34,348 nucleotides of DNA, taken from contig JAITJI010000090.1 of the NCBI GenBank assembly GCA_031279015.1, positions 1-34,348 on the forward strand, written 5' to 3'. The stretch is from Spirochaetaceae bacterium. GTDB lineage: Bacteria; Spirochaetota; Spirochaetia; Treponematales; Breznakiellaceae. The position numbers and the translations under genes are program-made. Shown here in pieces: positions 1 to 34,348 of the stretch. The notes beneath the pieces are model-generated. The model worked only from the letters and a program-made list of their open reading frames with translations, searched no databases and was not told the DNA's origin. The stretch's first letter is position 1, and every line of letters starts with the position of its first letter.

Positions 1-2
1 TT

Positions 3-524
3 GGTTCCGGGTGCATCGGCCTGGTTTCCACGATGGCTTTAAAGGCTATGGGACTTTCAAAGATCTACCAGGTTGATCTGATGCCCAAGCGTCTTGAAAA
101 GGCCCTTGAGCTTGGCGCTGCGGGAATCATCAACATTAAAGAGCAGGATCCTGTTGAGGCAATAAAGGAACTTACAGCCGGACGAGGCTGCGATCTGGTC
201 ATTGAAACCAGCAGCGTTGAATCCACGGCACAGCAGGCGGTGTCCATAGCCCGAAAAGGCGCGAATATTGTCATGGTCGGTTACGGCAAAACCGGGATGA
301 TAAACCTCCCCATGAGTCTGGCCCTGGACAAGGAATTAACCTTTAAGACCATATTCCGTTACCGCCACATATATCCCATGGCCATTGATGCGGTGGCTTC
401 CGGTAAGGTGAACCTCAAAGGCATTGTGAGCAATGTTTTCGACTTTAACGATATTCAGAGCGCCATGGACAAGAGCGTGGCCGACAAGGCCAATATTGTA
501 AAATCAGTGGTCAAGATCGGGTAA
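3..524 (+). CDS. Zinc-type medium-chain dehydrogenase (sorbitol/xylitol dehydrogenase-like), 3' part only
   Basis: The reading frame is open from the first bases of the window, so the gene begins upstream and only the cofactor domain and C-terminus are present. The visible part starts with a Rossmann motif GSGCIG, followed about 25 residues later by VDLMPKRLEKA; the Asp after the second strand favours NAD over NADP. The end, FRYRHIYPMAIDAVASG followed by a VFDFNDIQSA segment, is typical of sorbitol/L-iditol dehydrogenases, which oxidise polyols to ketoses using a catalytic zinc held by the missing N-terminal half. It ends in TAA at 522-524 and converges with the pseudogene on the other strand, whose tail frame runs into this gene. 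The family is clear; the exact substrate cannot be told from this fragment. Confidence 0.85.
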   Translation, partial: GSGCIGLVSTMALKAMGLSKIYQVDLMPKRLEKALELGAAGIINIKEQDPVEAIKELTAGRGCDLVIETSSVESTAQQAVSIARKGANIVMVGYGKTGMINLPMSLALDKELTFKTIFRYRHIYPMAIDAVASGKVNLKGIVSNVFDFNDIQSAMDKSVADKANIVKSVVKIG

Positions 525-1353
525 GGGATACGGATGGGTCAAGCAGATGTCCGGCGCAAGAGCCTGGGAATTGAAGCGGATAACTCGGTCCGGCGGCGCC
601 TTCGCCAGGATCTTGTGTATCGTGGCAAACACAAAACCGCGCCGCCGGGCGTGAATATCTCAAGCTGTTCTCTCGCCCCGCAGCTATGGTAGAACACCTT
701 CCACGGGGTATTCTGATGTACCCAGTCGTTTACCTTTTTGTAGTAGGGTTTGTACAAACTCAGGAAGATTTCTTTTGACTGCATCAGGCTGCACTGGGTT
801 CCGAAATCCGTCCCTGAAAGCCAGATCACCTGGATGTGGTCCCCCACGGCCTGGCGGTACATTCCCAGATTTTTCAGCATAACCCCAGTCTGGTATTCAA
901 AGATGGTACGCACATAATCGGGATAGAGTACGTGTGCCGTCAGCCAGCCCTCGATGTCCCGTATGCCCCTGGGATTTTTGATGAAGGGGCCGGGTATTTC
1001 CGCTATGTCCCCCAGGGCCATGCCGCCGAAGCCCCCCATAACGGCAAAGTCCGTCTCTTCGTGGAGACGCTTCGATTCTTTTTCCCAGTGGACACAGTCC
1101 TCCTCTGTTTTAAGGGTGTAGTTTTCCTTAAAGTCCTCAAGCGGGTAAGGTTGTCCTCGTCTACCGGAGGGGAACGATAGATGTTGTCGAAAAAAGTACC
1201 GTCAGGCGTCATGTGCAGGGAATAGGGCGCTGTCCGGTCACCGCAGGGGTACACCAGGGTATAGCCGTTTTCGGCGACATCGTATTCGAAGTCATTGGGC
1301 ATCAGCGTGGGCGTGCCGTCCAACATATTCCAGGGCTTGTCCCTTTGATGCAT
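504..1353 (-). pseudogene. Decayed uroporphyrinogen decarboxylase-like (URO-D superfamily) methyltransferase
   Basis: Three pieces in different frames join into one URO-D-superfamily protein. The first (from 1353) reads WNMLDGTPTLMPNDFEYDV and ends near VDEDNL; a one-base loss near 1143 moves the frame to EDFKENYTLKTEED, which continues into MGGFGGMALGDIAEIPG and the conserved FYHSCGA. After HSCGA the sequence jumps straight to LEIFTPGG, skipping roughly 65 residues expected in the family, and a second one-base loss near 640 shifts into GFVFATIHKILAKAPP, the normal C-terminal motif. The N-terminal 80-100 residues are also missing. Relatives are corrinoid-linked methyltransferases or proteins of unknown role near sugar dehydrogenases. 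Two frameshifts, an internal deletion and a lost start make it non-functional unless the assembly is wrong here. Confidence 0.8.
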
Positions 1354-1432
1354 GGGCTATTTTTGGTAACATTTTTCATGAGGCAATGCGCGTCCCCCTA
1401 TGGTTAGATTTAACGTGGCGCAATTCACGTGG

Positions 1433-1461
1433 TTGACTTTTTCAACACCATTTCTTATAGT
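1433..1461 (+). promoter_or_regulatory. Sigma-70-type promoter of the FMN/FAD reductase gene
   Basis: The -35 box TTGACT (1433-1438) and -10 box TATAGT (1456-1461) are separated by exactly 17 bases. Transcription would start near 1468, at the left edge of the palindrome 1465-1488, and the first gene downstream begins at 1553. Confidence 0.7.
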
Positions 1462-1464
1462 CGT

Positions 1465-1488
1465 TTTGACTGAATCGATTCAGTCAAA
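1465..1488. promoter_or_regulatory. Perfect 24-bp palindromic operator candidate
   Basis: Two 12-base arms, TTTGACTGAATC and its exact reverse complement, meet without a spacer. The site begins 3 bases after the -10 box, covering the transcription start, where a bound repressor would block initiation. Size and symmetry suit a TetR-family dimer, and a TetR-type gene lies just downstream of the reductase (3678-4301). A lone half-site-like TTTGACT occurs at 3623-3629, ahead of the regulator gene. Binding by that regulator is inference. Confidence 0.65.
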
Positions 1489-1490
1489 TA

Positions 1491-1525
1491 GGCCTGTTTC
1501 AAAATGCTAAATTTTGAAACAGGCC
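1491..1525 (+). repeat. Perfect 15-bp inverted repeat (leader hairpin)
   Basis: Arms GGCCTGTTTCAAAAT (1491-1505) and its exact complement (1511-1525) flank a 5-base loop. It lies in the predicted leader, 27 bases before the start codon at 1553. No T-run follows, so it is not a normal terminator. It could stabilise the mRNA, be a second protein-binding site, or be a small repeat element; no other copy was seen in the window. Confidence 0.6.
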
Positions 1526-1552
1526 CATATACAATTTCATGGAGGTCTGCAA

Positions 1553-3538
1553 ATGAAAAGTCGTTCTGTCAAATTGTTGCTTTGGGGATTGGCCGCCGGG
1601 GCAATAATTCTGGTTTTGGGAACCGTATCCGTTATAGGCTGCGCGTCTACCGGCAAATCGCAAGAGGTTCTCTCCGGGCAAACATTTACCCCCGGAACGT
1701 ACACCGCCTCAGGAACAGGAAACTACGGTGACGTGGAAGTGATTGTAGAATTCAGCCGCAATAGGATTGAAAAAATCACCATTGGAACCAATATGGAAAC
1801 GGAAGCCATTGCCGCTCCCTCCTTTGAAAAAATACCCCAGGCCATTATTGAAGGACAGACCCTGGCGGTGGATGTAATTACCGGCGCCAGTAACAGCAGC
1901 CGGGCCGTATTGGAGGCGGTCGCCGCGGCAGTTGCCATGGCAGGCGGGAACGCTGAAGCCCTGCGTAACCGGCAGGTAGCGGCCCGGGGCCCCGGTGCGG
2001 AGATAGTAAAACAGACCGATGTCCTGATAATAGGCGGCGGCGGCGCAGGGCTGGCCGCGGCGGTAAACGCGGCGGAAACAGGAGCCAAAGTTATTTTGAT
2101 TGAAAAAGCTCCCTCCCTTGGAGGCAATACCATCCGGGCCGGAGGCGCCTATAATGCGGTGGATCCCGACAGGCAAAAGGCAGTGAAAATGACCGCCCCT
2201 CTATTGGATGAACTACGATCCCTGCTTACTCTGCAGGAACCGGACATGGGGGATTACGCTCCGGTGTTGCGGACCCTGAAGGGCCAAATCCGGACCTACC
2301 TGGCGGGGGATACCAGCGTCCTCTTTGATTCGGTGGAACTCCACATCATACAAACCTACCTGGGGGGAAAGCGAACCGACCGGAACGGTTATACCATCAC
2401 CGGAAATCCGGAATTGGTACGGATCCTTTGCGCGAATTCCCTGGACGCTATGCTCTGGCTGGAAAGCCAGGGTCTCCGGTTTGATAATCCCATCGGCACC
2501 GTGTTGGGAGCCCTTTGGCCCAGGACCCATGGTAATAATCAGCCTGTAGGGACCGGATTTATCAACACCCTGGCGGCCAGCGCCAAAAAACTGGGGGTGG
2601 AGATTATTCTGGAATGTAAGGGCGAAGAACTAATCCGTTCCGGAGACCGGATAGGCGGCGTCAACGGTCATCTGTCCGATGGCACTCCCATACGCATCAA
2701 CGCCTCCCGGGGTGTGGTTCTGACCACCGGCGGTTATGGAGAAAACCGGGAGATGCGGGCTCAGTACAATACTTACTGGCCTTCCCTTCCCCTGACAATG
2801 CCCAGTACCAACACCCCGAACGCCACCGGAGACGGTATTGTCATGGGATTAGCGGCGGGGGCAGAGCTTGTCGGCATGGGTTTTGTGCAGCTTATGCCCA
2901 GTTCCCACCCGGAAACAGGAGCCCTCTCCGGCGGGGTCTGGGGTAGCGCGGAGGAGCAGGTCTTTGTGAACGGTCAGGGAAAACGTTTTGTTAACGAATA
3001 TGCCGAACGGGATGTCCTGGCTTCAGCAGCCCTCGAACAACCCAACGGTCTCTTTTACATCATCGGGGACCAGATTACTTCAGGGAATCCCCAATCGGGG
3101 GGCAAAAACGGCTGGGGCGATGATATTGATACCCTGGTGGCCACTAAAAGCATCTACAAGGCCAATACCCTGGCGGACCTGGAAGCCCAACTGGGAATTC
3201 CCCCAGGCAATCTGCAGGCGGAGATCGCCCGGTATAACGGTTTTATTGATGCCGGGGTGGATCAGGATTTTGGAAAACGAAATTTCGGCGCCAAAATTTC
3301 GGTACCCCCCTTCTACGCTACACCCCGATCCCCGTCGGTACACCATACCATGGGGGGTCTGGCGATTGACGGTTCTACACGGGTCCTGAATACATCCGGC
3401 AAACCTATTCCCGGCCTCTATGCTGCCGGGGAGGTAACCGGTGGAATCCATGCGGGGAACCGTCTTGGCGGTAATGCCCTGGTGGATACCCAAGTCTTCG
3501 GCAGAATCGCCGGGGCCAGTGCGGCGGCGGGGCTATAG
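1553..3538 (+). CDS. FMN-binding/FAD-dependent reductase lipoprotein (fumarate reductase flavoprotein family)
   Basis: Probably an exported reductase passing electrons from a covalent FMN to an FAD site that reduces an unsaturated acid. Residues 1-30 form a lipoprotein signal ending VIGC. Residues 45-130 are an FMN_bind domain; VDVITGASNSS puts Ser113 where the flavin-bearing Thr/Ser of the ApbE target motif lies. From 155 a Rossmann fold (LIIGGGGAGLAAA) starts the FAD part. Arg478 (KRFVNE, then ERD), His598 (VHHTMGG) and Arg637 (GNRLGGNAL) match catalytic residues of Shewanella-type soluble fumarate reductases, but the position of the first substrate histidine (usually VQIHPT) reads VQLMPSS. 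Fumarate is therefore not certain; methacrylate, acrylate, urocanate or other enoates are possible. ATG 1553 is chosen because GGAGG (1541-1545) precedes it by 7 bases. No apbE or cytochrome partner is in the window. Confidence 0.85.
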   Translation: MKSRSVKLLLWGLAAGAIILVLGTVSVIGCASTGKSQEVLSGQTFTPGTYTASGTGNYGDVEVIVEFSRNRIEKITIGTNMETEAIAAPSFEKIPQAIIEGQTLAVDVITGASNSSRAVLEAVAAAVAMAGGNAEALRNRQVAARGPGAEIVKQTDVLIIGGGGAGLAAAVNAAETGAKVILIEKAPSLGGNTIRAGGAYNAVDPDRQKAVKMTAPLLDELRSLLTLQEPDMGDYAPVLRTLKGQIRTYLAGDTSVLFDSVELHIIQTYLGGKRTDRNGYTITGNPELVRILCANSLDAMLWLESQGLRFDNPIGTVLGALWPRTHGNNQPVGTGFINTLAASAKKLGVEIILECKGEELIRSGDRIGGVNGHLSDGTPIRINASRGVVLTTGGYGENREMRAQYNTYWPSLPLTMPSTNTPNATGDGIVMGLAAGAELVGMGFVQLMPSSHPETGALSGGVWGSAEEQVFVNGQGKRFVNEYAERDVLASAALEQPNGLFYIIGDQITSGNPQSGGKNGWGDDIDTLVATKSIYKANTLADLEAQLGIPPGNLQAEIARYNGFIDAGVDQDFGKRNFGAKISVPPFYATPRSPSVHHTMGGLAIDGSTRVLNTSGKPIPGLYAAGEVTGGIHAGNRLGGNALVDTQVFGRIAGASAAAGL

Positions 3539-3576
3539 AGCCGCCGGTACGTCATACGCCCGCAAGGGACAATTCT

Positions 3577-3614
3577 CCAAGCCCTCTTGGGGGGGCTTGG
3601 TGAGTTTCCACTTT
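3577..3614 (+). terminator. Weak terminator-like hairpin after the reductase gene
   Basis: CCAAGCCC (3577-3584) pairs with GGGCTTGG (3593-3600) over an 8-base loop. The T-rich stretch begins only about 5 bases later and is interrupted, so termination may be partial and some read-through into the regulator gene is plausible. Confidence 0.4.
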
Positions 3615-3677
3615 TTGTATATTTTGACTCTAGTACCCGAAGATTATGAAAAAAAATATCAGAATGCCGGTCGTGTA

Positions 3678-4301
3678 ATGGCAAAGAAAGTTTCTCCTCC
3701 GGAACAGCAACAAAACAAACTTCCCGGCTTGACATCCCGGCAGATCCGGGCCAGGACCACAAAAAAACAAATTTTTGATATCGCTATTACCCTCATAAAG
3801 AAACAGGGGTATGCAAAAACCGCCATAAAAGACATTTGCCGGAAAGCGAGCGTGTCTATCGGTACCTTCTATTATTATTACCAGGGAAAACAAGCGATCG
3901 TCAACGAACTGTACCTCCGGGCGGATCAGTTTTTGAAGGATCATTTCAACTCCTGGGTGGTGTCCTCTAATCCGGTGGAACGGGTAAAGGAATATCTGGC
4001 CCTCTATATCCACTTTGTCGGCCTGGAAGGAGTGGATATAGTTCTGAATATCTACTATCCGTCGAACCACTTATTTTTATACGAGAATCGATACATGATT
4101 ACCCGGCTGGAGGATCTTATTCGGGAAGGACAGGAGGAAGGCTCAATTTCCCGGAAATTTACCCCCCAAGGCTGGATGCGGTATATTATTACAGTCCTCC
4201 GGGGGGTGGCCTTTGATTGGGCTCTCCGTTCAGGAGAGTACAACATCGAAGAAAGCGCCCAGGCCCATATTGAGTGCCTGGCGGATTATCTCCGGTCTTA
4301 G
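3678..4301 (+). CDS. TetR/AcrR-family transcriptional regulator
   Basis: A 207-residue protein with a basic N-terminal stretch (TSRQIRARTTKKQ) and a helix-turn-helix at about residues 30-75, with TAIKDICRKASVS as recognition region followed by IGTFYYYYQGKQAIVNELY, the hallmark TetR motif. The remainder is the variable helical ligand-binding and dimer domain, ending in the usual terminal helices. ATG 3678 puts the HTH at the normal distance from the N-terminus; it lacks a good Shine-Dalgarno, and the frame is open further upstream without a better start. It lies 139 bases after the flavin reductase gene on the same strand. The perfect palindrome at the reductase promoter is the obvious candidate target, which would make this a substrate-responsive repressor; that link is inference. 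Confidence 0.85.
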   Translation: MAKKVSPPEQQQNKLPGLTSRQIRARTTKKQIFDIAITLIKKQGYAKTAIKDICRKASVSIGTFYYYYQGKQAIVNELYLRADQFLKDHFNSWVVSSNPVERVKEYLALYIHFVGLEGVDIVLNIYYPSNHLFLYENRYMITRLEDLIREGQEEGSISRKFTPQGWMRYIITVLRGVAFDWALRSGEYNIEESAQAHIECLADYLRS

Positions 4302-4332
4302 TGTGCAGTTAACCGTAAAACAGGGCTGAATT

Positions 4333-5898
4333 TCACTCCCAAGCTTTCTTCCCTTCACTACAATACAGATGATACTCGGCATTCATATCCGTGGCGAGGC
4401 ATTCCTTCAGGAGGCCAATCCGCGCCAAGCCCCGCGGGGGATTTAGCACCCTGTCGGGGATGTTCAGTTTTTCTCCGAAATAATACTCCTCCCGGGCGCG
4501 GAGTGCGGTCATAAAATCAGGGTAGGACCGCCTGGCTTCTCCGCACCAGGCAATCTCCGCTAATGCCGCCATACGGTAATACGCGTTAAAGGCCAACTTC
4601 CCGTGATCCGCCACATACTCCGTCCAGAGGGGCGCTTCCAGCCCCAGGATATTTTCCGGCATGGTCAAATTCCGGAAGAAGGGATTGAAACGGTAGGTTT
4701 TTTTCAGCGGTGTCCAAACATAGGGATAATCCATATAGAAATAGGAGGTATTTGCCAGGATCACCGGCTGCCCCTGATTTATCCGGCTGACAGTTTTTTT
4801 CAGCAGTCCCTTAATACTAAGCCAGTGGTAACACACAACCGATGGATCGGCCTCTACCATGCCGTCGTTGTACATGATCACCCGGATGCCCCGTTTTTGC
4901 AGGCTGTTCCGTATCTGGTCTTTGGCATAGACCTTGAGCCCTTCCACCCGTTTTATCCCCAGGGCCCGCATCCTGGCCCGGCATTTTGGGCAGCTTTTTA
5001 GGTGATCCAGTTTTACCTCATCAAAACCGATATGGAAGGTTTTAGCCTCAAAGAGATCGCACAGGGCATGTACCAGTCCCTTCATGAATTCCAGGGCGGC
5101 ATCGTTACCGATGCAGAGGACATTATCGAGGATGCCAAAATCCCCGGGAACCGCCAAAGGTTCCCCGCTGCAGGAAAGCTCCGGGTATGCCGCGATGATG
5201 GCGCTCATGTGGCCGGGCATGTCCAGTTCGGGAATGATCTCTATGCCCCGGACTGCGGCATAGGCAAGAACATCCCGTACATCCTCTTCCGAGTAACAGC
5301 CGCCGCAGGGGGTCCCGTCGTTACCCCGGCTACCAGCAAAACCCCCATAGGCGGTGTAACCCCGCTTGGAGGAGATCTCTTCCAGCTTCGGATACTTCTT
5401 CAGGGCAATACGGAACCCCTGATCATCGGCGATATGCCAGTGAAATTTGTTGAGCCGGAGGCGGAACATGATATCCAGAAGCCGCATAACCTCCTCTTTG
5501 GGGAAGAAGTGACGGGATACATCCAGCATAATCCCCCGATACCCGTACTGCGGTCCGCCGCTTACAGTCCCCAGGGGGAACCAACTGCCTTTGCCGTCTG
5601 AGGCGCCGCCGGAATCGCCATTCCCGGCCAAAGCTGCAAGGACCGAAAAGGCGGAATAGATCCCCGGCTCGCCGCCCCTGATCCGTACTCCCCCCTCGGT
5701 AAGCTCCACACGATAGCCCTCTCCCATTCCGGCATCGATCTCCACCTGTACCATAGCCTCCCCGGGACCGCTGAGCCGGGCGTTGATAATCTCCGCGGTT
5801 CCGGCATAGGATGGACACACTAGTTTGCCCGCATAAAGCCGCCCTCCGCCTAAGTTATATTCCCCGGGGGAGGGAATGGGCAGTTTGTTATTATTCAT
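4333..5898 (-). CDS. Glycoside hydrolase family 20 beta-N-acetylhexosaminidase
   Basis: 521 residues without a signal peptide, so probably cytoplasmic and acting on imported oligosaccharides or turnover products. An N-terminal alpha/beta domain (about 1-115) precedes the GH20 barrel, which opens with YRGIMLDVSRHFF (120-132) and LNKFHWHIADDQGFR. IEIIPELDMPGH (219-230) and FHIGFDEV (289-295) are family landmarks; Asp293-Glu294 is the catalytic pair of substrate-assisted hydrolysis, with Phe in place of the usual second Gly of HxGGDE. The enzyme would release terminal GlcNAc or GalNAc. AGGAG precedes the ATG at 5898. The gene starts 28 bases after the ABC-F gene on the same strand, so the two are probably co-transcribed. 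It converges with the TetR gene with 31 bases between. Confidence 0.88.
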   Translation of the reverse strand: MNNNKLPIPSPGEYNLGGGRLYAGKLVCPSYAGTAEIINARLSGPGEAMVQVEIDAGMGEGYRVELTEGGVRIRGGEPGIYSAFSVLAALAGNGDSGGASDGKGSWFPLGTVSGGPQYGYRGIMLDVSRHFFPKEEVMRLLDIMFRLRLNKFHWHIADDQGFRIALKKYPKLEEISSKRGYTAYGGFAGSRGNDGTPCGGCYSEEDVRDVLAYAAVRGIEIIPELDMPGHMSAIIAAYPELSCSGEPLAVPGDFGILDNVLCIGNDAALEFMKGLVHALCDLFEAKTFHIGFDEVKLDHLKSCPKCRARMRALGIKRVEGLKVYAKDQIRNSLQKRGIRVIMYNDGMVEADPSVVCYHWLSIKGLLKKTVSRINQGQPVILANTSYFYMDYPYVWTPLKKTYRFNPFFRNLTMPENILGLEAPLWTEYVADHGKLAFNAYYRMAALAEIAWCGEARRSYPDFMTALRAREEYYFGEKLNIPDRVLNPPRGLARIGLLKECLATDMNAEYHLYCSEGKKAWE

Positions 5899-5926
5899 AG
5901 GATCACTCCTTATCTGTGTATTTGTA

Positions 5927-7429
5927 TTATAGTACGATCCGTACTATTGAGTCTTCTTCCCGCCGGTCAATGGTCCACTCCCGGTTGGTAAGCCGGGATA
6001 GGAATACCTCATCATGACTCACAAGGAGCAGGGCCCCCGGGTATTCCGCCAGAGCCTCCTCCAGCAAGCCTACGGAGACCAGATCCAGATGGTTGGTTGG
6101 TTCATCCATGATGACAATGGCAGGTTCGTAGAAAACCCCCCGGGCGATGAGCAGCTTCCGCATCTCTCCGGGGCTGGGCAGGGCCGATTGGAATAGCAGC
6201 CGGGGATCGGAACCCAGCCGGGAGAAACGGGCCAGGATCTCTCCCCGGAACTTGTCTTCCTCCCGGAACAGGGCCTCAAGGACGGCCTGACTTTCCTCCG
6301 CGCTGAGCTCTTGGGGCAGGCAGAGCCGGGAGATCCCCTCCGGGATGCAGGATAAGATCTGCCGGATCAGAGTTGATTTTCCGGAACCGTTGGGACCAGT
6401 CAGGGCGATCCGGTCCCCCGGCCTTATATACAGCTCCGGGAAGGAGAGTTTTCGCTCCTCCCCCAGGGGAATGCTCCCCGGTTCAAGGGAGAGGAGCCGG
6501 TCCGCTCTGGCCTGCCGTCCCCCCAGGTTTATGCCCTTTTTCCGTTCATGGGGATTCGCCGCCTGCTCCAGAGCCTCCACAGCCTTATCGGACCTGTTTT
6601 TCATACGTTTATACTGATTAGCCCCCACCGCATCCTTGCCGGAGAGCTTGGCCAGGTTGATCTTCCCCCGGGTATCCCCATCCCGGGGGTTCAGCCCCTG
6701 TTTTGAAAGCCGGTTTCGGGAACTTTCCGCTATCCGCCTCCGCCTGTCCGCCTCTGCCGCAAGCCGCTTTCCCTCATCCATAAGCTTCTTCCGTAGACCC
6801 CGCTGTTCCACCAGTTCCCGTTCCTCTTCGGCGAGTCCCCGGGACACACCGCCGGGCCGCAGGGTAACAGTCCCTTCCCGAAGGAACAAGCAGTTGTTGC
6901 AAAGCCGGTCCAGCAGGGCCCGATCATGGCTTACCAGGAGCCCTACGCCGGTATACTCCTCCAGGGCATCCTGTACCAGGGATGCAGCCTTTCGGTCCAG
7001 GTGATTGGTCGGTTCATCCACCGCCAGCATGGCCGGATTCCGCATTAAGGCGGCAGCCAGTTGAAACCGTTTTCGTTCCCCATGACTGAGGGTATCCCAA
7101 CGGTAAGGCCAATCGGCTTCCAGCCCCAGGATGTCCATAAGACGGCCCGCTGTATTGTCACCGCTAAAAAAGAGATCCTCCCAGCCTTTGGGGATAGTAT
7201 CGGTCCGCTGGGGACAGTAGAGGATATCATCGGGCCGCCGGATAGTCCCCGCGCTGGGCCGCAACAGATCTGCAGCGAGGAGCAACAGGGTAGTCTTACC
7301 GGCGCCATTTTCTCCGGTAATGCCCGTCCAGCCCGGTGAAACCTCAAAGATCATGTTTTTCAACACCGGATAAATTGAAGAAGGATAGGAAAATTCAACG
7401 GAATTGAAAGATAAAGAATGATACGCCAT
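5927..7429 (-). CDS. ABC-F family ATPase (ribosome-associated / antibiotic-resistance type)
   Basis: 500 residues with two ABC domains and no membrane segments. Domain 1 has Walker A GENGAGKTT (39-47), signature LSHGERKRFQLA (114-125) and Walker B LAVDEPTNHLD; domain 2 has GPNGSGKST, PSPGEMRKL and IMDEPTNHLD. Between them is a long charged helical linker with many Arg and Lys. This layout defines ABC-F proteins, which bind the ribosomal E site and either regulate translation or displace antibiotics from the peptidyl-transferase centre. The short linker and lack of long extensions resemble the resistance type, but the antibiotic cannot be predicted. AGGAGG lies 4 bases before the ATG at 7429. 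The leader holds a candidate upstream ORF and repeated CCTCC anti-Shine-Dalgarno stretches, suggesting translational control. The hexosaminidase gene follows. Confidence 0.85.
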   Translation of the reverse strand: MAYHSLSFNSVEFSYPSSIYPVLKNMIFEVSPGWTGITGENGAGKTTLLLLAADLLRPSAGTIRRPDDILYCPQRTDTIPKGWEDLFFSGDNTAGRLMDILGLEADWPYRWDTLSHGERKRFQLAAALMRNPAMLAVDEPTNHLDRKAASLVQDALEEYTGVGLLVSHDRALLDRLCNNCLFLREGTVTLRPGGVSRGLAEEERELVEQRGLRKKLMDEGKRLAAEADRRRRIAESSRNRLSKQGLNPRDGDTRGKINLAKLSGKDAVGANQYKRMKNRSDKAVEALEQAANPHERKKGINLGGRQARADRLLSLEPGSIPLGEERKLSFPELYIRPGDRIALTGPNGSGKSTLIRQILSCIPEGISRLCLPQELSAEESQAVLEALFREEDKFRGEILARFSRLGSDPRLLFQSALPSPGEMRKLLIARGVFYEPAIVIMDEPTNHLDLVSVGLLEEALAEYPGALLLVSHDEVFLSRLTNREWTIDRREEDSIVRIVL

Positions 7430-7470
7430 GGGACCTCCTGGAGGACTTCTACGTTCCGGAGGACTTCCAT
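7360..7470 (-). CDS. Candidate 36-residue upstream ORF overlapping the ABC-F start
   Basis: An ATG at 7470 opens a frame starting MEVLRNVEVLQEVP and ending QFIRC with TGA at 7360-7362, thus overlapping the first 70 bases of the ABC-F gene in another frame. A GGAGG lies 12 bases upstream, somewhat far. Its first codons include two copies of GAAGTCCTCC, each holding CCTCC that can pair with the ABC-F ribosome site AGGAGG. Ribosomes on this frame would keep that site open. ABC-F resistance genes are often controlled by upstream ORFs; that this one is translated is inference. Confidence 0.3.
   Translation of the reverse strand: MEVLRNVEVLQEVPWRIILYLSIPLNFPILLQFIRC
7440..7467 (-). repeat. Direct repeat of GAAGTCCTCC in the ABC-F leader
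   Basis: Two identical 10-base copies (plus strand GGAGGACTTC at 7440-7449 and 7458-7467) are 8 bases apart, just ahead of the ABC-F ribosome site at 7434-7439. Either copy's CCTCC can pair with AGGAGG in the mRNA. Confidence 0.55.
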
Positions 7471-7653
7471 GTCCTGACAGAACCTCCGGATCCTGAAAAC
7501 CCGGACCTTAAAAATCCCTGGTTTTGCCGCGGCAATTTCCGGCCAGGTACAATTTGTGACCGGAAACAGGTAACCGGAGGGAGCGCCGCACAGATTAAAG
7601 CCGTCCCTCTGTCTTACAGGCTGTTCATTCCTCTTATCCTTTTCTTTCTACTC

Positions 7654-9735
7654 CTACAGCGTTTTAAGGGAGTTGATATCCTGAATAACCATATTCCCCG
7701 ATGCCAGCAGCGCAGTGGAGGAATCCCTGATTTTTGCGATAAGGGCATTTATTTCGCTCAGGGAATGCAGCACCTGACTGCCGCCGGCATTCTGGACATC
7801 CATGGCCTCTTTTATCCGCAGTTCCTCATTTTTTACCGTGTCAATCAGAGAAGCCATCTGCTCAAACTGTTCTTGGGCATGGGCAGAGGATTCCTTTGAG
7901 TTGTCGATAAGTCCCTTGATCTTTTTCAGGTTATCGGATATTTCTACCGCCTGATGCCCGGAATTGTCGGCGAGTTTCCGTATTTCCCCGGCGACCACGG
8001 CAAAACCTCTGCCCACCGCTTCCCCGGCGTGGGCCGCCTCGATAGCGGCATTCATGCCGAGGATGCTGGTCTCATTAGCTATATCGCCAATCACCTTACA
8101 GGCATCGATGAGGGCTTCGGATTGATCTGAAACATCGGCTATCAGTCCCCCTATCTCATGAAGCCGGTCCTTCCCCTCGACTGAAGAAGCGTTGAGTTTA
8201 AGTACCGTTTTAGCGTTATGCTCCAGGGTGGTATGAATCGACCGGGTGCTTTCCACCATCTGCCCTATTGCCTGGGATGAGCGTAAAACATAGTTTGCAG
8301 TCTCATTGATCTGCCCGGACAGGGCTTCAAGGCCGTTGATGCTTTTATGCATTTCCTCCAGAGTATGATCGTAAACCTGGTTAAGCATCGATTGGGTCTC
8401 ACTTTCAATGCGCAGGTTCTTTTCAATTTCTACATAATGACGGCAATTTTCCGGTTTATTAAGACCATTGATAATGGCCACCACCATCTGCTCACAGCTC
8501 TTATACCCGCAGGCGCCACAGTTAAGGCGTTCATCCGGAGTTTTCTTGTGGATTTGGATAAACATGTCTTCAATTTGTTGCGGGGATGGAGAAATAACCA
8601 TCTTTTTGAATATATCTGACCGGTCCGTATAGGAGCGGTTATAGAGTCCCTCTTCCCAATAGGAATTCAGAATTTTTTCAAGCTTATTCCGGGCAAAGAG
8701 CTTCTTCAACAGGGTATTGGGCTGATACTTCTTCCGCATCTCCAGATGCCGCCGTTCTACCAGGCACTCCACATCGTCCAGATGTTTCCCCTGATTTCCC
8801 GTACCGGGGCCACCGTTACAGCCCATGCCGCAGTTCAGGCAGTCGATAAGCTTGTAAACCGGGGCGTTGCCCTTTTTGATGGAAGCGGAAAGATAGGCAA
8901 AGTAGTGATACACCTCCGGAGACCCTTCGATTTTTCGGGTTCGGCTGACAATATCCTTGTCGTAACGCTGGGCCGTCCGCATGAGCCCTCCGGGACTGGA
9001 AAACAACACCGCCCGTTCCGCCGAAGGATTATCGTAATCCAGGGCCGGATAGGTATTAATAGGCTTACGGGATGCGTCAATGTACTTCTTAACTGAGGTA
9101 AAGGCCACGTTATAATCCCCAATACCCACAGCATCAAATTCCCGTTTCTTGGAAAAACAGGGACTGATGGCGGCGATCCGGTGATTCTTGTATTGAGGAT
9201 AATACCGTTTGATCATCTTCATGATATGCATCATAGGACTATCCGCCGGGGCAAGGTAGGGGATAAGTTCCGGCCGGTACAGTTCAATAAAGGACACCAG
9301 GGTTGGACAGGGCTGGGCGATGACCGTTTTAGGTTTGTTTTTTTTCATGTAGTTAATATAGGATTTGACCGTAAGCTCCGCACCAAAACTCACGTCAAAG
9401 ACCGCCTTGACACCCAGAGATTTTAACAGACCGTTCACATTAAGGTAGGTACCGTCAAAACTTGCGGCAATGGCAGGGGCTACAATGGCGATGATATTTT
9501 TGCCCTGCCGGAGATCTTCCATAAAGACATCAAAATCGTCAATGCCAATCCGGGCTCCGTGAGTACAGGCGCCGATACACTCCCCGCAGCCGATACACAG
9601 CTCGGGATGATGATCCACAATCTTGCCTGACCCGTCGTTGCACATCTTGGCGGGACAAACCATGATACAACGATGGCAATTAATGCACTTATCTTCCAAA
9701 ACCTTGATAATCGGGCGTAAAGTCTTCGCTTCCAT
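7654..9735 (-). CDS. [FeFe]-hydrogenase-like / 4Fe-4S / methyl-accepting chemotaxis fusion protein (soluble sensor)
   Basis: A 693-residue protein without signal or membrane segments, so a cytoplasmic receptor. Residues 17-57 hold two 4Fe-4S motifs ([12 protein letters not shown] and [11 protein letters not shown]). About 80-330 is an [FeFe]-hydrogenase H-cluster domain: Cys143 (AQPCP), Cys193 (SPCFSKK) and Cys302/Cys306 (NCGMGC) match the four cluster ligands. The proton-relay cysteine before the first ligand (TSCCP in catalytic enzymes) is Pro142, and the Met of MPC is Ser191, which points to sensing more than turnover. Cys406, 409, 414 and 431 form a further 4Fe-4S motif. From about 440 comes a chemotaxis signalling domain with hairpin tip [16 protein letters not shown]. 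It would report hydrogen or redox state to CheA/CheW. ATG 9735 fits AGGTGG (8-base spacer) better than GTG 9747. Hydrogen sensors of this class are known from termite-gut treponemes. Confidence 0.88.
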
Positions 9736-9762
9736 AATATTATCCACCTGGCAAGGAACAAA

Positions 9763-9812
9763 ATAATGTCATATTAAAACATTATTATAAGGAATAAGAG
9801 AAGTTTTGTCTA
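9763..9812 (-). promoter_or_regulatory. Promoter of the hydrogenase-MCP gene with an overlapping inverted repeat
   Basis: On the minus strand TAGACA (9807-9812) and a perfect TATAAT (9784-9789) are 17 bases apart, with a start near 9777. Just downstream lies AATGTCATATTAAAACATT, an imperfect inverted repeat that includes TGTCATATTA (9767-9776), a 10-mer also found in both promoter regions of the padR cluster. Confidence 0.6.
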
Positions 9813-9909
9813 GTATTCTCTTTTTAAATGCGTGGGCTTGACTTTTTAGTTATAATTGGGTAACAGTATTAGTAGAAGTTAACAGATATCTGGCCGGAGG
9901 TAAATTCTG

Positions 9910-10119
9910 ATGCCCTTATCCTTTGCCAAACCAGGTGAAATCAACTCAATCAAGCGGATTGGAGGCCGGGATGATACAAAAAAACGGCTTGAAACCCTGG
10001 GTTTTGTGGTGGGCAGCGCCGTTACGGTTGTTTCCATGATAAACGGAAACGTTATTGTCAACGTAAAGGACTCCAGGATTGCCATAAGCCGTGAGATGGC
10101 GAATAAAATCCTCATATAG
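9910..10119 (+). CDS. feoA: FeoA-domain protein, stand-alone
   Basis: A 69-residue protein consisting only of an SH3-like FeoA domain. The pattern RIGGRDDTKKRLETLGFVVG followed by VTVVSMINGNVIVNVKDSRIAISREMANKI matches the family, including the terminal helix after a SRIAISR strand. FeoA usually supports the ferrous iron channel FeoB by an unclear mechanism. Here no feoB follows; the next gene is on the opposite strand. GGAGG lies 9 bases before the ATG. It is divergent from the hydrogenase-MCP gene with 174 bases between starts, so shared control is possible. A TATAAT occurs at 9851-9856 but without a matching -35. Confidence 0.8.
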   Translation: MPLSFAKPGEINSIKRIGGRDDTKKRLETLGFVVGSAVTVVSMINGNVIVNVKDSRIAISREMANKILI

Positions 10120-10187
10120 GAGCGGAAAAAGCCCCCGGGAGAATAGACGGAGACCCGAATGCACGGTATTTTATTTCTGTGCGGGTT

Positions 10188-11222
10188 CTAACGCCGGTAG
10201 ATGATGAGGTTTCCTGAACTGGTCCGGACAAAGATGGTCCGTTTTGGCGATGGTCCGAACGGACGGAGGACGGTGCTGTTCCCCGATATCCGCAGAGGTG
10301 CGCCGTCGTCATCTACCTGTACCTTGCCGCTGTTGGTGATGGCGTCCAGGTTAAAGGAAAGTTCCCGGGGGAAGGTCAGCTCCGCATTGCCGCTGGAAAG
10401 CCTGAACCGGAGATCTCCGCTAAGTTCCGCCGCATCCAGCGTTAAAGTGCCGGAATTTATCTTAAAGCTGCCCTCACCGGAGAAATTCCCCACCGACACG
10501 GTACCGCTGGAAATATCCGCTTCCATCCGGCCCAGGGCTTTTTCAATGATGATATTTCCGCTGTTTATTACAATATGTGCGCTGCCCTGCATGGCGCCGA
10601 TCCGGGTTTGGCCGCTTGAGACTTTTATCCGGTGTTCCGGACCGGTCAGATCGCCGATTTGCAGTTTTCCGCTGGAAACACTGACAAAGAAACTGCCCGC
10701 AATACCGGCGACATCCAGGTTGCCGCTGGAAACCCGGACCGAAAGAGTCTCCCCGGAAAGGCGGTTCAGATGTACAGAACCGGAACCTACATTAATATCG
10801 ATGGTTTTGTAGTTGAGGAGATCCGTTTCCGCGGAGAGATCCCCGCCGGAATTGACTAGCCTGAGATCTCCCCGGAATGACCGGGGAAGGTAGATCTCCG
10901 CCCGGGCCTTCCGGAGCCAGATTAACCAAGGACGCCTTCCCCGTTTGATATGTACCGTGGAGCCGGATCGGGAAATTTGTGCATAATACCGGGGCTTGTT
11001 TATTTCCATGTATTCCCGGATGACAAGAGCATCGCCATCGCTTTCCCGGAGGATCACAGCATCGGCGCCGTAACTTATGGAAAGGCCCTCCGCCTCCGCA
11101 AGGCTGACGGTTTGGGTATTCACCAGGGGAAGGTCTTCCAGGGCGTATATCCCCGCAGCCCCCGTCATTAAAAGGAACAACGCCACTGTAGCGTTACGTA
11201 CCATTACTATCACCGTGGTCAT
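10188..11222 (-). CDS. Exported DUF4097-type beta-helix protein
   Basis: About 344 residues from the preferred start. An N-terminal signal peptide (MTTVIVMVRNATVALFLLM, then AGIYA) leads to repeated short beta strands with SSG or NSG turns, such as RVSSGNLDVAG, SVSSGKLQIGD and KVSSGQTRIG. This is the DUF4097/DUF4098 parallel beta-helix pattern, found in LiaX-like envelope stress proteins and adhesin-like proteins. ATG 11222 has AAGGGG about 7 bases upstream and gives a normal signal peptide; ATG 11276, 1 base past the stop of the preceding gene and with AAGGTG upstream, is an alternative that adds 18 residues. It is last in the padR operon. Role by context: an envelope protein induced when PadR is released. 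Molecular function unknown. Confidence 0.8.
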   Translation of the reverse strand: MTTVIVMVRNATVALFLLMTGAAGIYALEDLPLVNTQTVSLAEAEGLSISYGADAVILRESDGDALVIREYMEINKPRYYAQISRSGSTVHIKRGRRPWLIWLRKARAEIYLPRSFRGDLRLVNSGGDLSAETDLLNYKTIDINVGSGSVHLNRLSGETLSVRVSSGNLDVAGIAGSFFVSVSSGKLQIGDLTGPEHRIKVSSGQTRIGAMQGSAHIVINSGNIIIEKALGRMEADISSGTVSVGNFSGEGSFKINSGTLTLDAAELSGDLRFRLSSGNAELTFPRELSFNLDAITNSGKVQVDDDGAPLRISGNSTVLRPFGPSPKRTIFVRTSSGNLIIYRR

Positions 11223-11277
11223 ACACTTCCCCTTATACAAGTTTTCAGAGCTTAGAAAGATTCTCTTGTTATTCATT

Positions 11278-12213
11278 TTATTCACCTTGTATTTTCCCGT
11301 TACGATTCGGTTTCATCATCAGACTTTGAACCACCAGATGGATGGCCACGGCGAATATGAAGATCAGCCAGGAAAACCTGAAACCCAGGAGTAATCCGAA
11401 GAGGATAAAGAACCCCACCGCAGAGATCCATATAGCCCCGGAAACCATGCCGAAGCGGGCAGCGGCAAGGGGATCTTTCCACAGATCCATGCTGGCCTTG
11501 GCCTCTTTTTCATACCGCTCCCGGGCCCAGGGCTTCCGGGTATCTTTTTCGGTCAGGAGGATGAAGATCAGCAGGGCCAGGCCGGGAATAAAGAAGGGGA
11601 TCAGGGTAGCAATGGCCTCCATAAGGCCCCGGTCGGTGGCAAGCCATGTCAGGGGAGAGAGGATGAGACCAAAGGATAGGATCGCCGCCGTCAGAGCGTA
11701 CCAGGCGCTCCGTTTTTTGGAGAGGGGATACCGCCAGGCCGTCTCTTGGGTGATTCCCAGGAAGGTGAATGCCGCAATGGCCGGAGGGATGAAAGCCAGA
11801 AGGGTACCCAGGGCGCCAACCATGTTTTTGTTCGGCTCCCAGAACGCCTCCAGGGCGGATTGTTCCTCCCTGGTAAAGTAAACTACCATGGCGATAATGA
11901 TACCGAGAACTGCCCAGGCTCCGGCGATAACATACATGGCTACCCGGCCGGGCTTGAGGCATGTTCTTATCCCCATATAGGCGTCTTGAATAATCTCCTG
12001 TTTTTTCCTGAGGCTGATCTGATCTGCCAGGGTGGAAATGTCCCCCAGCTCCCCGGTGGCTTTTTCAAAGGCCGCCTGCGGGTCCAGGCCTTTTGTGGAG
12101 AGGCTGGCAATCCGGGCATCCAGATTGGATAAAAGCTCTTCTTTAAAGTCCCGGAGCGCCGCCGTTTCTTCATATTCCGCAAACAGGTTGTGTACGAATT
12201 CCTTGGTCTCCAT
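11278..12213 (-). CDS. DUF1700/HAAS-like membrane protein
   Basis: 311 residues. The N-terminal ~75 residues form a soluble helical domain (KEELLSNLDARIASL, then GLDPQAAFEKATGELGDI), matching the HAAS/DUF1700 or permease-prefix type found with PadR regulators. The rest holds about six or seven membrane spans, starting VAMYVIAGAWAVLGIIIAMVV. The ATG at 12213 overlaps the padR stop (TAATG), showing translational coupling, and the following gene starts within a few bases to 55 bases of its end. In Firmicutes PadR-HAAS-DUF4097 sets are thought to act in envelope stress signalling; the HAAS domain is proposed to bind a PadR or membrane partner. Function here is inferred from that context. Confidence 0.75.
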   Translation of the reverse strand: METKEFVHNLFAEYEETAALRDFKEELLSNLDARIASLSTKGLDPQAAFEKATGELGDISTLADQISLRKKQEIIQDAYMGIRTCLKPGRVAMYVIAGAWAVLGIIIAMVVYFTREEQSALEAFWEPNKNMVGALGTLLAFIPPAIAAFTFLGITQETAWRYPLSKKRSAWYALTAAILSFGLILSPLTWLATDRGLMEAIATLIPFFIPGLALLIFILLTEKDTRKPWARERYEKEAKASMDLWKDPLAAARFGMVSGAIWISAVGFFILFGLLLGFRFSWLIFIFAVAIHLVVQSLMMKPNRNGKIQGE

Positions 12214-12548
12214 TATTCCGCTCCTAATAATTTGCTGAGAATCTTCCGGGTAAACTCCCAATCCAGAATATTCTGCCGGTACTGTTCCCGGCCCTTTTCC
12301 GTGATCCGGTAATACCGCCGCCTTGCCCCCTGGGTTTCATCTCCCCAATAGGAGGTGATACATCCCTCCTGTTCCAGCCGTTTATAACTGGAATAGAGGG
12401 TGGTTTCCTTCAACTCGTACTGTTCCCCGGTTCTATTCAAAATTTCATTGTAAATTTCAAAGCCGTAGGCATCTCCATTTTGAAGAATGTTTAAAACTAT
12501 GGTATCCGTATGACCCCGGAGTACATCGGAGGATAATTTCGGTTCCAT
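12213..12548 (-). CDS. PadR-family transcriptional regulator
   Basis: 111 residues, a typical minimal PadR. It has the winged-helix pattern: LRGHTDTIVLNILQNGDAYGFEIYNEI, then ELKETTLYSSYKRLEQEGCI and a wing with GARRRYYRITEKGREQY. A C-terminal helix follows for dimerisation. AAGGGA lies 6 bases before the ATG. The first gene of a tightly coupled three-gene operon, it would repress its own promoter through the operator at 12571-12602; PadR proteins are usually autorepressors released by a ligand or membrane signal. A very similar site upstream of the neighbouring lipoprotein gene suggests it controls that as well. Confidence 0.88.
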   Translation of the reverse strand: MEPKLSSDVLRGHTDTIVLNILQNGDAYGFEIYNEILNRTGEQYELKETTLYSSYKRLEQEGCITSYWGDETQGARRRYYRITEKGREQYRQNILDWEFTRKILSKLLGAE

Positions 12549-12570
12549 ACCGCATCCCTTATGAGTACGA

Positions 12571-12602
12571 AATAATATGACAGATGATTATTATTATCTG
12601 TC
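12571..12602 (-). promoter_or_regulatory. Operator A upstream of padR
   Basis: GACAGAT and ATCTGTC form a 7-bp inverted repeat with a 10-base spacer (12579-12585 and 12596-12602), just downstream of the padR promoter start. The 32-base segment matches operator B (13389-13420) at 25 of 32 positions without gaps, by hand alignment. Confidence 0.65.
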
Positions 12603-12609
12603 GTATATA

Positions 12610-12638
12610 AATATATATCATATTATTACGTCTGTCAA
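12610..12638 (-). promoter_or_regulatory. Promoter of the padR operon
   Basis: On the minus strand, TTGACA (12633-12638) and TATATT (12610-12615) are 17 bases apart. The -35 box covers the stop codon (12635-12637) of the upstream lipoprotein gene, so padR also receives any read-through from it. Confidence 0.75.
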
Positions 12639-13363
12639 TAGTTAAATAAAAAATTTTTTATCATGAATGAAGGCGCGCCGGTAGTATCAAAGAGAATGTG
12701 GCCGGTGAATTCAAGCCTGCCCTCCCGGGCCAGGATGATAAAATCTATAGGCCTTATATTTCCACTTTCCTTGTTGAAATAGACCACCCCGGCATCCTCA
12801 AGGAGAGTGTATACAAACTGGGAACAAAACATGATATTGGGGAGTTTAGACTTTTTGGTCAGAAGACCCAGGAGATTATAGGAACTACCCTCCCGGTTAA
12901 TCGCCGCCACACGGTTGATAAGCGCCCGTTTTTGTTCCGGTTCCATCCTGAGCCGGTAGACCATCAGGGATGCGCCGGGCTTCCGGTAAAAGTGTTTAAG
13001 CCGTTCCCGGTTAAGGCCGGGGCTGGAAGTTCCGTTGCCGCCGTTATAACTCACCAGGGTTTCCATTGTAGAATCGAAGGACAAGGATACGTGGTTATAG
13101 GAGGTTCCGGTAAAGAATCCGATGAGCTTACTTGCGGGGCTCCCCGTATCCGAAAGGACAATGTAGATGTGGGGATCCGTCAGAGTTCTCCGGGCCGCAT
13201 CAAAATACTCCTCTGGCAGGGAAAGACGGGTAATATACCGGGAAGAATTATGCCTTGGCAGATCCTGTAACAGGGCGGTTATATCCGCCGGGGTCAGGAT
13301 GGCGCAGGAAACAATGGAACAAACAAGGAATATTCCGGAAAAAAACCATCTGATGATACGCAT
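12635..13363 (-). CDS. Lipoprotein with permuted NlpC/P60 (YiiX-like) papain fold
   Basis: 242 residues. A signal ending SIVSC (Cys20) suggests a lipoprotein. The core has IYIVLSDTGS, then GTSYNHVSLSFD with His91, and later NIMFCSQFVYTLLEDAG with Cys180. A histidine before the cysteine, and C-S-Q-F-V leading into a helix, are the marks of the permuted papain-like YiiX/YaeF group, which includes hydrolases of amide or ester bonds in peptidoglycan or lipids. The enzyme activity is inferred only. ATG 13363 follows GAGG at 6 bases. The gene has its own promoter and operator B, nearly identical to those of the padR operon that follows on the same strand, so it likely belongs to the same regulon. 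Confidence 0.75.
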   Translation of the reverse strand: MRIIRWFFSGIFLVCSIVSCAILTPADITALLQDLPRHNSSRYITRLSLPEEYFDAARRTLTDPHIYIVLSDTGSPASKLIGFFTGTSYNHVSLSFDSTMETLVSYNGGNGTSSPGLNRERLKHFYRKPGASLMVYRLRMEPEQKRALINRVAAINREGSSYNLLGLLTKKSKLPNIMFCSQFVYTLLEDAGVVYFNKESGNIRPIDFIILAREGRLEFTGHILFDTTGAPSFMIKNFLFNY

Positions 13364-13388
13364 GTATTACCTCGTTTATGAAAGGCAT

Positions 13389-13420
13389 AGTAATATGACA
13401 TGTAGATATTATTATCTATC
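13389..13420 (-). promoter_or_regulatory. Operator B upstream of the lipoprotein gene
   Basis: A 32-base segment that matches operator A at 25 of 32 positions. It includes TAATATGACA (13391-13400) and the symmetric element TAGATA/TATCTA. It overlaps the -10 box at 13411-13416, so a bound PadR dimer would exclude polymerase. Confidence 0.6.
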
Positions 13421-13439
13421 AAATTATTACGATTGTCAA
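13411..13439 (-). promoter_or_regulatory. Promoter of the lipoprotein gene
   Basis: On the minus strand, TTGACA (13434-13439) and GATAAT (13411-13416) are 17 bases apart. From the -35 box on, 20 of the first 23 bases equal those of the padR promoter. Confidence 0.75.
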
Positions 13440-13545
13440 GTATATATGCAAGATGAGGATTTGCGGCCCAATTAACGTCTGATACCGGCATACTCTATTT
13501 TCCTTCTTGATATTTACCCTTTTAAGGAGTATTAATTATTTATAT

Positions 13546-15831
13546 ATGGCTACAGTGCTTTCGCCTTATCGTCTTGGTAAGGCACGGGATCTTTACAATC
13601 TGTTTAATGTTTTCAATTCTTTTTCCTGGCAGTTTTTGGTTGGAACTATAATTATTCTCCTGGCGATGCGGCTCAATGCATCCTCCACCGTTATCGGTCT
13701 GCTCAATGCCCTGGTCTATGTATCCTTCTTCTTCCTGCCCATGGGAAAGCTGTTGGCCAAAAAATGTTCCATCATAAAAATTTATGGTGTCGCATGGATA
13801 ATACGGGCTATTGCCATGAGCCCTCTCCTCTTGATCCCCTTTTTTGTGTCCCAGGGGCGGGGAGATACAGCCCTGGGATTGATCCTTCTGGGGGTTTTCA
13901 TCTTCCATGCATCCCGGGGCGTGGGGATGATCGCCAATAACCCTGTTTTGGACGAGCTGGCCACCGGTCCTGACCGGGGCAGCTATATGACCCAGATACA
14001 GATCATCAACAGTGCAGTGGCCATGTTTTCCAGTTTTGCCATCGCACTGATACTGGGAAGGAATCCGCCCCTTTTTCTCTATGCCCTGCTCATAGCCGTG
14101 GGGATCGCCGGGGGTGTCTTCAGCGGCGTCCTGGTTCTGAAGATCCCCAAACCGGAGATTGAGACCGGGGAAAAGAGTATCGGTTTGGCCGGGATCTTCC
14201 GGAAGGCCTTATCCAATCCACCGCTTCGGCACTTCATCATCATACTGGTCCTGGTGGCTCTGGTTTCAGGTGTTGCCCGGGCTTTTGTTACGGTGTACAG
14301 CCGGGAAGTGTTCAACCAGGGTGATGGTATGGTCTCCCTCTATTCGGTTTTTGGAGGCATGGGGAATCTGATGATAGGATTGCTCATCAAATTCCTCGTA
14401 GACCGAATCGGCGTAAAACCAATTTATATCGTATGTACTATTTTGGGACTTGTGGGGATGATCCCCATCGTGTTTTTTCCCGCTGCGGCGGTAGACAATA
14501 CAACCACGGTGGTCCTTTACCTTACTTTTCTGTTTTTTATCCTGAATTTTGGCTTTCTGGGGGCTGAAGGGATCGCTCAGACCTACTTTCTAGCCCTGAT
14601 TCCCCAGGAACTGATGCTGGACATGGGGATCCTCTACTTTTTTGTGTTCGGAGTCGCCGGGGCGGGCGGGTCCTTCCTTGCGGGGTTGTTCCTGGATGCC
14701 TTTGCCGGCCTGGGATTTTCCGTGTTTGTATCCTACAAGATCCTCTACATTGTGCTGATAGGAATCACCGTGGCGGTTCTGGTGCTGCAACGGAAGCTAA
14801 TCCCTCTGGGTTCCCTGCCTTTCAGGGGCGCCCTGGAGGTGATGTTCTCCTACCGGGATCTCAAGGCCATAAGTATTCTGGACCGGTTGAACAAAACCAG
14901 GGATACCGACGAAGAGGAAGCCCTGCTGGGCGCCCTCCACGACACCCCTTCAAAGCTGGCCATCAAGGGCCTTCTTGAACGGGCAAAATCTCCCCGGCTG
15001 GTGGTACGGCTAGAGGCTCTTCGGGCCATGGAAGCCCTGGAAACGCTGAATGAAGACGCCGAAAAGGCCCTGATAGCGGATATGATCAACAATCCCTATA
15101 CCACCGCCTATATATCCGCCCGGATCCTGGGGAAAAACCATTTTTCCTCCGCCATACCCATCCTGCGGGAACTTGCCGGTTCCGACGACTATATGTTGGC
15201 CGGAGAGGCGATAATCGCCCTGGCGCGGCTTGACGACAGGGCTTTTCTACCCCAGATAGAAAAGATCATCGTTAAAACGAAAAATCCCCGTCTTAAAATC
15301 ATGGGGGTGGAGGCTTTTGGCATTTACCGGTCGCCCGAATCCCTTTCGGTACTGCTGGACATGCTCCGGGTGGACAATCCGCCTCCCTATCTGCGGGATG
15401 AGGTAGTTTTGTCCATGGCAAATATTCTGGATGTCCAAAACCTGTTCTACCGGATTCTGGTCCGTTTCCGGGAGAACGAGAATCTGGCGGTCACCCTGGC
15501 AATGGATGATGCTGAGGCGGCGGTGGAATTTTACAGTTCCAGTCTGGGGGGCTGGAAAAGTATCCGGAAAAAGCCCGCCCTTGCGGAGAGCAGCAAGCAG
15601 GCAAAATCCCTCTCCCCTGCCGTAGCCGCGTATATGAAGGAGTCAAACGGCAGCCCGCTCTCCCGGTGGATCCTGGAATTGCCGGAGGATCACTGTGATC
15701 CCATGGTCCAACTGATCCTCTCCGAGGCGGTCCTGGACGATGACCTCAACTCCCACAATCGGCTGCGGTTACTCATAATCCACTGGGCCACCCGGGAACT
15801 GCGAATCCTGACGAACCGTCTGAAGGGCTAA
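13546..15831 (+). CDS. MFS-like transporter fused to a C-terminal HEAT-repeat domain
   Basis: 761 residues. The first ~430 contain about 12 hydrophobic spans in an MFS arrangement (for example LVGTIIILLAMRLNASSTVIGLLNALVYVSFFFLPMG split over two helices, and DRIGVKPIYIVCTILGLVGM after the central loop). From about 438 to 640 the sequence changes to soluble helical repeats of the HEAT/Armadillo type: SPRLVVRLEALRAMEALE, then SAIPILRELAGSDDYMLAG and NPRLKIMGVEAFGIYRSPE. Such repeats usually bind proteins or phosphoregulators on the cytoplasmic side. The substrate is unknown. ATG 13546 begins a natural MFS N-terminus, but the nearest AAGGAG (13524-13529) is 16 bases away, so translation start is uncertain. 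Convergent or divergent partners give no hint of the substrate. Confidence 0.78.
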   Translation: MATVLSPYRLGKARDLYNLFNVFNSFSWQFLVGTIIILLAMRLNASSTVIGLLNALVYVSFFFLPMGKLLAKKCSIIKIYGVAWIIRAIAMSPLLLIPFFVSQGRGDTALGLILLGVFIFHASRGVGMIANNPVLDELATGPDRGSYMTQIQIINSAVAMFSSFAIALILGRNPPLFLYALLIAVGIAGGVFSGVLVLKIPKPEIETGEKSIGLAGIFRKALSNPPLRHFIIILVLVALVSGVARAFVTVYSREVFNQGDGMVSLYSVFGGMGNLMIGLLIKFLVDRIGVKPIYIVCTILGLVGMIPIVFFPAAAVDNTTTVVLYLTFLFFILNFGFLGAEGIAQTYFLALIPQELMLDMGILYFFVFGVAGAGGSFLAGLFLDAFAGLGFSVFVSYKILYIVLIGITVAVLVLQRKLIPLGSLPFRGALEVMFSYRDLKAISILDRLNKTRDTDEEEALLGALHDTPSKLAIKGLLERAKSPRLVVRLEALRAMEALETLNEDAEKALIADMINNPYTTAYISARILGKNHFSSAIPILRELAGSDDYMLAGEAIIALARLDDRAFLPQIEKIIVKTKNPRLKIMGVEAFGIYRSPESLSVLLDMLRVDNPPPYLRDEVVLSMANILDVQNLFYRILVRFRENENLAVTLAMDDAEAAVEFYSSSLGGWKSIRKKPALAESSKQAKSLSPAVAAYMKESNGSPLSRWILELPEDHCDPMVQLILSEAVLDDDLNSHNRLRLLIIHWATRELRILTNRLKG

Positions 15832-15918
15832 AAAGCGGAAACCCGCAGACCGGAGAAGGAATTGCGGTTTGCCGGAGTTTCCATGACAGGGCTTGATACC
15901 TGGGCTGCGACTCCCGTC

Positions 15919-15947
15919 TTGACACTTTTACCTTCCTTTGGTATTGT
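15919..15947 (+). promoter_or_regulatory. Promoter of rpmB
   Basis: TTGACA (15919-15924) and TATTGT (15942-15947) are 17 bases apart, about 50 bases ahead of the L28 start. Confidence 0.65.
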
Positions 15948-15999
15948 TAAAAACTCTACCGATAAATACTCCGAAAGGATGAGCATAAGGAAGGATTGT

Positions 16000-16191
16000 A
16001 TGTCACGGATCTGCGATATCTGCGGAAAGCACACCATCACCGGCAATTCGGTGAGTCATGCCAAAAACCATACCCGCCGCACCTGGAAACCGAATCTGAA
16101 AAAGGTAAAAACCGAAGTAGAGGGAACCACTGTTACCCTGAAAGTCTGTACCCGCTGCCTGAAAAGTGATTTTATCACTAAAAAGGTGTAA
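16000..16191 (+). CDS. rpmB: 50S ribosomal protein L28
   Basis: 63 residues beginning [21 protein letters not shown], with [12 protein letters not shown] and the terminal [11 protein letters not shown] typical of L28. Cys5/Cys8 and Cys50/Cys53 form the zinc ribbon of the C-plus type. L28 binds 23S rRNA near the E site of the large subunit. ATG 16000 follows AAGGA at a good distance and gives the normal length. It is a single-gene unit with its own promoter; L33 is not adjacent. Confidence 0.95.
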
Positions 16192-16252
16192 AACCCCGGC
16201 AGGTTATACCGCCAATACCGGCCTTTGGGCCGGGATCCACTATCGTAGGACC

Positions 16253-16271
16253 GCAGGGAGGGTTTCCCTGC
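16253..16271. terminator. Hairpin between rpmB and the metallo-hydrolase gene
   Basis: GCAGGGA (16253-16259) and TCCCTGC (16265-16271) form a 7-bp stem with a 5-base loop between the convergent ends. A shorter CCGGCC/GGCCGG stem lies just before, around 16218-16233. Neither has a T-run, so termination is uncertain. Confidence 0.3.
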
Positions 16272-16278
16272 CCCGGAT

Positions 16279-17112
16279 CTACAGATCCAGTTCCAGCCCG
16301 TCATAGGCGGGGGCCATAGGGGTATCTATCAGGTTGTGGTTTCCCTGAAACAACCGGCAATAATCCTCAATTTGTCCATGGAGGTGATTGTGGGAGAGGT
16401 GGGTCAGATAAACCCGCCGGGCTTCCATGCCGGCTGCTGCGGACAACGCTTCGTTAAAGGAAAAATGGGTTGCATGGGGCCGTTCCCTAAGGCTGCCGAT
16501 GATGAGTATGTCCGGCCGGCGGATAGCCTCCAGGGAAGCGGCGGGAATGCTGCTGGTATCGGTAAGGTAGACCGCCGCATGGGCCGGAACCTCCCCGCCA
16601 ACGGTGGTTTCATCGCCATTACCTTCGCTGATCTTCCAGCCCAGGATGTCCAGATCGCCATGTTTAACCGGCACCGGACTGATGGTGAGACAGCCGATTC
16701 TGAAAGGTTCCCGGGCAGGCAGGGGCATAATCCGGGGTTTGCCGCCTCCCCGCTGGGTCTCCATAAAGATATAGGAAAAACGCTCCCGCATTTCCGCAAG
16801 GGTGGGATCATTGGCGTAGAGCGGAAGGGGTATTTCCCGGCACAGGGGGCGAACATCGTCCAAGCCGTGGAGATGATCCGCATGGGCATGGGTCAGGAGT
16901 ACCGCATCAAGCCGGGTAATCCCCGCCCGGAGGGCCTGGAACCGGAATTCCGGCCCCGTATCGATGACCAGCCGTTCTCCGGCATTCCCCAGAATATAGA
17001 GAGAAGCCCGTGTCCGCTTATTCAACCCGTCCGGAGACCGGCACACCGGACAGTCGCAACCGATCACCGGGACACCATCGGAAGTGCCGGAACCGAGAAC
17101 GATCAGTTTCAT
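16279..17112 (-). CDS. Metallo-beta-lactamase-fold hydrolase, PhnP-like
   Basis: 277 residues. The start MKLIVLGSGTSDGVPVIGCDCPVC carries the Cys19-Cys21-Cys24 set seen in the PhnP branch, and LLTHAHADHLHGLDD holds the HxHxDH metal motif (His75, His77, Asp79, His80). Further metal ligands come with PVKHGD, VYLTDT and LTHLSHNHLH. PhnP cleaves cyclic ribose phosphates in phosphonate breakdown, and close relatives act on cyclic nucleotides or lipoate-type substrates. No phosphonate genes are nearby, so the substrate is open and a housekeeping phosphodiesterase role is as likely. It converges with rpmB. Confidence 0.8.
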   Translation of the reverse strand: MKLIVLGSGTSDGVPVIGCDCPVCRSPDGLNKRTRASLYILGNAGERLVIDTGPEFRFQALRAGITRLDAVLLTHAHADHLHGLDDVRPLCREIPLPLYANDPTLAEMRERFSYIFMETQRGGGKPRIMPLPAREPFRIGCLTISPVPVKHGDLDILGWKISEGNGDETTVGGEVPAHAAVYLTDTSSIPAASLEAIRRPDILIIGSLRERPHATHFSFNEALSAAAGMEARRVYLTHLSHNHLHGQIEDYCRLFQGNHNLIDTPMAPAYDGLELDL

Positions 17113-17241
17113 AGGATCAGTATGATGGAAGGGGGGAGAAGTGAAAAGGGGAAATCCTGAAAAGGCCCAGAATAGTCCCGGTAAGGGTTCCGCCTCTCCG
17201 GCTTACTTGCCCTATTATCCGTTTAGGACTATGCTTTTTTT

Positions 17242-17808
17242 ATGGCTGAGCCGGAATTGGTACGGGTAATGGACTATATCCTCAACCGCTGTAACGAAAG
17301 GGATATTGAAGCTGTAGCCGCTGCGGTGGTAAAGCGGCGGCGAAACCTTGTCATGTTTGGGGGTGTCAAAAATATGCCGGACCCCCAGCGGCTTGCCCGG
17401 GATCTTTCCGCCCAGTTGAATATCGAAGCCGGTATGGAGGGGGTGCGGAAGTCGATTCAGGAAATGGCGGTACGGATCATCAAACAGGAAGCGCCGGAAC
17501 TGACCGACGCACAGGTGGCGGAGTTGACCCGTGCTTGGGTACCGCCCGCCCGGGACGGCGCAGCCGGGGGCAACAGTCCGCCCCGGAACCTCCTGGAATC
17601 CATGATAGAGCAGTTTGTTGCATTTTCCACGGGCCGCATGAGCCCTGAGGAAGATAAAAGCCTTCGGGATGAAATGGGAGCATGGCCTGACCGGTATTGG
17701 AAGGCATTTCCCCCGGTAGTCCGGCTTATCATCACCGATTTTCTCAAAGGCGGCATCGCTGAAGGGGAATTCCGGACCAAACTTACCACCGCCTTAAGCT
17801 TGTGCTGA
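17242..17808 (+). CDS. Uncharacterised 188-residue protein
   Basis: Not recognised. It is soluble and mostly helical, opening MAEPELVRVMDYILNRCNERDIEAVAAAVVKRRRNL, with FGGVKNMPDPQRLARDLSAQ in the middle and a tail KAFPPVVRLIITDFLKG. A proline/glycine-rich gap (about 93-111) separates two helical parts. Codon use matches the neighbours, and no stop interrupts the frame, so it is a likely real gene. No clear Shine-Dalgarno precedes ATG 17242; a run of seven T lies directly upstream. It stands between a divergent hydrolase gene and the convergent pot operon, giving no functional hint. Confidence 0.65.
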   Translation: MAEPELVRVMDYILNRCNERDIEAVAAAVVKRRRNLVMFGGVKNMPDPQRLARDLSAQLNIEAGMEGVRKSIQEMAVRIIKQEAPELTDAQVAELTRAWVPPARDGAAGGNSPPRNLLESMIEQFVAFSTGRMSPEEDKSLRDEMGAWPDRYWKAFPPVVRLIITDFLKGGIAEGEFRTKLTTALSLC

Positions 17809-17869
17809 AGTCATGGACCTTTGCGGAAATTATACAGGGCCTTGTCTTTTTCCGGCGGTATTTTTGCCG

Positions 17870-17891
17870 GCGGCGGCCCGTTGGCCGCCGC
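17870..17891. terminator. Strong hairpin between convergent genes
   Basis: GCGGCGGCC (17870-17878) and GGCCGCCGC (17883-17891) form a 9-bp stem with loop CGTT, between the unknown gene and potD. No T-run follows on either strand, so intrinsic termination is not shown; it may act as a 3'-end stabiliser. Confidence 0.35.
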
Positions 17892-17931
17892 TGTCACTCC
17901 TCATTGTGGTTTAACTGCGTCGTGCAGGCGC

Positions 17932-19047
17932 CTACTCTCCTACCCGGATGGAGTTAAACCAGACATCGTTGTAGAGTTCCAGTTCTGCCCCCAAGTCGTC
18001 CTTCAGTTCGGTACGGAGTAGCTCCTCTGCGGTATAGTAGGGGGTAACGGTTTTCATTGCCCGGGCGGGAACATTGACGGTGGCGGGAAAGCCGAAATAG
18101 TCGGTGAATTCGGCGTAGATATCCGGCCGGTGGATAAAGTCGATAAACTTGTGGGCCAGGTCCGGATGCTGGGCCCCTTTCAGGATGCACATGCTGTCGA
18201 TGTAGGCGGGGCCTCCCTCGGGGGGTATAAAGAAGACGGTGTCCTTTTTCTGGTCCTCGGATATTTCCTCGTAGACCATTTCCGCATAGCCCTGAATGAC
18301 CCAGAAGTCTCCGGTGGCAAAGCCTTTGCCGGGGGCCTCGGCGTCGAATTTTACCAGGTTCGGTTTCCAGGTGTCGTTGATGAGGTTCTGCGCGGCGGTG
18401 ATTTCCGCGGGATTTTTGCTGTTTACCGAATAACCCAGGTGTACCAGCGCGTCGCCCATGACTTCCCGCATATCGTCCAGCATGGTCATCCGTCCCCGGA
18501 GATCGCTGCGGCCGAAAATGGACCAGCTCCGGTCAAAGTTGGACACCCGGGCGGTGTTAACCGCAATGCCCGCGGCGCCGAAGTAATAGGGCACCGAATA
18601 TTCCATTTTTGGATCGTAGGTGGTTTTTTCCAGCACCAGGGGATCGATATTGCCCATATTGGAAAGCCGGGAATGGTCGATTTTTTCAAACATCCCCTGG
18701 TTGATCATGATGGACACATAATCCCCCGAGGGGAACACCAGGTCGTAGCCGCCGCCGCCGGCCTGGATCTTCGTGTACATACTTTCGTTGGAATCGTATT
18801 CGTCAAAGATGATGGTAACGCCGTACTCCTGTTCAAACTTCTCCCGCACCGAAAGGGGGACGTAATAGGTCCAGCAGTAGATATTGAGCTGTTTGGATTC
18901 GGCTCCGGAGGCTGTGGCGCTTCCGGCTTTCCCCGTACAGCCGCCCAGGCCAAGGACGGCAGCAAGCAGAGCCGCGGCCAAGGCCGCAGCGGTCTTTTGC
19001 AATCCCATGGAACCTGGGATTGCATCCAATACAGGTATTTTTTTCAT
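17932..19047 (-). CDS. potD: Spermidine/putrescine ABC transporter substrate-binding lipoprotein PotD
   Basis: 371 residues with a lipoprotein signal ending LGLGGC (Cys37). The mature part begins LNIYCWTYYVPLSVREKFEQ, the standard PotD opening, and contains NESMYTKIQAGGGGYDLVFPSGDYV, VNSKNPAEITAA and FIDFIHRPDIYAEFTDYFG. It would capture polyamines outside the membrane and deliver them to PotBC. The last gene of potABCD, it starts 102 bases after potC, so it may be made in excess from the same mRNA or a separate start. Confidence 0.92.
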   Translation of the reverse strand: MKKIPVLDAIPGSMGLQKTAAALAAALLAAVLGLGGCTGKAGSATASGAESKQLNIYCWTYYVPLSVREKFEQEYGVTIIFDEYDSNESMYTKIQAGGGGYDLVFPSGDYVSIMINQGMFEKIDHSRLSNMGNIDPLVLEKTTYDPKMEYSVPYYFGAAGIAVNTARVSNFDRSWSIFGRSDLRGRMTMLDDMREVMGDALVHLGYSVNSKNPAEITAAQNLINDTWKPNLVKFDAEAPGKGFATGDFWVIQGYAEMVYEEISEDQKKDTVFFIPPEGGPAYIDSMCILKGAQHPDLAHKFIDFIHRPDIYAEFTDYFGFPATVNVPARAMKTVTPYYTAEELLRTELKDDLGAELELYNDVWFNSIRVGE

Positions 19048-19149
19048 TTTTCCTCCCGGCGCTGCTTCGGTCTCCTCCTATTACAACGCCTTTGTTTATT
19101 AAGGAAACCTATACAGGTCTCCTAAAATCCTCCTTTGGCACACCGGATT

Positions 19150-20013
19150 TCATTTTGCCGCAATATATTTCAAGAAATTTCGCAACAGATAGGTGAGGAG
19201 TACGGTTCCCAGGATCATCACCACCGACAGGGCGTTGATCACCGGGGAAACACCAAAACGGATGGCCGAGTAGATGTATACCGGCAAGGTGGAAGAACCA
19301 GGACCCGACACGAATGATGTGATGACAAAATCCTCCAAAGAAATGGTGATGGCGGTTAAAAAGCCGGAGACAATGCCGGGCATGCAGATGGGAATGGTAA
19401 CCTTGAGGAGGGCCTGCCGTTCATTGGCCCCCAGATCATGGGCCGCCTCGATAATGGAAAAATCAAATTCGTCCAGCCGGGCCATGACCATGAGAAAGAC
19501 AAAGGGCAGGTTAAAGGTGGCATGGGCGATAAAGATGGTTAAGAGTCCCAGCCGCAGTTTGATTCCCGCAAAAAACAGGGAGAGGGAAACGCCGATGATG
19601 ATCTCCGGGAGTATCATAGGCATAAAGGATATGGTCTGGATGTAGTTCCGCAGCCTGAAACGGTACCAGTTTACCCCAATGGCGCCAAAGGTACCCAGAA
19701 CCGTGGCGGTGGCTGCGGAACTCAGGGCGATAAAGACGCTGTTCCGGAAGGCCCGCCAGAGGTCCCGGGAATGGAAGAAGAGCTGCTCATACCAACGGAA
19801 GGAGAAGCCCGTCCAGTTCATCCCCTTGGAGGCGTTAAAGGAGTAGAGGATCAACACGAACAGAGGCATGAAGAGAAACACGATGGTGGCGATAAAGACG
19901 GTCTGGGAAAAGGAGAACTGTTTCCGGTATGCCCGCCGGGCATGACGGGCCGATTCCCCCAGGGGCGCCGCCGAACGCAGGGAGGTAATGATGGCTTTGA
20001 TGTTCAGCTTCAT
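19150..20013 (-). CDS. potC: Polyamine ABC transporter permease PotC
   Basis: 287 residues with six membrane spans and the inner-membrane permease motif EAAHDLGANERQALLKVTIP, which contacts the ATPase. The N-terminal ~35 residues are a basic cytoplasmic extension before the first span (VFIATIVFLFMPLFVLILYSF). It pairs with PotB to form the channel. The ATG overlaps the potB stop by 4 bases, showing coupling. Confidence 0.92.
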   Translation of the reverse strand: MKLNIKAIITSLRSAAPLGESARHARRAYRKQFSFSQTVFIATIVFLFMPLFVLILYSFNASKGMNWTGFSFRWYEQLFFHSRDLWRAFRNSVFIALSSAATATVLGTFGAIGVNWYRFRLRNYIQTISFMPMILPEIIIGVSLSLFFAGIKLRLGLLTIFIAHATFNLPFVFLMVMARLDEFDFSIIEAAHDLGANERQALLKVTIPICMPGIVSGFLTAITISLEDFVITSFVSGPGSSTLPVYIYSAIRFGVSPVINALSVVMILGTVLLTYLLRNFLKYIAAK

Positions 20014-20945
20014 AGGGCGCCCCCTCCGGTGACTCTGGAAGTATCCGCCGGTACTCCGGCTTCCTGTAGGCGTCCGTCTTGTAGACGCCCGTCCTGTAGA
20101 CGGGTGGCGTCCCGCTTCTGCAGGCCCATCATCAGGAGCACCCCTGCGGTGGTAACCACGGTCAGCACCAGGGAAATGGCCGACGCCAAAGGCCAGTTCC
20201 GGGATTTGGTCAGCTGATCGGCGATGACATTCCCCAGCATATACGAATCCTTGCCCCCTACCAGCAGGGGTACCGCATAGGCTCCAAAGATGGGGATAAA
20301 GGTAAAAAGTACCGCGGTATACACGCCGCTGCGGATATTTGGGAGCAGGACCTTCTGCATGGACTGGAGTTTGGTGGCCCCCAGATCCCGGGCGGCTTCC
20401 AAAAGGGAAAAATCGAATTTATCGATGGTGGAATACAGGGGCAGGATAGCATAGGGCAGGTACATGTAGACCAGCACCAGGATCACCACATTCTGATTGT
20501 ACAGGAAGTGGACATTCTCCCTAATCAGATTCAGGCGCATAAGTAATTCATTAAGAAAACCGTTGTTTCCCAGGATGTTCATCCAGGCGAATACCCGGAT
20601 AAGGAAGTTGGTCCAGAAGGGTATGATGATGAGGAGCAGCAGGAAGGTCTGATGCCTGCTCTTTGCCATGAAATAACCGCAGGGGAGGGCGATGAAAATG
20701 GTGATCAGGGTGGCCAACACCGAAGCGATGATGGTACGGACAATGATGGTGATGAGGCTGGGATTCCCCAAAGACCGGTAGGCAATCAGGGAGAACTCCA
20801 TAATCACCCCGCCGTAGAGCCCCTTTTTGAGAAAACTATAGATAATGATGATGATGAGGGGAGCGATAAAGAAGACGGTGAACCATACGGCCATAGGTCC
20901 CGAATAGAGAGGCCCGAAATTCCGTTTGCCCGGATTCGCTTTCAC
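20010..20945 (-). CDS. potB: Polyamine ABC transporter permease PotB, with a repeat-bearing C-terminus
   Basis: 311 residues, six spans, and EAARDLGATKLQSMQKVLLP as the ATPase contact motif. The usual family length is near 280; here the end carries three LQ-rich units (RLQDG, RLQDG, RLQEA) coded by a 15-base tandem repeat at 20058-20102, after the last span. The gene overlaps potA and potC by 4 bases each. The added tail lies in the cytoplasm and is probably dispensable. Confidence 0.92.
   Translation of the reverse strand: MKANPGKRNFGPLYSGPMAVWFTVFFIAPLIIIIIYSFLKKGLYGGVIMEFSLIAYRSLGNPSLITIIVRTIIASVLATLITIFIALPCGYFMAKSRHQTFLLLLIIIPFWTNFLIRVFAWMNILGNNGFLNELLMRLNLIRENVHFLYNQNVVILVLVYMYLPYAILPLYSTIDKFDFSLLEAARDLGATKLQSMQKVLLPNIRSGVYTAVLFTFIPIFGAYAVPLLVGGKDSYMLGNVIADQLTKSRNWPLASAISLVLTVVTTAGVLLMMGLQKRDATRLQDGRLQDGRLQEAGVPADTSRVTGGGAL
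20058..20102 (-). repeat. Three tandem 15-base repeats in the potB 3' end
   Basis: Minus-strand units CGTCTACAGGACGGG, CGTCTACAAGACGGA and CGCCTACAGGAAGCC. The length is a multiple of three, so copy changes keep the frame. It lies in the part of potB that exceeds the normal family length. Confidence 0.75.
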
Positions 20946-22129
20946 GATTCTTTCATCCCGGCGGTGGGGATCGGCGGCGCTTTTGGAGAATTCGGTCCTT
21001 CGGTATCCCTGATGCCTACAATATACCCGTCATGGGCGCTCCAGGAAACGTATACAGAATCTTTCCATACAATATCAGGACCTTCATCGGAGTACTTGGC
21101 ATGCTGTTTGATGACTCTGAGCATCGTCTTTTCTGAAATTTTGACATAGAATTTAGTCTGAAACCCCGAATATATAGGTTCGTCCACGATGCCCTGGAAG
21201 AGGTTGATATCCTCCCGTTTGGTTGCGGGTTTTTCCTTGGAAATCAACACCTTTTCCGGCCGGATAGTAAAGATCACCCGCTGGCCCGTCCGTATCTCAT
21301 CCACGGTGGTAACCTTGATTCGTCCCAGCTCGGGGATCTCCAGTTCCGCCATGTATTCGGTAACCGGGTTATCCAGCTTAACTGCGGATACCACCCCGGC
21401 GTCAAAGAGGTTGGTTTCACCGATGAACCGGGCCACAAAATCTGTAGCGGGGCTTTCATAAATATCGTGGGGGGTGCCCACCTGCAACACATCGCCCTGG
21501 TTCATCACCGCTATCCGGTCAGAAACGGAAAGAGCTTCCTGCTGGTCATGGGTAACGTATATAAAGGTAATGCCAATCTTATCGTGAATCTGGTCCAGTT
21601 CAATGAGCATGTGCTGCCGCAGCTTGGCGTCCAGAGCGGAGAGAGGCTCGTCCAGGAGGAGCACCCGGGGTTCGTTGATCAGCGCCCGGGCGATGGCTAC
21701 CCGCTGTTTCTGTCCCCCCGAAAGCTGGTTCGGTTTTTTATGAGCATGACCTTCAAGCTGGACGAGCTTGAGGTAGTCGCTAACCGTATCGGATATCCGG
21801 GCCCTGGGAACTTTTTTTATACGGAGGGGAAAAGCAACATTTTCAAAGACCGAAAGATGGGGAAACAGGGCATAGTTCTGAAAAACCGTATTTACCTGTC
21901 TGCGGTTAGGCGGCAAGGGGAGTACGTCGGTTCCCTCAATGGTAACCGAGCCGACATCGGGACTCTCAAATCCCGCAATGATACGCAGGAGGGTTGTCTT
22001 GCCGCATCCTGAAGGCCCGAGCAGGGAAAAAAATTCACCCTTTTGTATCTCAAGACCAATATCATGTAATGCCCTAAAATCACCAAAGGACTTGGAAAGC
22101 CCCTTGATAACCACATCGCTTCCTTTCAA
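20942..22129 (-). CDS. potA: Polyamine ABC transporter ATPase PotA
   Basis: About 395 residues. Walker [12 protein letters not shown] (37-47), [28 protein letters not shown] and VTHDQQEAL mark an ABC importer ATPase, and the C-terminal ~140 residues form a TOBE-type regulatory domain ([17 protein letters not shown]). The start is uncertain: no ATG is in frame near the beginning. TTG at 22129, downstream of a GGGAGGTG site, gives a normal N-terminus; GTG 22114 and TTG 22156 are alternatives. First gene of the pot operon; it overlaps potB by 4 bases. A TTGACA at 22221-22226 with a weak CATTGT -10 (22198-22203) may be the promoter. Confidence 0.9.
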
Positions 22130-22276
22130 TCCTCTTCTTTCACCTCCCTTCGTCAAATACTGGACGGCCCCTGCCGGGATATCTTTCTATAAATGGAACA
22201 ATGCGTATTTTAGCCCTTGTTGTCAATTGGTTTTAATCGTTTTTTTTATTTCTGTGGTATAATATTCACAATAATT

Positions 22277-23578
22277 TTATTTTGCACCGGCGCGGATCAT
22301 CAGGAGGGCCATTACTTTGGCATCCCCCAGGATATTTGCGGTGAGGGCGTACTCATTGGGCTGATGGGCGGTATCGGCCATACGGCTCCAGACCGCTGCG
22401 GGGATGCCGGCGTTACGGAGAAAGGCCCCTACGGTCCCTCCGCCGATGCCTATGGGCCGGGTGTCCACCCCGTAAACATCCCTGGCCGCCCGGGAGAGCA
22501 GGGTAACCAGGGGACTGTCCACCGGCGTCGCCCGCGATTCAACCCGTTGCGGCAGGGTATAGGTGATGCTTACCCCGTACTGCGCCTCCACCTCCGCCAC
22601 TATCCGGTCTACCTCCGCAAGAACAACACCGGTCGAGTACCGGGGCAGAATCCGCATATCCATATAAAATACATCCTCTCCGGGAATCGTATTGATGTTT
22701 GGGACATTCCGCTCCTTTCTGGTAGGCTGAAAGGTGGAGTAGTCAGGCTCAAAAAGCGGGTCCCGTTCCCCAAATTTTATCGAGAGACCGTAGTGGAGCC
22801 GTACCGCCAGATCCGCTCCCGCCAGGTGGGCGTTAACCCCCTGGTCCGGCCGTGAACCGTGGGCTTGAACCCCCTGGGTGACAAACCGCGCCCAGATTAA
22901 GTTTTTTTCGGCAATTTCAATGGTTTCCCCCCGGGGGTCTCCCCCATCGGGAATAAGAACCATGTCCTCCGGGCGGAAAAACTGCGGAATCGCCTTGCCG
23001 TTGACGGTCTTCCCCTGGTTTTTTATGAGCCAGTCGATGCCGTAGACGCTTCCGTTTTCTTCATCCGCCACAAAGAGGAGTTTTACCGTGCGGACAGGAT
23101 TGATCCCCTGCTCAACGAGGGCCAGGGCCGCCAGTACCGAAGAGCAGAGCCCCTGCTGGTTATCCTCCACCCCCCGGCCGATAAGCCGGGAGCCCCCCGC
23201 TGTTCCCTCCTGCTGCACTACCACGGTCCAGGGATCGTTTTGCCAAAGGGACAGCTCACCGGGGGGTACTACGTCTAGGTGACTCATGATCCAGAAGGTA
23301 CCGGACACGCCCGCCCCGCCGCCGCGGTCCTCCAAACTGGGGATTGTGGCGATCAGGTTCGGCCGGATGCCCCCCTTGGCCCGTGGGTCCGGGGCATCAT
23401 ACCGCTCCAACCGGGTTATACCCCTTCTCCGCAGCCACCCCTCCAGAAATACACACTTGTCCAGTTCCCCTTCCCCACCGGATTCCGGGGATACCGCAGG
23501 CCGCCTGGTCAATTCGGTCTCAAGTTCCACCGCCAGGGCTTCGTTTTTATCGATAAAATCGTATATCCTTTCCTGCAC
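22277..23578 (-). CDS. M20-family metallopeptidase (Sapep/PepV-like dipeptidase)
   Basis: 433 residues, soluble. SHLDVVPPGE (His100, Asp102), GRGVEDNQQG (Asp139) and VADEENGS (Glu173, Glu174) are the di-metal and catalytic residues of M20 peptidases; the SHLDVVP and DNQQG forms suit the Sapep/PepV dipeptidase branch, which acts on short peptides, though acylated amino acids are also possible. The C-terminal motif GIGGGTVGAF follows. The start codon is GTG at 23578, with GGAG about 8 bases upstream. It follows galE by 75 bases on the same strand and is probably co-transcribed, although no pathway link is evident. Confidence 0.85.
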   Translation of the reverse strand: MQERIYDFIDKNEALAVELETELTRRPAVSPESGGEGELDKCVFLEGWLRRRGITRLERYDAPDPRAKGGIRPNLIATIPSLEDRGGGAGVSGTFWIMSHLDVVPPGELSLWQNDPWTVVVQQEGTAGGSRLIGRGVEDNQQGLCSSVLAALALVEQGINPVRTVKLLFVADEENGSVYGIDWLIKNQGKTVNGKAIPQFFRPEDMVLIPDGGDPRGETIEIAEKNLIWARFVTQGVQAHGSRPDQGVNAHLAGADLAVRLHYGLSIKFGERDPLFEPDYSTFQPTRKERNVPNINTIPGEDVFYMDMRILPRYSTGVVLAEVDRIVAEVEAQYGVSITYTLPQRVESRATPVDSPLVTLLSRAARDVYGVDTRPIGIGGGTVGAFLRNAGIPAAVWSRMADTAHQPNEYALTANILGDAKVMALLMIRAGAK

Positions 23579-23653
23579 TATTTCCGCTCCCGCCGCAGCA
23601 GGAACCGTAAAGCGGCTCCCCGGGCTATATTCGTTGTGATTTTGGGGAATATA

Positions 23654-24661
23654 TCAACCCTGATTCTTCAGATAGGCAGCCCAGGTGGTCTTGATGAGGG
23701 TGTCGAGATCCGAATAGCGGGCAGTCCACCCCAAAAGCTCATGGGCCAGCCGGGAAGAGGCGGTGAGTTTTGCCGGGTCTCCCGGGCGACGGCCGGTAAT
23801 CCGGGCGGGGATCGGCTTGCCGCTGATCCGCCGGGCGCCTTCGATGATCTCCATTACCGAAAGGCCCGTTTCGCTGCCCAGGTTCACCATCAGGCTTTTG
23901 TCCTTTCTACTGATATAGTCCAGGGCCGCCACATGCCCCGCCGCAAGGTCGCTTACATGAACATAGTCCCGGACCCCTGTACCGTCGGGGGTGTCATAGT
24001 CATTCCCCAAGACCTGCACCTCACTCCGCATGCCACAGGCAGTCTCCATAATAACCGGAAACAGGTTGGCTGGGTTCTGTTCCAGCCCGGTGATCCGGCC
24101 TTTGACATCATAGCCCGCAGCGTTGAAGTACCGGAGGCAGGCGTAACGGATCCCCCGGAGTTTTTCATACCAACCTAAAAACCGTTCAATTTCCAGTTTG
24201 GTAAAGCCGTAATAGTTCTCAGGTTTAACCGGATGTTTTTCATCGATAGGCAGATACTCAGGTTCACCGTACACCGCAGCGCTTGAGGAGAAAACAACCT
24301 TTTTTATCCCCGCCTCCGACGCGGCATTGAGGATATTGATCGTCCCATTGATATTGTTTACCGAGTATTTCTCCGGCTTCAGCATAGATTCCCCGGCAGC
24401 CTTAAAGGCCGCCAGGTGGATCAGTCCGTCAAACAGGGGCATTCCGGCCGCGCTTTTAGCATCAGAACCACCCCGGGCGGCAGACAGCAGGGCGTGGTAA
24501 TCCAGAATATCCCCGTGAATAAAGACCGCGCCGGGAAAGAGGTTCTTCCGCAGTCCACTGGAAAGGTTGTCATAAACCGTAACCTCATGCCCATAATCCA
24601 AAAATTCCCGGGCCACGTGACTCCCTATATACCCCGCCCCGCCGACGATCAGTATGTTCAA
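23654..24661 (-). CDS. galE: UDP-glucose 4-epimerase
   Basis: 335 residues. The N-terminus MNILIVGGAGYIGSH has the NAD-binding GxxGxxG, and YYGFTK (Tyr151, Lys155) with the upstream SSSAAVYG serine supplies the catalytic triad of short-chain epimerases. NNINGTINIL and LRYFNAAGYD are typical of GalE. It interconverts UDP-glucose and UDP-galactose, and some members also act on the N-acetyl forms. The start codon appears to be TTG at 24661, with AAGGAG 7 bases upstream, which implies reduced initiation. Family assignment is firm. Confidence 0.93.
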   Translation of the reverse strand: MNILIVGGAGYIGSHVAREFLDYGHEVTVYDNLSSGLRKNLFPGAVFIHGDILDYHALLSAARGGSDAKSAAGMPLFDGLIHLAAFKAAGESMLKPEKYSVNNINGTINILNAASEAGIKKVVFSSSAAVYGEPEYLPIDEKHPVKPENYYGFTKLEIERFLGWYEKLRGIRYACLRYFNAAGYDVKGRITGLEQNPANLFPVIMETACGMRSEVQVLGNDYDTPDGTGVRDYVHVSDLAAGHVAALDYISRKDKSLMVNLGSETGLSVMEIIEGARRISGKPIPARITGRRPGDPAKLTASSRLAHELLGWTARYSDLDTLIKTTWAAYLKNQG

Positions 24662-24741
24662 AATACCACTCCTTAAACATCAGTTTTGAACAAATCTCCT
24701 AAAGACCCATGCAGAAACACCATAACCGATTGATCGTGTTA

Positions 24742-24753
24742 TTTTTTTTTTTT
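24742..24753. repeat. Homopolymer of 12 T
   Basis: A run of 12 T (A on the minus strand) in the intergenic region between galE and the ferritin gene. It is a slippage-prone tract. It lies about 80 bases upstream of galE, in the likely promoter zone, but fits no clear box. Confidence 0.6.
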
Positions 24754-24844
24754 GATATACAACACAAAAAGGATAGCGGTATATAAAAAAGATGTCAACA
24801 ATACCGTTGCCGTGCCATGCCCACTGACAAACTCTTGCGTTTCC

Positions 24845-24873
24845 TTGACTTTCAACCCGGGGTCCTCTAAAAT
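24845..24873 (+). promoter_or_regulatory. Promoter of the ferritin gene
   Basis: TTGACT (24845-24850) and TAAAAT (24868-24873) are 17 bases apart. The start would be near 24880, at the ribosome site (AAGGAG, 24879-24884), giving a leader of only about 12 bases. Confidence 0.7.
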
Positions 24874-24891
24874 AATATAAGGAGAAAAAAA

Positions 24892-25410
24892 ATGATAAAA
24901 GATCCTCTGGCTAAGGCGTTGAACGACCATGTAAACGCAGAGTACTATTCAGCCTATCTGTATCTTACCATGTCGGCTTATGCGAATCGTTGCGGGTATA
25001 AAGGCATAGCGAATTGGCTTTTTGTACAGGCCAGAGAGGAAATGGCCCATGGCACCCATATCTATCAGCATCTGCTTGATCGCGGCGCCACCCCCTCCTT
25101 TGCGGATGTTAAGGCGCCCCAGGCTTCCTATGGAAGCATCAAGGATGTGTTTGAAAAAGTCCTGGCCCATGAACGGCATGTGACGGAGCTGATAAACAGG
25201 ATAGCCTCCCTGGCCTTCAATGAAAACGATCATGCCACCTATAATTTTATCACCTGGTATGTGAATGAACAGGTTGAGGAAGAGGCGAATGCGGATGAAC
25301 TGGTCACCAAATTAAGGAATGCCGGTGATAACCAAAGCCTGCTCTACAGTATAGACGCCGAGCTTGGCGCCAGGCAGTTTGTCGACCCCTTTCCTCAAAC
25401 GGATGCCTGA
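24892..25410 (+). CDS. ftn: Ferritin
   Basis: 172 residues with the ferritin four-helix pattern. Residues Glu17, Glu50, His53, Glu94 and Gln127, plus Glu129 and Glu130, fall at exactly the numbering of E. coli FtnA, so the di-iron ferroxidase centre and a likely third site are complete. No haem-ligand methionine of bacterioferritin was identified. It stores iron as a 24-mer shell and limits oxidant damage, which suits an anaerobe rich in Fe-S proteins. AAGGAG lies 7 bases before the ATG. It is a single-gene unit with its own promoter; no Fur box is evident by eye. Confidence 0.93.
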   Translation: MIKDPLAKALNDHVNAEYYSAYLYLTMSAYANRCGYKGIANWLFVQAREEMAHGTHIYQHLLDRGATPSFADVKAPQASYGSIKDVFEKVLAHERHVTELINRIASLAFNENDHATYNFITWYVNEQVEEEANADELVTKLRNAGDNQSLLYSIDAELGARQFVDPFPQTDA

Positions 25411-25550
25411 AAAAGAGATTCTGCGGCACATTGCAGGTTGAGGGACTGGCCGGCTTTATCCGGAACGATGAGACAGCGGCCTTCGGCTATCTTTTGTGCT
25501 ACACAAAGGGACTCTGTAATTTCCCGGGAGGCTTTCTATATATCAAACAA

Positions 25551-25573
25551 GGTGTCAGCCGGTGACTGACACC
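25551..25573 (-). terminator. Terminator of the second flavin reductase gene
   Basis: GGTGTCAG (25551-25558) and CTGACACC (25566-25573) form an 8-bp stem with a 7-base loop, followed on the minus strand by TTGTTTGATAT. It lies 11 bases past the stop at 25585. Confidence 0.6.
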
Positions 25574-25584
25574 TACCTCTGCAC

Positions 25585-27639
25585 TTAATTCCCCGTCACA
25601 TAGTCCGCAGCAGCCTCACCGCCGACATAGCCGGAGGTAAGAGCCCAGCCGTTGTCTATCCCGCCATAGGTAACATAGGGTTTCTTCTCGGTAAAGAGAA
25701 CCCCCATACTGTCGTTGCCAATGGCAAAAAGACCGGGAACGGCCTTTCCGGAGGCATCAAGCACCTGCATCTTGACGTTAATATCCAGGCCGCCAATGGT
25801 ACCGTAACTGTAACTCGCCATTTTTATGGCATAGTAGGGGCCGTTTTCAACGGGCTCCAGGAACTGGGGGTCCTTCCCAAAGTCTTTGTCGGCGCCTGAG
25901 CGGCAGTAAGCGTTGTACGTAGAAACCGTGTTCGCAAGCTGGGACGGATCGCATCCAATCGACGGGGCCAGCCCTTCAATGGTATCCGATTTGAAAACAT
26001 ACTCCATGCCGGCGGCCGTAGCCAGAACATCGTAGGCCTCGGGCAGCGGCGTATCCTGAGGGATCGCCCCCAGTTGGCCCAGGAAAGCGGCGGCAACGCC
26101 ATCCAAATTGTATTTAAAGCCCCTGTCACGAATTGCATCGATCTGGGCGGCGCTCCAAATACTGTAGAAATTCGGGCCGGCAATCCAGGGATCGAGCATG
26201 GCGACGCCGGTCTCCGCGGTAAAGCGTTTCCCGTCTTTTCCGACAGCAAGACTGTTGGGGGAAAGGCCCAGATACATAGGAATATCCGCTACGGACCATA
26301 CGCTCTGTACGCCGCTAAACGAGCCGATCATGCCGGGAATCTCGTGCCGTTCATAACCGGCCGCGCCGGGAGAAATAAACCGGGCGGAACCGGACATGTG
26401 GACCTCCGGAGGGATGCCGATATTATAGGTCGCCGCGCCGTTATCAATAGCGTTTTGAAGCATCTTGCCGTCATTGCCATAGGTACCATAGATATTCCAG
26501 CGCCCCTTTAAGGGATAGTATTCATCGGAGAGGTACTTCGTGGTCATTTCCTCATTGCCAAGGAAACCGCCCGTGGCAAGTACCACGGCCTTTGCATGGA
26601 TGATATATTCCTTGCCGGAGACCACATTCCTGGCCTTGGCGCCGGTTATCGCCCCGGATGCGTCCTTGATAAGCTCGTAGCCTTCGGTTTCAAGCAGGTA
26701 CTTGCCGCCCAGTTTTTCAAATTCGCCGGCCAGCCTGTCAAAATTAGCCGCAATTTCCCCTTTGTTGGCGCCGAATACGGGACCGGCAATCTTGTCGCTC
26801 TTGTTGGGATACCACTGAAACTTGATCCTGTACACATCTGTGGGGGTAAAGCCTGTTTTCGGATCAAAGTCAAACTGAACGCCGTGATCCAGGGCCAGCC
26901 AATCCAGGGCCGGACCTGACTTGGCGAAGTACAGATCGATCATATCAACCTTGGCGTCCCCCATGACATACTCAATCCAGGCCCTGTACATAGCGTTACC
27001 ATCGCAGAAGTCCTGACCGCCGTTGTATTTCTCTTTAATGCGGGGCGGATTAACAATGCCGATTTCCGAAGTCAAAGCGCTGGTGCCGCCATACCGGGCC
27101 TGCTTTTCAATGATAAGGACCCTGGCGCCCTTTTCGGCGGCCCGCAGGCCGGCGTAGGTACCAGAACCGCCCATCCCTATGATAAGAACTTCCGTTTGAA
27201 GGGTTTCCTGTCCGCCGGTCTTGGGGGGTCTTGCCTGGAACTCCCTTATGGCGGACTCGTCCGAACCCGCCGCTGCCAGGGCTTGGATCAGGCAGTCCCT
27301 CAGCGCCTGTTTAGCGGAGGCGCTTGTGACGGTAGCGCCGGAAACCGAATCTACCGCGATGGACTGGGCCTCGATGACGCGGGGGAAAAGTGTTTTTTCC
27401 ACTGTCGCCAACATCGGCGGAGTATCGCCGCAGTCCCCGCCAAAGGCGATGGAAGCTATCCTGCCGCCGCTTACCGTGACCTCAAGCTTGTTGGACCAGC
27501 CCATGTTGAAACCGTAAGCCTCGGCGCTGTATGTACCGTCCTTAAGGACCGCCGCGCTTTTCTGCCGGGGACCGCCGGTACAGCTAAAGGGCAGAACCAT
27601 GGCGAGTACAGCCAGGAACACAAAAACCATTTTCTTCAT
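25585..27639 (-). CDS. FMN-binding/FAD-dependent lipoprotein reductase, divergent substrate site
   Basis: 684 residues. A signal peptide ends in FSC (Cys20), a loose spirochaete-type lipobox. Residues 33-125 form an FMN_bind domain with VDSVSGATVTS, where Thr103 is the expected covalent FMN site. From 150 LIIGMGGSGTYAG opens the FAD domain. Unlike the paralogue at 1553-3538, the substrate region lacks the usual residues: the HHTMGG motif reads SYGTIGG, and GNRLGGNAL is replaced by a TEKKPYVTYGGIDNG segment, while GKRFTAE remains. It is thus unlikely to reduce fumarate; the tail is more like other FAD reductases of the family acting on bulky enones or unknown acceptors. ATG 27639 follows AGGAG at 7 bases. 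It has its own promoter and terminator, so it is a single-gene unit. Confidence 0.85.
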   Translation of the reverse strand: MKKMVFVFLAVLAMVLPFSCTGGPRQKSAAVLKDGTYSAEAYGFNMGWSNKLEVTVSGGRIASIAFGGDCGDTPPMLATVEKTLFPRVIEAQSIAVDSVSGATVTSASAKQALRDCLIQALAAAGSDESAIREFQARPPKTGGQETLQTEVLIIGMGGSGTYAGLRAAEKGARVLIIEKQARYGGTSALTSEIGIVNPPRIKEKYNGGQDFCDGNAMYRAWIEYVMGDAKVDMIDLYFAKSGPALDWLALDHGVQFDFDPKTGFTPTDVYRIKFQWYPNKSDKIAGPVFGANKGEIAANFDRLAGEFEKLGGKYLLETEGYELIKDASGAITGAKARNVVSGKEYIIHAKAVVLATGGFLGNEEMTTKYLSDEYYPLKGRWNIYGTYGNDGKMLQNAIDNGAATYNIGIPPEVHMSGSARFISPGAAGYERHEIPGMIGSFSGVQSVWSVADIPMYLGLSPNSLAVGKDGKRFTAETGVAMLDPWIAGPNFYSIWSAAQIDAIRDRGFKYNLDGVAAAFLGQLGAIPQDTPLPEAYDVLATAAGMEYVFKSDTIEGLAPSIGCDPSQLANTVSTYNAYCRSGADKDFGKDPQFLEPVENGPYYAIKMASYSYGTIGGLDINVKMQVLDASGKAVPGLFAIGNDSMGVLFTEKKPYVTYGGIDNGWALTSGYVGGEAAADYVTGN

Positions 27640-27767
27640 ACTGTTCTCCTTATATCTTGTTGTAATCCCCATACGGGGACTTTAATTAATAGGGGGCAGG
27701 CGTCCCATGCGGAACGGCGGAGGGCCGGAACCTGTCCGCTGCCGGGGGTTTCGCTTTTATACGAAAG

Positions 27768-27796
27768 ATACTAACAAAAATCGTAAAAAAAGTCAA
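27768..27796 (-). promoter_or_regulatory. Promoter of the second flavin reductase gene
   Basis: On the minus strand, TTGACT (27791-27796) and TAGTAT (27768-27773) are 17 bases apart, giving a leader of about 120 bases. TTTCG (27749-27753) and CGAAA (27762-27766) form a small inverted repeat at the start. The rest of 27640-27930, a divergent intergenic region of 291 bases, holds a short TCCCC/GGGGA stem and the chemoreceptor promoter zone. Confidence 0.65.
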
Positions 27797-27853
27797 AATG
27801 TCGATTGCTTTTTTGCAGCCTGTCCGGTTCATCGCCGGGGACGAAGGCCATAC

Positions 27854-27885
27854 TTGACTTCATACAAAAATCGTGGCTTGATAAT
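27854..27885 (+). promoter_or_regulatory. Possible promoter of the Cache chemoreceptor gene
   Basis: TTGACT (27854-27859) is followed by TTGATA at an 18-base spacing or GATAAT (27880-27885) at 20. The -10 choice is uncertain. No sigma-28 type box was convincing. Confidence 0.45.
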
Positions 27886-27930
27886 ATTAAAAATGAAAAT
27901 ACATTCCCGCAAAAAAACAAGGAGCCATTG

Positions 27931-29778
27931 ATGCTAAGAACTATTTCTATAGGTACCCGGTTAATTATCATTACTGGCGTTTTGATCCTTTCGATTATCG
28001 GTCTTGTGATAACGGTCTATTTTGCATCCGATAGTATTAAAGACAGGGGAATTGCCGATCTTGAAATAGTGATGCTTGACGGCCAGAAGGAGAAGATTAA
28101 ACTTGGCACCCAAACTATGGCTGCAGTTCTGGGCAAGGCCCTCTCAGGGGTGACGGATCGGCAGGAACAGCACGATATTATCAGCGCCTACATCAAAGAT
28201 TACCGTTTTGAGGAAGATGAATCCGGCTACTATTACACCTACATCGGTACGGTGATCTTTATGCACCCGACTCTTCCCCAGCGGGAGGGGGAGGATCTGT
28301 CCCAAACCGCCGATGCAAACGGGGTCTACTATGTCCGGGAACTCTATGAAAATGCCCAAAAGGGCGGAGGATTCGTTTCCTTTGTTTTCCCCAAGCCTCC
28401 TTCCATGGAAAATGCTCCCAAACTGGCCTATGTGGAGTACATTCCCGGTACGGATATCTGGATCTCCACCGGTATCTATATCGATAATATAGATACCCAC
28501 AAAGCCTATATAGAACAGAACATGGCCAATACTTTGCGTATCCTGATGATCGTTGTTATCGGTTCCGTCCTGGCATTGATGATCCTGTTGCTGATCCCCC
28601 TCTGTGTGTTTACCCTCCGTTCTATCCTGATCCCCCTGCGGGAAACTGTACGGCTGGCGGAGCATCTTGCATCGGGGGATCTTTCCGCAAGGGCGGTTGT
28701 TACCGGAAACGATGAGATAACGGTACTTCAGAATTCCTTCCTCCGGATGACCGAAAATCTCCGGGGCCTGGTGGACAATATCATCCGTTCCTTTAACACG
28801 ATAAAGTCCAATGATGACAATTTGAATCAGGCGATCAATGATACTTCCCGGGCGGTGGAGGAGATAACCGCATTGGTCCGGAATCTGCAGGGTCTTGACA
28901 GCCAGGTCAGAGGGGAAACGAGACGGGTAAATCAGGAAATTGCCAATATTGATGCTGAACTTAGCATCCTGAATGAAGTTATCCATGATCAGCGGGATCA
29001 TCTGAAGGTTTCATCCTCCGGCATAGAGGAGATGACCGCCAATATCACGTCTATAGAAAAGCGCATCCTGACTCTGGGGAACAGTTTAAATCACCTGCTG
29101 GATAGTTCCAATGCGGAACACGGCCATATTTCCAAATCCACCGAAATGGTCAAACAGGTGGAGGCTGATTCAAATACCCTCCTTGAAATGAACAAGATCA
29201 TTGCGGCGGTAGCGGCCCAGACCAATCTCCTGTCCATGAACGCCGCTATAGAAGCGGCCCATGCAGGAGACGCAGGGAAAGGCTTTGCGGTAGTAGCGGA
29301 TGAAATACGGAAGCTCTCGGAGACTACCGCAGAACAGGCAAAGAATTCAAACCAGACTTTGACGGCTATCCGGGGCAGGATAAACGATATTGCCAAGACA
29401 GCAGGTCTTATCGAAGAGGCCTTTGAGCAGACCAATGTTCTGGTTCAGGAGATCAACACCCTGGTAATTGAGATAAACAAGTCCATGGATGAACAATCCA
29501 GGGGATCGGGCATGATTCTGGAAAGCCTGGAACAGATAAACGGCATTACCGAACGGGTATGGAGTGGATCGGTGAAAATAAAAACCGAATCCGACCAATC
29601 CATCAACGCTACCGGAAAACTTGCGGAGATGAGCGTCACCATGCAGCAGGAGATCGCCGGCATCGCCGTCCAGGTTGACCAGGTGTCCGAATCTGCACAG
29701 GCGGCTTATACCATAGTAAGCCAGAGCAGTGAAGGCCTCAACTCTCTGTATGGAGCCATAACCCAGTTTAAGATGTAG
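27931..29778 (+). CDS. Methyl-accepting chemotaxis protein with an extracytoplasmic Cache domain
   Basis: 615 residues. Membrane span 1 is at about 10-31 and span 2 at about 205-232. The periplasmic part has DEDESGYYYTYI-like features (FEEDESGYYYTYIGTVIFMHP, in part) and YIPGTDIWISTGIYID, the single-Cache (sCache_2) pattern that binds small organic ligands. HAMP covers about 233-285 (IPLRETVRLAEHLASGDLS). The signalling domain has the hairpin tip [32 protein letters not shown]. It would signal to CheA/CheW at the cell pole. AGGAG precedes ATG 27931; the frame is open upstream to 27805, but no ribosome site supports a longer form. It is the only gene of its unit. Confidence 0.93.
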   Translation: MLRTISIGTRLIIITGVLILSIIGLVITVYFASDSIKDRGIADLEIVMLDGQKEKIKLGTQTMAAVLGKALSGVTDRQEQHDIISAYIKDYRFEEDESGYYYTYIGTVIFMHPTLPQREGEDLSQTADANGVYYVRELYENAQKGGGFVSFVFPKPPSMENAPKLAYVEYIPGTDIWISTGIYIDNIDTHKAYIEQNMANTLRILMIVVIGSVLALMILLLIPLCVFTLRSILIPLRETVRLAEHLASGDLSARAVVTGNDEITVLQNSFLRMTENLRGLVDNIIRSFNTIKSNDDNLNQAINDTSRAVEEITALVRNLQGLDSQVRGETRRVNQEIANIDAELSILNEVIHDQRDHLKVSSSGIEEMTANITSIEKRILTLGNSLNHLLDSSNAEHGHISKSTEMVKQVEADSNTLLEMNKIIAAVAAQTNLLSMNAAIEAAHAGDAGKGFAVVADEIRKLSETTAEQAKNSNQTLTAIRGRINDIAKTAGLIEEAFEQTNVLVQEINTLVIEINKSMDEQSRGSGMILESLEQINGITERVWSGSVKIKTESDQSINATGKLAEMSVTMQQEIAGIAVQVDQVSESAQAAYTIVSQSSEGLNSLYGAITQFKM

Positions 29779-29807
29779 GGAGTCGTCCGGACTATTCCCT
29801 GGTTTTT
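29777..29807 (+). terminator. Terminator overlapping convergent stops
   Basis: AGGGA (29777-29781) and TCCCT (29796-29800) flank an inner GTCCGGAC palindrome, followed by TTTTT at 29803-29807. The convergent stop codons are only 13 bases apart, so it reaches into the last codons of the ABC permease gene. Confidence 0.5.
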
Positions 29808-31372
29808 ATCACCGGCATATCGGAACGGTGTAAAATGTCCCGGGAGAGGGCAAAACACACCAGGGCGGCAAGCAGTTCCCAAGCTGAGAGAATCCCCAGC
29901 CCTGCGGGTGCCCCAAGAATAGAACCGGCGATAATGGCGCCGATAAGCCCCGGCAGCATGATCACTACCACCGCTATGATGTATATGAACAGCAAAACCC
30001 CGTGGCTGATATCGGCGCCGATCCAGCGCAGGGAGAGGAAGTTAACGCCGGCAAGCAGCAGGGAAAAAAGGCTATAGCTCAGGATAGCCGCAGCGATGAC
30101 GGGGAAGGTTTCGTCCACGATCAGCCCCGCAACGATAAACATGAAAAAGCTTTCAACCAGGACCTTGAGGATCAATTCCAGGTTACTCCAAAGGATCTTT
30201 GAAAAAGAAGATTCGGGGATCAGGTAGATGTAATGGAAATACAGTTCCCTAAGTCCCCGTCCGGTACCGATCAGAAAGATCTGTATCCACATCAGAATTT
30301 GCAGCAGGATCAGCATGCCCCCTTCGGTGTTTCGCATAAATGCTGCCATAATGGCCGCGCTGATGACCAGTGAAATTGACGGGAGCCCCCAAAGACCAAG
30401 GGGATTTGCCCTGAAGGATTCCCGCAGGTGTTTGTAAAACAACGATGCTGCCCCGGAACCGCCGATGCCGGTTTTGGCTGCCGCTGTTTTTTTTGACAGG
30501 AATGAATCGGCCTGTATCTGTCCGCTGGCGATGGATCGTTTTTTTTCAGAGGTCCTTTCGGCGGCCACTAAAACATCCTCGTAATAATCGGGCTTGGAAA
30601 GGACAATATACATAATGAGCAGGACGCCTGTCAGGGGCAGCAGGGCAAGGAATAAAAAGCCTGTACCCAATTCTCCCCGGATCAGGGCGATTACCCCTTC
30701 AGAGGCCCAGCCCGCGACGGGGGTCCATGCGAAAACCCGGGAGGCCAGGGTTTTTTCCAGCGTTGACCATATATCGCCGGTTTTGATGAATTGCAGCGTC
30801 CCATAAACCGCCAGGGGCAGGAAGGCCCCCAGGGTAAAAAGCTTTACCGCCAGCTTACGGCGGGGCCTTCCGTTGCTTACGCTGTAGATCACCATGGACA
30901 GGATGAGCAGTAATAGTACCGCCAGGAAAAACCCCAGCAAGAGCAGCAATACGGCGTCAAAGCCCACGCCAAAACCAACGCTGACGGAATTACTCTGGAA
31001 GAGGATAAAAAATCCTGCGTAAAAGGCTATTTTGGTCATCCGTACCAATCCGTAGATAAGGATGACCCGGGGACTAACCGGGGAAACAAAAAGCAGGTTG
31101 ACATCGTTCATGTCAAAGATCGCATCCCCCGTGGACAAACCCTTCTGCAAAGAGACAGTGATAAACAGCAAAATGAGCAGGAAGAAGATGCCCTTGAGCC
31201 GGATAATATCCCAAAAAGCTTCCATGCTCAGGCGGGAGACATTTGACAGGAGGATCAGTCCAATGATACCCGCAAAACAGAATATGTATAAAACCATTTT
31301 TGCAGGTTTATGGAAAAGTTCCAAAAGGCCGTTTTTGAGGCTTCTTGTTACCAGATAGACCAGGCTGTTCAC
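29792..31372 (-). CDS. ABC exporter membrane subunit
   Basis: 526 residues with about 10-12 hydrophobic spans, for example GILFL-type segments near the start (MVLYIFCFAGIIGLILL) and IYIIAVVVIMLPGLIGAIIAG near the end. A soluble linker at about 250-310 contains a cluster of Lys, Ser and Glu. The pattern suits the large putative ABC exporter family encoded next to a lone ATPase. The cargo is unknown; bacteriocin, lipid or polysaccharide export have been suggested for relatives. Its start overlaps the ATPase stop by 4 bases, so the two proteins are made together. Confidence 0.75.
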   Translation of the reverse strand: MNSLVYLVTRSLKNGLLELFHKPAKMVLYIFCFAGIIGLILLSNVSRLSMEAFWDIIRLKGIFFLLILLFITVSLQKGLSTGDAIFDMNDVNLLFVSPVSPRVILIYGLVRMTKIAFYAGFFILFQSNSVSVGFGVGFDAVLLLLLGFFLAVLLLLILSMVIYSVSNGRPRRKLAVKLFTLGAFLPLAVYGTLQFIKTGDIWSTLEKTLASRVFAWTPVAGWASEGVIALIRGELGTGFLFLALLPLTGVLLIMYIVLSKPDYYEDVLVAAERTSEKKRSIASGQIQADSFLSKKTAAAKTGIGGSGAASLFYKHLRESFRANPLGLWGLPSISLVISAAIMAAFMRNTEGGMLILLQILMWIQIFLIGTGRGLRELYFHYIYLIPESSFSKILWSNLELILKVLVESFFMFIVAGLIVDETFPVIAAAILSYSLFSLLLAGVNFLSLRWIGADISHGVLLFIYIIAVVVIMLPGLIGAIIAGSILGAPAGLGILSAWELLAALVCFALSRDILHRSDMPVIKTRE

Positions 31373-32094
31373 GACGCGCCGTTCTCCACCGGGGGAAGCG
31401 CCTGGCCTTCTGTAATGGCAAAATACACTCCCTCAAGATTTTCCCCGGGCGCCAAATCTCCGCGCCGGCAGGCCCGGACTATCCGTCCCTTGACCATGAT
31501 GCAGGTTATATCCCAGTTTTCCTCCATGCTTTCGATCATGTGGGTGCTGACCAGGAGGGCGCAGCCGCTTTTTTTCAACTCCGTCATGATCGCCTTGAGT
31601 TCCCGGATGCCCCGGGGATCCAGACCTACTAGGGGTTCGTCCAGGATAAGGGCCCGGGGTTCCGGCAGCAGGGCACAGCATACACTCAGCTTCTGCTGCA
31701 TTCCCTTGGACAATTCCTTTCCCAACTTCCGCTTGTTATCCTCCAGATCAAAACGGCGGAGCAGATCCCCGGCCCGTTCCTCCCAGGACCGGAGACGGTA
31801 GGCCCGGGCAATAAATTCCAGATGTTCCGCTGCCGTCAGCAGCGGGTACACCACGGGAAATTCCGGCACATAGCCCAGGAGGCGTTTTGCCTCCACCGTG
31901 GTATTTCCGTATCCCCCGATGGTAATACGGCCCTCAAAACGCAGCAAGCCGCAGATGGATTTGATAATGGTTGATTTGCCCGCCCCGTTCGGTCCCAGCA
32001 ATACCGCTGTTTCCCCCGGTAGTATATCGATGGTAACCCGGTCATTTGCCAGGAGTTTTCCGTAACATTTTGTTACGCCTTCTGCATGAATCAT
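31369..32094 (-). CDS. ABC transporter ATP-binding protein
   Basis: 241 residues. Walker A LLGPNGAGKST, the signature ELSKGMQQKLSVC, Walker B ALILDEPLVGLD and a switch histidine in LLVSTHMIESME are complete. The LSKGMQQK form is common in CcmA/NatA-type exporter ATPases. With the following membrane subunit it makes a simple two-gene exporter. ATG 32094 is preceded closely by GGAGGG. The gene shares its upstream region divergently with the GH109-like gene. Confidence 0.88.
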   Translation of the reverse strand: MIHAEGVTKCYGKLLANDRVTIDILPGETAVLLGPNGAGKSTIIKSICGLLRFEGRITIGGYGNTTVEAKRLLGYVPEFPVVYPLLTAAEHLEFIARAYRLRSWEERAGDLLRRFDLEDNKRKLGKELSKGMQQKLSVCCALLPEPRALILDEPLVGLDPRGIRELKAIMTELKKSGCALLVSTHMIESMEENWDITCIMVKGRIVRACRRGDLAPGENLEGVYFAITEGQALPPVENGAS

Positions 32095-32123
32095 GATCCC
32101 TCCACAGCGTGAAACAGGAATGC

Positions 32124-32153
32124 ACTATAACATAGACGGGACGCTCAGGTCAA
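32124..32153 (-). promoter_or_regulatory. Promoter of the ABC exporter operon
   Basis: On the minus strand, TTGACC (32148-32153) and TATAGT (32124-32129) are 18 bases apart, about 30 bases before the ATPase start. Confidence 0.6.
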
Positions 32154-32190
32154 TTACAGATCCATTATGGGAAAGAGCGAACATAATGCC

Positions 32191-32248
32191 TTGCTTTATT
32201 TTCAATTTCATATACAATTATTGTTAGCGGGCGGACCAAAGGGTCCGC
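32191..32248 (+). promoter_or_regulatory. Promoter and leader hairpin of the GH109-like gene
   Basis: TTGCTT (32191-32196) and TACAAT (32213-32218) are 16 bases apart. In the leader, GCGGACC (32231-32237) and GGTCCGC (32242-32248) form a 7-bp stem with a 4-base loop, 58 bases before the start. No T-run follows it. Confidence 0.5.
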
Positions 32249-32305
32249 ACAGACATTATGGGCAAATGGTCATGCTGCTGCCCTGAAATGGACAGGGAGT
32301 CAGTG

Positions 32306-33514
32306 ATGAAGGAAACAATCAGTATTGGCATAATTGGTCTTGGCAGCAGGGGCAGGAGCCTGATGGAAGCCTGCATACTCCCGCGCAGGGATGTGAAGGT
32401 TGCCGCGGTATGCGATTTATATGAAGATCGGTGTATAGAAGCTGCGGTAATGGTTGAAAAGGCAGGGCAGTCCCGTCCGGTTATAACCGGTGATTACAAA
32501 GCGGTCATCGGTCTTGCGGGCCTTGATGCGGTTCTCATTACCAGCGGCTGGACGCCGCATATTGAAATTGCCTGCGCTGCCATGAAGGCCGGGCTTTATA
32601 CCGCCGTTGAAGTAGCCGGCGCTTTTTCAATTAACGACTGCTGGCGGCTTGTGCACATATATGAAGAAACCGGTACCCAGTGCATGTTTTTGGAGAACTG
32701 CTGTTTTGGCCGTTACGAACTCATGGTACTGAACATGGTGAGGCATGGCCTCTTTGGGGAAATTGTTCACTGCGCCGGCGGTTACCACCACGATCTTCGG
32801 ATGGAACTGGCCGGCAGCCCAAAGAACAGGCATTACCGGCTTGATGAATACATACACCGGAACTGTGAAAACTATCCCACCCATGAATTGGGGCCTATTG
32901 CGGAGATCCTGAACATCAACCGCGGGAATCGTATGCTGAAACTTAATTCTATCGCATCAAAAGCAGCGGGACTGCGGAGTGTTATTCCGGACTGCGGTGG
33001 ACAGGATGCTGTACGCATAGCCCAGGGCGACATTGTTACTACGGTGATTACCTGCGCGGGAGGCGAAACGATAGTATTAACGCTGGATACCACCCTGCCG
33101 CGAGCCTACTCCCGTGGTTTTGAAGTGCGCGGTACAAAGGGAATGTTTTTTGAAGACAACCGGAGTATTTTTCTTGACAGTGAACACCGCGCCTTTGAAT
33201 TTAACGGCAAGGGCCTTTGGGGCAACGCCGACTCGTACTTTGAAAAGTACGAACATCCCATTTGGAAGCAGTATATTAAGGATGGCATACAGGGCGGCCA
33301 CGATGGCATGGACTGGCTGGAATTTTCGGCCTTTTTCAAGGCTGTCCGTGAAGGCTCACCGGTTCCCATTGATGTTTATGACATGGCATCCTGGATGAGT
33401 ATTACCCCCCTTTCAGAAGATTCTATTGCCATGGGCGGCATGCCGGTTCCTATTCCCGATTTTACAAACGGCAAGTGGATAACACGGAAGGACAGGGTGT
33501 TTCAGACGCCTTAG
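32306..33514 (+). CDS. GH109-like Gfo/Idh/MocA-family protein (NAD-dependent glycosidase or oxidoreductase)
   Basis: 402 residues. The start GIIGLGSRGRSL (about 8-19) is the NAD-binding motif. The usual catalytic EKP of Gfo/Idh/MocA oxidoreductases is EVA (102-104), and it is followed by CMFLENCCFGRYELMVLNMV and GGYHHDLR, then THELGPIAEILNINRG. This series matches family GH109, whose members use NAD in an oxidation-elimination cycle to cleave alpha-N-acetylgalactosaminides. Known GH109 proteins usually carry an export signal; none is visible here, so it may be cytoplasmic and act on imported sugars or sugar acids. AGGGAG lies 7 bases before ATG 32306. With the GH20 enzyme in the window it points to amino-sugar use; an oxidoreductase role is not excluded. 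Confidence 0.78.
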   Translation: MKETISIGIIGLGSRGRSLMEACILPRRDVKVAAVCDLYEDRCIEAAVMVEKAGQSRPVITGDYKAVIGLAGLDAVLITSGWTPHIEIACAAMKAGLYTAVEVAGAFSINDCWRLVHIYEETGTQCMFLENCCFGRYELMVLNMVRHGLFGEIVHCAGGYHHDLRMELAGSPKNRHYRLDEYIHRNCENYPTHELGPIAEILNINRGNRMLKLNSIASKAAGLRSVIPDCGGQDAVRIAQGDIVTTVITCAGGETIVLTLDTTLPRAYSRGFEVRGTKGMFFEDNRSIFLDSEHRAFEFNGKGLWGNADSYFEKYEHPIWKQYIKDGIQGGHDGMDWLEFSAFFKAVREGSPVPIDVYDMASWMSITPLSEDSIAMGGMPVPIPDFTNGKWITRKDRVFQTP

Positions 33515-33579
33515 GGCCACAGCGCTTAATATAACGCGTCGGGATTTTGGTTGGCTGCCTCTTGTCCGCACTTGCCGCC

Positions 33580-33600
33580 GGGAATGTTTGATTCCCTTTT
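33580..33600 (+). terminator. Rho-independent terminator of the GH109-like gene
   Basis: GGGAAT (33580-33585), loop GTTTG, ATTCCC (33591-33596), then TTTT. It lies 65 bases after the stop. Confidence 0.65.
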
Positions 33601-33649
33601 CCAGATTTTCATTTTGACTATTTGCCGGTACTAATGGAGTAACGCCACT

Positions 33650-33763
33650 TTGAATCTTTATATTGTTTCCTTTGTTAATGCGGATCGGCAAGCCGCCGGT
33701 GAAAATATTCCCCTTCACACAGTTTCCGGTATACTGAAGGAGGCCCCCGGGTTTTTTCTTTAA
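33650..33763 (+). CDS. Low-confidence small ORF
   Basis: Starts with TTG, has GGAG 11 bases upstream and codes 37 residues (LNLYIVSFVNADRQAAGENI, then PLHTVSGILKEAPGFFL). The residue mix looks protein-like, but there is no clear promoter and no recognised domain. It could be the remnant of a larger gene. Confidence 0.2.
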   Translation: MNLYIVSFVNADRQAAGENIPLHTVSGILKEAPGFFL

Positions 33764-33781
33764 AGACTTTTGTAAAATAAT

Positions 33782-33905
33782 TATAATCTATCCATGGCTT
33801 CCTGTTCCGCAACGCGGAAGTACCGGTACATCATGGGCGCACGAGAGGAGGCTGTCAAGCCATCACGATGAGCCGCCGGGCGCCTGTCACCGGGCGCCGT
33901 TTTTG
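33782..33905 (+). ncRNA. Possible small structured RNA
   Basis: A perfect TATAAT (33782-33787) with a weak TTTAAA -35 (33759-33764) stands before a GC-rich stretch with a TTCCGC/GCGGAA stem (33805-33819), palindrome GTACCGGTAC, GGCTGTCAAGCC, and a final GGCGCC/GGCGCC hairpin (33879-33898) followed by GTTTTT. A transcript near 110 bases is implied. It was not matched to a known riboswitch or RNA class from memory. Confidence 0.3.
33879..33905 (+). terminator. Terminator-like hairpin
   Basis: GGCGCC at 33879-33884 pairs with GGCGCC at 33893-33898 over an 8-base loop, followed by five T after one G and one T boundary at 33899-33904. No annotated gene ends here, which supports a short upstream transcript. 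Confidence 0.5.
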
Positions 33906-33936
33906 GGCCTCCCTGGAAAAACTGTACCCGAAATTG

Positions 33937-33965
33937 TTGACATTTGGCCTGAAAAACTATATATT
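33937..33965 (+). promoter_or_regulatory. Promoter of the terminal chemoreceptor gene
   Basis: TTGACA (33937-33942) and TATATT (33960-33965) are 17 bases apart. The -10 box runs into five ATT units, giving a leader of about 120 bases. Confidence 0.7.
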
Positions 33966-34091
33966 ATTATTATTATTGTCAGAAATATCGGTATAGTGTG
34001 TAGTCCGTTTTAAAACTTCAAGATATCCATTCCCACGTAACGTTAAATTCTGTACAAAACCGCAATCTCAGGTTGCATTTCAGGAGAAAGT

Positions 34092-34348
34092 ATGAAGATA
34101 GGTACAAAACTCATTATGGTAATTGTCACCCTAACCCTTGCCGGAACCGGGGCGCTGACAGGAACCATCTTACATCTTGCGCAGAAGCAGGTAAAAATGC
34201 TCATTACCAGTGAAATTACCAATCTGGCCAATGAAAGCGCCAGTGAAATTCAGGTCTGGCTGGATGGTTATATGGATATGGCCAGGACAATCAGTCAGGT
34301 TATGTCAGAATATGAAGAGATAAACCGGGACGACCGGCGTTCGCTGTT
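34092..34348 (+). CDS. Methyl-accepting chemotaxis protein, 5' part only
   Basis: The gene runs off the window after about 85 residues. It starts MKIGTKLIMVIVTLTLAG, with a membrane span at about 6-28, followed by a periplasmic helix (SEITNLANESASEIQVWLDGYMDMARTI). The ASEIQVWLDGYMDMA-type segment is how many dCache chemoreceptors begin. AGGAG lies 6 bases before the ATG. The signalling domain lies outside, so the receptor type is inferred from this N-terminus. Confidence 0.75.
   Translation, partial: MKIGTKLIMVIVTLTLAGTGALTGTILHLAQKQVKMLITSEITNLANESASEIQVWLDGYMDMARTISQVMSEYEEINRDDRRSL

Follow-up and report, generated by a model that had tools for sequence, protein, structure and literature searches.

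Self-regulation by PadR proteins and the gene order padR-DUF1700-DUF4097 are both already known from Listeria monocytogenes, in which LltR represses its own operon (LltR-lmo0600-lmo0601, the last two encoding DUF1700 and DUF4097 proteins) by approximately 100 to 150-fold (PMC6624303). The main text of that report gives no operator sequence for LltR. HAAS-PadR dyads, in which a PadR is found beside a DUF1700/HAAS-type membrane protein and a Toastrack (DUF4097) protein, have been proposed to relay membrane signals to PadR in PSP-like envelope stress systems, and to be widely used in envelope stress in place of two-component systems (PMC11237479); the dyad is described in the sections of this source considered here by its proteins and gene order, with no operator, and none was found for such dyads in the open literature searched. 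Both arrangements resemble a locus in the window, by which we mean the whole 34,348-nucleotide contig of a gut Spirochaetaceae bacterium analysed here (JAITJI010000090.1). Unlike the Listeria operon as described, this locus includes a lipoprotein gene with its own promoter. The circuit is apparently of an ordinary kind, and it is its operator that appears unmapped, no description having been found in the open papers searched.

The cluster runs on the minus strand from a lipoprotein-like gene through padR and a DUF1700/HAAS-like gene to a DUF4097 gene (Table 1). Overlaps of a few bases link the last three, which are therefore read as one operon, and the padR promoter begins within the lipoprotein stop codon. 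The lipoprotein-like product has a lipobox-like IVSC on direct reading of the sequence, and had been called a hydrolase; conserved His and Cys residues in the motifs YNH and MFCSQ, kept in eight homologs, favour this assignment, but its match to PF05708 (21.8 bits, E=2e-4) is below the Pfam cut-off of 27. PadR is a member of the PadR family, subfamily 2 (PF03551, 71.6 bits, cut-off 27), that can be aligned over its full length with solved small PadRs (1xma, 1.7e-33), an alignment from which a C-terminal dimerisation helix is predicted; its recognition helix is ELKETTLYSSYKRLE. The membrane protein matches the NCBIfam permease prefix domain NF038403 (34.4 bits, cut-off 30) and no Pfam profile over cut-off, DUF1700/HAAS included, in which it differs from the membrane protein of the HAAS-PadR dyad. 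An ortholog of it follows padR in most relatives. The DUF4097 protein (PF13349, 86 bits, cut-off 22.9) supplies the Toastrack component of HAAS-PadR and LltR-type operons. Five related metagenome-assembled genomes (MAGs) share this gene order and the double promoter. The divergent neighbour (13507-15831, plus strand) encodes a fusion of an MFS-type membrane protein with HEAT repeats (PF07690, 4e-15; PF13646, 5e-13), and no operators oriented to it were found besides those of the lipoprotein promoter.

Table 1. Promoter elements, predicted operators and genes of the padR cluster, and small ORFs at related loci.
Feature	Position	Strand	Remarks
-35 box TTGACA, lipoprotein promoter	13434..13439	-	
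Predicted PadR operator 1, lipoprotein promoter, spacer	13418..13433	-	ATCGTAATAATTTGAT, score 14.3
-10 box GATAAT, lipoprotein promoter	13411..13416	-	
Predicted PadR operator 2, lipoprotein promoter, offset 34	13384..13399	-	GTCATATTACTATGCC, score 20.4, best of 34 kb
Lipoprotein-like gene	12635..13363	-	242 aa; permuted papain-like (Peptidase C92, YaeF/YiiX) relative; first gene of the cluster
-35 box TTGACA, padR promoter	12633..12638	-	Overlaps lipoprotein stop codon TGA
Predicted PadR operator 1, padR promoter, spacer	12617..12632	-	GACGTAATAATATGAT, score 17.2
-10 box TATATT, padR promoter	12610..12615	-	
Predicted PadR operator 2, padR promoter, offset 51	12566..12581	-	GTCATATTATTTCGTA, score 9.0 (weak)
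padR	12213..12548	-	PadR-family winged-helix regulator, 111 aa; sole PadR match in the genome
DUF1700/HAAS-like membrane protein gene	11278..12213	-	ATG overlaps padR stop (TAATG)
DUF4097 (Toastrack) gene	10188..11285	-	Last gene of the operon; PF13349 3.5e-24
Tiny ORF before padR	L047:1077-1163, L049:4875-4964, L050:4868-4957, L051:2217-2306, L052:1609-1770, L053:195-284		

The sequence-only reading had drawn attention to the likeness of the lipoprotein and padR promoters, and its counts proved exact: from the -35 box on the minus strand, TTGACAGACGTAATAATATGATA (12638-12616, padR) and TTGACAATCGTAATAATTTGATA (13439-13417, lipoprotein) are identical at 20 of 23 positions, and the downstream segments (12602-12571 and 13420-13389) at 25 of 32. 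The alignment score of the two promoter regions is 54, compared with a mean of 25.4 (s.d. 4.5) and a maximum of 52 in 2000 dinucleotide shuffles. The common 30-mer GAYAGATAATAATAN6TGTCATATTA occurs only at these two places in the 2.69-Mb assembly (90% complete; scanned by pattern search), even with up to three mismatches allowed, and no scattered copies of the motif were seen. A single 17-bp gap, placed after the spacer, separates the two stretches, as a result of which the downstream block shifts over the -10 box at the lipoprotein promoter.

For comparison we used 42 loci with PadR relatives (57-94% identity) together with loci from 59 related genomes, a sample that includes many MAGs and several loci that nearly duplicate one another. 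The padR promoters of the orthologs have in common the block aCTTGACAGTC[G/A]TAGTAATA[T/C]GNNNTATAAT, which is a sigma-70 promoter with its 17-bp spacer occupied by a palindrome. From -35 through -10, 49 promoters can be aligned without a gap, the two boxes themselves accounting for part of this strong conservation. The comparison defines the main site as (T)GTC[A/G]TA-GTAA-TA[T/C]GAC(A), filling the spacer between the boxes; it is a perfect palindrome in Alicyclobacillus (L077; TGTCATA-GTAA-TATGACA) and an imperfect one in the window, and support for paired arm positions (G/A with C/T) is weak (p 0.019). The block is present in Spirochaetota, Bacillota, Synergistota and Chloroflexota and, more weakly, in Actinomycetota (11.9, L066), several of these representatives being MAGs. 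Two loci (L070, L054) have no good site directly upstream, and in six (L056, L064, L065, L079, L085, L087) the site is weak or variant. Clostridia, Synergistota and Coriobacteriales loci (L056, L060, L061, L066-L069, L073) encode PadRs 75-80% identical to that of the spirochaete, and several of these proteins come from MAGs of the same sampling series, indicative of either gene transfer or binning errors. Most promoters also conserve GA[C/T]AG at about +1 (positions 36-40 from the -35 box), 34 bp past the GACAG that overlaps the -35 box, which is possibly a half-site. Both offsets, 34 and 51, are divisible by 17.

From 32 ortholog padR promoters, none of them in the window, we built a 16-bp matrix and ran it over the 34 kb; it ranked the downstream site of the lipoprotein promoter first, the padR and lipoprotein spacer sites second and third, and the downstream padR site fifth. 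Putative PadR-type operators are therefore found in both promoters, as had been proposed, with two copies in each, one within the spacer and one downstream. The spacer copy is the best conserved and has an identical register in the two promoters; the window combines a palindrome in fixed -35/-10 register at padR with a YSS-type recognition helix. Taken together, the sequence comparisons make it quite probable that a single envelope-protein cluster is served by these two sigma-70-type promoters in tandem, each of them repressed by the cluster's own PadR via the spacer palindrome.

The sequence-only reading had assigned one operator, in the GAYAGATAATAATA...TGTCATATTA block beyond the spacer, to a position just past the -10 box at padR and over it at the lipoprotein gene, and had predicted tighter repression of the latter. 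Its positions hold for the aligned block but not for the main site, which is in the spacer of both promoters alike; the conserved operator is in the half that it had treated as promoter, and each promoter has two copies. The 25/32 block is real, its TGTCATATTA end is the second operator copy, which lies within that block, and TGATAGA-AATAATAT is also kept in the lipoprotein promoters of relatives. However, most padR orthologs have the spacer site alone, the downstream copy being confined to lipoprotein-type promoters, and the padR promoter of the window has the stronger spacer site, so that we regard a single downstream operator, differently placed in each promoter, as improbable. Nor does tighter repression of the lipoprotein gene follow from the site scores, since its spacer site scores below that of padR (14.3 versus 17.2) and its downstream site above (20.4 versus 9.0).

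A search of 149 relatives for a strict 29-bp promoter-operator pattern, with gene positions left out of account, yielded 20 matches, and none for the reversed pattern used as control. Leaving out those in the window, 18 matches remain, and in 17 cases a padR follows within 1.1 kb. Of 59 genomes searched for both pattern and padR, seven of the 10 genomes with a close padR ortholog contain a strict match, versus none of the 49 without one (Fisher 3.5e-7), although in one of the seven (G018) the match and padR are on separate contigs. The G018 match (L106:1501-1529; G018:C312) lies at the end of a contig, is followed by no padR, and may be a second regulon member or due to chance. In 299 Bacilli genomes chosen by class only, the same blind search returned 16 matches (reversed pattern, 0), 11 of them at 41-54 bp upstream of a PadR start. 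Within the genome of the window the strict pattern is found only at the two promoters, with no one-mismatch matches and four two-mismatch matches elsewhere, about the control level of three. The small local regulon suggested earlier (lipoprotein, PadR, DUF1700-like and DUF4097 proteins) is therefore supported as a prediction, only these two promoters matching in the genome. At two related loci (L058:1427-2143, L035:480-1403), the first gene behind the operator is not a lipoprotein gene but a DUF2807 gene (head GIN domain, Toastrack-like; E 9e-38 and 9e-36).

The motif-linked PadRs have in common the recognition helix ELKE[TA]T[LM]YSS[YL][KR]RLE or close variants of it, and the remaining PadRs of the set have helices of the type SEGTLYPLLxR. 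The association of motif and PadR is genomic, which would accommodate another conserved regulator binding the palindrome while PadR acts elsewhere. We consider this very unlikely: the motif tracks padR genes of one helix type across phyla, and a described PadR, LmrR, binds an oligonucleotide with the same 12-bp core bar one change. In one PadR clade (L056, L064, L065, L066) the helix reads [VAT]DTLYSSY and the half-site has C or A instead of T, a coincidence of helix change (ET to [VAT]D) and half-site change that also speaks against a different regulator, as a single event. Counted by locus, this co-variation reaches 6e-5, but on the tree all four loci fall in one clade; it therefore represents one event and is only suggestive of co-evolution.

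The downstream copies bear on the history of the two promoters. Five relatives have a lipoprotein gene upstream of padR, and in its promoter a second operator follows the first at a distance of exactly 51 bp (strong in L047, L049 and L052, weak in L050 and L051); the padR promoters of these five have a single operator. The padR promoter of the window has the 51-bp arrangement and aligns with the lipoprotein promoters of the relatives (scores 33-41; 54-58 identities over 65-75 aligned positions, 58/75 with L052), in contrast to its poor alignment with their padR promoters (scores 9-16). The lipoprotein promoter of the window is of the same type minus 17 bp, placing its second operator at 34, and has a different -10 box (GATAAT). 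The padR promoter thus probably arose as a copy of the lipoprotein promoter and took the place of an earlier padR promoter with a single operator. The simplest history, judged from a handful of MAGs, would be that a duplicate of the lipoprotein promoter overwrote the padR promoter in this lineage and that the lipoprotein copy lost 17 bp. Copying is likely enough that the likeness of the two promoters could be ascribed to recent duplication without a regulator, as descent rather than a binding site, but the palindrome is kept at padR in distant phyla with no such duplication and the blind search recovers padR genes, which leaves this explanation a very low probability. In six relatives a tiny ORF of 28-53 aa lies between padR and the promoter with the operator; its predicted peptide has a single hydrophobic stretch (like MK..LR.AGI.LILIGILGLI), and the window has no such ORF. 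Although the peptides look alike, the differences by codon position (82/71/80), with no third-position excess, lend coding no support.

A PadR dimer most likely binds the spacer palindrome and would thereby block RNA polymerase directly, at the padR promoter as well as at the lipoprotein promoter, a mechanism with which the experiments on LltR and LmrR agree. The downstream site, 34 or 51 bp further on, would probably add to repression, possibly cooperatively. Such a self-limiting switch would keep the cluster off until a signal, probably arriving via the membrane-bound DUF1700/HAAS-like partner, released PadR, upon which the lipoprotein, PadR, HAAS-like and Toastrack proteins would be made together. 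As the 29-bp pattern finds padR genes blindly and with few false matches, regulons of this kind should be predictable in many genomes.

Described PadR operators differ from the spacer palindrome to varying degrees. The canonical PadR box ATGT-N8-ACAT, which is typical of the family but not universal, is absent from the window, and its N8/N10 form from all 49 promoters. cdPadR1 of Clostridium difficile is a subfamily 2 PadR with two inverted repeats in its own promoter, as here, but its site, TACT-N11/12-AGTA, has other half-sites and spacing and 200 genome matches, versus two promoters for the present motif (PMC5050560); it occurs in one of the 49 promoters. On these counts (0/49 and 1/49), neither box explains the promoters. 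A closer parallel is LmrR of Lactococcus lactis, a member of the small PadR subfamily with 95-bit similarity to the window PadR, which represses its own gene with several dimers on its own promoter (PMC5428041, PMC4534193). LmrR binds a 33-bp lmrR operator containing CATAGTAATGTG (110 nM, 1:1; PMC5428041), a sequence that scores 14.5 of 18.4 with the core matrix (p=0.0006 versus shuffles), and among PadR work in the open full text of 5.39 million papers, the LmrR paper alone contained any of six 12-mers of the motif. The lmrCD operator did not match the core matrix. LmrR controls a drug exporter, and its authors read the operator as ATGT-N8-ACAT and not as the motif found here (PMC5428041, PMC4534193), so its link to the window motif is hypothetical. 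We give roughly even chances to the wider proposal that the spacer palindrome is an ancient, undescribed operator class for HAAS-coupled and LmrR-like PadRs of several phyla, with the LmrR own-gene site a member of it rather than a degenerate ATGT-N8-ACAT. The motif can be tested with one oligonucleotide, and the proposal would also revise, in a way open to experiment, the operator assigned to the well-studied LmrR.
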